DNA from: an uncultured Pelagibacteraceae bacterium
Lineage (GTDB): Bacteria > Pseudomonadota > Alphaproteobacteria > Pelagibacterales > AG-422-B15
Direction: 5' to 3'
DNA: 53,040 bases
Assembly (NCBI GenBank): GCA_902624455.1
Contig: CACNXQ010000007.1
Span: forward strand, 1-53,040
Shown here: in pieces, positions 1 to 53,040 of the stretch
Position numbering within the stretch: position 1 is the first letter of the stretch
Layout of the letters: each line of letters starts with the position of its first letter
Notes under the pieces: model-generated
The model's database searches: none
The model's input: the letters and a program-made list of their open reading frames with translations, nothing else
What the model was told of the DNA's origin: nothing
Translations under genes and position numbers: made by a program

Positions 1-2
1 AA

Positions 3-461
3 ATAAAAAAACTCTGTGACGAACAAAATCTTAAAATTTCACTTGCAGAGTCATGTACAGGTGGACTGTTATCATCTTTAATAACGGAGCTGCCTGGATG
101 TTCATCTTTTTTTGAAACTTCTCTTGTTACCTATTCAAACAAATCAAAAATGGATTTTCTTGGTGTTAAAAAAAATACTATTTTACAGAATGGGGCAGTA
201 AGCCATCAAACTGCTAGAGCAATGGTAATAGGATTAATGTCAAAAACAAAAACAGATATAGCTGTGTCAATTACTGGAGTTGCTGGCCCAACTGGGGGAA
301 CAAAGAAAAATCCTGTAGGCACTGTATATTTTGGCATTGCAATTAAAAATAAAAATAAAGCAAAAACCTACAAGAAATATTTCTCTAAAAAAAATCGAAA
401 ATCTATTCAATCTGATAGTGCAAAATTCGCAATTGATCTGATATATGAGAGTATCACTTAG
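3..461 (+). CDS. cinA: CinA C-terminal domain / nicotinamide-nucleotide amidohydrolase (PncC-like), 5' end outside window
   Basis: The reading frame is open from the first bases of the window, well before the first ATG at 150, so the gene enters from the left and only its C-terminal part is here. The upstream frame reads LAESCTGGLLSSLITELPG, the hallmark start of the CinA C-terminal domain, and further on SITGVAGPTGG and NPVGTVYFGI, which are the other conserved blocks. The family deamidates nicotinamide mononucleotide in pyridine nucleotide salvage. Whether an N-terminal MoeA-like COG1058 domain exists cannot be seen; alphaproteobacterial members at this locus are often the short stand-alone form. 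The stop TAG at 459-461 overlaps the stop of the convergent ratA gene. Family assignment is firm; the exact enzymatic role is from family knowledge. Confidence 0.93.
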   Translation: MKKLCDEQNLKISLAESCTGGLLSSLITELPGCSSFFETSLVTYSNKSKMDFLGVKKNTILQNGAVSHQTARAMVIGLMSKTKTDIAVSITGVAGPTGGTKKNPVGTVYFGIAIKNKNKAKTYKKYFSKKNRKSIQSDSAKFAIDLIYESIT

Positions 462-901
462 TAAATTTCATTAGCTCTTTCAAGAAAAGCATCAACCATT
501 TTTTTAAATGCAAGATCAAAGAATTTTTTCATTAGTAAATCAAAAAACTTAATATTGAGTTCAAAATCAATTTCAAAATTAATTTTACAGTTATTTTCGT
601 CAATAGCTTCAAATTTCCATTCATTTGAAAGGTATTTAAATGGTCCTTCTAAATTTCTTACTTTAATAAGATCATAATCTTTCGACAAAAGTATTTCACT
701 TCGATATGTGTATACAAATTGGTCATAGCCTATTTCAAGATCTGCTATCATAATGTCATCAGTATCTCTTGACTCTTCACTGATGACTTTTGAACTATTG
801 CACCACGGAAGAAAATCCTCATATTTATCTACATCTGCAACAAGATTGAACATCTGCTGTTGACTAAAAGGAACTATTTTCTCTTCTTTTTGCGATGGCA
901 T
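458..901 (-). CDS. RatA/Coq10-like START-domain ubiquinone-binding protein
   Basis: A 147-residue polyketide cyclase/START-fold protein. The N-terminal pattern IVPFSQQQMFNLVADVDKY followed by FLPWCNSSKV is the signature of the RatA/Coq10 family, and the full length matches the usual 145-155 residues. Coq10-type proteins bind ubiquinone and help respiration; E. coli RatA was described as a toxin blocking 70S assembly, but in alphaproteobacteria the Coq10-like lipid-chaperone role is the safer inference. It lies 13 bp downstream of lipA, its usual alphaproteobacterial neighbour, and is the last gene of the tpiA-to-ratA run. Its stop codon overlaps the cinA stop tail to tail, with no terminator space. 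Confidence 0.9.
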   Translation of the reverse strand: MPSQKEEKIVPFSQQQMFNLVADVDKYEDFLPWCNSSKVISEESRDTDDIMIADLEIGYDQFVYTYRSEILLSKDYDLIKVRNLEGPFKYLSNEWKFEAIDENNCKINFEIDFELNIKFFDLLMKKFFDLAFKKMVDAFLERANEIY

Positions 902-914
902 AGTAAATAAATAT

Positions 915-1832
915 TTAATATGATTGGTATTTTAATTTTTCAAAATCTTCGTCTGCGTGATACGAGGAGCGGGTAAAAGGTGATGAAGCAACCATCTTAA
1001 ATCCTTTCTTTGATGCTATTCTGGACAAATTATCAAAATAATCAGGAGTATGATAATCAATAACCGGATGGTGATTGATTGTTGGTCTGAGATATTGACC
1101 TATGGTGATAAAATCTACATTTACACTTCGTAAATCGTCCATTAAACTTATAACTTCTTCTAATTTTTCTCCTAAACCAATCATAATTCCTGACTTAGTT
1201 ATCAAGTTTTTTTTATGATTTTTAATATCTGATAGTATCTTTAATGAGTGCTCATATTCAGCACCAGGCCTAACTTTTTTGTATAAGCTTTTCACCGTTT
1301 CAAGATTGTGATTGAATATATCAATATCAGCTTGTGCTATATGTTTAATGCATTCATGTTTTTTTCTAAAATCAGGTGTTAAAATTTCAATTGTTGTATG
1401 TGGTGATTTATTTTTTATCGCATTAATGGTTTTTACAAAATGATCTGCTCCCCCATCAGATAAATCATCCCTATCAACTGAAGTTATCACTACATGTTTT
1501 AATGATAATTTTTTTACTGCATTTGCAACACGGTACGGTTCAAATGGATCTAATGTATTAGGCTTTCCGGTTTTAATATTGCAAAAGCTACACGAACGAG
1601 TACATGTATCACCAAGAATCATAAAGGTTGCATGCTTTTTTGACCAGCATTCGTGGAGATTTGGGCACATGGCCTCTTCACACACAGTATTTAATTCATT
1701 TTTAGAAATTATTTCTTTAGTCGAACTAATTTCTTTATTTTTAAGCTTAATCTTTATCCAAGCCGGCTTTGGAGGGCTTTTAATTAGATTAAAATTTTTT
1801 CTAATAAGGGATTTGGAGATTCCAGGTTGCAT
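915..1832 (-). CDS. lipA: Lipoyl synthase
   Basis: Radical-SAM enzyme that inserts two sulfur atoms into octanoyl groups on E2 and H proteins to make lipoate. The 305-residue protein has the LipA-specific auxiliary cluster C51-x4-C56-x5-C62 ([12 protein letters not shown]), the radical SAM cluster C77-x3-C81-x2-C84 (CTRSCSFC), and the C-terminal RSSYHADE segment whose serine ligates the auxiliary cluster. The start is an ATG 48 bp after the ftsB stop. In most alphaproteobacteria lipA follows the pyruvate dehydrogenase genes pdhABC-lpd; here those genes are absent and lipA directly follows ftsB. No odd residues seen; a confident call. Confidence 0.97.
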
Positions 1833-1852
1833 TAATTAAATTAATACAATTA

Positions 1853-1877
1853 TTGAGCTTCAATTTCAAGCTATCAA
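1853..1877. other. Hairpin in the ftsB-lipA gap
   Basis: TTGA-GCTT and AAGC-TA-TCAA form an 8-bp inverted repeat with a 2-nt bulge and a 7-nt loop. On the minus strand it is not followed by a T-run, so it is not an obvious intrinsic terminator. It sits at the junction where pdhABC-lpd is usually found, and could be an mRNA processing or stability element or chance. Confidence 0.3.
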
Positions 1878-1880
1878 AGC

Positions 1881-2189
1881 TTAATCAAAATAAATGATGT
1901 ATTCGTTATTTTCTCCATAGCCTAAAACTGATCTAATTTCTTGATCAATAAGGTCTTGGCCCATTTCATTTTCAATGAGTGAAATTTTTACTCTAAGTAG
2001 GTCATTATTTCTCTCAAATTCTGCTATTTTATTTTCTAATTTTATAATTTCTGCATCGAGTCTTGCGTGTGCCATTAGGCCGTTGTTACCGTCAAAAGCA
2101 TAAGATGATATGTATAAAACTACTAAAGGCAGGAAGAAATAAGGCCAATATTTACTAATATTTAAACGTATTTTCTTTAAAAATAGCAT
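1881..2189 (-). CDS. ftsB: Septum formation initiator FtsB/DivIC
   Basis: A 102-residue bitopic protein. Residues about 14-32 form one transmembrane helix (YWPYFFLPLVVLYISSYAF), followed by a coiled coil (about 43-75, LDAEIIKLENKIAEFERNND) and a short C-terminal tail with the family-typical IRSVLGY. This is the FtsB/DivIC plan: a division-site scaffold that in other bacteria works with FtsL and FtsQ to activate septal peptidoglycan synthesis. The position next to eno is the standard alphaproteobacterial place for this gene. It is preceded by a 114-bp gap containing a candidate promoter, so it may start a new transcript with lipA and ratA. Confidence 0.85.
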   Translation of the reverse strand: MLFLKKIRLNISKYWPYFFLPLVVLYISSYAFDGNNGLMAHARLDAEIIKLENKIAEFERNNDLLRVKISLIENEMGQDLIDQEIRSVLGYGENNEYIIYFD

Positions 2190-2210
2190 GATGATAAAGA
2201 ATCACATTTG

Positions 2211-2239
2211 CTTAATTGATACAAATTTAATGATGTCAA
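2211..2239 (-). promoter_or_regulatory. Candidate promoter for ftsB-lipA-ratA
   Basis: On the minus strand a perfect -35 hexamer TTGACA (2239-2234) is followed after 17 bp by ATTAAG (2216-2211), a weak -10. It lies in the 114-bp eno-ftsB gap, the largest gap in this run. The -35 is convincing, the -10 only matches three consensus positions. No terminator for eno is evident in the same gap. Confidence 0.35.
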
Positions 2240-2303
2240 TTTGTTCAAAAATCTTAAAAAAATTTAGTTTGGACTCTTTTTGTTCTACAAATAAATAAAG
2301 AAA

Positions 2304-3572
2304 TTATACAAACTTGTTGATTTTTAACGTTTTTTTCATTTGAAAATTTTCTTCAATTCTTAATAATTGATTGTATTTTGCTACCCTATCACTCCTCGAC
2401 ATTGAACCTGTCTTGATCTGGCCTGAGTTACAGGCAACAGCTAGATCAGAAATAAAGGTATTTTCAGTTTCTCCTGATCTGTGAGAAATTACAGTTTCCA
2501 TACCATTAGACTGAGCCAATTCTATAGCTTTTATTGTTTCGGAAAGTGTTCCAATTTGATTTATTTTGATTAAAACTGCATTCGCCGCTTTTTTTTCAAT
2601 GCCTATTTTAATTCTGTCAATGTTGGTGACAAACAAATCATCTCCAACTATCTGCATTTTATCACCGTGCTTAGCAGTAAAATTAATCCATGATGACCAG
2701 TCGTCTTCTGCAAATGGATCTTCAATTGACACAATGTTATATTTAACACAAAGCTTGGAAAGAAAATTAGAAAACTCTGATTTTGATAAAGGTTTTTTTT
2801 GGCTAGCAAGAACGTATTTATTATTTTTAAAAAGTTCACCTGCGGCAATATCAAGTCCTAATACAAAGTCTTTTCCAGCTTTATATCCACTATGTTTAAT
2901 AGCATCATATATAAGCTTACATGCTTCTTCTTCATTTTTTAAATCTGGAGCAAATCCACCTTCATCTCCGACTGCAGTATTGTAACCTTTTTTATTTAAT
3001 ATCTCTTTTAAACTATGAAATACCTCTGATGACATTCTTAAAGCATCACTTAAATTTACAGCATTTTGAGGAATAATCATGAACTCCTGAAATGAAAGTT
3101 TATTATTAGCATGAGCTCCTCCATTAATTACATTCAACATAGGTGTTGGCATTGAGTAAGTACGCTTGCCACCTAAATATTTATATAAGGGAAGATTAAG
3201 TGAATTCGCGCTTGCAGCTGCAACGGCAAGTGAAACACTCAAGATTGCATTAGCTCCTAAATTTTTTTTATTTTTTGAGCCATCCAATTCTATCATTGTA
3301 GAATCTATCAACTCTTGATCACTTGAATCAAGTCCAGTTAATGTATCAAATATTATATTATTAACATTTGAAACGGCTTTCATAACTGATTTACCGTGAT
3401 ATTTTTTTTTATTATCTCTTAATTCGTAAGCTTCGTATTTACCTGTTGAAGCGCCGGATGGCACTGCTGCCCTGCCAATAGTCCCATCAGAGAGAATTAC
3501 ATCTGTTTCAATCGTTGGATTACCTCTGCTGTCAAATATTTGACGGGCAATAATATTTTTAATATGTGGCAT
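2304..3572 (-). CDS. eno: Enolase (phosphopyruvate hydratase)
   Basis: Interconverts 2-phosphoglycerate and phosphoenolpyruvate in glycolysis and gluconeogenesis. The 422-residue length is standard. Visible family blocks include the N-terminal IFDSRGNPTIETDV, the loop SGASTGKYEAYELRD, the Mg ligands in GLDIAAGE, SIEDPFAEDDW and QIVGDDLFVTN, the catalytic lysine in LIKINQIGT and the C-terminal SHRSGETENTFISDLAV. It is 19 bp downstream of kdsA, with pyrG before that, the conserved alphaproteobacterial order pyrG-kdsA-eno. PEP from enolase is the co-substrate of KdsA next door. Confidence 0.98.
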   Translation of the reverse strand: MPHIKNIIARQIFDSRGNPTIETDVILSDGTIGRAAVPSGASTGKYEAYELRDNKKKYHGKSVMKAVSNVNNIIFDTLTGLDSSDQELIDSTMIELDGSKNKKNLGANAILSVSLAVAAASANSLNLPLYKYLGGKRTYSMPTPMLNVINGGAHANNKLSFQEFMIIPQNAVNLSDALRMSSEVFHSLKEILNKKGYNTAVGDEGGFAPDLKNEEEACKLIYDAIKHSGYKAGKDFVLGLDIAAGELFKNNKYVLASQKKPLSKSEFSNFLSKLCVKYNIVSIEDPFAEDDWSSWINFTAKHGDKMQIVGDDLFVTNIDRIKIGIEKKAANAVLIKINQIGTLSETIKAIELAQSNGMETVISHRSGETENTFISDLAVACNSGQIKTGSMSRSDRVAKYNQLLRIEENFQMKKTLKINKFV

Positions 3573-3591
3573 TCGAATTTATTGATTAGTA

Positions 3592-4419
3592 TTATTTTTC
3601 TTTAACTAAATTGTCAATTTCTATCAGTTTCTTGATTATTTTGCTCATTTCATCAAGTTTAATCATATTAGGACCGTCAGATGGTGCTTTATCAGGATTA
3701 TCATGTGTTTCCATAAATATTCCAGCAACACCTACAGCTGCTGCTGCTCGAGCCAATATAGGGGCATATTTACTATCACCTCCACTTTTATTGCCCATAC
3801 CTCCAGGTGATTGTACAGAGTGAGTTGCGTCAAAAATTACAGGAAATCCAATCTCGTCTTTCATAATCTCCAATGATCTCATATCTGAGACGAGATTATT
3901 ATATCCAAAACATGCACCTCTTTCGGTTAGTAAGATATTTTCATTGCCAGAGTCAGTAATTTTGTTAACTACATTTATCATATCTCTAGGTGCTAGAAAT
4001 TGACCTTTCTTTACATTTATAATTTTATTGGTGTTTGCTGCAGCAATTAGCAAATCTGTTTGTCTACATAAAAAAGCAGGAATTTGAATGATATCAACAT
4101 GATCTTTTACTTGATTACATTCTAAAACTGAGTGAACGTCAGTAATAATGGGTACATTGAATTCTTTTTTTAGTTTATCAAAAATTTCTATGGATTTTTC
4201 TATGCCTAATCCTCTATCAGATGAAATGCTGGTCCTATTAGCCTTATCATAAGAAGTTTTATAAATTAATTTAATTTTTAATTCAGAAGCAATTTGCAAA
4301 AGTTTACTGCACATCATGTTTGCATGCTCATAAGACTCTAAAACACATGGTCCTGCAATTAAAACAAAAGGAGCATCATTTTGAAAGATGATATCTCCTA
4401 ATTTTACTGATTTATTCAT
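3592..4419 (-). CDS. kdsA: 3-deoxy-8-phosphooctulonate synthase (KDO-8-P synthase)
   Basis: Condenses arabinose 5-phosphate with phosphoenolpyruvate to KDO 8-phosphate, the precursor of the inner-core sugar of lipopolysaccharide. The 275-residue TIM-barrel protein carries the family blocks [12 protein letters not shown] near the N-terminus, [45 protein letters not shown] and the C-terminal [17 protein letters not shown]. Its presence, with lpxA/lpxD/lpxI elsewhere in the window, shows that this organism makes lipid A with KDO. Its start codon directly abuts the pyrG stop, so the two genes are co-translated in one operon. Confidence 0.97.
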
Positions 4420-6048
4420 TTATACTAATCTCGAATTTATTTTTGCAGCATTTATAAATGATTTAAACAATGGATGAGGATCAAATGGTTTTGACTTAAG
4501 TTCTGGATGAAATTGGACGCCTATAAACCATGGATGATCTTTTATTTCAACAGTCTCAGGTAACAATCCGTCAGGTGAATAGCCTGAAAAAAGCACGCCT
4601 TCTTTTTCGAACTGTTCTTCAAACTTGCTATTTACCTCATATCTATGTCTATGTCTTTCAGTAATATTTTCAGATTGATAAATGCCATGAACTTTTGAGC
4701 CTTTTTTTAATTTCGCTTTATAAGCACCGAGACGCATTGTTCCTCCTAAATCGCTATTTTCAGAACGCTTTTCAATTTTATTTTGTGAATTACTCCACTC
4801 TGTCATCAATCCAACAATAGAATTAGAGCAATTAGAAAATTCACTGGAATTTGCATCTTTTATTCCTAAAATATTTCTAGCCATCTCAATTACCGCTAAT
4901 TGCATTCCAAAACAAATTCCAAAGTATGGTATGTTTGTAGTCCTAGCATAATTAATAGCAAGTATTTTACCTTCAGCTCCTCTTTCTCCAAAACCTCCAG
5001 GTACAAGTATACCGTGACATCCGGTCAATTTCTCTCTGATATTGCTCTTGTTTAATTCCTCTGACTCAACCCACTTTAAATGAACTTTAACATTGTTAAA
5101 AATACCTCCGTGTGAAAGTGCTTCATTCAATGATTTATATGCATCAGCTAATCCTGTGTACTTGCCAACAATTCCAATAGTAACTTCGCCATCAGGCTCC
5201 AATACATGTTTTGATACTTGTGACCACATTTTTAAATCAATATTTTTTGACTCTAAATGAAAGTAATCAAGAACTCTTTTATCTAAACCTTCATTTTTCA
5301 AGTTCATTGGTACTTCATATATCGTATCAGCATTTATTGCCTGAATAACACAATCCTGACTTACATTACAAAATAACCCAATTTTTTTTCTTTCTTCTCT
5401 GGGTATTTCCCTATCAGATCTGCAAAGAAGTATATTTGGCTGGATTCCTAAACTTCTAAGTTCTTTAACTGAATGTTGTGTAGGTTTAGTTTTTAATTCA
5501 CCTGAGCTATCTATGTAGGGAACTAATGTAACATGAAGAAAAAGTGAATTTGAACGGTCATTATCATTATGAAACTGTCTAATTGCTTCAATGAAAGGAA
5601 GGCTTTCAATATCACCTATCGTACCTCCTATCTCGCATATAACAAAATCTTCGTCATGTATATCATTTGAAATAAATGCTTTAATTTCATTCGTTACATG
5701 TGGTATCACTTGAACTGTTGCGCCAAGGTACTCACCCTTTCTCTCTTTATTTATTATTTTCTGATAAACTCTACCTGATGTTATGTTATCAGATTGTTTA
5801 GATGTAACTCCTGTGAATCTTTCATAATGACCTAAATCTAGATCAGTTTCTGCGCCATCATCAGTTACATAAACTTCGCCATGCTGATAAGGACTCATTG
5901 TGCCAGGATCAACATTTAGATATGGGTCAAGTTTTCTAATTCTGACTTTATAACCATGATGTTGAAGTAAAGATGCTAAAGATGCTGATGCTAGTCCCTT
6001 GCCTAGGGATGATACCACGCCGCCAGTAACAAATATATATCGCGCCAT
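4420..6048 (-). CDS. pyrG: CTP synthase (glutamine hydrolysing)
   Basis: Makes CTP from UTP, ATP and glutamine. The 542-residue protein has the N-terminal synthetase domain beginning with the conserved [20 protein letters not shown] nucleotide loop and [20 protein letters not shown], and a C-terminal class I glutamine amidotransferase domain with the nucleophile cysteine in [10 protein letters not shown], the oxyanion segment [10 protein letters not shown] and the His-Glu pair in GVQFHPEL. All catalytic motifs are intact and the length is normal. It sits 41 bp after secG in the usual secG-pyrG-kdsA order. Confidence 0.98.
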
Positions 6049-6089
6049 GGAAGTATCTTATACTACATAAACTTCAAATGAGAAAGAAC

Positions 6090-6395
6090 TTAATCTAATT
6101 GGGGTAATTCAGGTAGTTCTTCAGGCTGTAAAACAGAATTTTCATCAAGACTTTCAAAATTCAAAGACCTATCATTAGACCTCATACTCAAGATAGTAAG
6201 ACTTAGACTTGTAATTACGAATAAAACAGCAATTATTGAAGTTGTTCTTGTTAGAATGTCCGCAGAACCTCTTGGCGACATACCATCACTTCCGCCTCCT
6301 ATTCCAAGAGCACCGCCTTCGGCTCTTTGAATCAAAACAACAACAATTAGTAACAGAGCCAATATTGCGTGTATCACAAGAAGTATGCTTTCCAT
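6090..6395 (-). CDS. secG: Preprotein translocase subunit SecG
   Basis: A 101-residue membrane protein that joins SecYE and aids SecA-driven export. Two transmembrane helices are visible (about 3-22 and 52-71) separated by the conserved loop RAEGGALGIGGGSDG-MSPRGS; the C-terminal tail is acidic and proline-rich (about 80-101), as often seen in alphaproteobacterial SecG. It lies 19 bp after tpiA in the typical order tpiA-secG-pyrG. Confidence 0.94.
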   Translation of the reverse strand: MESILLVIHAILALLLIVVVLIQRAEGGALGIGGGSDGMSPRGSADILTRTTSIIAVLFVITSLSLTILSMRSNDRSLNFESLDENSVLQPEELPELPQLD

Positions 6396-6414
6396 AAAAA
6401 TATCCTATAAACTA

Positions 6415-7158
6415 TTAATTGTAAGAATCAATTATTTTACAAAAATCTCTTGCTTTTAGTGAGGCTCCTCCAACCAAAGCTCCATCCACGTTATCAAGAT
6501 TGAGTATATCACTTGCATTTTTGGGGTTTACAGAACCTCCATATAATATTGAAATACCTTTACCTATCTTCGGATTGAATTTTTTTGAAATAATTTTTCT
6601 TATATTTTGATGAATACTATTTATATCACCTAATGAGGGTGTCTTACCAGTTCCAATGGCCCATACTGGTTCGTAAGCAAGGATAATTTTATTTGTATCA
6701 ATTTTAGCGGGCAGTGAATTTATTTGTTTTCTTAAAATCTTTGTTCTGACCTTTATTTCACTATCTTGCTCACCGATACAAAAAATTACTTTTAAGTTTT
6801 CTTTTAGCGCAGAAATAATCTTATTCGATATTTCACTTATTGACTCATTTTGATATTGTCTTCTCTCGGAGTGTCCAATGATAGAATATTTCGCTCCAAT
6901 GTCTTTTATCATTTTTGAACTCACACATCCTGTGTACGCACCACTTTCTTCATGGTGGCAATCTTGAGATCCAAAGGAAATCTTGCTTCTTTTAAGTGAC
7001 CTAGAGTAGAAGTCTAATACGGTAAACGGCGGACAAATGACAATTTTTGAATTATATCTTTTTCTTTGAAGGCTTTTATTTATAGTATTCACAACCTTGA
7101 TAGATGACTTGTCTCCATTCATCTTCCAATTACCTATGATATATTTATTTCTTTTCAT
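6415..7158 (-). CDS. tpiA: Triosephosphate isomerase
   Basis: Interconverts dihydroxyacetone phosphate and glyceraldehyde 3-phosphate. The 247-residue protein has all catalytic residues: N10 and K12 in GNWKMNG, H96 in IIGHSERR and E163 in AYEPVWAIGTGK, plus the phosphate-binding ILYGGSVNP. It is the first gene of the tpiA-secG-pyrG-kdsA-eno run and is divergent from ppiD with only 50 bp between the two start codons. Confidence 0.98.
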   Translation of the reverse strand: MKRNKYIIGNWKMNGDKSSIKVVNTINKSLQRKRYNSKIVICPPFTVLDFYSRSLKRSKISFGSQDCHHEESGAYTGCVSSKMIKDIGAKYSIIGHSERRQYQNESISEISNKIISALKENLKVIFCIGEQDSEIKVRTKILRKQINSLPAKIDTNKIILAYEPVWAIGTGKTPSLGDINSIHQNIRKIISKKFNPKIGKGISILYGGSVNPKNASDILNLDNVDGALVGGASLKARDFCKIIDSYN

Positions 7159-7208
7159 TATTGCCTAATCATCTAAAATCTCCCTTTTTATAACATCTTA
7201 AATCAAAA
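7159..7208. promoter_or_regulatory. Divergent tpiA/ppiD promoter region
   Basis: This 50-bp gap must hold the signals for two long operons facing away from each other. The segment 7187-7194 can be read as -10 boxes on both strands: TATAAA on the minus strand (7192-7187) and TATAAC on the plus strand (7189-7194). Clear -35 boxes at good spacing were not found, so exact starts are open. If real, the two promoters overlap and would compete for RNA polymerase. Confidence 0.4.
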
Positions 7209-9080
7209 ATGTTAGATATTATTCGAAATTTAGTCTCTTCGATTTTCGGTAAAGTATTACTCGCTCTCATGGTTTTAAGTTTTGCGTTATGGGGTGTAGG
7301 AGACATTCTTACATCAGGAAATAGTCGATTAGCAGCAAAAGTTGGAGATGAAAAAATAAGCCTAGAAGATTTTTATATAAATTTTCAACAAACATTAAGA
7401 GACATTAGTAATAGTTCTGGCATGAATATAAGTATGCAACAGGCAAAAGATCAGCAATTAGATAAAATCATGTTGAACGAAATGATTTATCAAAAAATGA
7501 TATCTGATTTTGCAAAGAAGCAAGGTGTCATTATTAATGACGAAGTGCTTAAAGATTACGTAATGACAATGGATGAATTTAAAAATAATGCAGGTCAATT
7601 TAATGACTTATTATACAAAAATTATATTCAAAATAATTTTATCTCTGAGTCTGCATTTTTAGACGAGATGGAGTCAATACTTCTTCGTAATTTGCTATTT
7701 GAAAACTTTAGCATCAACAATTCAATAAACGAAAAGTTGATAACCCTTTTATATAATCATGAAGGAAAAAAAATTGACATTGAATATTTTATAATCGATG
7801 ACACAAAAATTACAGTAAGTATAAATGAAGGTGAATTAAGAGAGTACTATGACAATAATAAAGAAAAGTATCGTGTACCTAAAAAAGAATACGTAAATTA
7901 TTTAAATGTAGGTTTTGAAAAATTTAGAGAATTAGTTGAAATTGATAATAACGAATTAGAAAGCTTCTATGACTCTAATATTCAAAATTATACAACTATT
8001 GAGTCAAGGAATGTTGAGTTTGTGCGTGCAGCAACCGAAGAAAAGGCATTCGAGATTGCGCAAAAATGGAAATCAAATGATAATGAGGTATTCAAAGATT
8101 TGGCAATTACTGAAGACTTTGAAATATTTGAGATAAACGAACTTGGACGTGATAGATTCTCTGAAGATGTTTCAAATAAAATTTTTAATTTAGATCTTGA
8201 TAATATATCTGACCCAATACAAATAGCTGATGCTGGATTTTATATATTTAAAATTACCAGTGTATCTGAGGAGACCATAATTTCATTTGAAGATGCAAAA
8301 CATGAAATAGAAGAAGAATTAAGTAATCAAATTGCATATGAGTTATACGATGAATATATCAATGAAATCGACATGCAATTGATTAACGGTGCAGCTTTTG
8401 ATGAGATAGCCAAACAATCCTCCGAAATTCTAAATATGAATATTGATGACTTGCTCTTCCAGAATGTTGAGTACTCTGATTTCAAAGATATGTTGAATAA
8501 TAATGCTGCTTTCGAGAGTTTAAAAGCTGTTGGTGAAATGTCCGATTTAATTCTTACTGACACAAGCATGTACATTCATGAAATGAGCAGCATTGAAAAC
8601 TCATATATCAAAGAATTTGAAAATATTAACAAAGAAGTTACTGATGATTTGACATCAGAAAAGAAAGAGCAAGATATTGAAAAGATACTAAATAGAGTTT
8701 TAGTCGAATTACAATTTACAGACTATGAGAGTTTTAAAAATTATACGATATCTAAAAATCATAATTTAAATAAAGCGACAAATATTGATAGAAATAATGG
8801 AAATGACACCGATTTAACTACTGAGTCAATCAGTGAATTGTTTAATGTGGGGCTAAATAATCTTTCTATCGTTAGAACTAATGACAATCAGTTAGGTGTT
8901 GCTTTTGTCAAAAATATTAGCGAACCTAAAGATCGAATCTCAAGTAAGTTTTTTGAAGAAGTTAAAGAGAATGTAATTCAAAATTATAACAACTCTCTTA
9001 ATAGCGCTATAGGTAACAAAATTATTGATAATACTCCATACGAAATATTTACTCAAAATATTGAGAACATTTTGATGTAA
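7209..9080 (+). CDS. Periplasmic folding chaperone PpiD / SurA-N domain peptidyl-prolyl isomerase
   Basis: A 623-residue membrane-anchored periplasmic protein. Residues 1-35 contain a short cytoplasmic tail and one transmembrane anchor (KVLLALMVLSFALWGVGDIL), the PpiD pattern. After it comes a SurA_N-like helical chaperone domain (about 36-170), a parvulin-like segment (about 225-350) and a long C-terminal helical region ending with a degenerate second PpiC-like part. It is expected to help outer-membrane proteins fold after Sec export, matching bamA and skp further along. The stop TAA overlaps the trpE start as TAATG, giving translational coupling to the trp genes, a common alphaproteobacterial arrangement. 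The isomerase active site is not clearly conserved, as in many PpiD proteins. Confidence 0.85.
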   Translation: MLDIIRNLVSSIFGKVLLALMVLSFALWGVGDILTSGNSRLAAKVGDEKISLEDFYINFQQTLRDISNSSGMNISMQQAKDQQLDKIMLNEMIYQKMISDFAKKQGVIINDEVLKDYVMTMDEFKNNAGQFNDLLYKNYIQNNFISESAFLDEMESILLRNLLFENFSINNSINEKLITLLYNHEGKKIDIEYFIIDDTKITVSINEGELREYYDNNKEKYRVPKKEYVNYLNVGFEKFRELVEIDNNELESFYDSNIQNYTTIESRNVEFVRAATEEKAFEIAQKWKSNDNEVFKDLAITEDFEIFEINELGRDRFSEDVSNKIFNLDLDNISDPIQIADAGFYIFKITSVSEETIISFEDAKHEIEEELSNQIAYELYDEYINEIDMQLINGAAFDEIAKQSSEILNMNIDDLLFQNVEYSDFKDMLNNNAAFESLKAVGEMSDLILTDTSMYIHEMSSIENSYIKEFENINKEVTDDLTSEKKEQDIEKILNRVLVELQFTDYESFKNYTISKNHNLNKATNIDRNNGNDTDLTTESISELFNVGLNNLSIVRTNDNQLGVAFVKNISEPKDRISSKFFEEVKENVIQNYNNSLNSAIGNKIIDNTPYEIFTQNIENILM

Positions 9081-10558
9081 TGACACTATCTCATTCAAAA
9101 AAAGAATTTTTAAAATATAAAAAACTGCAAAAAAATTTTCTTTTCTTTGAAAAGATTAATAACTTTAAATTTGACCCTATTCCTAAATTTATGGAAATAG
9201 TAAATACAACAAATTTTAGTTTTCTGTATGAGTCTGTTGAAAAAGGCAAAGATAAAGGGAGATATTCATTTTGTGGATATCAAGAGATAGATAAGATACT
9301 TCTTACTAACAACATTTTATCCTACTCTAGAGGGAGATCTAAAAAGAAAACAGATTTGGGTGTCAAAGGCCTTAATAAAATTAATGAAATAATAAAAAAA
9401 AATAAATTTGAAAAAAATAAATTGCTGCCTCCTATGTCGTCAGCATATTTTGGTTTTATAGGTTATGAAAACATAAAAAGAATTGAAAATATCTCAAAAA
9501 CTAAAAAGAAAAGTGACTTAAAGATTCCAGACATTCTTTTATTCCTACCAAAGTTTATATTAATTTTAGATAATCAAAAAAATATTTTTTATATAATTCA
9601 GCATGTTGATTTTAAAAATAACAGCAGCCTACACTTTGAAGATTTAAAATCAAATATACAAAACCTTAAACAAGAATTTTTAAAGAACACAAAGTTTAAA
9701 GAGATGAACTTTAAAAAGAAAATTAAAGTAAATATTAAGTCAAATATCTCAAAGAAAAATTTTATTAAAAATATTAATATTGCTAAAAAATATATCAAAA
9801 ATGGTGACATATTTCAGGTTGTTCCTAGTCAAAGGTTTGAAACGAAATATACTGGTAGTGTTTTAAAACTTTATCAAGCACTTCGTAAGACGAACCCATC
9901 GCCCTTTATGTATTATTTTAACTTTCCAAGATTTAAGATAGTTGGATCAAGTCCTGAAATACTTGTAAGACTTAGAAATAAAAAAATTACCATTAGACCA
10001 ATTGCAGGAACAAGGCCGAGAGGCAAAACAAAAAAACTTGATAATAAATACGCAGAAGATCTCCTTAAAGACAAAAAAGAAATTGCAGAACATTTGATGC
10101 TATTAGATTTAGGAAGGAATGATATTGGACGTGTAGCAAACAAATCTTCGGTTAAAGTTACTTCAGAATTTGAAATCGAAAGATATTCACATGTAATGCA
10201 TATTGTTTCAAACGTTGAGGGAAAAGTTTCATCTGATAAAACTGCGTTCGAAGCATTAATGGCTGGTTTTCCTGCTGGAACTGTTAGTGGGGCCCCGAAA
10301 ATAAGAGCAATGCAGATCATTGATGAACTTGAAAATACAAAAAGAGGAATTTATGCTGGTGGTATTGGCTATATTACATCGGATGGCGAAATGGATACTT
10401 GTATTGCCTTAAGGACAGGAATAATTTCAAATAATACATTATTTGTACAAGCCGGTGGAGGCGTTGTCTATGACAGTGATCCAAATAAAGAATATGAAGA
10501 AACAGTAAATAAAGCCAAAGCATTATTTAACGCTGCAGAAATTGCAATTGCAAATTAA
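9080..10558 (+). CDS. trpE: Anthranilate synthase component I
   Basis: Converts chorismate to anthranilate with ammonia from TrpG, the first committed step of tryptophan synthesis. The 492-residue protein has the N-terminal regulatory region with FLYESVEKG and GRYSFCGY, equivalent to the tryptophan-binding LLES element, and a C-terminal chorismate-binding domain with GDIFQVVPSQRF, SPSPEILV-type SSPEILVRL, RPIAGTRPRG, LLDLGRNDIGRV and PAGTVSGAPKIRAM. The start overlaps the ppiD stop by one base. No leader peptide or attenuator is possible here, because the upstream sequence is ppiD coding sequence. Lysine content is very high, in line with the AT bias. Confidence 0.97.
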   Translation: MTLSHSKKEFLKYKKLQKNFLFFEKINNFKFDPIPKFMEIVNTTNFSFLYESVEKGKDKGRYSFCGYQEIDKILLTNNILSYSRGRSKKKTDLGVKGLNKINEIIKKNKFEKNKLLPPMSSAYFGFIGYENIKRIENISKTKKKSDLKIPDILLFLPKFILILDNQKNIFYIIQHVDFKNNSSLHFEDLKSNIQNLKQEFLKNTKFKEMNFKKKIKVNIKSNISKKNFIKNINIAKKYIKNGDIFQVVPSQRFETKYTGSVLKLYQALRKTNPSPFMYYFNFPRFKIVGSSPEILVRLRNKKITIRPIAGTRPRGKTKKLDNKYAEDLLKDKKEIAEHLMLLDLGRNDIGRVANKSSVKVTSEFEIERYSHVMHIVSNVEGKVSSDKTAFEALMAGFPAGTVSGAPKIRAMQIIDELENTKRGIYAGGIGYITSDGEMDTCIALRTGIISNNTLFVQAGGGVVYDSDPNKEYEETVNKAKALFNAAEIAIAN

Positions 10559-10559
10559 A

Positions 10560-11135
10560 ATGATTTTACTAATTGATAATTACGATAGTTTTACTTACAA
10601 CCTTGTTCATTATGTAGAAGAGTTGGATTTTGATGTAGAGATTTATAGAAATGATAAGATTTCATTAAATAAAATAAAAAGACTAAATCCACAAAAAATA
10701 ATTATTTCTCCTGGGCCATGCACACCAAATGAAGCAGGTATTTCCATAAATTTGATAAAGAAATTCTATAAGGATATACCTATACTCGGTGTATGTCTTG
10801 GCCATCAAGCAATAGCTCAAGCATTTGGTGCCAAAATTGTAAAAGCAAAAAAGATTATGCATGGAAAAGTGTCTATGATGACAAACTTAGGATCTCAGAT
10901 ATTCAGTGGCATTCCTAAAAAATTTAATGCTACTCGATATCACAGTTTAGTTATTCAAAATAATACCCTACCAAATGATTTTAAAATAATTTCTGATACG
11001 ATTGATAATGGTAAAAAAGTAATAATGGGTATTGAACACAATCAATATCCATGTTTTGGAGTACAATTTCATCCTGAAAGTATAGCAACAAATCCATTTG
11101 GGAAAAAAATAATCAAAAATTATCTTAAGCTCTAA
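10560..11135 (+). CDS. trpG: Anthranilate synthase component II (glutamine amidotransferase)
   Basis: Provides ammonia from glutamine to TrpE. I chose the ATG at 10560, just after the trpE stop, because it gives the family-standard N-terminus MILLIDNYDSFTYNLV; a longer reading from a TTG at 10542 overlaps trpE and adds residues not seen in the family. The resulting 191-residue protein has the triad C79 in GVCLGHQ, H171 and E173 in QFHPES, and the oxyanion segment SPGPCTP. It may also serve as PabA for folate synthesis, as is common when a single gene exists. Confidence 0.96.
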   Translation: MILLIDNYDSFTYNLVHYVEELDFDVEIYRNDKISLNKIKRLNPQKIIISPGPCTPNEAGISINLIKKFYKDIPILGVCLGHQAIAQAFGAKIVKAKKIMHGKVSMMTNLGSQIFSGIPKKFNATRYHSLVIQNNTLPNDFKIISDTIDNGKKVIMGIEHNQYPCFGVQFHPESIATNPFGKKIIKNYLKL

Positions 11136-11137
11136 TT

Positions 11138-12154
11138 ATGAATTCAGAACTCAAAAATTTAAATTCAAAACAAATTAACGGTAATCTAAATTCTGAAGAG
11201 ATAAATAAAGCAATGGAATTAATAATGACTGGTAAAGCAAGTGATGTTGAAATCGGTTCATTTTTAACCGCTCTACAGATAAGAGGCATAAAGAGTGATC
11301 ATCTTAAAACTGCAATTAATGTCATGATACCTAAAATGGTTCCAGTTGAAACAGAGTTTGATTGTATGGATACTTGTGGGACTGGTGGAGATGGAAAATT
11401 CTCACTCAATATTTCAACAGCAACAGCTTTTGTGCTTGCCGCTCATGGCATTAAAATTGCTAAACATGGAAACAGAGCATTATCTTCAAAATGTGGTTCT
11501 GCTGATGTATTGGCATCACTGGGTGTTAATGTTGATATGCAGGTAAACAAAATAAATAAATGTATCGACGAAGTTGGAATTTGTTTTATGTTTGCTCCTA
11601 ACCATCACCCTGCAATGAAAAATGTTGGGCCAGTAAGACAAGAATTAGGCTTTAGAACGATATTTAATATGCTTGGACCACTTTTAAATCCTGCAAAAGT
11701 AAAAAAGCAGGTCGTAGGAGTTTATTCAAAAGAAGTCTATGAAATATACTGTAAATATTTTAAAAATAAAAAAGATACTCGAGTAACAATTGTACATGGA
11801 TGTAATGGTATGGACGAGGTTTCAACAGAAGGTGAAAACTTAATTTATTCTTCGAATTATGGTGAAGTTCTATTTGATCCTATTGAAATTGGTATTAAGC
11901 GCCCTATTCAAAAAGAATTAGCTGGAAATGATAAAGACTATAATGCTTTAAGAATAAGAGAGTTATTTGGTGGCAAAAAGGATTCATTTTATGACATTGT
12001 ATGCATAAATGCTGCTCTTGGAATATTATTATCTGAAGATACAAATTTAACAAATGAAAATATAAAAATAGCATATGATAAATGTACTAAAATTATTGAT
12101 GTCGGCTTGCCTTTAAAGGTATTAGATAATTTAGTAAAATATTCTAATTCTTAA
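11138..12154 (+). CDS. trpD: Anthranilate phosphoribosyltransferase
   Basis: Transfers phosphoribose from PRPP to anthranilate. The 338-residue protein has the N-terminal helical domain (MELIMTGKASDVEIGSFLTA), the PRPP loop DTCGTGGDGKFSLNIST, KHGNRALSSKCGSADVL, and the anthranilate-site segment FMFAPNHHPAMKNVGPVRQELG-like block in two parts, then TIFNMLGPLLNP. All are standard. It starts 2 bp after trpG and its stop overlaps the trpC start as TAATG. Confidence 0.97.
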   Translation: MNSELKNLNSKQINGNLNSEEINKAMELIMTGKASDVEIGSFLTALQIRGIKSDHLKTAINVMIPKMVPVETEFDCMDTCGTGGDGKFSLNISTATAFVLAAHGIKIAKHGNRALSSKCGSADVLASLGVNVDMQVNKINKCIDEVGICFMFAPNHHPAMKNVGPVRQELGFRTIFNMLGPLLNPAKVKKQVVGVYSKEVYEIYCKYFKNKKDTRVTIVHGCNGMDEVSTEGENLIYSSNYGEVLFDPIEIGIKRPIQKELAGNDKDYNALRIRELFGGKKDSFYDIVCINAALGILLSEDTNLTNENIKIAYDKCTKIIDVGLPLKVLDNLVKYSNS

Positions 12155-12942
12155 TGACTATTCTAGAAGAAATAAATGATTACAAACTAGAGTTTGTAAA
12201 AAGAAAAGCTAAATTTCGGCCTATAGAGGAATTGAAATCATCATTAAAGATTGATGAGGCAAAAAACTTTTTATTTTCAAATAAATTATTTAAAAACCAA
12301 GAACATACAAGTTTCATTGGTGAGATAAAAAGAGCTAGTCCTAGTGCTGGAAAAATAATTGAAGATAATGTAGATATATTAGATATTGTTAAAAAATATG
12401 AAATTAATTCAGTTTCCTGTCTTTCAATCTTAACAGATGAAAAATATTTTCATGGTTCAAACGAAGATTTAATAAATATTAAAAAGAATACTAATCTTCC
12501 TATACTAAGAAAAGAATTTATTGTTGATGAATATCAAATTTACGAAAGTAAATATATTGGTGCAGATTGTATTCTAATAATTATGGCATTATTAGATTTT
12601 GATACGGCAACTAAATTTGAAAATTTAGCTCATGATCTAGGCTTGGATGTATTAATTGAAGTACATAATAAGCAAGAACTTGAATATGCTTTAAGAATGA
12701 AGTCTAGATTAGTTGGAATTAATAATCGTAATTTAAATGATTTTTCAGTTGATATAAATAACTGCATTAAATTAAGTAACATAAATGATAGTAATAAATT
12801 ATTTATTGCTGAGAGTGGAATTTCAAAAGTTGATGATATAAACTTGATCCAATCAGAAAGTAAAATTAATACTTTTTTAATTGGTGAAGCTTTAATTAAC
12901 TCCAATGCATTGTTCAAATGCCTAAATAACAATAATTTATAA
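12154..12942 (+). CDS. trpC: Indole-3-glycerol-phosphate synthase
   Basis: Closes the indole ring from carboxyphenylamino-deoxyribulose phosphate. The 262-residue TIM barrel carries the motifs FIGEIKRASPSAG (catalytic lysine), LTDEKYFHGS, LRKEFIVDEYQI, GADCILIIMALL, EVHNKQEL, IGINNRNL-type GINNRNLNDF and AESGIS. It ends the trpEGDC run. TrpF, TrpB and TrpA are not in the window; in alphaproteobacteria they usually form a separate locus. The last residues differ little from family ends, so no truncation is suspected. Confidence 0.96.
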   Translation: MTILEEINDYKLEFVKRKAKFRPIEELKSSLKIDEAKNFLFSNKLFKNQEHTSFIGEIKRASPSAGKIIEDNVDILDIVKKYEINSVSCLSILTDEKYFHGSNEDLINIKKNTNLPILRKEFIVDEYQIYESKYIGADCILIIMALLDFDTATKFENLAHDLGLDVLIEVHNKQELEYALRMKSRLVGINNRNLNDFSVDINNCIKLSNINDSNKLFIAESGISKVDDINLIQSESKINTFLIGEALINSNALFKCLNNNNL

Positions 12943-13011
12943 ATATCTAAGTTTAGGTAATAAATTTAAATTATTGATTTTAAACAAAAAAAATGGATTG
13001 AAATATGTAAA

Positions 13012-13026
13012 GAACATTGGTAGAAC
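13012..13026 (+). promoter_or_regulatory. SOS box (LexA operator), alphaproteobacterial type
   Basis: The sequence is GAAC-ATTGGTA-GAAC, an exact match to the alphaproteobacterial LexA operator GAAC-N7-GAAC, ending 21 bp before the lexA start codon. Possible promoter elements (TTGAAA at 12998-13003; A/T-rich -10 candidates at 13021-13036) overlap it, so LexA bound here would block its own transcription. Position and pattern together make this a strong call for autoregulation and a working SOS response. Confidence 0.85.
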
Positions 13027-13047
13027 ATAGTAAATATAAACGAATCA

Positions 13048-13734
13048 ATGTTAACAGTTAAACAAAAAAAACTTTTAGAATACATAAATTCATTTCAGAA
13101 GAAAAACGGCGTCACTCCCTCTTACGAGGAAATGAAGGCTGCTTTAGATTTAAAGTCTAAATCAGGTATTCACAGATTAATATTAGCACTTGAGGAAAGA
13201 GGATTTCTTAAAAGACTTGCTCATAAAGCAAGAGCTTTAGAAGTAATTAAAGACGGTATTTCTAGCGTTAGAATCTCCAATCAACAAAAGAAAAATGTTG
13301 TTTTGGGTAACTTTAATACTAATAATCATGAAGAAACCAATAGCTCACAAAAATTAAGCACTCTTCCTATGTTAGGTAAAATTGCTGCTGGTACTCCTAT
13401 TGAAGCAATTCAAGATGATAATGATATGGTTGATGTCCCAAAAGAAATGTTATCTGTAGGTGAAAGCTATGCGCTTACAGTTGAAGGTGACTCTATGATT
13501 AATGAAGGAATATATAACGGTGATACCGTTATAATTAAAAAAACAAATTTAGCTGAAAATGGAGATATTGTTGTTGCATTAATAGATGACCACGAAGCAA
13601 CTTTAAAAAGGTTAAGAAAAAAGGGTCAAAGCATTGCTCTTGAAAGTGCAAACCCTCTCTATGAAACAAAAATACTCTCAGCACATAGAGTAAAAATTCA
13701 GGGTAAGCTAGTTGGGCTTTTAAGGAAATATTAG
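13048..13734 (+). CDS. lexA: LexA repressor, self-cleaving SOS regulator
   Basis: A 228-residue transcriptional repressor. Residues 1-66 form the winged-helix DNA-binding domain ([15 protein letters not shown] to RALEV). The C-terminal S24 peptidase domain holds the Ala114-Gly115 cleavage site (GKIAAGTP), nucleophile S149 in VEGDSM and base K187 in EATLKRL. The length with a linker of about 40 residues is typical of alphaproteobacteria. RecA-stimulated self-cleavage would free the SOS genes. The operator directly upstream supports autoregulation. In related genomes moaC and moeA lie between trpC and lexA; here lexA follows trpC after 105 bp. Confidence 0.97.
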
Positions 13735-13773
13735 CATTTTTAAGCTTTTTTTATTCCTTAAATAGTTTATTAA

Positions 13774-13782
13774 ATGGCGTAA
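13774..13782 (+). other. Two-codon minicistron overlapping the gltA start
   Basis: ATG-GCG-TAA at 13774-13782 ends on the A of the gltA ATG (TAATG). It is preceded only by A/T-rich sequence without a clear ribosome binding site. It may be chance, or a start-stop element that helps ribosomes re-initiate at gltA. Confidence 0.2.
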
Positions 13783-15104
13783 TGGTTAAGAAGAAAAAGA
13801 AATCACAAAATTTAAAAGCTGAACTCAAAATAAATAATAAAACTTATTCATTACCGATTTATGATTCAACGGCTGGTGAAAAAGTACTAGATATTTCAAA
13901 GTTACACCAAGAGTCTAATTATTTTACATATGATCCTGGATTCTCTTCCACAGCGTCTTGTGAATCTAAAATTACATTTATTGACGGTAATAAAGGTATA
14001 TTAAAATACAGAGGATATGATGTAGCTGAGTTAGCTACGAAGAGTGATTTTATAGAAGTTACAAATTTACTTATTTATGGTGATCTACCAAATAAGGCCC
14101 AATTAAATAAATATAGAAAATTAATTGCTAGACATACACTTTTACATGATCAAATTGTAAACTTTTTTCAAGGATTTAGAAGAGACGCTCATCCAATGGC
14201 CATGATGGTTGGCGTTATGGGGGCTTTATCTTCTTTCTATCAAGATTCATTAGATATAAATGATCCACATCAAAGACAAGAAGCTACAAGAAGAATAATT
14301 GCAAAAGCAGCAACCATTGGAGCTATGGCATACAAATATTCAATTGGACAGGCATTTGTATCTCCAAAAAATAATTTAAATTATGCAGAAAACTTTCTTC
14401 ATATGTGTTTTAGTCATTCAGCTGAAAAATATAAAATTTCGCCAGTATTGGCTAAGGCAATGGATGTTATCTTTATATTACATGCAGATCATGAACAAAA
14501 TGCATCTACATCAACTGTTCGTTTAGCTGGTTCATCTGGTGCGAACCCTTTTGCTTGTATTGCTGCAGGTGTAGCTTCTTTATGGGGACCTGCACATGGT
14601 GGAGCAAATCAGGCAGCTTTAGAAATGCTTGAAGAAATTGGTGATACAAAAAATATTAAGAAATACATTTCTAAAGCTAAGGACAAAGAGGATAAATTTA
14701 AATTAATGGGCTTTGGTCATAGGGTCTATAAGAACTATGATCCTCGCGCAAAAATATTAAAACAGGTATGTTCTAAAGTTCTGAAACATGTAGGTATTAA
14801 GAATGATCCAATTTTAAAACTTGCCATTGAATTAGAAAAGATTGCCTTAAAAGATAATTATTTTAAAGAAAAAAAATTATACCCTAATGTTGATTTTTAC
14901 TCAGGTATAATTTTAAGAGCTATTGGTTTCCCTCCAGAAATGTTTACTGTTATTTTTGCAATCGCTAGAACGGCTGGTTGGACAGCTCAATGGACAGAAA
15001 TGACCGAGGATCCAATTCAAAAAATCGGAAGACCTAGGCAACTGTACACTGGAAAAGTAAAACTTAAATACGGTCAAAATAGATCAACAAAAAATACACG
15101 ATAA
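13782..15104 (+). CDS. gltA: Citrate synthase
   Basis: Condenses acetyl-CoA and oxaloacetate at the entry of the TCA cycle. The 440-residue length and lysine-rich N-terminus match the type II (hexameric, Gram-negative) form. Key segments are present: H234 in [11 protein letters not shown]272 in [11 protein letters not shown]313 in [13 protein letters not shown] and the catalytic aspartate in NVDFYSG. The start is the ATG at 13782, which yields MVKKKKKS; an earlier ATG at 13774 stops after two codons. The stop codon abuts the stop of lpxI on the other strand. In many relatives gltX and comEC lie upstream and lpxB next door; none are here. Confidence 0.97.
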
Positions 15105-15923
15105 TTAAGCTAAAAATAAATTAATACTTTCTTTTTTTGCTTTTTTGATAAAAGTTTCCTTATTTAAAACTAGTGTAGATAAAGGATCTAGAGCAATTGA
15201 TGCTAGATTAGCCTTTGAAACAATTTCAATAGTTTTTGGTCCAAGAACAGGCAAATCAACTAGCCTACTTTGGTTTTTTTTAGCCATTTTAATTAAAACC
15301 CCTTTATTTTCATGAATTGTTTTATTTCTTTTCCTGATCTCTATAACTCTTTTAAGCATCTGATCTGTACCCTCGGCAGCTTCAATCGCATGGATATATC
15401 CATCTATTATAACAATAGATTGGGCATTATCAAACTTAGACAATGCAATTAAAATATCCCTACCCTTTTTGATATCCATTTTAGTCCTTAAATCTGGATC
15501 AACATTTAAATCCATTTTATTTAATGAATAAGAAGCGCTTAGATCTAATGGTGATTTGATTAGATATCCATATTTCTTAAAGATATTTAAGATACTTTTT
15601 AAAAGAAAATCATCCCCTTTTTCATAGGCATTATATAGTGTCGGTAAATATTTATCTATTTCGCCATCAAGTTTAAAATATTTTAAATTCGGTCTATCTA
15701 TTTTGCCTAAAAAAATAATAATAGATATGTTTTTTAATTTTAAAAGGTTAAGTATTTTCTTAAGTTCATAAACTTTAAGATTATATATATTTTTCTTTTT
15801 TGTTTTAGATTTATTAAAATTTATAAATATCGATTGCTTTTTATTTTTTTTTAAGTCATCAAAAAAAGATTTAGAAAGATCATCATATCCTCCCATAATG
15901 CATACATTTCCTCTAATCGTCAT
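15105..15923 (-). CDS. lpxI: UDP-2,3-diacylglucosamine pyrophosphatase LpxI
   Basis: Hydrolyses UDP-2,3-diacylglucosamine to lipid X in lipid A synthesis; LpxI is the alphaproteobacterial replacement for LpxH. The protein shows the family features: N-terminal Rossmann-like segment NVCIMGGYDDLS, then LNVDPDLRTKMDIKKGRDIL, AIEAAEGTDQML and the terminal DLPVLGPKTIE with LDPLSTLVL. I prefer the ATG at 15923 (272 residues), which gives the usual four-residue lead before the first strand and overlaps lpxA by only 11 bp; an ATG at 15953 adds ten residues and a 41-bp overlap. It is the last gene of the 36-kb minus block. The gene normally following it, lpxB, is missing. Confidence 0.9.
   Translation of the reverse strand: MTIRGNVCIMGGYDDLSKSFFDDLKKNKKQSIFINFNKSKTKKKNIYNLKVYELKKILNLLKLKNISIIIFLGKIDRPNLKYFKLDGEIDKYLPTLYNAYEKGDDFLLKSILNIFKKYGYLIKSPLDLSASYSLNKMDLNVDPDLRTKMDIKKGRDILIALSKFDNAQSIVIIDGYIHAIEAAEGTDQMLKRVIEIRKRNKTIHENKGVLIKMAKKNQSRLVDLPVLGPKTIEIVSKANLASIALDPLSTLVLNKETFIKKAKKESINLFLA
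15107..15146 (+). terminator. Possible intrinsic terminator of gltA, inside the 3' end of lpxI
   Basis: AAGC-T-AAAAA and TTTTT-TT-GCTT can form an imperfect A/T-rich stem just after the gltA stop, followed by TTTTTT (15141-15146). The T-run equally encodes lysines of LpxI on the other strand, so composition alone may explain it. It is the only candidate, because there is no intergenic space between the two stops. Confidence 0.25.
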
Positions 15924-16692
15924 AGAGACAAAGGCCTCGGGTAGAATCTTCATTAATAAAATCTAATAAAGTGTTAATTAATTGGTTGCTCTTATTATGA
16001 TTATATTTGGAAACGGAAACTCTATCTTTTCTGCTTAAAAGTTTCTCAACTGCATTTTTAAATTCCATGATGTCTTCATTCTTAAAGTTTGCTCTTCTTA
16101 AACCAACTAAGTTGACACCTGTTATTTTGGCTCTATTACCTATTGCTAATCCGTAAGGTATTATGTCGTTCTCAACTGCTGACATGCCACCAATCATTGC
16201 CAAAGATCCAATTCTACAAAATTGATGAACTGCAGATAGGCCTCCAAGAACTGCATTATTATCAACTGTTACATGGCCGCCTAAAGTAACTTGGTTTGCA
16301 AATATTGTATTATTTTTAATTATGCAGTCATGTGCGATATGAACTCCTGCCATAAATAATGAATTGTCACCAACTTCAGTTAACATTCCTCCACCTTTTG
16401 TTCCAAGATTAAATGTACAGTGTTCCCTAATTGTATTTTTATCGCCAATACGCAGTTTACTTTTTTCATTATTATACTTTAAATCTTGTGGCACCGCTCC
16501 AATCGAAGAAAAAGGGAATATCTTATTAGATTTACCGATGTCTGTATTTCCACTTATATAAACTGATGGAAATATTATATTGTCATCGTCGATTTTTACA
16601 TTACCTTCTATGATAGTATAAGCTCCAACTGTAACATTTTTGCCAATTGTACAGTTTTTATCAATTATTGCAGTGGAGTGAATTTTAGTCAT
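15913..16692 (-). CDS. lpxA: Acyl-ACP-UDP-N-acetylglucosamine O-acyltransferase
   Basis: Adds a 3-hydroxyacyl chain to UDP-GlcNAc, the first step of lipid A synthesis. The 259-residue protein is a left-handed beta helix with hexapeptide repeats from the N-terminus (STAIID, CTIGKN, VTVGAY and so on) to about residue 190, with the catalytic histidine H121 in VHIAHDC and a C-terminal helical region after FKNEDIMEFK. It overlaps fabZ by 8 bp at its start and lpxI by 11 bp at its end, in the classic lpxD-fabZ-lpxA-lpxI order. Confidence 0.97.
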   Translation of the reverse strand: MTKIHSTAIIDKNCTIGKNVTVGAYTIIEGNVKIDDDNIIFPSVYISGNTDIGKSNKIFPFSSIGAVPQDLKYNNEKSKLRIGDKNTIREHCTFNLGTKGGGMLTEVGDNSLFMAGVHIAHDCIIKNNTIFANQVTLGGHVTVDNNAVLGGLSAVHQFCRIGSLAMIGGMSAVENDIIPYGLAIGNRAKITGVNLVGLRRANFKNEDIMEFKNAVEKLLSRKDRVSVSKYNHNKSNQLINTLLDFINEDSTRGLCLYDD

Positions 16693-17140
16693 CTTTTTTA
16701 TCCATAATCATAGCGCTCCAAATAGACTCACATACAAGGTTGTCATTCTCATCTGACATTTTTCCGTAAAACTTCCATACCCTACCTCTTGATCTGAGAG
16801 ATTCAACATTTGCTCTAACTTCCATTTCTGGGAAAACAGGACTTCTAAATTTACTTGACTCAACATTCATCAGATAAACTATCTTATCAAAGGTTTCTGA
16901 TTTGAGCGAATAAGCAATAAGCGCTGCTGCAGTTTGAGCCATCATCTCGATGAGTATTACTCCAGGTACAACTGGATTACCTGGAAAGTGCCCCTTAAAG
17001 AACTCTTCATTATTTTTGAATCTTTTTACTCCTGAAGCTTTCTTTAGTTTTTTAATATCTACGAGACTATCTAGATATATAAAAGGCTCTCTATGAGGAA
17101 TAAGTTCTTTAATTTCCTCAAAGTTTAATTCATTAACCAT
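16685..17140 (-). CDS. fabZ: 3-hydroxyacyl-ACP dehydratase FabZ
   Basis: Dehydrates 3-hydroxyacyl-ACP in fatty acid synthesis and so competes with LpxA/LpxD for the same acyl-ACP. Motifs: IKELIPHREPF, the catalytic histidine in GHFPGNPVVPG and glutamate in LIEMMAQTAA. I chose the ATG at 17140, giving MVNELNFEEIKEL and 151 residues, the family-normal start with an 8-bp overlap with lpxD. A longer frame from a TTG at 17179 would overlap lpxD by 47 bp and add 13 unusual residues. Confidence 0.95.
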   Translation of the reverse strand: MVNELNFEEIKELIPHREPFIYLDSLVDIKKLKKASGVKRFKNNEEFFKGHFPGNPVVPGVILIEMMAQTAAALIAYSLKSETFDKIVYLMNVESSKFRSPVFPEMEVRANVESLRSRGRVWKFYGKMSDENDNLVCESIWSAMIMDKKDD

Positions 17141-18116
17141 AAAATTTTTTATATTTTCTGATATATTTGTATTTATCAATTGCAGGATTTCCCATTACAG
17201 AACTATTATCTTTAATGCTTTTTAAGACAGCACTCTTAGCTGCAATTTGCACATTGTTTCCAATAAAGACATGTCCAGAAATACCAACCTGACCGCCTGC
17301 CATAACAGAGTTACCAATTTTGGAGCTCCCTGCTATTCCAGCCATTGCAGCAAAAATACAGTTATTGCCGATTTCTACGTTATGTGCTACGTGGCACAAA
17401 TTGTCAAAATACGTATTTTCTCCAATTATTGTATCTCCAAAGCTTCCTCGATCAACACAACAATTTGCTCCAATACTCACATTAGATTGTAATATCACAC
17501 GACCTAAATGAAATATTTTGTGATTTGAAAAATTATTTACTGCGAATCCGAAACCTGGTTGACCAATTGATGTATTTCTTCCCACTCTAACATTATCTCC
17601 AATTATAGAATTACTAATTACCACATTTTCTTCAATTAAAGAATTTTCTCCTATCACACAGTTATTATTTATTACAGCTCCATCTTTTATTTTTGAATTT
17701 TTTCCAATTGTAACGCCTTTTTTTATGATTGCTGTACTAGAAATAAAACAATTATCACCTTGTATGTAATCATTACATTCTGATAAATCGTCATCATGAA
17801 TGTCTCTGTAAAATATTGCACTTAATTTAGCTACGGCCTCATGAACATTGTCAACAATTATTAGATGTTTAAATTCAGAATATTTTTTCCTATCTTTTTT
17901 TGAAATAATTAAATTTACATTTTTAGGTATATCAATCTTCTCTCGAAAATTCTCATAAATAAAGAATATTGTATTATCTATATTTCTTATGTTATTTATG
18001 CCTGCAAGCTCATTGAACTCATTACTTTCATCTAGGCCAATAATATCTGCAGATATATGATCAGTGATTTGTCTTAACTTAATAGGACCTAAGTTTACAT
18101 AAAAAGCTTGACTCAT
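17133..18116 (-). CDS. lpxD: UDP-3-O-acylglucosamine N-acyltransferase
   Basis: Adds the N-linked 3-hydroxyacyl chain in lipid A synthesis. The 327-residue protein has an N-terminal uridine-binding domain (about 1-110), a hexapeptide-repeat left-handed helix (about 125-300) and a short C-terminal helix. The catalytic histidine region reads CHVAHNVEIGNNC, and the family segments GQPGFGFAV and GANCCVDRGSFGDT-I are present. It starts 11 bp after skp and ends inside the fabZ start. Confidence 0.97.
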   Translation of the reverse strand: MSQAFYVNLGPIKLRQITDHISADIIGLDESNEFNELAGINNIRNIDNTIFFIYENFREKIDIPKNVNLIISKKDRKKYSEFKHLIIVDNVHEAVAKLSAIFYRDIHDDDLSECNDYIQGDNCFISSTAIIKKGVTIGKNSKIKDGAVINNNCVIGENSLIEENVVISNSIIGDNVRVGRNTSIGQPGFGFAVNNFSNHKIFHLGRVILQSNVSIGANCCVDRGSFGDTIIGENTYFDNLCHVAHNVEIGNNCIFAAMAGIAGSSKIGNSVMAGGQVGISGHVFIGNNVQIAAKSAVLKSIKDNSSVMGNPAIDKYKYIRKYKKFYG

Positions 18117-18127
18117 TTAAGGCCTTA

Positions 18128-18685
18128 TTATTCCTCTAAAGAAACCTCAATTTTAGGCAGTTCTTTATTTAGTCTCTTTATAACTTCATCTGTGATATCC
18201 ATAGTTTCAGCGTTGAGCAATACAGTTCCTTTTTCAAGAATAACAGTAATACCTTTAGTTTCTGACAATTCCTCTAAAATTGGTTTTAATTTATTTAGTA
18301 TTTCATTTCGGGAACTTTCAACTAATTTATCAATGGAAATCAGCTTTTCTTGTCTGTCTACGTTGTAATTTTGAGCTTTTTCTTCATATTCTTTTCTTTT
18401 TAATTCAAAAGCTTCAGGAGCCATAATTGATTGAGCTTCAATAAGTTTATTTTGTTCTTTAATCATATTTTCATCAGATTCCATTAATTCATTTTCAATA
18501 TCATTAGCTATTTTTTCTATTTCTTCAGCTGCATCTTTTGCAGCTTTAGCATCTAGTAAAACTTTATTTAAGTCTAAGACTCCAATTGATGTGTTAGGGT
18601 AACTTTCAGCGTAAGAATTTACATGAAAAGTAGCAAATGTAATAAAAATAAAAAAAAATATTAATTTAAATATCTTGCTTATCAT
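18128..18685 (-). CDS. skp: Periplasmic chaperone Skp/OmpH
   Basis: A 185-residue secreted chaperone that holds unfolded outer-membrane proteins. The N-terminal signal peptide is clear (hydrophobic 5-20, likely cleavage after NSYA at 26). The mature part begins with the OmpH-type strand IGVLDLNKVLLDAKAAKDA followed by a long charged coiled coil (about 50-140) and the C-terminal strand TVILEKGTVLLNA, DITDEVIKRLN. It follows bamA with a TAATG overlap, so chaperone and insertase are co-translated. Confidence 0.92.
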   Translation of the reverse strand: MISKIFKLIFFFIFITFATFHVNSYAESYPNTSIGVLDLNKVLLDAKAAKDAAEEIEKIANDIENELMESDENMIKEQNKLIEAQSIMAPEAFELKRKEYEEKAQNYNVDRQEKLISIDKLVESSRNEILNKLKPILEELSETKGITVILEKGTVLLNAETMDITDEVIKRLNKELPKIEVSLEE

Positions 18686-20928
18686 TAAAAATTGTATCCT
18701 ATATCAAAGTAAAGGTTATCAGTAGTATCAGTTGGTTCATTTTCTAATATCATGGCGTAAATAATATTTATCGGCCCGATTGCACTATCCCAATTAAAAT
18801 TTATTCCTGCTGATGACCTTAAATTGTGATCATCATTTATTGCTGAATATGCTGGATTTTCTAAACCCCAAACACTGCCTATATCAACAAATAATGTACT
18901 AGTAATATCATAAGCATCAAAATTAAAATCAATATTTGTTTCAAGAGATGTCAAATAAAAATATTGACCTCCTGTGTAGGATGAGCCAGTTTTAGGTCCA
19001 ACTTTACCAGATTTAAATCCTCTTAATTTCTTACCTCCTAAGCGAAAATTTGAAGATAATGGTTGATATTTGCCATTATATCCATTGACTGAACCGGCTT
19101 CAATTTTTAAAGCTGCAATGAGTTTTTCTGAGAGTCTTTTATAAACATTATATGAACCTTTGTTTCTATAATAATATGATGTTCCACCTAAACCAGCTAA
19201 ATCTTGACTCAAAACTAAATTAAATCCCCTTGATGGTTTGTATCTACTATTTCTTTTATCAAAACTAAATAAATAACCAATTTCAGAAACGGTGTCAGTT
19301 CCGCCCAAAAGTCTCTCATAGGCAGTTGCGTTTGCGTCAGGTTTTATTTTAGCTGTATAAAGAGAATATTTTGTTTTTATGTACTTGTCTGATGATAAAG
19401 GAAAACCTAATGAAAAACCTATACCTAAATCCTCTGTTTCATAGTTAACAGAAGTTGGATCAGTAAAGTTGCTATACAAATCAGCTGAAACAGATAAATT
19501 TTTATTATTAAAATATGGTTCAGTAATTGATATATCATAGGTATTTCTTGTACTTGCAAAGCTTGCTGCAAAATTTACTTTTTGACCTTTTCCTAAAAAA
19601 TTATTTTCTCGAAGACCTAAATTTATTGATCCTGACGTAGAACTGGAGTATCCAGCGCCGATTGAGGCTTCTCCAGTATTTCTCTCTTCTACATTTATCA
19701 ACAGATCTACCTTGTCAGGAAAATTCGATCGTTGATCAATAATTTCTACATCAGTAAAAAATCCGAGTGATCTAATAGTATCTCTAGAATAATTTACAGT
19801 AAACTGGTTGTAAGCGTCCCCTTCAGAAAGTCCCATTTCTCTTCTGATGACTCTATCTAAAGTCCTTGTGTTACCAGTAACATTAATAGAGTTTACGTAG
19901 ACCCTTGGGCCTTCATTAATGAAAATTTCTATATTTATCGTTTTGCTATCTGGTTTCTCAGCAAATTTTGGATTTATCTCTATAAAAGAGTAGCCCTCAC
20001 CCTCAGCTATTTCTTTTATGAGCTCAATACTCTCAGATATTTTACTTCTGTCAAACGTTTCACCTGATTGAGCAGAGATTACTGATAATGCCGATTCTGA
20101 GTTAATTTTTTTAAGTTTTGTTGATACTGAAATATCTCCAAAGATATATTTATCACCTTCATCAATATACATAATCAATTCAAAATTATTTGTATTCTGA
20201 GATAATTGTGCAATTGAAGAAGTAAAATTAAAATTAGGAAATCCATTATTATTATAAAACTGTTTTATCAATTGTTTATCATATTCAATTTTATCTGGAT
20301 CATACCTATCTGCAGATGACAAAAATCTCAGAAATCTTCGTTCCTTCGTCTTCATTATTGATTTTAGCTTTGAAGCAGGAAAGGCCTCATTACCAATAAA
20401 CACAATTTTGGAAACTTTTGAAACTTCTGACTCAATAATTTCATAACTTAAATTGATACGATTTTCTTCGAGTTTTTCTATTTTTGGTATTACTTCAGTT
20501 GAGAGTCTACCATTTCTTTGATATAAAGATAAAATTCTCTCTATATCCCTTTTAACTTTTGATCTAGAATAAACTGATCTTTCTTTTAATTGAATTTCTA
20601 TTAATAGATCTTCATCTTTAATCTTTCGATTGCCAATAAATTTAATTAAATTGATTGTTGGATTTTCAACAATAGAAATAATTAATTTGTTATCTTTAAA
20701 TTCTATTTCTATATTTGAGAAAAGTTCTGTATTAAATAAGCTTTTTAATATTTCATTTCCTTTTTCATCAGAATAATTTTCCTCTACTTTAATATTAGCA
20801 TAAGATATAATGGTTTCACTATCTATTCTCTGATTGCCTAATATTTCAATGTCATTAATAATATTTTCATTTGCAAAACTTAAGGAGGCTGTATTAAGAA
20901 ATAATATTAGAGCTAAAAATCTAAACAT
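18685..20928 (-). CDS. bamA: Outer-membrane protein assembly factor BamA
   Basis: The central insertase of outer-membrane beta-barrel proteins. The 747-residue protein has a signal peptide (cleavage likely after SFA at 19), five POTRA domains (about 22-410, starting IINDIEILGNQRIDSETI) and a 16-strand barrel (about 415-747) with the conserved RGF-type motif KLRGFKSGKVGP in loop 6 and the terminal aromatic residue in YFDIGYNF. Normally rseP precedes it; here dxr does, after 34 bp carrying a tandem repeat. Confidence 0.97.
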   Translation of the reverse strand: MFRFLALILFLNTASLSFANENIINDIEILGNQRIDSETIISYANIKVEENYSDEKGNEILKSLFNTELFSNIEIEFKDNKLIISIVENPTINLIKFIGNRKIKDEDLLIEIQLKERSVYSRSKVKRDIERILSLYQRNGRLSTEVIPKIEKLEENRINLSYEIIESEVSKVSKIVFIGNEAFPASKLKSIMKTKERRFLRFLSSADRYDPDKIEYDKQLIKQFYNNNGFPNFNFTSSIAQLSQNTNNFELIMYIDEGDKYIFGDISVSTKLKKINSESALSVISAQSGETFDRSKISESIELIKEIAEGEGYSFIEINPKFAEKPDSKTINIEIFINEGPRVYVNSINVTGNTRTLDRVIRREMGLSEGDAYNQFTVNYSRDTIRSLGFFTDVEIIDQRSNFPDKVDLLINVEERNTGEASIGAGYSSSTSGSINLGLRENNFLGKGQKVNFAASFASTRNTYDISITEPYFNNKNLSVSADLYSNFTDPTSVNYETEDLGIGFSLGFPLSSDKYIKTKYSLYTAKIKPDANATAYERLLGGTDTVSEIGYLFSFDKRNSRYKPSRGFNLVLSQDLAGLGGTSYYYRNKGSYNVYKRLSEKLIAALKIEAGSVNGYNGKYQPLSSNFRLGGKKLRGFKSGKVGPKTGSSYTGGQYFYLTSLETNIDFNFDAYDITSTLFVDIGSVWGLENPAYSAINDDHNLRSSAGINFNWDSAIGPINIIYAMILENEPTDTTDNLYFDIGYNF

Positions 20929-20937
20929 AATTTATCG

Positions 20938-20957
20938 TATATGATTTTATATGATTT
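20938..20957. repeat. Perfect 10-bp tandem duplication upstream of bamA
   Basis: TATATGATTT occurs twice in immediate tandem in the 34-bp dxr-bamA gap. On the minus strand this gives CATATAAAAT, which contains a TATAAA -10-like box that could serve bamA. The gap is at the position normally filled by rseP. Confidence 0.6.
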
Positions 20958-20962
20958 CTATA

Positions 20963-22117
20963 CTATATTTTACCCAAGAATATATTTTTATTTATCCACA
21001 AACTACAGTTATGTATATCTTTTAGATTAGGTTGGGTGATATTTTTGTTGCTCTTAAGAAATTTCTTAATAGTTATTTCATTATAATTCACAATGTCTAA
21101 AAATCTAATTTTTTTCTGTAAAAAATGATCAACTAAAATTTCATTGTTATAATTAAAGATATGTGGGGCAAGGCCTCCAATTTCTAATACCTTGTATGCT
21201 AATTTAATTGCAGGAAATCTATTTTTATTTATTTTATAAAAAGATAAATTTTTTTTATTCAGTTGCTGAAATATGTTGTCATTTGTATTTAGGTTATCAT
21301 TAACCTGTAATAAATATGATATTGGGATTTTCATATCTGGTTTAGATAAAAGACTTATTGAAGAATTATCATAAAAATTAATAGCAGCATGAATTATTGA
21401 TTCAGGATGAATTATTGCATTGATTTGATCACTATTTAAATTGAAAAGATATTTAGCTTCAATAATTTCTAAAGCTTTATTCATCATGGTCGAAGAGTCG
21501 ACTGATATTTTTTTTCCCATTTTCCATACAGGGTGTTTAATCGCTTGATTAGGAGTAACATTTTTTAAAAAACTAATTTTTTTATTAAGAAAAGGCCCGC
21601 CAGATGCCGTTATTGTAATTGATTTAAATTTATTATTGTTTGACTCTAATAGCCTGTAAATTGAATTATGTTCAGAATCTAATGGTATAATTTTCGACTT
21701 ATTTTTTTTAGCTAATAAAAGTAATCGAGGTCCTAATGAAATTATACACTCTTTATTAGCTAAACCAATGATCTTACCTGATTTTGCTATATCGTAACTT
21801 AGATTCAGAGGACTTAAGCCTGATATGGCTAGAATTATTACGTCAATATCCTTTGTTATAAATTCTGAAAAATTATCATTTCCTATCAAAAGATGTTTAC
21901 TGTTAATTTTACTATTTTGGAGTTTATATTTTTCAGCAGCCTCATGATTGTTGATACCAATCTTCTCAATACTATACTTAATTCTTAATTTTTCTAATTT
22001 TTTATAATTCTTATTACAAGTTGCAGCTACTACTTTTAATTTTTTTTGATTATTTTCGACAATTTTGAAAACGGAGTCTGCAATTGTTCCAGTTGCTCCG
22101 TAAAGAAGAATTCTCAT
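20963..22117 (-). CDS. dxr: 1-deoxy-D-xylulose 5-phosphate reductoisomerase
   Basis: Makes methylerythritol phosphate, the committed step of the MEP isoprenoid pathway. The 384-residue protein shows the NADPH loop GATGTIADSVFKIV, LANKECIISLGP, the metal-binding PLDSEHNSIYRLL, ITASGGPF, KHPVWKMGKKISVDSSTMMNKALEI (in parts) and HPESIIHA. All catalytic acids are present. It supplies isoprenoid precursors to UppS two genes upstream. It follows cdsA directly. Confidence 0.97.
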   Translation of the reverse strand: MRILLYGATGTIADSVFKIVENNQKKLKVVAATCNKNYKKLEKLRIKYSIEKIGINNHEAAEKYKLQNSKINSKHLLIGNDNFSEFITKDIDVIILAISGLSPLNLSYDIAKSGKIIGLANKECIISLGPRLLLLAKKNKSKIIPLDSEHNSIYRLLESNNNKFKSITITASGGPFLNKKISFLKNVTPNQAIKHPVWKMGKKISVDSSTMMNKALEIIEAKYLFNLNSDQINAIIHPESIIHAAINFYDNSSISLLSKPDMKIPISYLLQVNDNLNTNDNIFQQLNKKNLSFYKINKNRFPAIKLAYKVLEIGGLAPHIFNYNNEILVDHFLQKKIRFLDIVNYNEITIKKFLKSNKNITQPNLKDIHNCSLWINKNIFLGKI

Positions 22118-22783
22118 TTATGATATAAATATTATTAAATAAATTCCAAAAAAGAAAAAAACAAATACAAAGGAGTCCATCCTGTCGATTATCCCCCCAT
22201 GTCCTGGCATTATCTGCCCAGTATCTTTTATATTCACACTTCTTTTCAAAACAGAAACAATAAAATCGCCTATGAATGAAAGAACAATTATTGGAATAGT
22301 TTTAAGAAAAACCATATTTAAATCTTTATAGACCTCAAAATAGTACAGGCCAGTAATTATCAGTGTAGCAATGATACCAATATACAATCCATTAAATGTT
22401 TTACCTTTACTAATACTTGGCATTAGCTTTTTTCCATTTAAAGTTTTTCCACCTAAGTAACAGAATGTATCAAAAATCCATATAGTTATTATTATTTCAA
22501 TAACCTTTAAACTTAAATTTTCAAATGATAAAACTGAAAGTATAAATGTAAAAATTGTTGAAATGCAAATTAACAAATACAAATACATAAAAGTCCTTTT
22601 TTTAGAAATTTTTATCATATCAATCAGTTCAATAACCATAAGTGATAAAAGAAAAATATATAATAAATAGAGAAAGTAGCCTTTCACCAATATTGGTACA
22701 ACTATTAAAGGTATAAATAAAATAGCTGAGAATAACCTTTTGACAAAATTTTTCTTATCATAATTGCTTATTTTACTTTCCAT
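22118..22783 (-). CDS. cdsA: Phosphatidate cytidylyltransferase
   Basis: Makes CDP-diacylglycerol from CTP and phosphatidate for phospholipid synthesis. The 221-residue membrane protein has about six to seven transmembrane helices and the C-terminal family signature SVLKRSVNIKDTGQIMPGHG followed by GIIDRMDS. It is shorter than the usual 260-280 residues, mainly in the N-terminal membrane part, a reduced form that keeps the active site. It overlaps uppS by 11 bp. Confidence 0.93.
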   Translation of the reverse strand: MESKISNYDKKNFVKRLFSAILFIPLIVVPILVKGYFLYLLYIFLLSLMVIELIDMIKISKKRTFMYLYLLICISTIFTFILSVLSFENLSLKVIEIIITIWIFDTFCYLGGKTLNGKKLMPSISKGKTFNGLYIGIIATLIITGLYYFEVYKDLNMVFLKTIPIIVLSFIGDFIVSVLKRSVNIKDTGQIMPGHGGIIDRMDSFVFVFFFFGIYLIIFIS

Positions 22784-23471
22784 AATTACGTTTTCTTTTT
22801 TTGAAATTTATAATTATTCTTTTTAAATCCGTGATATTAAAATCTGGCCACAATTTTTTTGTAAAATATAGTTCTGAGTATGCTGATTGCCATAACATAA
22901 AGTTACTCAATCTTAACTCACCACCTGTTCTAATTATTAAATCTGGATCTTTAGAAGTAGATGTATACAAATTCTTTGTTATGTTATTTTTATTAATCTT
23001 GCATGACTTTATTTTTTTAATAGAATTTACAATCTCATCCCTGCCTCCGTAATTAAAAACTAAATTGATGCAAGTAGAAGTATTATTTTTTGTCTTTTTA
23101 GTTACATTATCAATTATTTTTAATATTCTTCCATTCAGCTTTTTTCTAGATCCATAATGTCTAATTTTAAGGTTATAGTTTTGTGCAGTTTTTTCGAATT
23201 CCTGATAGAATTCTTCTATAAGATTAAAAAGATTTTTAATCTCACTTATTGAACGTTTCCAATTTTCAGATGAAAATACATAAAATGAAAGTTCTTTTAC
23301 ATGTATATCTAATTTATTGATACTTTTAATAAGATTTATGCAAGATTTTATTCCAGCTTTATGGCCTTCTTTTTTTTTCAAATTATTTTTTAATGCCCAT
23401 CTACCATTGCCATCCATTATGAATGCTAGATGATCTATTTCGTAATGATTTTTTCTGTTATGTTTAACCAA
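22773..23471 (-). CDS. uppS: Undecaprenyl diphosphate synthase
   Basis: Builds the C55 lipid carrier for peptidoglycan and polysaccharide synthesis from isopentenyl diphosphate. The 232-residue cis-prenyltransferase has D20 in IMDGNGRWA, the YVFSSENWKR segment, NYGGRDEIV and the C-terminal RTGGELRLSNFMLWQSAYSE block with the Mg-binding acids. It follows frr by 2 bp. The last 15 residues are very lysine- and arginine-rich, as in many AT-rich relatives. Confidence 0.96.
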   Translation of the reverse strand: MVKHNRKNHYEIDHLAFIMDGNGRWALKNNLKKKEGHKAGIKSCINLIKSINKLDIHVKELSFYVFSSENWKRSISEIKNLFNLIEEFYQEFEKTAQNYNLKIRHYGSRKKLNGRILKIIDNVTKKTKNNTSTCINLVFNYGGRDEIVNSIKKIKSCKINKNNITKNLYTSTSKDPDLIIRTGGELRLSNFMLWQSAYSELYFTKKLWPDFNITDLKRIIINFKKRKRNYGK

Positions 23472-23473
23472 GA

Positions 23474-24031
23474 TTATATTTTTTTTAAATCTTCTTCTTT
23501 ATGTTTATGAGCTTCATCAATTATTTTAATGAATTCTGAGGTCATGTTGTCAATATCACTTTGAAATTTTTTTGATTCATCTTGGCTTATATTTTTTTCT
23601 TTTTCACTATTTTTAACTTTTTCTATTCCATCTCTTCTAATATTTCTTATAGCAACTTTAGCTGACTCAACAATCTTTCCAATTACCTTTAGAAATTCAT
23701 CTCTTCTTTCTTCAGTGAGTTGTGGCAATGGTAATCTTATTAAATTTCCTTCTATTATAGGATTTATTCCTAAATTTGACTCTCTTAGGGACTTGTCAAC
23801 TAATGTAACATTGGATGCATCCCAGACTTCTACATTTATTGTGCGAGGGTCTGGTGTAGTAATGTTTCCTATTTGATTTATTGACATTTTTTGACCGTAA
23901 GCTTCGACTTTTATCGAGTCCAACATGCCTGGTGAAGCTCTTCCTGCTCTTATTCCTGAAATTTCAGATTTTGCTGATTGACTAGAGGACTCCATCCTTT
24001 TTCTTAAATCTATTGATAATTCATCAAACAT
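23474..24031 (-). CDS. frr: Ribosome recycling factor
   Basis: Splits the post-termination ribosome with EF-G. The 185-residue length is exact for the family, and the motifs SGIRAGRASPGMLDSIKVEAYG, NITTPDPRTINVEVWD, NPIIEGNLIRLPLPQLTEERR and AIRNIRRDGIEKVK are visible (read as overlapping blocks). It overlaps pyrH by 8 bp, the standard pyrH-frr pairing. Confidence 0.97.
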   Translation of the reverse strand: MFDELSIDLRKRMESSSQSAKSEISGIRAGRASPGMLDSIKVEAYGQKMSINQIGNITTPDPRTINVEVWDASNVTLVDKSLRESNLGINPIIEGNLIRLPLPQLTEERRDEFLKVIGKIVESAKVAIRNIRRDGIEKVKNSEKEKNISQDESKKFQSDIDNMTSEFIKIIDEAHKHKEEDLKKI

Positions 24032-24743
24032 TGTAAATCTCCGAGGTTTTAATTTCGTTATTCACTGCTCTTACAAAAGCATTTTTTTCTTTAATTGAAA
24101 ATACCTTTATTGGAATATTATTTTCCCGTGCAATTGCAACGGCTGAACTATCCATAATTTGTAAATTACTTGCTAAATAATCATCATAGCTTATTTCTTT
24201 AACTTCTTTTGCATCAGAATATATTTTTGGATCTTTATTATAAATACCTTCTACTTGTGTTGCTTTAAATATACAATCACATTCGAGCTCAGCTGCTCTA
24301 AGTGCGGCAGCTGTATCAGTTGAAAAGTATGGATTTCCTGTACCAGCAGCACATATAACGATTCTATTTTTTTCCATGTGTCTTATTGCTCTACGCCTGA
24401 TGTAAGTCTCACATATTGATTGAATTGGAAAAGCTGACATGACCCTTGTCTCAAGTGATAACTTTTCAAGACCGTTTTGTAATCCTAAGCTATTCATTAC
24501 TGTAGCAAGCATACCTATATAATCAGCATTGGCTCTTTCCATGCCTTTAGCAGAGGCAGCTAGTCCCCTAAATATATTTCCTCCACCAATAACTATGCAA
24601 GTTTGTATATTAATTTCTCTAAGATTTTTTATATCATTTGCAATTTTATCAACAACTTCGAGTTCAATGCCATAATTTTCATTTCCCATGAGTGACTCTC
24701 CGGATAACTTTAAAAGTATCCGTTTATTTTCTGATTTGACCAT
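24024..24743 (-). CDS. pyrH: Uridylate kinase
   Basis: Phosphorylates UMP to UDP. The 239-residue amino-acid-kinase-fold protein shows LLKLSGESLMG, VIGGGNIFRG, ANADYIGMLATVMN, TGNPYFSTDTAAALRAAEL and ATQVEGIYNKDPK. It ends with TGA, one of several TGA stops in the window, showing that TGA is a stop codon and not tryptophan here. It starts 2 bp after tsf. Confidence 0.97.
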   Translation of the reverse strand: MVKSENKRILLKLSGESLMGNENYGIELEVVDKIANDIKNLREINIQTCIVIGGGNIFRGLAASAKGMERANADYIGMLATVMNSLGLQNGLEKLSLETRVMSAFPIQSICETYIRRRAIRHMEKNRIVICAAGTGNPYFSTDTAAALRAAELECDCIFKATQVEGIYNKDPKIYSDAKEVKEISYDDYLASNLQIMDSSAVAIARENNIPIKVFSIKEKNAFVRAVNNEIKTSEIYNV

Positions 24744-24745
24744 TT

Positions 24746-25570
24746 TTAATTTCCTAGTTCGTATCTTACGAATTTATCTATGATGATGGTTTCACCAATT
24801 TCTTCTGAAGCACTCTTAAGGTAGTCGCCTATACTTAAACTTTGATCCATTACAAATTTCTGCTTAAGAAGAGTTACTTCCTCAAATATTTTATTAATTT
24901 TTCCTTGAAGCATTTTTTCAACAATATTTTCTGGTTTACCTGAATCTTTTAGTTGCTTTTCAATAATTTCTTTTTCTGCTTCTAAATATTTATTATCTAA
25001 ATCTTTTTCACTAATTGAAAGTGGTGAAGCTGCAGCTATGTGCATGCATAATTTTTTACCTAAATCACTTAAATCTTTTTCAGAGCCACTTAGCTTTAAA
25101 AGAACTCCAATCTTTCCTAAACCATCATCAATCTTGTTATGAACATAAGAGTGAATATTTCCATCTAAATAATCAGCTCTTTTGAAAACAATGTTTTCTC
25201 CTATTTTGCCTACTGCATCACTAATTAAATCTTTGCAGTCCTCAATTATTTTGTTGTCACCCTTGTGATCAAGAGAAATATCTAAAATTTTATTCACGAG
25301 TGCTTGAAACTCTTTATTTCTAGATACAAAATCTGTTTCTGAGTTAATTTCAACTATCGAGGCGCCCTCTTTAGCATTTTTAATCCCAATCAAACCTTCA
25401 TTTGCTTCCCTGCTCGATTTCTTTTCTGCTTTTGCAATGCCTTTTTCACGAAGTAATTTGAAAGCCTTTTTTACATCACCATTTGAGTCATTTAAGGCTG
25501 ATTTACACTCCATCATTCCAGCGCCCGACATTTTTCTCAGTTCTTGAACTTCTTTTGCTGAAATACTCAT
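24746..25570 (-). CDS. tsf: Translation elongation factor Ts
   Basis: Exchanges GDP for GTP on EF-Tu. The 274-residue protein starts with the UBA-like domain (VQELRKMSGAGMMECKSAL), has the EF-Tu contact TDFVSRNKEF at about 80-90, and a duplicated core domain. It starts 2 bp after rpsB in the universal rpsB-tsf pair. Somewhat short for the family, but no missing motif was seen. Confidence 0.97.
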   Translation of the reverse strand: MSISAKEVQELRKMSGAGMMECKSALNDSNGDVKKAFKLLREKGIAKAEKKSSREANEGLIGIKNAKEGASIVEINSETDFVSRNKEFQALVNKILDISLDHKGDNKIIEDCKDLISDAVGKIGENIVFKRADYLDGNIHSYVHNKIDDGLGKIGVLLKLSGSEKDLSDLGKKLCMHIAAASPLSISEKDLDNKYLEAEKEIIEKQLKDSGKPENIVEKMLQGKINKIFEEVTLLKQKFVMDQSLSIGDYLKSASEEIGETIIIDKFVRYELGN

Positions 25571-25572
25571 TA

Positions 25573-26355
25573 CTATTTAGCCTCAGTAACTGTATTTTGA
25601 CTTGTATCTTCTGTAGAACTTTCTTTTGATTCAGATTTACCGTTAGGTTGAGACATGTTTTCGTGAAAAATTATTGGTTCTGAAGAATTAATAGTTTCTT
25701 TAATTGCATTACAATAATATTCAATTGACCTTCTTGAGTCATCATTTCCAGGTATTGGAAAATCAATTAAGTCTGGATCACAGTTTGTATCAACTATTCC
25801 AATCGTTGGAATTTTTAGGTGCTTAGCTTCTGCAACTGCAATATGCTCTAGCTTAGTATCTATTATAAAAATTAGATCAGGTGATTTTTTCATATCACTA
25901 ATACCGTTAAGAGATTTTAATAATTTTTCATGCTTATTCGAAAGTTTGAGAATTTCTTTTTTAGTGAATTCATTTTTTGGATTTGATTTTAGAACCTCTA
26001 GTTCTTTCATTTTTTTTATTGATTTTGCTATTGTAGACCAGTTCGTTAACATACCACCTAACCAACGATGGTTTACATAATATTGACCAGTTTCATCGGC
26101 AAGATCAGCAACTTTTTTTGATGCTTGTTTCTTAGTTGCAACAAATAGAATTTTGCCTCCTTTGGATACAGTCTCATCAATAACTTTTAATGCTTCTTGA
26201 AATAATTGCAGAGTCATATTGAGATTTATAATGTGAACATTTTCTCTGGTGCTATGTATGTATTTAGACATTTTAGGATTCCATCTTTGTGACTTATGTC
26301 CAAAGTGCACTCCTGCGTTGACTAAATCTTTTAGATTAAGGTTAGGTATACTCAT
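25573..26355 (-). CDS. rpsB: 30S ribosomal protein S2
   Basis: Part of the small ribosomal subunit head-body junction. The motifs LVNAGVHFGHKSQRWNPKMS, FVATKKQA, VNHRWLGGMLTNW, PDLIFIIDT and PTIGIVDTNCDPDLIDFPIP are present, with a hydrophilic C-terminal tail of about 30 residues. I chose the ATG at 26355, giving MSIPNLNLKDL and 260 residues: it has a perfectly spaced GGAG 7 nt upstream (26363-26366). A frame opening at 26385 would put coding sequence over that ribosome binding site and leader. Confidence 0.97.
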   Translation of the reverse strand: MSIPNLNLKDLVNAGVHFGHKSQRWNPKMSKYIHSTRENVHIINLNMTLQLFQEALKVIDETVSKGGKILFVATKKQASKKVADLADETGQYYVNHRWLGGMLTNWSTIAKSIKKMKELEVLKSNPKNEFTKKEILKLSNKHEKLLKSLNGISDMKKSPDLIFIIDTKLEHIAVAEAKHLKIPTIGIVDTNCDPDLIDFPIPGNDDSRRSIEYYCNAIKETINSSEPIIFHENMSQPNGKSESKESSTEDTSQNTVTEAK

Positions 26356-26427
26356 TTGTTTTCTCCGGTTGCACATCCACAGCAATTAGACCTAAAAGGA
26401 CCGGACAGCAATCAGCTATCGCTGTGT
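26356..26427 (-). promoter_or_regulatory. Structured rpsB leader, candidate autoregulatory element
   Basis: The leader mRNA contains TCCGGT (26405-26400) whose exact complement ACCGGA (26369-26364) overlaps the Shine-Dalgarno GGAG (26366-26363). Between them lie two smaller stems, CC-TTTTA-GG (26399-26391) and TTGC (26385-26382) with GCAA (26372-26369), the latter sharing one base with the main stem. Upstream is a further hairpin, CAGC-x-AT with AT-x-GCTG (26406-26424). GC-rich pairs in such an AT-rich setting are unlikely by chance. Ribosomal protein leaders that hide the ribosome binding site are a known way for S2 to repress its own operon. Function here is inference. Confidence 0.6.
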
Positions 26428-26447
26428 GATTAATTAGGGATTAATTA
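26428..26447. repeat. Helically phased repeat in the rpsB promoter region
   Basis: GATTAATTA occurs twice (26428-26436 and 26439-26447), 11 bp apart, so both copies face the same side of the helix. On the minus strand they lie between a possible -35 (TTGAAT) and the leader, so one copy may include the -10. Could be a regulator site or simply a promoter duplication. Confidence 0.55.
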
Positions 26448-26474
26448 CACGAACTCGATAATAAATTCAATAAC

Positions 26475-29400
26475 TTAAATCAACTTAATTTCATTTACGC
26501 CGTTCATATTTTTCAGCAAGGACTTAACTTCAGAATTTATAGTATATTTCCCTGGCAGTTTAAGTAGTTGATTATTAACTATTATTTCAATCTTATGAGC
26601 ACCATCAACTAAATCAATTTTTCTTAATTCGTCTGTGCTAAAATTACTATTGGTCAAAATTCTAAGAGTAGATCCGTCACCATTAGTTTCCTTCTGGGAA
26701 ATATTATTTTTTTTACCTATATTGATTTTTAAAAGATCCTTAAAAAAATAGACATTTTTCAGCTCACCTCTAAGCATTCCATTGTTAATTGAGAAATCTA
26801 CACCTAGTACGTACGACTCACCCTCTTTCAAAATATCTCTGTACTTTCTTAAGTTGCTTTCAAAAATAACAAGCTCATAAATTGAACTTAAGTCAGAAAA
26901 ATTTAAAAAAGCATAACTATTTCCCCTAGCTGACCTTTTTTCTTTCTTTGATAGTAGCGTGCCTGCTAATAAAAGTGACTTAGACTCATGTAATGACTCA
27001 TCTTCTTGTATGGTTCTAAAACTTTTTAAATTTAGTCTATCAAAATCGTTTTTATAACTTTCCAATGGGTGACCAGATAAATAGAAACCTAACATTTGAT
27101 ATTCTTTCATGAGCTGCTCTGTTTTGTCCCATTTTTGATCTTTAATCAATGTTAAGGTCCGTGTTTCATTTTTGCCAAACATATCTACTTGATTATCAAT
27201 TTCATTTACACTTATTGATTTATAAAATTTAACAATTTCTGGGGCAGAATTAAAAATAACAGATCTGTCAATTTGAAATTCATCAAATGCGCCAGCACAT
27301 GAAAGTGCTTCTATAGTCTTTTTATTAATAACTGAGGACGGTAATCTAAGAACAAAATCATCTAAACTTCTAAATTTTCCATTTTGATTTCTTTCTTTCA
27401 TGAGATCATTCATTGACTCTGTGCCAACATTTTTAATAGCGCCTAATGCATAAGCAATAGACTCATCAGACCTTACAAAGTAAGTCATTGAGTCATTCAC
27501 ATTTGGTGGAGTAAGTCTAATTTTTAATCTTTCAAGCTCTCTTTGAAAAATTGATAATTTATCAGTATTGTTGATATCTAGAGTCATTGAGGCTGCAAAA
27601 AACTCTATTGGGAAATGAGTCTTTAAATATGCAGTTTGGAAGGCTATTAATGCATAAGCCGCTGCATGACTCTTGTTAAAACCATAGTCAGCAAATTTTG
27701 ACATAAGATCAAAGATGTGAATTGCATCTCCTTCGCTCAAACCTCTTTCAGTGCATCCTGAAATGAATCTTTTTCTTTGGGCATTCATTTCTTTTTGAAT
27801 TTTTTTACCCATCGCACGTCTTAATAAGTCAGCTTCTCCGTCTGTATATCCAGATAACTCACGCGCGACACCCATTACTTGCTCTTGATAAATTACAATA
27901 CCATACGTTTCCATTAGTAAACTCTCTAATTTTTTATGAATGTAGTCAGGTTTTTCTCTTCCATGCTTCCTTTCTATATATGAGGGAATGTTAGCCATTG
28001 GGCCAGGTCTATAAAGTGCTACAAGTGCAATAATATCCTCAAACTTATCTGGCTTTAAATTTTTAAGAGTTTCTTTCATACCTGCACTTTCAAGTTGAAA
28101 TATTCCAGTTGCTTCTCCAGTACTTAAAAGATCATATGTTGCCTTATCATTAATATCTATCTGATCGATATCAAAATTAGGATTTCTTTCTTTTATGAGA
28201 TTTTTACAATTATCAATCAGGGTTAAAGTTTTCAGACCAAGAAAATCAAATTTTACAAGCCCGGCATTTTCGACCCATTTCATATCGAACTGAGTAAGAT
28301 AAATATCTGAGTCAGGATCGCTGTATAATGGAACATCTTTTAATATTTCATCTTTAGAAATAACTACACCAGCGGCATGTATGGATGCATGCCTTTTTAG
28401 TCCTTCTAATTTAAGTGAAATATCTAATAATTTTTCTATTTTTTCGTCTCGACTGGCTTCCTCGTTTAACTTAGGTTCTTCATCTATATATTTTTGCAAT
28501 GACATTGGCCTAGAAGGATCAAATGGCATTAATTTGCAAAGATAGTCTACTTGTCCATACGGTATTCCTAAAACTCGTCCAACATCTCTTATAACTGCTC
28601 GAGCCTGAAGCTTTCCGAATGTAATAATTTGAGCCACATTGAGACTTCCATATTTCTTATGAACATAATCCAAAACTCTATCTCTACCGTCACGACAAAA
28701 ATCTATATCAAAATCAGGTAACGAAACACGTTCAGGATTTAAAAATCTCTCAAATATTAGTCCAAATTTAATAGGGTCTAAGTCAGTAATGCTTAAACAC
28801 CAAGCAACAAGTGATCCCGCTCCCGATCCTCTTCCAGGCCCGACAGGTATATCATTATCTTTAGCCCATCTAATAAAATCAGAAACAATAAGAAAATAAC
28901 CTTCATATTTCATATTAATGATTATTTCTAATTCCTTATCTAATCGTAACTGGTACTCTTTACTTATTATTTCTTCTTGTTCGTTTGAAGTTTTATCTCT
29001 ATCAAACTTTAACTTAAGTCTTTCCCCTAAGCCTTCATTAGAAAGTTTGATGAGCATTTCTTTTTCATTTTCAGATTTATTGGAATAATTAGGTAGTATT
29101 GGGGCCTTAATGCACGGTCTAAATGAGCACCTAGATGCTATTTCAAGAGTATTATTAATAGCTTCTGGAAGGTCACTAAATAACTCATTCATTTCATCGT
29201 GAGTTTTAAAATAATGTTCTCTTGATAGTTTTTTCCTATCTTTTTGAGAAACATATAATTTTTTTTCGATACACATTAAAGCATCATGCGCTTCATAATG
29301 ATCTGGGCCCTCATAATAAACATTATTGGTTGCAACTAAGGGAAGATAATGATCGTAAGCAAGTGTTAATATTGTATTCTCATCAACATTTTCAAACTCT

Positions 29401-29936
29401 TTTCCAATTCTCTGAAGTTCTAAATAAAAATTATTTGGAAATGATGACTTTAAAGTTTCTATTAATTGCTTGGACTGATTTGTTATATTTCCGTTATTTG
29501 AATGGCTTAAAATTGAATTGTTAGCACCTGATAGAACAATTATGTCTTCATTATTTTTTAAGAATTCATTAAAACTAACGTAAGCATGTTCTTTAGAATT
29601 TATATAAGAGTTAGATATAATACTTAGTAGATTTTCATACCCCTTAAGGCTTTTTGCAAAAACATTTAAGAAAAAATATTCATCATCGTCATTTATGTTC
29701 TCGTGCAAAAGTTCTTTTGGCGTTTTAATTTTGATGTTACATCCAATTATAGGTTGAACGCCTGCAGAAGATACTCGCTCACTAAATTCAAGCGCACCAA
29801 ACATGTTATTGGTATCAGTAATACCAACTGCTGGCATATTATTTACATTACATAGTTCTGCTAGTCTTGATATTGGAAGCGCTCCTTCTGATAAGGAATA
29901 TTCGGTCTTATTTGTCAGATGAATAAAATTACTCAT
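26475..29936 (-). CDS. dnaE: DNA polymerase III alpha subunit
   Basis: The replicative polymerase subunit, 1153 residues. Domains in order: PHP (about 1-280), palm and polymerase core with PVGPGRGSGAGSLVAW (about 365-380) and the catalytic aspartates in PDFDIDF (about 404-410), fingers with ALYRPGPMANIPSYIERKHG, tandem HhH around 830-900, and an OB fold near 1000-1060 (LLAGTLLSKKEKRSARGNSY). The PHP motif reads HLTNKTEYS: the second histidine of the usual metal-binding pattern is lysine at residue 10, so PHP nuclease activity is unlikely. It overlaps lolD by one base; 119 bp separate it from rpsB. Confidence 0.98.
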   Translation of the reverse strand: MSNFIHLTNKTEYSLSEGALPISRLAELCNVNNMPAVGITDTNNMFGALEFSERVSSAGVQPIIGCNIKIKTPKELLHENINDDDEYFFLNVFAKSLKGYENLLSIISNSYINSKEHAYVSFNEFLKNNEDIIVLSGANNSILSHSNNGNITNQSKQLIETLKSSFPNNFYLELQRIGKEFENVDENTILTLAYDHYLPLVATNNVYYEGPDHYEAHDALMCIEKKLYVSQKDRKKLSREHYFKTHDEMNELFSDLPEAINNTLEIASRCSFRPCIKAPILPNYSNKSENEKEMLIKLSNEGLGERLKLKFDRDKTSNEQEEIISKEYQLRLDKELEIIINMKYEGYFLIVSDFIRWAKDNDIPVGPGRGSGAGSLVAWCLSITDLDPIKFGLIFERFLNPERVSLPDFDIDFCRDGRDRVLDYVHKKYGSLNVAQIITFGKLQARAVIRDVGRVLGIPYGQVDYLCKLMPFDPSRPMSLQKYIDEEPKLNEEASRDEKIEKLLDISLKLEGLKRHASIHAAGVVISKDEILKDVPLYSDPDSDIYLTQFDMKWVENAGLVKFDFLGLKTLTLIDNCKNLIKERNPNFDIDQIDINDKATYDLLSTGEATGIFQLESAGMKETLKNLKPDKFEDIIALVALYRPGPMANIPSYIERKHGREKPDYIHKKLESLLMETYGIVIYQEQVMGVARELSGYTDGEADLLRRAMGKKIQKEMNAQRKRFISGCTERGLSEGDAIHIFDLMSKFADYGFNKSHAAAYALIAFQTAYLKTHFPIEFFAASMTLDINNTDKLSIFQRELERLKIRLTPPNVNDSMTYFVRSDESIAYALGAIKNVGTESMNDLMKERNQNGKFRSLDDFVLRLPSSVINKKTIEALSCAGAFDEFQIDRSVIFNSAPEIVKFYKSISVNEIDNQVDMFGKNETRTLTLIKDQKWDKTEQLMKEYQMLGFYLSGHPLESYKNDFDRLNLKSFRTIQEDESLHESKSLLLAGTLLSKKEKRSARGNSYAFLNFSDLSSIYELVIFESNLRKYRDILKEGESYVLGVDFSINNGMLRGELKNVYFFKDLLKINIGKKNNISQKETNGDGSTLRILTNSNFSTDELRKIDLVDGAHKIEIIVNNQLLKLPGKYTINSEVKSLLKNMNGVNEIKLI

Positions 29937-30592
29937 TATTCCAAGTCTACCCTTTTAACTGACCTTGACGCAATTTCCTCATTATGAGTCGCCATAATTA
30001 AAGTAATTTTGTCTTTTTCTATTGATTTGAAAAGAAAATCTAAAACTTGAGTTGAATTTTCTTTATCTAAATTGCCTGTAGGTTCATCAGCAATTATTAT
30101 TTTTGGCTTGGTTATTACTGCTCTCGCTATTGCTACTCTCTGCTGCTCTCCTCCTGAAAGTTCATTTGAGTAATGTCCTTCTCTATGATCTAGATTAAAA
30201 AGTTTAAGCATATTACTTGCTAATTTATATGATTCAGACTTCTCTACACCTCTTATTATTAATGGCATTGCAACATTTTCAAGTGCATTGAAATCTTCAA
30301 GTAAATTAAAGGATTGATATATGAAGCCAAAATTTTGAAGTCTCATATTGCATTTCTCAACATTACTGTAATCCGATATATCTTGACCAAATAAATTATA
30401 TGAACCATTGTCAAAATTATCAATCATCGCAATAATCTGTAGTAAAGTTGTTTTACCGGATCCAGATGGACCAGTAATTGATACAAATTCTCCCATTTCT
30501 ACTTCTAAATTGAAATTATTAAATATTTCAATTCTTCTGTCACCTTGTGAAAAAGTTTTATCTAAGTTATTTATTTTTATAAAATTAGACAT
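29936..30592 (-). CDS. lolD: Lipoprotein-releasing ABC transporter ATPase
   Basis: The ATPase that powers extraction of lipoproteins from the inner membrane. The 218-residue protein has Walker A GPSGSGKTTL (41-50), the Q-loop IYQSFNLLEDF, the LolD/MacB-type signature LSGGEQQRVAIARA, Walker B IIADEPTGNLD and the switch histidine in MATHNEE. It overlaps the lolC gene by 8 bp and dnaE by one base, both standard alphaproteobacterial neighbours. Confidence 0.96.
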   Translation of the reverse strand: MSNFIKINNLDKTFSQGDRRIEIFNNFNLEVEMGEFVSITGPSGSGKTTLLQIIAMIDNFDNGSYNLFGQDISDYSNVEKCNMRLQNFGFIYQSFNLLEDFNALENVAMPLIIRGVEKSESYKLASNMLKLFNLDHREGHYSNELSGGEQQRVAIARAVITKPKIIIADEPTGNLDKENSTQVLDFLFKSIEKDKITLIMATHNEEIASRSVKRVDLE

Positions 30593-31808
30593 TGCTTAAA
30601 ATATTTTTTATTTCTAATTTTGAAGCTTTAACAGCTGGATAAATTGTAGCGAGAATTGATACAATAACAGAAAATATTATTATAAAAGTTAACTGTGAAA
30701 TATCGACAGATGTTGGTATCTGATCAAGGTAATAAAAATCAGACGGAAAAAGATTGATATTAAATAAATAATTCAAAGCTAGTCTAATGTACTCTAGATA
30801 GATTGTGATAAGTATCCCTATTGTACTTCCAATAATTGTACCACTTATACCTATCAAAGATCCAACAAGAAGAAAAATACGTAAAATGCTATTATCGTTT
30901 AGACCTACAGTTTTAAGTATTGCGATCTCTTTGTTTTTATTTTTAACTAAAATAAACAAACTCGTTATGACATTGAAAGCGGCAACTATAATTATTAGTG
31001 ATAATATTAGAAACATTACAGTTCTTTCGGTTTCTAAAACTTCCCAGAATGTTTGATTTATTTCCCGCCAATCTCTTACAACAAAATCATTGCTTATATT
31101 ATTTTCGTAAAATTCTCTTATTAAGTCAGTTTGTTCTAAGTTATTAATATGTATTTCTATTGTTGATATTTTGTCATTAATTCCAATTATTTTTTGGGCA
31201 TTTTCAAGTGACATAAATGCAAAATTACTGTCATATTCACTCATTCCTGAGTCAAAGAAATTTAAAACTTTCAAAATTACAGATTTTGGAAGTTGTCCAA
31301 ATGGTGAAGATACTGTTTCAGAGGAGATAATTTTAACTTCATCTCCTATTTTAATTCCTAGACTATTTGCCAAATCCTCACCTAAAACTATAGAATTTTC
31401 AGTTTTTAAATTATCTTTTTTTTCTTTTATGAAATTATAATTTTTATAATTTTCATCTATATACGATTTTATTACTACACCTTTGGTACTATTATTAAAT
31501 TTCAGCAAAGATTGGATAGATATGTTTGGATCAATAAATTTGATGCCTTCTATTTTCAGTTCCTTTATAAAGTCATACTCAAAATATTCCTCATAACTTT
31601 GAATATATATATGGCCATTAAAGCCCAAAATTCTTTTTTCTAATTCAATCCTGAAACCATTCATTACCGACATAACAATAATTAATGTTGCTACGCCTAT
31701 GCATATGCCAGTAAACGAAAACCATGAAATTATCGATAAAAGGCTGCCAAAACGAAGGGGTCTTAAGTATCTAAATGCAATAAATCTTTCAAAAGTATTA
31801 AATGGCAC
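30585..31808 (-). CDS. lolC: Lipoprotein-releasing ABC transporter permease (LolC/LolE family)
   Basis: A 407-residue inner-membrane permease with the family plan: one N-terminal helix (about 22-50, with [21 protein letters not shown]), a large periplasmic domain (about 50-260) and three C-terminal helices (about 265-290, 310-345, 370-395). Only one LolC/E-type gene is present, so the transporter probably uses a homodimer (LolF-like), as in many alphaproteobacteria. The start overlaps proS by 11 bp. Confidence 0.93.
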
Positions 31809-33138
31809 TGCTTTTTTTTATTTCTTGAACAAAGTTTGGTAAGTTTTCTACTTTTATGTATTTGACTTCACCACTTTTTCTATATTTTATCTCGACTTCA
31901 TTAGTTTCAATTGTTTTATTTCCTATAATCATTTGCAATGGCAAACCTATAAGATCCATTTTTGAAAATTTAACGCCAGGATTATCCTTTTTATCGTCAT
32001 ACAATACATCTACATTTTCATTTAGAAGATTTGAGTATATATCATTACAAATATTATTAATTTTTTCATCGCTACTTTTTAAATTTATTAAACCTATATC
32101 AAAAGGAGAAACAACATTTGGCCAAATAATGCCTTTTGTATCATGTGACGATTCAATTATAGCGCCTACAAGCCTAGAAATACCAATTCCATAGGACCCC
32201 ATATGAACATAAGCTTGTTTACCCTCAGAAGTTAACACGTTGGCTTTCATTGCTTCAGAGTACTTTGTGCCAAAACTAAAAATGTGACCAACTTCTATCC
32301 CCTTTGATTTTGTTTGTTGGTCTTTTGCTACATTATTATCAAACTCAGTCTGATCAAATTTTTCATCAGATGCTGTATAATAATTATTATACTGTTGTAC
32401 AACTTGTTCTAAATCATTGTCGTATGCAACGTCTTCTATTTTTGAGTCTTCACTTAAAATTCTTTTATCAAAATATATATCACTTTCACCTGTTTCGGAG
32501 ATTATTACGAATTCATGAGAAAGATCTCCACCAATGGGGCCCGTTTCAGCAGCCATAGGTATTGCTTTGAGACCCATCCTTCTGAAAGTTTTAAGATATG
32601 ATATAAAAAATTTATAATATGATTTTTTACATTCATCATGATCAAGGTCAAAAGAATAAGCATCTTTCATCAAAAATTCTCTACCTCGCATAACTCCAAA
32701 GCGAGGTCTTAATTCATCTCTAAATTTCCATTGAATGTGGTAAAGTAGAGTTGGTAGGTCTTTATAAGATTTAATGGATCTTCTGAAAATATCTGTAACT
32801 TGTTCCTCGTTTGTGGGTCCATACAACATTTCACGTTCTTGCCTGTCCTGAATACGTAACATTTCTTTTCCATAATCATCGTACCTACCACTTTCTTTCC
32901 ATAAGTCAGCAGGTTGTATCGTTGGCATAAGTATTTCATTTACACCTGCTTTATTTTGTTCATCTCTTACAATATTCTCAATTTTTTTTAGGACCTTAAG
33001 ACCAAGAGGTAGCCAGGAATAAATTCCAGAACTTGACTGTGAGATCATTCCTGATCTCATCATTAATTGATGCGAAATAATTTCAGCCTCACTGGGCGTC
33101 TCTTTTAAAACAGGTAAAAAGAAGTTAGATAATCTCAT
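31798..33138 (-). CDS. proS: Prolyl-tRNA synthetase, short bacterial type
   Basis: Charges tRNA-Pro. At 446 residues it is the short alphaproteobacterial form without the large INS editing domain. Class II motifs are visible: [33 protein letters not shown], the motif 2 segment [20 protein letters not shown] and motif 3 [13 protein letters not shown]-terminal anticodon-binding domain starts near 355. It overlaps both neighbours by 11-14 bp. Removal of mischarged alanine would have to come from a free-standing protein elsewhere. Confidence 0.97.
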
Positions 33139-33394
33139 CTATATAAAAAAGCTTAAGAATAAACATTAAAAAGCCATCATTGCTGAAAGCAAAGTATATG
33201 ATAGCCCATAAAACGCCTGAAACAAAAGTTGTGATTAAAAATTTCCAAAAAATATGTGGATTACTCGGTGCTCCTGGATCGTCACCTTCCCTAACATTCT
33301 CAGGTTTCGTACTTGTAATTTTTATTGGCAAAGAAATAAAAAAAATTAGCCACCAAATAAGTAGAAAAATGATTATTGAGCCTGTTAATCCCAA
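33125..33394 (-). CDS. DUF1467 family membrane protein
   Basis: An 89-residue protein with two transmembrane helices (about 3-22 and 51-70) and a short third hydrophobic stretch at the end, joined by the conserved loop [18 protein letters not shown]. This matches DUF1467, a family of unknown function regularly found between mce and proS in alphaproteobacteria. The function is unknown. It overlaps proS by 14 bp and follows mce by 2 bp. Confidence 0.82.
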
Positions 33395-33396
33395 TT

Positions 33397-33801
33397 TTAA
33401 ACTTCTTCAAGCTCTATTAAAGTGCCGTTGCAGTCTTTGGGATGAAGAAATACGACTGGTTTATTATGAGCGCCAATCTTAGGCTTACCAGTACCCGTTA
33501 TAGCTACTTCATGAGTGTCTAGTTGCTTAATAGCTTCATCAATATTTTGAACTTCGAGACAAATATGATGCATTCCACCTTTTGGATTTTTATCAATAAA
33601 CTTTTGAATTGGAGAGTCATCTCCTAGAACTTCTAATAATTCAATTTTGGTATTACCCAAATCTATGAAAACTGTCGTTACACCGTGATCTGGTTGCTCT
33701 ACGGCTTCAGAAACAGTAGCTCCAAAAACATTTTTATATTGCGCAGCTGCTTCTTTAATATTTGGCACAGCAATTGCTATGTGATTTAATTTTCCAATCA
33801 T
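33397..33801 (-). CDS. mce: Methylmalonyl-CoA epimerase
   Basis: Interconverts the R and S forms of methylmalonyl-CoA in propionate breakdown. The 134-residue VOC-fold protein has two beta-alpha-beta-beta-beta units with metal ligands in LNHIAIAVPNI (H7), GMHHICLEV and the terminal NGTLIELEEV. The presence implies that propionyl-CoA carboxylase and methylmalonyl-CoA mutase exist elsewhere. It follows the RNase J gene by 5 bp. Confidence 0.92.
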   Translation of the reverse strand: MIGKLNHIAIAVPNIKEAAAQYKNVFGATVSEAVEQPDHGVTTVFIDLGNTKIELLEVLGDDSPIQKFIDKNPKGGMHHICLEVQNIDEAIKQLDTHEVAITGTGKPKIGAHNKPVVFLHPKDCNGTLIELEEV

Positions 33802-33806
33802 TATAA

Positions 33807-35459
33807 TTAAATATGAATAATGCTAATATTTGTCAAAGGTTTTTTGCCAGTCAGTTTATAAATAAAATTTTTTGAGAATGACTCTAGACTTTTATGTACT
33901 TTTTTTTCTTTTTTAAAAATATTTCTTTGATCTTCAAAAAATTTATATATCTCCTCTTCTAATAAATAGTTTGTATAATCTTCACCATTTTCTTCATCGA
34001 CTATTCCACATGAATACACAATAGGGTTATCTTTAAGTTGCATTTTTTTATCCAAAAGACATGTAATATGAAGTATGCCGTTGTAGCTCATTCTCTTTCT
34101 ATCTCTGATGTGATAACTATCGCTACTGACTAAATTTTTACCATCTAAGAAAAGTCTTCCAGTTTTACATTGATCGTAAATGTATGGAGATCCGGGCGCT
34201 AATTGTAAAATATCTCCGTTTGTTATTAACATTGGAAATTTTACTCCCATTTCTTTTGCTAAAAATGAATGTTGCTTGAGGTGTCTGTGCTCGCCATGAA
34301 CTGGAACAGAGATATGAGGTTTTATGTTTCTATACATATCTTTCATTTCTTCAATGCAAGGATGTCCTGACACATGGATATCTTCATCATCTTCTGTAAT
34401 AATATTTGCTCCAAGCTCTGATAATTTATTAAACAATGATGATAGTTTCTTTTCATTTCCAGGAATAATTTTTGATGAAAAAAGAACATAATCACCATTA
34501 TCAATATCAATATTGGGAAAGTCCTGATTTGCAATTCTCATCATAGCGCCTCTTGGTTCGCCTTGACTTCCAGTACATAAATAAATTAATTCACTTTTCT
34601 TTTTCTTTAAGGCTTCTTTTTCATTCAGTACTTCGTCGACATTTTGAAGTAGGCCATTTAGTTTTGCTGCCTTAATCATTCTGTGCATTGATCTTCCTAA
34701 AACTACAAGTTTTCGATTTGAAGCATTGGCTGCATAAGCAATTGTATCAAGTCTTGCTAAATTAGAAGCAAACGATGTCACAAAAATACGAGTATCAATG
34801 CTTTTAATTAAATTTGTTATATTTTCTCTCACCTCAATTTCAGATCCAGACCTACCTTTGGAAAGCGAATTGGTGGAGTCGCAAATCATTGCAAGCACAT
34901 CTTCAGCATCAGCATGTTCAAATGGGTCTCCAATCAAAGGGTTTTCGTCAATTTTCCAATCGCCTGTATGATAGAGAGTTCCAAGACTAGTTTTAATAAT
35001 GAGAGAATTTGGTTCAGGAATTGAATGAGTAAGAGTGTGCAACTTGATATCAAAGGGTTTGATGCTAAAATTTGAATTTAAATCAACAACATTGAGCATG
35101 CCTTCAAAATTAACACCTCTTTCCTCAAACTTTAGCTTTAAAATAGTAGCTGTAAATGGCGTTGTATAAATTGGGCATTTTAAGTCTTCCCAAATATAAG
35201 CTAAACCTCCAATGTGATCTTCATGAGCATGAGTAATTATGATGCCAGCCAAGTTTTCTTTTCTATCTTTAATAAACTCATAATCCGGTAAAATAACGTC
35301 AACTCCTGGGGTTGAGTCATCACCAAATGTTATGCCTGCATCTACCATGATCCACTTCATGTCATCAAGCTCATTGCCGAGACCATAAAGGTACATGTTC
35401 ATTCCGATTTCACCGGCTCCACCTAATGGGAGGAATACAAGACGTTTATTTTTTGCCAT
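33807..35459 (-). CDS. rnj: Ribonuclease J
   Basis: A metallo-beta-lactamase/beta-CASP exo- and endoribonuclease acting in RNA maturation and decay. The 550-residue protein has the zinc motif H77-x-H79-x-D81-H82 in ITHAHEDHIGG, further ligands in LTHSIPEPNS and YHTGDWKID, and beta-CASP segments VTSFASNLARL, CTGSQGEPRGAM and VSGHPCIEEM, PVHGEHRHL. RNase J is the usual form in alphaproteobacteria. The start overlaps the coaX stop by one base. Confidence 0.96.
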   Translation of the reverse strand: MAKNKRLVFLPLGGAGEIGMNMYLYGLGNELDDMKWIMVDAGITFGDDSTPGVDVILPDYEFIKDRKENLAGIIITHAHEDHIGGLAYIWEDLKCPIYTTPFTATILKLKFEERGVNFEGMLNVVDLNSNFSIKPFDIKLHTLTHSIPEPNSLIIKTSLGTLYHTGDWKIDENPLIGDPFEHADAEDVLAMICDSTNSLSKGRSGSEIEVRENITNLIKSIDTRIFVTSFASNLARLDTIAYAANASNRKLVVLGRSMHRMIKAAKLNGLLQNVDEVLNEKEALKKKKSELIYLCTGSQGEPRGAMMRIANQDFPNIDIDNGDYVLFSSKIIPGNEKKLSSLFNKLSELGANIITEDDEDIHVSGHPCIEEMKDMYRNIKPHISVPVHGEHRHLKQHSFLAKEMGVKFPMLITNGDILQLAPGSPYIYDQCKTGRLFLDGKNLVSSDSYHIRDRKRMSYNGILHITCLLDKKMQLKDNPIVYSCGIVDEENGEDYTNYLLEEEIYKFFEDQRNIFKKEKKVHKSLESFSKNFIYKLTGKKPLTNISIIHI

Positions 35460-36226
35460 TAATTTGATGCTGTTAGATTTAATCCTATAAGTGTCAGATC
35501 TTCTTCAATGTAGTTAATACATTTTAAGTCATTTTCAAATACTTTTGCATAACCACCTGTAGCAACTACATTGGCGTTCTTGCAATCATTATCTTTAAGT
35601 AATCTTTCAACAATTCCTTCTATTAAACTTATATAGCCCCAATACACACCAGATTCCATGGCTCCAACAGTACTTTTACCGATGATTTCATTAGTTTTTT
35701 TGAATTCAATCAATGGCAATAATGCAGTTCCGTCATTAAGTGATTTTAAAGTTAAATTAATACCCGGACAAATTAATCCGCCAATATAGTCTTTTTTTAC
35801 ATTAACAATATCAAATGTAGTTGCGGTTCCAAAATCTATAATAATATGTGGAGGTTTGTATAAATGATTAGCTGCAATTGCATTAATAATACGATCATCA
35901 CCTACTTCATTGGGGTTCTCCAAATCAACATTGATGAATTTCAATAACTTATTGGTATCTATTATATCAATCTCCGCATCAAGTTTTTTTTGATTTAACA
36001 ATGAATAAAGATTCATTATGGCTTGGGGAACAACACCTGATAAAATAATTTTATTAGGATCATTTTTTTCAATAAACTTTATAATTTCACTAGTGATTGC
36101 ATTTTCAATATTGGATTTACTCACTGAGAGTTGGTTAGTCTCTACTCTCAATTTATCAGTTATTACTTTCTTATTGAAACTTGCAAACAAGGAACTTGTA
36201 TTTCCTATATCAACTACGGTAATCAT
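35459..36226 (-). CDS. coaX: Type III pantothenate kinase
   Basis: First step of coenzyme A synthesis. The 255-residue ASKHA-fold kinase begins MITVVDIGNTSSLFASF with the phosphate loop, and has NEVGDDRIINAIAA, IIDFGTATTFDIV, YIGGLICPGI and a late VVATGGYAKVF. It follows birA immediately; birA-coaX-rnj is a typical alphaproteobacterial set downstream of the nuo operon. Confidence 0.96.
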   Translation of the reverse strand: MITVVDIGNTSSLFASFNKKVITDKLRVETNQLSVSKSNIENAITSEIIKFIEKNDPNKIILSGVVPQAIMNLYSLLNQKKLDAEIDIIDTNKLLKFINVDLENPNEVGDDRIINAIAANHLYKPPHIIIDFGTATTFDIVNVKKDYIGGLICPGINLTLKSLNDGTALLPLIEFKKTNEIIGKSTVGAMESGVYWGYISLIEGIVERLLKDNDCKNANVVATGGYAKVFENDLKCINYIEEDLTLIGLNLTASN

Positions 36227-36970
36227 TTAATAATTAAAAGAAACCTCCCCGGAATTAAACACTTCAGTTTTCTTATCAGTTTGTACTATTATTTCAAAAT
36301 CATTTGTAAAATCAACTATCTTGCCTTCAATAACTTTATCATTAAGTTTAAATTCAATATTTTTTTGATATCTCCAACTATTAGTTTTAAATTTATTAAT
36401 TAAGAAATCAGTATCATTTTTATATATGTGTAATAAGTTTTTATTAAAAGATTTGACTAAGCTATCAATAACATCCTCTAAGTCTACTTTTCTTTCACAT
36501 ATGTTATTTAGACAAATTGTTTCATGACTTAAATTTTTTGGGGAATGGGCTACATTAATTCCAATACCAACAATTGAGTAGTTTTTTACATTTGTAATTA
36601 TATTTTCAATCAAGATTCCGCTTAGTTTTGAATCATTTAATAAGATGTCGTTAGGCCATTTTATTTTTAATTTTTCTGTATTTGGCAAATATTTTTTCAC
36701 ACAATCGAACACCGCAATAGACGATGAGCATGATAGTAATGGCAATAATTTCGTATCGAATAAAATAGGTAGAGCAACTGAACAATAAACATTTCCAATT
36801 TCAGATATCCATATATTTTGACCTCTTCCCCTTCCTTTAGTTTGCTTATCTGCAATTATCCAAACAGGTTTTTCTGGACTTAAAGTAGAAATTATTTTTT
36901 TTGCCTCGTCATTGGTGCTTTCAAGGCTTTTAAACCTTATTATTTCAGTTAATGAAGTTTCATTTTTCAT
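36227..36970 (-). CDS. birA: Biotin-acetyl-CoA-carboxylase ligase
   Basis: Attaches biotin to carboxylases. The 247-residue protein contains the ligase domain (FKSLESTNDEAKK, KQTKGRGRGQNIWIS, the lysine segment LKIKWPNDIL and IVGIGINVAHSP) and a short C-terminal SH3-like domain with VIEGKIVDF. There is no N-terminal helix-turn-helix, so it is a pure ligase rather than a bifunctional repressor. The start overlaps the nuoN TGA stop (ATGA). Confidence 0.94.
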   Translation of the reverse strand: MKNETSLTEIIRFKSLESTNDEAKKIISTLSPEKPVWIIADKQTKGRGRGQNIWISEIGNVYCSVALPILFDTKLLPLLSCSSSIAVFDCVKKYLPNTEKLKIKWPNDILLNDSKLSGILIENIITNVKNYSIVGIGINVAHSPKNLSHETICLNNICERKVDLEDVIDSLVKSFNKNLLHIYKNDTDFLINKFKTNSWRYQKNIEFKLNDKVIEGKIVDFTNDFEIIVQTDKKTEVFNSGEVSFNY

Positions 36971-38379
36971 CAGAAAAAAGAGTTTGAGGCTGTTTCGGCA
37001 ATCTTTAATAATGGCAAAGGATAAAAACAGAAAATAACCACAAGTAAAGAAGTAGGATAAAATAATACTGCAAGAGATTTTATTGACACCCCATCATAAC
37101 TTGTTTGAGGTTCATCAAAATAAATTACCTTAACAATCCTTAGATAATAAAATGCTCCAATAACACTTGCAATTATGCCGATTATAGCAAGTACAAACAT
37201 ATTGCTCTCTACTGCAGCCATAAAAATATAAAACTTTCCAAAAAAACCAGCAAGCGGTGGTATACCTGCAAGAGAAAACATCATTAATGAAATCATAATA
37301 GCGCTTAATGGATGATTTTTATAAAGTCCTGACATATCTGAAATTTGCTCAAAATATTCGTCATTTCTCTTCATTGTTAGTATAAATGCAAATACGGAAA
37401 TATTCATAATTAAGTAAATCATTAAATAAACAGTTAGTGATTTTATGCCCTCAGGTGAAACACATGCAACACCGATAAGTGCGTAACCAATGTGTCCGAT
37501 AGAGCTATAAGCCATGAGTCGTTTTATATTTGTCTGAGCTATTGCAGCAACTGCAGCAAATAGCATTGAAGCAATACTTATGAAAATTAGAATTTGTTGC
37601 CAATCGATATAAATTTCGCCAAACGAGTTCAAAAGAAATCTAACAAGCAGTCCCATTGCAGCAATTTTTGGCGCTAATGCAAAAAATCCTGTTATAGGTG
37701 TTGGTGCACCTTGATAAACATCTGGGGTCCACATATGAAATGGAACAGCAGAAACCTTAAAAGCAAGACCAGAGCACACAAATACTATTCCAATAATTAA
37801 ACCAAGACTATCTTCTGAATAATTCACAGCAATTAAATTAAAGTTAGTGTTTCCTGTAAATCCATAAATATAAGATATTCCAAATAATAATAAGCCAGAA
37901 GATAAAGCACCCAAGATAAAATATTTTATACCTGCTTCAGACGACAATAAGCTATTTCTGTTTAAAGCTGCCAATACATATAGACCAAGAGATTGCAACT
38001 CAAGACCGATAAACATTAATAACAAATCATTGGATGAAACCATTACCATCATACCGATGGTTGAAAATAAAATTAAAATCGGAAATTCATATAAATTTAT
38101 GTGCTGATCTTCTTTACTTGAAAAAAACATTACAAGACTTGCTGCTGAGCCAATTAATATCATTACCTTAAAAATTTTTGAAAATTCATCAATTATGAAA
38201 CTATTTTGTAAAATTGATTGAAATGACTGATTTAAAATTATTACCACTGCAATAACAATGGATAATATGGCTATATAATTAATTATTTTAATTTTTTTAA
38301 CAAATAATCCAGTCATAAGTAATATGACTGACATAATAAATATAAAAATTTCTGGTAATAAAAAATAAAGGCTGTTCAT
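36970..38379 (-). CDS. nuoN: NADH-quinone oxidoreductase subunit N
   Basis: Antiporter-like proton-pumping membrane subunit of complex I, 469 residues with about 14 transmembrane helices. Family segments include MFIGLELQSLGLYVLAAL with the essential glutamate, SAVPFHMWTPDVYQGAPTPI with its lysine-bearing helix nearby and LMAYSSIGHIGYALIG. Last gene of the nuo operon; its stop TGA overlaps birA and its start overlaps nuoM by one base. Confidence 0.97.
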   Translation of the reverse strand: MNSLYFLLPEIFIFIMSVILLMTGLFVKKIKIINYIAILSIVIAVVIILNQSFQSILQNSFIIDEFSKIFKVMILIGSAASLVMFFSSKEDQHINLYEFPILILFSTIGMMVMVSSNDLLLMFIGLELQSLGLYVLAALNRNSLLSSEAGIKYFILGALSSGLLLFGISYIYGFTGNTNFNLIAVNYSEDSLGLIIGIVFVCSGLAFKVSAVPFHMWTPDVYQGAPTPITGFFALAPKIAAMGLLVRFLLNSFGEIYIDWQQILIFISIASMLFAAVAAIAQTNIKRLMAYSSIGHIGYALIGVACVSPEGIKSLTVYLMIYLIMNISVFAFILTMKRNDEYFEQISDMSGLYKNHPLSAIMISLMMFSLAGIPPLAGFFGKFYIFMAAVESNMFVLAIIGIIASVIGAFYYLRIVKVIYFDEPQTSYDGVSIKSLAVLFYPTSLLVVIFCFYPLPLLKIAETASNSFF

Positions 38380-39863
38380 TATTTTTGTAGCCTTTCATTA
38401 AAATTTTCAACTACAAGCTTTGTTGACGGCTCAATTATATCAATGACTGGCTTTGGATAAATACCAAGAAAAAAGGTCAGAAAAATAAGTGGAACAAAAA
38501 TAATTATTTCACGTCTTGTTAGATCCAACATATCTACTAAATCATCTTTAACCAGTGCACCAAAAATAACTTTTCTGTAAAGCCAAAGTGAATAAGTAGC
38601 GGCTAAAACAACTCCAGTTGTTGCAAAAAGAGCAAAATATGTATTCACGGTGAAAACTGATAACAAAACTAAAAATTCTCCAACAAAACCACTAGTGCCT
38701 GGCAAGCCAAGACTGGCTAAAATGAAAATCATAAATGTAAACGCATAAAAAGGCATTTTGTTTACTAATCCTCCATATCTTGAAATTTCTCTTGTATGTA
38801 ACCTGTCGTAAACAACACCCACACACAGAAATAGTGCAGCAGATACGATGCCATGGCTTATCATTTGTATAATACCACCTTCAATTCCTTGAATTGTAAA
38901 AGTAAAAATACCAAGAGTAACAAATCCCATGTGTGCAACCGAAGAATATGCAATTAATTTTTTCATATCCTCTTGCACGAGAGCAATCAATGAAGTGACA
39001 ATGATTGCTATAATACTAAGGGTAAATATCATAGGCATGAACATCTCCGAAGCATCTGGAAAGAAGCCCAGAGAAAATCTTATAAATCCGTACCCTGCCA
39101 TTTTCAACAATACACCTGCTAAAATTACTGATCCTGCGGTTGGAGCTTCAACATGTGCATCGGGTAACCAGGTATGAAATGGCCACATAGGTATTTTAAC
39201 AACAAAAGATGCAAAAAATGCCAACCATAAAATAATTTGTTCATTTTTTGAAAATTGATAATTTAGAAGATATTGAACATCTGTTGTACCAGAATTCCAA
39301 TAAATATAAATTATTGCAAGAAGCATGAAGACAGAGCCTGCCAAGGTATAAAGAAAAAATTTGAAGGTTGAATAGACACGCCGCTCTCCACCCCATATCC
39401 CTATGATCAAAAACATTGGTATTAAACCGCCTTCAAAAAATAAATAAAATAAGACAAGGTCTAATGAACAAAAGACACCGATCATGAATGTTTCGAGAGC
39501 TAGAAATGAAATTAAATATTCTTTAATGGAAAGTTTTATGCTGTCATAACTTGCAAGAATACAGATCGGTACTAACATCGTTGTAAGGACAATAAATAGA
39601 ACTGAGATACCATCTATTCCTAAGTGATAACTTATGCCATTATTTATCCAAAAGTATTTTTCTTCAAATTGAAAACTTGGATTTTCATAGTCAAAGAAAA
39701 TAATTAAAAGAAGTGATACTAGAAAGTTTAGTGATGTGATCCATATTGCTGTTTGTTTTAAATTTCTTTCTGTTCGTTCACTAGTATTTCTAATTAGAAC
39801 CATTAATAGTATTCCCAATATTGGAATAAATAAAATGAGACTAAGAATTGGAAAATCAATCAT
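38379..39863 (-). CDS. nuoM: NADH-quinone oxidoreductase subunit M
   Basis: Second antiporter-like subunit of complex I, 494 residues with about 14 transmembrane helices. It carries LFYLFFEGGLIPMFLIIGIW with the conserved glutamate, PMWPFHTWLPDAHVEAPTAG, the lysine in MKKLIAYSSVAHMGFV and LGLPGTSGFVGEFLVL. It lies 3 bp after nuoL. All hallmark residues of proton transfer are retained. Confidence 0.97.
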   Translation of the reverse strand: MIDFPILSLILFIPILGILLMVLIRNTSERTERNLKQTAIWITSLNFLVSLLLIIFFDYENPSFQFEEKYFWINNGISYHLGIDGISVLFIVLTTMLVPICILASYDSIKLSIKEYLISFLALETFMIGVFCSLDLVLFYLFFEGGLIPMFLIIGIWGGERRVYSTFKFFLYTLAGSVFMLLAIIYIYWNSGTTDVQYLLNYQFSKNEQIILWLAFFASFVVKIPMWPFHTWLPDAHVEAPTAGSVILAGVLLKMAGYGFIRFSLGFFPDASEMFMPMIFTLSIIAIIVTSLIALVQEDMKKLIAYSSVAHMGFVTLGIFTFTIQGIEGGIIQMISHGIVSAALFLCVGVVYDRLHTREISRYGGLVNKMPFYAFTFMIFILASLGLPGTSGFVGEFLVLLSVFTVNTYFALFATTGVVLAATYSLWLYRKVIFGALVKDDLVDMLDLTRREIIIFVPLIFLTFFLGIYPKPVIDIIEPSTKLVVENFNERLQK

Positions 39864-39866
39864 TGA

Positions 39867-41789
39867 TTAGTTTGTAAAAATAAAAAACGTTATTAAAAAA
39901 GAAAGTCCAATGAGAATTGCAAAAGCATAATGGTAAATTAGACCTGATTGCATTTGCCTAGCTCTAATTGATAATCTTGAGATTGTGGATGCTATACCAT
40001 TTGGACCAAAGCCATCGATGATATAACCGTCTATTAATTTCCAGGCAAATCTTCCAAAGGCCATTGCAGGTTTCACAAATATTAAATTGTACAGCTCATC
40101 AAAATACCATTTGTTCAATAAGAATTGATAAAGTGGCTTATTAACTTGAGCAATATTGTTTGGTAATTTCGTGTTCTTTAAATACATGTACCAAGCGGTA
40201 ATTAGACCAAATATACCAACAATTGCCGGCATATAATAAATGATTAGAGGAATATCATGATGATCACCGTGATGATGAGCTATTGAATGATCCCAAAAAA
40301 CATCGCTGTAACTGCCCATGAAATAACTTTTGAATAAATATCCAAAAGAAAGTGCTCCTACTGATAGAAATATTAATGGAATAATCATGACAGAAGATGA
40401 CTCATGAACTTTTTTGATATCTTCTTCGGCCATTCTTGTTTTTCCATTGAATACCATAAAAATTAATCGCCATGAATAAAATGAAGTCATAAAGACTCCT
40501 ACTGTTAGTAGATAATATGCGTACCCAGCATAACTGGAGTCTGATAGATAAGCTGTTTCAATTATAGCATCTTTAGAATAATAACCTGATGTAAATGGGA
40601 AACCCATTAAAGATATAGTTCCAATGATCATCATTAAATGAGTTAATGGAATAAATTTACTTATACCTCCCATTTTTCTGATGTCTTGTTCTTCATGTAC
40701 AGAATGAATAACAGAGCCAGCACCAAGAAATAATAAGGCTTTGAAAAATGCGTGAGTAAACAAATGAAACATTGCAATACCATATGCACCTAATCCAGCG
40801 GCTACAAACATGTAACCTAATTGAGAGCATGTAGAGTAAGCAATAATTCTCTTGATGTCATTTTGAACAAGTCCAATTGTAGCTGCAAAGAATGCAGTGC
40901 TTGCTCCAACAAGTACTACTAGATCTAATGCTATCGGTGATAAATCAAAAATAGGAGAACACCTTACTACAAGAAATACTCCAGCAGTTACCATAGTTGC
41001 AGCATGAATCAATGCAGATACCGGTGTGGGTCCTTCCATCGCATCGGGTAACCATGTATGAAGAAATAATTGCGCAGACTTTCCCATAGCACCGACAAAC
41101 AGCAAGCAGCAAATTAATGTCAAAGCGTGAATTTCATATCCAATGAAAAAGATATCCTTATCTTTCATTTGTTCAGCTTGTTCAAAAACTGTTTGATAAT
41201 CGATTGAACCAAACATCACATAAATAGCAAAAATTCCTAATGCTAAACCAAAATCTCCTACTCTATTTACTACAAAGGCCTTAATTGCCGCTGAATTTGC
41301 TGCAGGTTTTTTATACCAGAAGCCAATCAGTAAATATGAAGCTAATCCAACACCTTCCCATCCAAAAAATAGTTGAAGAAAATTATCGGCTGTAACAAGC
41401 ATTAACATTGCAAATGTGAAGAGTGACAAGTAGCCCATAAATCTTGGCTTACTGTCATCATGTGACATATATCCTATTGAATAGACATGCACTAATGCTG
41501 AAACTGATGTGATTACAACTAGCATTACCCTTGTAACTGAGTCTAAATAAATCGACCAACTCGCTGTAAAATCTCCTGAAGAAATCCAAGTAAATATTTT
41601 GATACTGAGTGTAGATGGATCGGATAGATTACTTAAAAATATATAAAATGAAAAAATTGCACTTATGATAACAAATGAACAAGTTATAACTTGTGAAAAT
41701 AAATCTAGATTTTTGTGTGGCCTAAAAAAAGAGATGACACAAGATATGATAAAGCCTATGAGTGGTAAAAGAACGATACTTTGTGCCAT
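39867..41789 (-). CDS. nuoL: NADH-quinone oxidoreductase subunit L
   Basis: Distal antiporter-like subunit of complex I, 640 residues with about 16 transmembrane helices and a long lateral helix near the C-terminus. Motifs are LFFGWEGVGLASYLLIGFWY, LFLHTWLPDAMEGPTPVSAL, DIKRIIAYSTCSQLGYM and the histidine cluster AHHHGDHHD (about 505-515) common in the loop before the last helices. It follows nuoK by 3 bp. Confidence 0.97.
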   Translation of the reverse strand: MAQSIVLLPLIGFIISCVISFFRPHKNLDLFSQVITCSFVIISAIFSFYIFLSNLSDPSTLSIKIFTWISSGDFTASWSIYLDSVTRVMLVVITSVSALVHVYSIGYMSHDDSKPRFMGYLSLFTFAMLMLVTADNFLQLFFGWEGVGLASYLLIGFWYKKPAANSAAIKAFVVNRVGDFGLALGIFAIYVMFGSIDYQTVFEQAEQMKDKDIFFIGYEIHALTLICCLLFVGAMGKSAQLFLHTWLPDAMEGPTPVSALIHAATMVTAGVFLVVRCSPIFDLSPIALDLVVLVGASTAFFAATIGLVQNDIKRIIAYSTCSQLGYMFVAAGLGAYGIAMFHLFTHAFFKALLFLGAGSVIHSVHEEQDIRKMGGISKFIPLTHLMMIIGTISLMGFPFTSGYYSKDAIIETAYLSDSSYAGYAYYLLTVGVFMTSFYSWRLIFMVFNGKTRMAEEDIKKVHESSSVMIIPLIFLSVGALSFGYLFKSYFMGSYSDVFWDHSIAHHHGDHHDIPLIIYYMPAIVGIFGLITAWYMYLKNTKLPNNIAQVNKPLYQFLLNKWYFDELYNLIFVKPAMAFGRFAWKLIDGYIIDGFGPNGIASTISRLSIRARQMQSGLIYHYAFAILIGLSFLITFFIFTN

Positions 41790-41792
41790 TGG

Positions 41793-42098
41793 TTAACCCT
41801 TTAATGCGCTTATTTTCTCAATTTCAATATTCCCAGCATTCCTGTTGTAAATTACTAGGATTGCAAGACCGATAGCTGCCTCAGCTGCAGCAACAGTTAA
41901 AACAAAAAGAGAAAAAATTTGCCCCGTTAAATCAGCGAGAAAATACGAAAACGCCACTAAATTAATGTTTACAGATAGTAAAATTATTTCAATGGACATT
42001 AAAATTATTATTACATTTTTCCTGTTTAGAAAAATACCGATAACTCCGATAGTAAATAATAATGCTGATACAATTAAAAATTGGTTTAGTTCAATCAT
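41793..42098 (-). CDS. nuoK: NADH-quinone oxidoreductase subunit K
   Basis: Small membrane subunit of complex I, 101 residues with three transmembrane helices. Two conserved membrane glutamates are visible, in [17 protein letters not shown] (helix 2) and [17 protein letters not shown] (helix 3). It overlaps nuoJ by 4 bp (ATGA-type). Confidence 0.96.
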
Positions 42099-42712
42099 TT
42101 TATATCGATACCTTCTTTTGATTTCACATCAACTAAGTCTATTTTGCTAGAACGAGAAAGTTGTTCAGAAACTGACTGTCTTTTGACACCCGATCTTTCT
42201 CTCAAAGTCAAGACTATAGAACCGATCATTGCAATAAGAAGAATTACTCCGGCTAATTGAAAATGAAGAATATAATCTGTGTAAAGAACAGATCCTATTG
42301 CCTTAGTATTTGATAGCTCTGCAAATTTATTAAGGGGATTGCTTAAAATTTGCATATTACTTAATTCAAGTTTTGTATTTATAAGAACGATAACTAGCTC
42401 TGCAATGAATACAAATCCTATAAACAAACCAATCGGCATGTATTGCAAAATATTAGATTTTTCAATCGTAGTTTTTATATCTAACATCATTACTACAAAT
42501 AAAAATAGGACTGCCACTGCTCCAACGTAAACAATAATAAGAATCATTGCTAAAAATTCAGCATGTAAAATTACAAAGATTCCTGCTGCGTTAAGAAATG
42601 CTAAAATTAAAAATAAAACTGAATGTACTGGATTTCTTGCAGATATAACCATTAACGCAGACAAAAGTATAACAGAAGAAAAAATATAAAATGTTAGCTG
42701 AGTAACAGTCAT
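42095..42712 (-). CDS. nuoJ: NADH-quinone oxidoreductase subunit J
   Basis: Membrane subunit of complex I, 205 residues and five transmembrane helices. The conserved third helix segment [19 protein letters not shown] is present, with the pi-bulge region important for coupling. A polar C-terminal tail of about 35 residues (from RERSGVKRQ) follows, as in other alphaproteobacteria. It starts 3 bp after nuoI. Confidence 0.96.
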
Positions 42713-42715
42713 TGC

Positions 42716-43201
42716 TTATCTATACTTAGCATCAGCTTGCAAGTTTTCAGCTATAGCTGTTTCCCATCTATCACCATTATCGAGCAATCTTTCTTTTGAA
42801 TAGTACAGTTCTTTTCTAGTTTCGGTAGTAAATTCAAAATTTGGGCCTTGTACGATTGCATCAACTGGGCAAGATTCTTCACATAAACCGCAGTAGATAC
42901 ATTTAACCATATCAATATCATACCTGGTTGTACGTCTTGTACCGTCATTTCTAGGTTCAGTTTCAATAGTTATGGCTTGAGCTGGACAAACTGCTTCACA
43001 GAGCTTGCATCCTATGCATCTTTCTTCACCACTTGGGTATCTTCTTAAAGCGTGTTCTCCTCTAAACCTTGGACTTAATTTTCCTTTCTCAAAAGGATAA
43101 TTTACTGTCGCTTTCTTTTTAAAAAAATATTTCTGAGCAAGAACATAAGCTTTTGCAAAATCAATAAGTAAGAAAGATTTTATAAATTGAATAATTTTCA
43201 T
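42716..43201 (-). CDS. nuoI: NADH-quinone oxidoreductase subunit I
   Basis: Peripheral-arm subunit that holds clusters N6a and N6b. The 161-residue protein has two full 4Fe-4S motifs: C62, C65, C68 and C72 ([12 protein letters not shown]), and C101, C104, C107 and C111 ([12 protein letters not shown]). The N-terminal amphipathic helix anchors it to the membrane arm. Overlaps nuoH by one base. Confidence 0.97.
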
Positions 43202-44214
43202 TACATTCCTGGGGCTAATTCAAAGAAAAATAAGATTGAAGAGGTTATAATTACTGCAACTAATGACAGAGGTAAAAATACTTTCCATCCCAGTCTCATT
43301 AGTTGGTCATACCTGTATCTAGGTACAAATGCTTTTACCATAGCAAACATATAGAAGACTAACGTCACTTTTAAAATAAACCATATGAAGCCCGGTATCG
43401 CGTTTAGTGGAAATATGTCCAGTGGTGGCAACCATCCACCTAAAAATAAGATAGTAGTCATCGCACACATTAGGAGAATGTTGATATATTCCCCAAACAT
43501 AAAAAGCACAAATGGCATACCAGAGTATTCAGTTTGATATCCAGCAACTAATTCTGACTCTGCTTCTGGAAGATCAAAAGGAGGCCTATTGGTTTCTGCT
43601 AGAGCAGATATAAAAAACACAATAAACATAGGAAATAGAGGTATAAAAAACCAAACTGTTTTCTGAGCCATGACAATTTCTGTTAAATTAAGAGAACCAA
43701 CACACATCAGCACTGTTACAATCACAAATCCAATTGAAACTTCATATGAAACCATTTGAGCAGCAGATCGAAGTGCACCAAAAAATGGATATTTACTGTT
43801 AGAAGACCATCCAGCCATTAAAATTCCATAAACACCAAGTGAACTGATTGCAAAGATGTATAAGATGCCAACATTTATATTTGACAAAACTACACCCGCT
43901 TGAACTGGCACAACGGCCCATGCTGCAATCGATAAGGCCAAAGTAATGATTGGAGCTATAAGGAAAACAGTTTTATCAGATCCATCTGGAAGTATGATTT
44001 CTTTAAATATGAATTTTAAACCATCCGCTGGAACTTGGAACAGTCCGTAAGGCCCAACTACATTAGGCCCTCTTCTTTTTTGAACCGCAGCCCATATTTT
44101 TCTGTCTGCATATAAAGCAAGGACAACACCCAATAAAAGTGGAATGAAGATAAGAATACAATAGAAAATTATTAATATGAGATCAAAAAAATTAGATTGT
44201 ATTAAATTAAACAT
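43201..44214 (-). CDS. nuoH: NADH-quinone oxidoreductase subunit H
   Basis: Membrane subunit that forms the quinone-binding chamber together with NuoB and NuoD. It has 337 residues and about eight to nine transmembrane helices. Family segments include [52 protein letters not shown] and [20 protein letters not shown]. Overlaps nuoG by one base. Confidence 0.97.
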
Positions 44215-46724
44215 TAAGAAACCTTCTCTCTTATTGGGTTTCTTATTTCTTCTCTGGCCCGACTACATTCAGCCATTGTTTTAGAGAAACGTGATATGGA
44301 GTCGTTTACATAAAAATCTTTGATACTGTTTAAAATTCTTTTATTGTCAAAAAATATATCTTTTGGTTCTGCATAATAAGCTTCTTGATTATCACTAATG
44401 ACGACTATCCCTTCAGGTGAAAAATCTGCATCATCCGCCAAACCAATAAGGTTATTCTTATTTCTTTTAGTGTAAGCCCATTTCTTTTGGTTGTATGTGA
44501 GATCATCCCATTTCTTACCTAGGCTTCTCGCGTATTGTTCCTCATAAGGTAAAATTATATTATTTTTCTTTTTAATATCGTTTACGACCTTAAATCCTGA
44601 ATGTTCCGTAAATTCAGACCATGTTTCTGGATGGTTATACTTTCTGAGATACTCTCTTTGTCTATCAGTTAATTCTTTCCAAGATAATTGAAATATTTTT
44701 TGTGCTGAATTTTCCTCAAAACTTTTGATATTGCCATGTAGCGTATCGTACTTTTTTTCTTTAATTGTTCTTGTGTCTTTTTGTTCAAATTCATTATCAT
44801 CTTTTGTCTTGTTTTCTAGAAGCTTAACAAATCTCTGGTCTCGTTCTGCAAATGGAACATCTAAGAAATCGTATGAAGAAAATAACCAATCCCTTACATC
44901 GTCGAGATCAATTAACGACCAATTTAATGACATTAATTCACTTAATTGATTAAGAATTTTCCAGTCCTCTTTTGCCTCTCCTGGAGGAAAACTTGCTTTG
45001 TTTGCATATTGAACTCTGCCTTCCGTATTAATATATATGGCGTCTTTTTCGGTATATGCAGCTGATGGTAGTATTATATCCGCCGCGCTTGCACCGTTAT
45101 CACCATGAGTTCCTATGTATACGATTTTAGAGTTCTTAAACTGACTATAATCTATCTCATCGGCTCCAATTGAAATTACTAACTCTATATTTCCTTTGTT
45201 TCCCTCATTTAATATATCAACTAAGGATTTATTTCTTTGATAGCAACCAATGTCAAGAGTACCTGCTCTAGAAGCTGACATTTGAAGGACATTAAATCCA
45301 TTCCAATGTTCACCAACTATTCCAAACTTATCAGTAATATTTTCAATAAGAGAATAAATTTGTATTGAGTCATCTCGATTCAAAACAGACTGACCAATAA
45401 TAATCATAGGCCTACTTGCAGACTTTAACTTTTCATGAAATGAATTCTGCTCATTAAGAAGGTCAGTTAAAATATTTACGTCATTACCGAGGTACTTATG
45501 ATCAAACGTAAGATCAAAATTTTCTCCAATTAAACCTACAGGAATATTTTTAGATATTACTTGCTTTCTTAATCTCGAATTAATAATTGGAGCTTCTTCT
45601 CTTACATTGCTTCCAACAATAAGAATGCAATCGGCATCTTCAATACCATTTATTGAAGAGTTGAATAAATACTGTGACCTATGATTAAAAGGAATCCGAC
45701 AACCCTCTTGTCTACATTCAATATTTTTTATATTTAAATCTTCTGATATTTTTTTTGTAAGAAAAGCGGTTTCAGTATCTACAAAATCACCCAACAATAC
45801 AGCGATCTTGTCTGGATTGGTTTTTTCAATGAGATTTTTAAGTTCAGAAAGAGCAAGTTTCCAGTCAGTCTCTTCAAGTCTTCCATTATTTTTTAACATT
45901 GGTGCGTCTAATCGTTGAGTTAATAGACCATCACACGCATATCTTGTTTTATCTGAAATCCACTCTTCATTAATATCTTCATTTAAAATTGGAAGTACAC
46001 GCTTAACTTTCCATCCGTATGTATCAACTCTTATGTTTGACCCTACTGCGTCCATGACATCAACCGTCTCTGTCTTTTTTAATTCCCATGGTCGAGCTTC
46101 AAATTGATAAGGTTTAGAAGTTAGTGCTCCGACTGGACATAAATCAACAATATTTGCAGACATTTCGGAATCTAATGTCTTTTCAAGGTAAGTAGTGATT
46201 TCCATATTTTCACCACGATTAAGCGCACCTAGTTGGTTAACGCCTGCAACTTCATCTGCAAATCTTATACATCTCGTACAATGAATACACCTAGTCATAT
46301 AAGTTTTTATTAATGGACCCATATGTTTTTCATCAACTGATCTTTTATTTTCATCAAATCTAGAATTCTCTGGTCCAAATGCGACTGTTTGGTCTTGTAG
46401 ATCGCACTCACCAGCTTGGTCACATACTGGGCAATCTAAAGGATGGTTTATCAGAAGAAATTCCATTACTCCCTCACGCGCTTTCTTAACTGACTGGGTA
46501 TTTGTGTGAATTGACATACCTTCATTAATGGGCATTGCACAAGATGCAACTGGTTTAGGTGCACCTTCAACGTCGACCAAACACATTCTACAGTTTCCAG
46601 CTATTGAAAGGCGATCATGATAACAGAAGCGAGGGATTTCTAATCCTGCTTCTTCGCAAGCCTGCAGGATAGTCATACCTTCTTTTACTTCACATTCATC
46701 ACCATTTATTTTTACTTTAACCAT
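44214..46724 (-). CDS. nuoG: NADH-quinone oxidoreductase subunit G with large insertion
   Basis: Iron-sulfur subunit with clusters N1b, N4 and N5. The N-terminal 2Fe-2S ferredoxin domain ([20 protein letters not shown]), the His-Cys motif [18 protein letters not shown], the [15 protein letters not shown] cluster motif and a molybdopterin-oxidoreductase-like domain (about 220-600) are normal. At 836 residues it is about 140-150 longer than the usual alphaproteobacterial 680-695. The extra part lies at about 645-800, before the conserved C-terminal piece [20 protein letters not shown]. It is highly charged and has two copies of a W-x-x-LT-x-x-Q motif (682 and 739). Stops are absent and the frame is clean, so it is a real part of the protein. 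Confidence 0.96.
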
Positions 46725-47995
46725 TACGCAGCTCTAGTTTTTTTTATTAATTGTTCCTCGATTTCATCTCGAAAATGCCTAAACAATCCTTGTATTGGCC
46801 ACGCTGCAGCATCGCCAAGTGCACAAATTGTATGTCCCTCAATTTGTTTTGTAACATCCAATAATTTGTCAATGTCTGAGGATGATGCATTACCTTTGCC
46901 TATTTTTTCCATCATTCTCCACATCCACCCAGTGCCTTCTCGGCAAGGCGTACACTGACCACAACTCTCATGTTTATAAAAATGAGAAAGTCGGGCTATC
47001 GCTTGAACTAAATCAGTACTTTTATCCATTACTATTACTGCGGCAGTACCAAGACCACTTTTAACTTCGGACAAGGAATCAAAATCCATTAATACGGTGT
47101 CACAAATCTCTTTTGGGATTAATGGAACAGATGATCCTCCAGGAATTATAGCTTTTAAATTATCCCATCCACCAGTTACACCGCCAGCATGTTTTTCAAT
47201 AAGCTCCTTGAGAGGTATACTCATTTCTTCTTCAATGTTGCATGGTTTATTGACATGACCTGAAATGCAAAAAACTTTTGTGCCAGTATTCTTAGGTCTT
47301 CCAAAAGATGAGAACCACTCTCCGCCTCTTTTTAATATTGCAGGCACAACAGAAATTGTCTCTACATTATTTACAGTTGTGGGAGATCCATAGAGACCTT
47401 TATTTGCAGGAAAAGGAGGTTTTAATCTGGGCTGACCTTTCTTTCCTTCGAGGCTTTCTAATAATGCAGTTTCTTCACCACATATATATGCGCCAGCACC
47501 ACGATGAACATATATATCAAAATCCCACCCAGACTTAGCGGCATTTTTTCCGACCAATCCAGCTTCATAAGCTTCCTCAATAGCTTTTTGAAGCACTACT
47601 GCTTCATTAAAATACTCACCTCTAATATAAATGTAACAATGATGTGCATTCATCGCAAATGAAGCTAAGAGGCAACCCTCAATAAGTTTATGAGGTTCGT
47701 TCCTGATCATGTCTCTATCTTTACAAGTACCAGGCTCAGACTCATCAGCATTAACAACTAGATAGTTATTTAAGTTAGGATCTTTTGGCATGAAAGACCA
47801 TTTGAGACCAGTTGGAAATCCTGCACCGCCACGACCTCTTAATTCTGACTTTTTCATCTCATCGATAATCCAGTCGCGTCCCTTTTGGATTAAGCTCTTT
47901 GTGTTATCCCAATCTCCCCTTTTTAGTGCAGACTGTAGAGACCAAGGTTCCTCTCCAAATAAATTTGTGAAAATTTTATCTTTTTCCTTCAGCAT
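46724..47995 (-). CDS. nuoF: NADH-quinone oxidoreductase subunit F
   Basis: NADH-oxidising subunit that binds FMN and cluster N3. The 423-residue protein has the NADH/FMN glycine-rich segments [17 protein letters not shown] and [18 protein letters not shown], then the soluble-ligand-binding fold ([10 protein letters not shown]) and the N3 cluster cysteines C345, C348, C351 and C391 ([20 protein letters not shown]). Overlap with nuoG is one base; it directly follows nuoE. Confidence 0.98.
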
Positions 47996-48553
47996 CTATG
48001 AAACCGCCTTTGAACTTTTACGGCCACTTTGAGAACCAACTTCAATTTTTTTGCCGTCTATAAGTGATTGAAGAATATTTACCGTAGTATCGTATGTAAG
48101 ATCTTCGTAGTAATCATCATTGATTTGAACAAGGGGTGCATTAACGCATGCTCCTAAACATTCTACTTGCATCCATGAAAACAATCCGTCCTTAGAAAGG
48201 GTATTTTGTTCAGGAGAAATCATTTCTTTGCATGCTTTTGCAACTTGGTCTGATCCCCTGAGCCAACATGGAGTTGTACCGCAAACTTGAACTAGATATT
48301 TACCATTATATTTTGTATAATACATTGAATAAAAAGTGACTACTTCCCATACTCTTATAAACGGCATTTCTAAATAATTCGCAACATACTCAACTACATC
48401 TCTACTTAACCAATTATCGTTTTGTCTTTGCGCTAGATCTAATAAAGGCATGACAGCACTTTGCTTTCGAGCTTCGGGATACCTTTTTAAAATCTGTAAG
48501 GCAGTTTCGTGATTTTTATTATTGAAGCTAAATGTTGTTAGTTGCTCGCTCAT
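47996..48553 (-). CDS. nuoE: NADH-quinone oxidoreductase subunit E
   Basis: Thioredoxin-fold subunit holding cluster N1a. The 185-residue protein has ligands C91, C96, C132 and C136 ([21 protein letters not shown]) and the helical N-terminal domain with [18 protein letters not shown]. It lacks the longer C-terminal tail seen in several alphaproteobacteria. Overlaps nuoD by 4 bp. Confidence 0.97.
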
Positions 48554-49722
48554 CGATCAACCTCACCAAAAACTATTGCTATAGAGCCAAGTATTGCAGG
48601 AACATCAGCTAGTAAGTGACCCTTTGATAATAGGTCAAATGCCTGTAAGTGCGCAAATCCAGGAGCTCTGATCTTACATCTGTAAGGTCGACTGCTACCG
48701 TCCGAAATAAGATATACGCCAAATTCACCTTTAGGCGCTTCAACCGCAGTATAAATTTCACCGGCTGGGACGTGAAAACCTTCAGTAAAAAATTTAAAAT
48801 GATGAATGATTGCCTCCATAGAAGTTTTCATATCAGCTCTCTTTGGGGCAGCTATTTTTGAGTCCCTATTAATTACCTCTCCGCTTGGCATCTTATCCAA
48901 ACATTGAAGCATTATTTTTGTACTCTCTCTCATTTCATCTATTTGACAAAGGTAACGGTCGTAGCAATCTCCATTTGATCCAACCGGTATTTTAAAATCT
49001 AACTTCTCATAAATATCGTAAGGTTGGGATTTTCTTAAATCCCAGGGAATACCACACGCTCTTAAAATAAAACCGCTAAATCCTCTGTCGACAGCGTCCT
49101 CTTTTGAAACAATTCCAATATCTACATTTCTTTGTTTGAATATTCTGTTTTCTGTTAATAGATTTTCAATATCATCAAGGACTTTAGGAAAATTTTGACA
49201 AAATTGATAAATTCTATCACTTAAACCATCAGGCAAGTCTTGGTGTACTCCTCCAGCCCTAAAATAAGCTGCATGAAATCTAGAGCCTGAAACTTCTTCA
49301 TAAAAATCCAAAAGTTTTTCTCGTTCATCAAAACCCCATGTTATTGGAGTCATAGCGCCAACATCCATTGCTGTTGTGGTAACATTCAACAAATGGCTCA
49401 GCAGTCTTCCAATTTCAGCAAACAGAACCCGTATGTATTGACCTCTTTCAGGCACTTCAACATCTAAAAGTCTTTCAATAGCAAGTGCAAAAGCATGCTC
49501 TTGATTCATTGGAGCCACATAATCTAGTCGATCAAAATAGGGAATTGCCTGAAGATACGTTTTATGCTCTATAAGCTTTTCAGTTCCTCTGTGCAATAAA
49601 CCAATATGTGGGTCGGCTCTTTCAACAATTTCACCATCCAAATCTAATATCAGTCTTAGTACACCGTGTGCTGCAGGGTGAACAGGGCCAAAGTTGACAG
49701 TTACTGTTTTATTCTCAGCCAT
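48550..49722 (-). CDS. nuoD: NADH-quinone oxidoreductase subunit D
   Basis: 49-kDa-type subunit lining the quinone site. The 390-residue protein shows [18 protein letters not shown] with the quinone-contacting histidine, [32 protein letters not shown] and the C-terminal [21 protein letters not shown] followed by [12 protein letters not shown]. NuoC and NuoD are separate proteins, not fused as in E. coli. Overlaps nuoC by one base. Confidence 0.98.
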
Positions 49723-50309
49723 TATTTAGACTCTTCGCCTTTCAAATATTTCGTGCCCTCCCAAGGACTTTGAATATCAAAACTTCTAAAATCTTGTTGA
49801 AGTTTGACAGGCTCATAGACTATTTTTTTGTCCATTTCGTCGTACCTGATTTCTATATTTCCTGTTAAAGGAAAATCCTTCCTCAGAGGATAACCCTCAA
49901 ATCCATAATCGGTTAAAATTCTGCGTAAATCAGGATGATCCGTAAACTGAATCCCATACATATCAAATGCTTCGCGTTCAAACCAATTTGCAGCTGGGAA
50001 TATTGAACATATACTTGGCAACGAACCATTCTCATTGATTTCTGTTTTTATTCTCAAACGGAAATTCCATTTGAAACTTAAAAAATGATAAATTACATCA
50101 AATCTATTTGCCCTCTCAGGAAAATCTACTCCCGCTACATCTGTAAGTTGCCTGAATTGACAGCTCTCGTCATTTTTAACAAAATCTACTAAATGAACTA
50201 GGTTCTCCGGGGATACCAGTACTTGCAATTGGTCAAGTTGATCAAAAGCCTCAATAACATCACAATTCTTCTTAATGGAGGCTATAGCCCTCTCAAATTT
50301 ATCAGACAT
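49722..50309 (-). CDS. nuoC: NADH-quinone oxidoreductase subunit C
   Basis: 30-kDa-type subunit of the peripheral arm, 195 residues. The signature [20 protein letters not shown] followed by [19 protein letters not shown] is intact. The stop overlaps the nuoD start and the start overlaps the nuoB stop, each by one base. Confidence 0.97.
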
Positions 50310-50833
50310 TATCTTTTAATATTTCCTTCTCTTCGTATTTTTTTTTGCAGTTGCAACAATCCGTATAGCAAACCTTCGGCGGTTGGTGGGCAGCCAGGCA
50401 CATATACATCAACAGGTATTATACGATCACAGCCCCTTACAACTGAATATGAGTAATGGTAATAACCACCACCATTTGCACAGCTACCCATAGAAATCAC
50501 ATAACGCGGCTCTGGCATTTGGTCATAGGCTTTTCTTAGAGCAACTGCCATTTTATTTGTGAGTGTTCCAGCAACAATTAAAACGTCAGCATGTCTAGGG
50601 GATGCTCGTGGTGCTGCTCCAAATCTCTCGACATCATACCTTGGCGTACCTACATGCATCATTTCAACTGCACAACAAGCAAGACCGAATGTCATCCAAT
50701 GCAAAGAGCCCGTTCTAGCCCAATTAATGAGATTATTAATGCTTGTAACGACAAACCCTTTATCGGCGTAAAGCTCTTTGAGTTTTTCGAGCTCAGGATC
50801 ATTATGCTCTTCAATTTGCATGTTTATTGCCAT
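50309..50833 (-). CDS. nuoB: NADH-quinone oxidoreductase subunit B
   Basis: Holds cluster N2, the electron donor to quinone. The 174-residue protein has the tandem cysteines C53-C54 in [12 protein letters not shown]118 in [10 protein letters not shown] and C148 in [12 protein letters not shown]. The start overlaps nuoA by 10 bp. An in-frame ATG four codons later would also be acceptable; the first gives the longer reading. Confidence 0.98.
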
Positions 50834-51189
50834 TCAAGCGCTCCTTTTTTCCACTCATAAATAAATCCAATTGTAAGTACACCTAAAAAAATCATCATTG
50901 AAATGAAGCCTACTAGACCGAGAGTGCCAAAAGTGATTGCCCAAGGAAAAAGGAATGTGACCTCTAAGTCAAAAATAATAAACAAAAGAGTTACTAGGTA
51001 AAAACGCACATCAAACTTCATTCGAGAGTCACCTAATTGCTCAAAACCGCACTCATATGCAGAGTTCTTTTCGGGATCAGGGTTATTGACAGCAACGAGG
51101 TAGTTCGCCAAAACGAACAAACAACTAATTGCAAGAGCCACCACAATAAAGATCAGCAATGGCATATATTCGCTTAATGTAAATTCCAT
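50824..51189 (-). CDS. nuoA: NADH-quinone oxidoreductase subunit A
   Basis: First gene of the complex I operon. The 121-residue protein has three transmembrane helices and the conserved loop [21 protein letters not shown] with the cysteine used as a marker of the active/deactive switch in other species, and the membrane acids in [16 protein letters not shown]. The ribosome binding site is weak. It is preceded by the longest intergenic region of the window, with a possible promoter. Confidence 0.97.
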
Positions 51190-51226
51190 CTTATTTATAG
51201 ATTCGTATTAGTATCATCAGAAAATA

Positions 51227-51254
51227 TATATAATTACCATATTTATACAATCAA
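51227..51254 (-). promoter_or_regulatory. Candidate nuoA promoter
   Basis: On the minus strand TTGATT (51254-51249) is followed after 16 bp by TATATA (51232-51227), placing a start near 51220 and a leader of about 30 nt. The -35 box lies within the first copy of the 15-bp repeat. The A/T richness makes chance matches common, so this is only a candidate. Confidence 0.4.
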
Positions 51255-51330
51255 AAAACGTTGGAAAATATACCATACCCACGGTTAGCGATTGCTATAA
51301 CAAAGATATACTGTCATTTATACAATCAAA
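51241..51330. repeat. Pair of 15-bp direct repeats upstream of nuoA
   Basis: ATTTATACAATCAAA occurs exactly twice, at 51241-51255 and 51316-51330, with starts 75 bp apart (about seven helical turns). The minus-strand reading TTTGATTGTATAAAT contains -35-like and -10-like parts. It may be an operator for a looping regulator, a duplicated promoter element, or a leftover of a duplication. Confidence 0.6.
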
Positions 51331-51403
51331 CTATGGGTTGAGTTTTTTTGTCACAGGTAAACATACTTATAATGGTCATTTTCGTTGAAAAAACAAGAAA
51401 AAC

Positions 51404-51435
51404 TTCCCTTCAGTCAGAGACTGAATAAAAGGGAA
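51404..51435 (-). terminator. Hairpin with T-rich 3' flank on the minus strand
   Basis: TTCCCTT (51404-51410) pairs with AAGGGAA (51429-51435), and inside it CAGTC-AGA-GACTG (51411-51423) forms a second perfect stem; five bases bulge on one side. Read on the minus strand it is followed by GTTTTTCTTGTTTTTTC, which fits an intrinsic terminator or attenuator; on the plus strand no T-run follows. No gene lies upstream on that strand within the window's intergenic region, so it would end a short unknown transcript or one entering from elsewhere. Confidence 0.4.
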
Positions 51436-51507
51436 ATATATACAAAATTAATAAATATAACTAATAATCATTGAAAAACTGGCATAAATTTATTTTTTTC
51501 AATTTTC

Positions 51508-51521
51508 AAGACACGGGTCTT
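51508..51521. other. Short perfect hairpin
   Basis: AAGAC-ACGG-GTCTT forms a 5-bp stem with a 4-nt loop. It lies next to a 9-bp inverted repeat (ATTGAAAAA at 51470-51478 and TTTTTCAAT at 51495-51503). Individually weak; noted because three hairpins cluster within 120 bp. Confidence 0.3.
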
Positions 51522-51576
51522 TCTATCCTAGAATTTTTGAATAATTTTATTGAAAACAATGATGTATATTAAGTGA

Positions 51577-52485
51577 ATGTTTGAATTAGTCGCGGAAAAT
51601 TTACATTTCTCTGAGGGCCCAAGATGGCATCAAAACAAATTATGGTTTTCAGATTTTTATCAACATGCTGTTTTTAGCGTCGATGAGCGAGGGATTTTAG
51701 AAAAAGTTGTAGATATCCCAAATCAGCCATCGGGACTAGGTTGGATGCCTGATGGAAGCATGCTTATTGTTTCAATGCTTGATCGTAAAGTAATGAAATT
51801 TAAAGAAGGACAATTATCAGTCCATTCCGATCTATCTCAACTGACAGCATTCCGTTGTAACGATATGGTTGTAGACGAAATTGGCAATGCATATGTTGGC
51901 AACTTTGGTTCTCTTTACCATGCAAAAAATATCAAGCCGACATGTCTTATTTTTGTAAATATTAATGGTGATGCCAAAATCATTGAGCATAATTTGGATT
52001 TTCCAAATGGTACTGTCATAACACCGGATGGTAAAAAAATGATCATTGGGGAAACGTATGGGGGCAGATTAACCTCATTTGATATTAATTCTGATGGCTC
52101 TCTAACAAACAGACAAATATGGGCACAAATGATGCCAACTTCCTATTATTTGCTAACAAAAATTGTACGAGCTCTCAAAATACCTGTCAAAGAAGGAAGG
52201 GCAACACCTTATCCAGTTCCAGATGGTATATGTCTTGATGACCACAATGGGGTTTGGGTCGCATCACCTACAACCTCTGAAGTCATTCGCTACACTCAAG
52301 GAGGTGAAGTTACTCAAAGAATAACGACTCCAGATAGAGCTTATGCATGTATGCTAGGTGGAAAAACAGGAACAACTTTATTTATCAGTACTGCCAAAAC
52401 TTCTGATCCAGAAATTGCTAGTAGAGAGAAAAATGGAAAAATATACTCTACTGAAGTTGAATACCCTCGCGCTGGTAAACCATAA
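51577..52485 (+). CDS. SMP-30/gluconolactonase family protein
   Basis: A 302-residue six-bladed beta-propeller of the SMP-30/gluconolactonase/luteolysin-like family, which hydrolyses sugar or related lactones with one divalent metal. Expected ligand positions are visible: E13 in HFSEGPRW, the asparagine in RCNDMVVD, FPNGTVITPDGK, and the aspartate in PDGICLDDHNGVWVASP. No signal peptide, so it is cytoplasmic. No Shine-Dalgarno is seen; a TATATT at 51565-51570 lies so close to the ATG that the mRNA may be nearly leaderless. It is followed after one base by a flavodoxin-fold gene, suggesting a two-gene unit. The substrate cannot be told. Confidence 0.85.
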   Translation: MFELVAENLHFSEGPRWHQNKLWFSDFYQHAVFSVDERGILEKVVDIPNQPSGLGWMPDGSMLIVSMLDRKVMKFKEGQLSVHSDLSQLTAFRCNDMVVDEIGNAYVGNFGSLYHAKNIKPTCLIFVNINGDAKIIEHNLDFPNGTVITPDGKKMIIGETYGGRLTSFDINSDGSLTNRQIWAQMMPTSYYLLTKIVRALKIPVKEGRATPYPVPDGICLDDHNGVWVASPTTSEVIRYTQGGEVTQRITTPDRAYACMLGGKTGTTLFISTAKTSDPEIASREKNGKIYSTEVEYPRAGKP

Positions 52486-52486
52486 A

Positions 52487-53040
52487 ATGAACAAATACTT
52501 CATTATTTATGGTCACTATGATGACTCTTCATTTAATGCTGCAATAAGAGACACATTTGTAGAAAGTGCTACCAATGCTGGACACAAGGTTGACCTTGTG
52601 GATCTTTATAAAGAAAAATTTGACCCTGTGTTTGCAGGTGAGGAGCCTGACACAACAGTTATTGATCATCGTAAAAGAATTGAAGACTCGGATACAATTG
52701 TACTGATAGCTCCTATATGGAATTTCAGGATGCCTGCCATCCTTGAGGGATGGATTGATAAAGTTCTTGCTCCACCGTGGGCATTTACTTTTAAACAGCT
52801 AGTTGGAAATTATGGTTATCCTCTTGGAAAACTTGCGGATAAAAAAGCAATAATCTTTTGTACTTATGGATCACCTAGATTAGCTGTGACAACATTCTTT
52901 TTAAATTTGCCTATCCGAAGATTAAAGAGAGGCGTATTTCATATATGTGGCATAAGAAAGATACTATACAAGCGCTACTTTGCTGTACCCTTTGTTACTG
53001 ATTATAAAAGAAAAAAATTTTTAGAAGATGTTAAGAAAAC
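52487..53040 (+). CDS. NAD(P)H-dependent quinone reductase-like flavodoxin-fold protein, 3' end outside window
   Basis: The ATG at 52487 starts one base after the SMP-30 stop and the frame stays open to the end of the window (184 codons). The protein begins MNKYFIIYGHYDDSSFNAAI, the flavin-phosphate loop of the Flavodoxin_2 (NQO1/MdaB/KefF-like) family, and has the typical APIWNFRMPAILEGWIDKVL segment followed by a WAFTF aromatic patch. These are FMN/FAD enzymes that reduce quinones or other electron acceptors in the cytoplasm. Roughly 10-40 more residues are expected beyond the window. Close coupling to the SMP-30 gene hints at a shared catabolic or detoxifying role, which remains inference. 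Confidence 0.85.
   Translation, partial: MNKYFIIYGHYDDSSFNAAIRDTFVESATNAGHKVDLVDLYKEKFDPVFAGEEPDTTVIDHRKRIEDSDTIVLIAPIWNFRMPAILEGWIDKVLAPPWAFTFKQLVGNYGYPLGKLADKKAIIFCTYGSPRLAVTTFFLNLPIRRLKRGVFHICGIRKILYKRYFAVPFVTDYKRKKFLEDVKK

Follow-up and report, generated by a model that had tools for sequence, protein, structure and literature searches.

The 5' leader of rpsB in the stretch of DNA analysed here (53,040 nucleotides of an uncultured Pelagibacteraceae bacterium, referred to as the window) is a member of the published rpsB motif family (RF01815), and hence a known RNA element, not a new one. The pair of complementary segments TCCGGT/ACCGGA is the pseudoknot of this motif. Its 3' strand overlaps the Shine-Dalgarno (SD) sequence of rpsB. 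The element is likely to be an operator in the 5' UTR for ribosomal protein S2, through which S2 is predicted to repress its own synthesis by direct occlusion of the SD.

Architecture of the rpsB leader

On the minus strand, the dnaE stop codon is followed by 119 nt and then by rpsB. A read-out of the sequence gave the two pseudoknot strands, GGAG, and AUG exactly at the positions listed in Table 1, so the exact complementarity overlapping GGAG that a sequence-only reading had reported is present. The hairpin which that reading had placed upstream is P2. The last base of P2, U26405, is common to the outermost pseudoknot pair. Of two small stems proposed between the partners, CCU/AGG is P3 and recurs with changes in relatives, which have CCU/AGG, CCC/GGG, or longer forms. 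The other stem, taken to be TTGC..GCAA, was discarded, as it occurs in only one of 58 leaders from the SAR11 order, that of the window, and some of its bases are part of the P1 3' strand. Helix P1 itself had been overlooked. Genome G013, which belongs to the window's genus, has the same leader.

Two in-frame codons, ATG at 26376-26374 and TTG at 26385-26383 (both on the minus strand), lie inside the leader, and the list of open reading frames opens rpsB at the TTG. Both were rejected as the rpsB start; in relatives, the gene begins at the position equivalent to 26355. The sequence GGATCACCTCCTT was found once in the genome and was taken as the 3' end of 16S rRNA (anti-SD). The genes after rpsB overlap or are separated by gaps of a few bases. 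Judged from their sequences, we take them to be tsf, pyrH, and frr, followed by uppS-, cdsA-, and dxr-like genes.

As judged by eye, relatives have promoter-like boxes similar to those in Table 1 at roughly the corresponding position; a scan with a consensus promoter did not report the TTGAAT/TGTAAT boxes. None of the papers listed by a literature search is, by its title, a transcription start-site map for SAR11. An attenuator was considered and rejected. The one terminator-like site (26420-26404; 0.4 expected) consists of P2 followed by CGGTCCTTTT, and its T run is absent in many relatives.

Table 1. Features of the rpsB leader and neighboring genes in the window (models R1 and R2 are described in the text).
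Feature	Position	Strand	Sequence or remark	Basis
Tentative promoter	26444..26470	-	TTGAAT 26470-26465 and TGTAAT 26449-26444, 15-nt spacer; weak	Similar boxes in relatives, by eye; located between dnaE stop and P1
Whole leader element	26351..26430	-		RF01815 match 26352-26430; R1 match 26351-26430; R2 match 26351-26428
Helix P1	26375..26430	-	5' arm 26430-26421 AUC-A-CACAGC, A26427 bulged; 3' arm 26383-26375 GCUGUGGAU	
P2 hairpin, 5 bp	26405..26419	-	AUAGC-UGAUU-GCUGU	Stem parse of SAR11-order leaders, not alignment score
Pseudoknot 5' strand (J2-3)	26400..26405	-	UCCGGU (26405-26400)	Conservation and class-wide covariation
P3 hairpin, 3 bp	26391..26399	-	CCU-UUU-AGG	Stem parse of relatives, not alignment score
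Pseudoknot 3' strand, overlaps SD	26364..26369	-	ACCGGA (26369-26364)	Conservation and class-wide covariation
rpsB SD	26363..26366	-	GGAG (26366-26363), 7 nt 5' of AUG	SD count over leaders
rpsB (ribosomal protein S2)	25573..26355	-	AUG 26355-26353	ORF list and protein comparison
Downstream genes, same direction, tight spacing	20963..25570	-	Putatively co-transcribed with rpsB	ORF coordinates

Membership in the rpsB motif family and its distribution

The rpsB motif was first described in 'Ca. Pelagibacter ubique'. According to the rpsB section of Meyer et al. (2009; PMC2704228), P1 meets P2 and P3 in a junction of three stems, and J2-3 forms a pseudoknot with the 3' extension. RF01815 was equated with this motif by name and structure. 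In the motif, P2 and P3 are variable and possibly very short; those of the window have 5 and 3 bp, respectively. The J2-3 segment pairs with the 3' extension beyond P1, P1 covaries, and the element is located 5' of rpsB, as is the motif apart from a few copies 5' of the EF-Ts gene. An rpsB RNA has also been noted in strain HIMB5 (PMC6429828).

The sequence-only reading had proposed an Rfam search. A permissive Rfam scan of the leader returned a full-length match to RF01815 (E 0.0037-0.0064), but its 24.3 bits fall short of the gathering cut-off of that family (40 bits), and an Rfam scan of the window found no family at or above its own cut-off. The 40-bit gathering score is a curation threshold and not a structural feature. 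Two other weak matches were treated as chance: that of snoU18 in the permissive scan, and that of RF02980 (freshwater-2), an overlap with 15 bits and an E of 7.2, far below its cut-off of 49.9.

At E ≤ 1, RF01815 was detected in 22 of 59 relatives, one of which (G019) has it away from its rpsB. None of the 59 reaches the cut-off, even though 'Ca. P. ubique' is the source of the original description. Under the strict filters of this search, the window's own genome gave no RF01815 match. Across the class, the family was found in 239 of 387 genomes, with 104 of the 387 above the cut-off. Among 14 control genomes, it was found in Caulobacter only, below the cut-off, and E. coli was without a match. 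As a member of RF01815, which is widespread in Alphaproteobacteria, the leader is not lineage-specific, contrary to what had been suggested for it.

Two models of our own were used in addition. R1 was derived from 42 aligned elements, with P1 as its sole helix and no pseudoknot pairs. Fourteen of the 150 class-sample genomes, that of the window among them, contributed to its training set, so the R1 match of the window (E 4.9e-17) proves nothing alone. To test for this circularity, R2 was trained solely on 29 elements from outside the SAR11 order. Its single match in the window is the leader (E 1.8e-6), and it matched 48 of 48 SAR11-order rpsB loci with an E of 2.7e-4 or better.

The class sample comprises 172 genomes, 171 of them with rpsB. 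The 150 loci searched, which are among those listed, were chosen by protein and include the window's locus and that of one other SAR11-order genome (L203). Among the loci listed, R1 matched 139 of 150 at E ≤ 0.01 (14 of the 150 being training loci) and 147 of 150 at E ≤ 1, the exceptions being L207, L218, and L236; a few of the weakest matches at E ≤ 1 are fragmentary or lie on the incorrect strand, e.g., one for L305. In the SAR11 order, we collected 58 leaders, 48 of which represent every genome with an rpsB match (48/59) and 10 of which were picked by the pseudoknot pattern, which makes the pairing circular in these 10. The leaders fall into two families, f1 with 35 members, including the window, and f2 with 23. 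R1 matched all 58 loci, including the 10 chosen by pattern.

Conservation and covariation of the helices and the pseudoknot

In the 42-sequence alignment, eight of the nine P1 pairs change on both sides, and the second pair, an outer one, does not form in 30 of these sequences. For the whole structure, 94.3% of the cells in this alignment are paired, compared with 31.6-47.5% when the structure is slid. Within the 58 SAR11-order leaders, double changes occur in five of the seven predicted P1 pairs. P2 takes the form AUAGC/GCUGU in f1 and GGU/ACC or AGGGC/GCCCU in f2. The variation of P2 and P3 between subgroups, parsed and not scored by alignment, is compatible with pairing. Minimum free energy was set aside as evidence, being not significant: RNAfold, which cannot model a pseudoknot, gave no unusual stability (z of -0.85 and -1.23), and 43 and 25 of 200 shuffles, respectively, fold as well or better.

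The pseudoknot core is kept in all 58 SAR11-order leaders, 48 of which had been chosen by protein only. Hence, the loss of pairing in close relatives that was looked for is not seen among them. The five core pairs are invariant, with no covariation in the 42-sequence set or in the 58 SAR11-order leaders. As the core never varies in close relatives, it displays conservation without covariation there. The compensatory changes anticipated for TCCGGT/ACCGGA appear at the level of the class instead, for example in the variants UCCAGU/ACUGGA, UCUGGU/ACCAGA, UUCGGU/ACCGAA, and UCCGAU/AUCGGA. In alignment A2, three core pairs have one, four, and five double-change cells, the whole core has two unpaired cells, and each core pair has seven or eight gapped cells; alignment A3 adds one double change, and these alignment-based counts are subject to the bias of the R1 consensus toward the standard pseudoknot strands, since the training elements of R1 and R2 are RF01815 hits.

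In a control independent of any alignment of the 5' strand, CCGGT was found in the inner element of 126 of the 127 leaders with ACCGG. The same control covered 19 leaders whose 3' strand is altered; the exact complement is present in 13 of them, and those complement 5-mers occur in 0.7-12.5% of the leaders that have another 3' strand. The six leaders without an exact 5-mer complement were inspected by eye: wobble pairs complete the pairing in L284, L252, L300, and L230, the register is shifted in L258, and L241 was split by the search.

From the sequence of the window alone, the pairing is only mildly unlikely. When the 55 nt upstream are shuffled by mononucleotide, TCCGGT arises in 1.2% of cases (window alone). 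A perfect 6-mer complement to some hexamer overlapping the SD is expected in about 4.7% of ORFs and was seen in 1 of the 24 SD-bearing ORFs of the window, in a test that let rpsB begin at the in-frame ATG (26376) and thus scored rpsB itself improperly. The looser pattern CCGGT..ACCGG is not rare in one genome; it occurs twice in that of the window, against eight times for the reversed control. What places the pairing beyond chance is its conservation together with the class-wide compensatory changes.

Overlap of the pseudoknot with the Shine-Dalgarno sequence and predicted repression

The best SD overlaps the pseudoknot core in 56 of 58 SAR11-order leaders and in 15 of 140 leaders from other Alphaproteobacteria, a difference for which the Fisher test ignores relatedness. 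The latter number was obtained after 8 of 149 class leaders could not be placed and L203 was left out. The overlap is present in 35 of 35 leaders of f1 and in 21 of 23 of f2, a family with a weak SD (20 of its leaders have one of 3 nt). The core is 7-10 nt away from the start codon in the 58 SAR11-order leaders (median 8.5 nt), compared with a median of 16 nt in the 140 others. The pairing in the rpsB leader can thus hide its own ribosome binding site, as first proposed from the sequence, because the pseudoknot strand overlaps the SD. The mark of the lineage is this geometry, which is nearly fixed in the examined SAR11-order leaders and also occurs elsewhere. No statement of it was found in the rpsB section of PMC2704228, in passages of PMC10931766, or among the titles and abstract openings listed by searches of an open literature collection, and it may be the one mildly new point about a known element.

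Outside the SAR11 order, the pseudoknot strand runs into GGAG in four Hyphomicrobiales leaders (L065 to L068), namely those of Microvirga (L065 and L067), a member of the Xanthobacteraceae, and one more. In L204 (genome G132), the core is 81 nt before the start codon and the SD is separate, as if the linker had expanded; this gap may be the longest of the sample.

We propose that the mRNA would fold into P1, capped by P2 and P3, with UCCGGU at the P2-P3 junction pairing with ACCGGA directly after P1. Free S2, produced beyond what the 30S subunits take up, would bind to the fold and make it more stable (with the help of S1 in E. coli). The genome encodes an S1-like protein, which scores 518.7 bits, below the S1 family cut-off of 577 that only 2 of the 14 control genomes pass. 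Because the 3' strand of the pseudoknot contains the SD in the window's genus and in the SAR11 order generally, the folded state would directly deny access to the 30S subunit and lower the production of S2. Control of tsf, pyrH, frr, and the envelope genes behind them had also been suggested; the tight gene spacing is consistent with such an effect on these distal genes, which would probably be lowered as well. When the pseudoknot is left out of the prediction, the SD bases GGA of the window are still largely paired (unpaired probability of 0.06-0.19), which weakens a simple two-state switch.

An S2 operator might also work in another way, with S2 (and S1) trapping or repelling the 30S subunit upstream, which may also happen in E. 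coli; in that case the SD overlap in SAR11 would be a by-product of genome shortening. The separate SD in E. coli and in most other Alphaproteobacteria sampled fits this alternative, as does the short stretch between core and start codon throughout the SAR11-order sample; moreover, a 2024 review calls the repression mechanism in E. coli unclear and places the ribosome binding site outside the operator (PMC10931766). We nevertheless regard it as unlikely, as the overlap is kept in all but two of the SAR11-order leaders and is found in 15 of the others, and formation of the pseudoknot physically entails occlusion. A ligand cannot be named from conservation alone, and the element could in principle act constitutively on translation or mRNA stability with S2 not being its ligand. 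This is very improbable, given that the fold precedes rpsB throughout the class sample and is similar to the leader of E. coli, which responds to S2 (PMC10931766; PMC2704228). Chance complementarity in an AT-rich leader has practically no weight left against a core kept in 48 leaders chosen by protein only and its compensatory variants in the class.

Direct occlusion of the SD in response to S2 is therefore the reading we favor. We would give even odds to a further proposal, that the S2 operator of the SAR11 order has been economised by merging the pseudoknot strand with the SD, so that repression would be plain SD sequestration, unlike in E. coli; the same merger in some Hyphomicrobiales, e.g., the two Microvirga leaders, may mean that it arose more than once. 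Versions of the operator with a merged and with a separate SD make the unsettled mechanism of S2 repression testable for occlusion.

In 'Ca. P. ubique' HTCC1062, the motif is at 873155-873283, between dnaE and rpsB (PMC2704228). Locus L039 (genome G041, of the window's order) was taken as this founding copy, because its rpsB starts at 873284. The two leaders share the location between dnaE and rpsB, P1, short P2 and P3, the pseudoknot CCGGU/ACCGG, and a score below the Rfam cut-off. They differ in the first pairs of P1 (A-U and U-A in the window, C-G and G-U in HTCC1062), in P2 (AUAGC/GCUGU in the window), and in the SD (GGAG in the window, GGGA in HTCC1062).

In E. coli, rpsB is controlled by S2 (PMC10931766; PMC2704228), and the rpsB-tsf leader is the S2 operator (Aseev et al., 2008, 2009, as cited in the same two sources). 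This leader and that of the window both have the CACAC start of P1 and the gene order rpsB-tsf. The E. coli K-12 leader gave weak R1 and R2 matches (14.6 and 16.9 bits, respectively), and only when a stretch of 1.5 kb was searched. Its pair between J2-3 and the 3' extension was read as GGGGU/ACCCC, and its SD, GAGG, follows 12 nt after the pseudoknot strand, in which there is no SD. As the SD of E. coli is outside the operator, the mechanism there may differ. Compared with this separation, the merged arrangement in SAR11 suggests direct occlusion, the simplest version of S2 repression.
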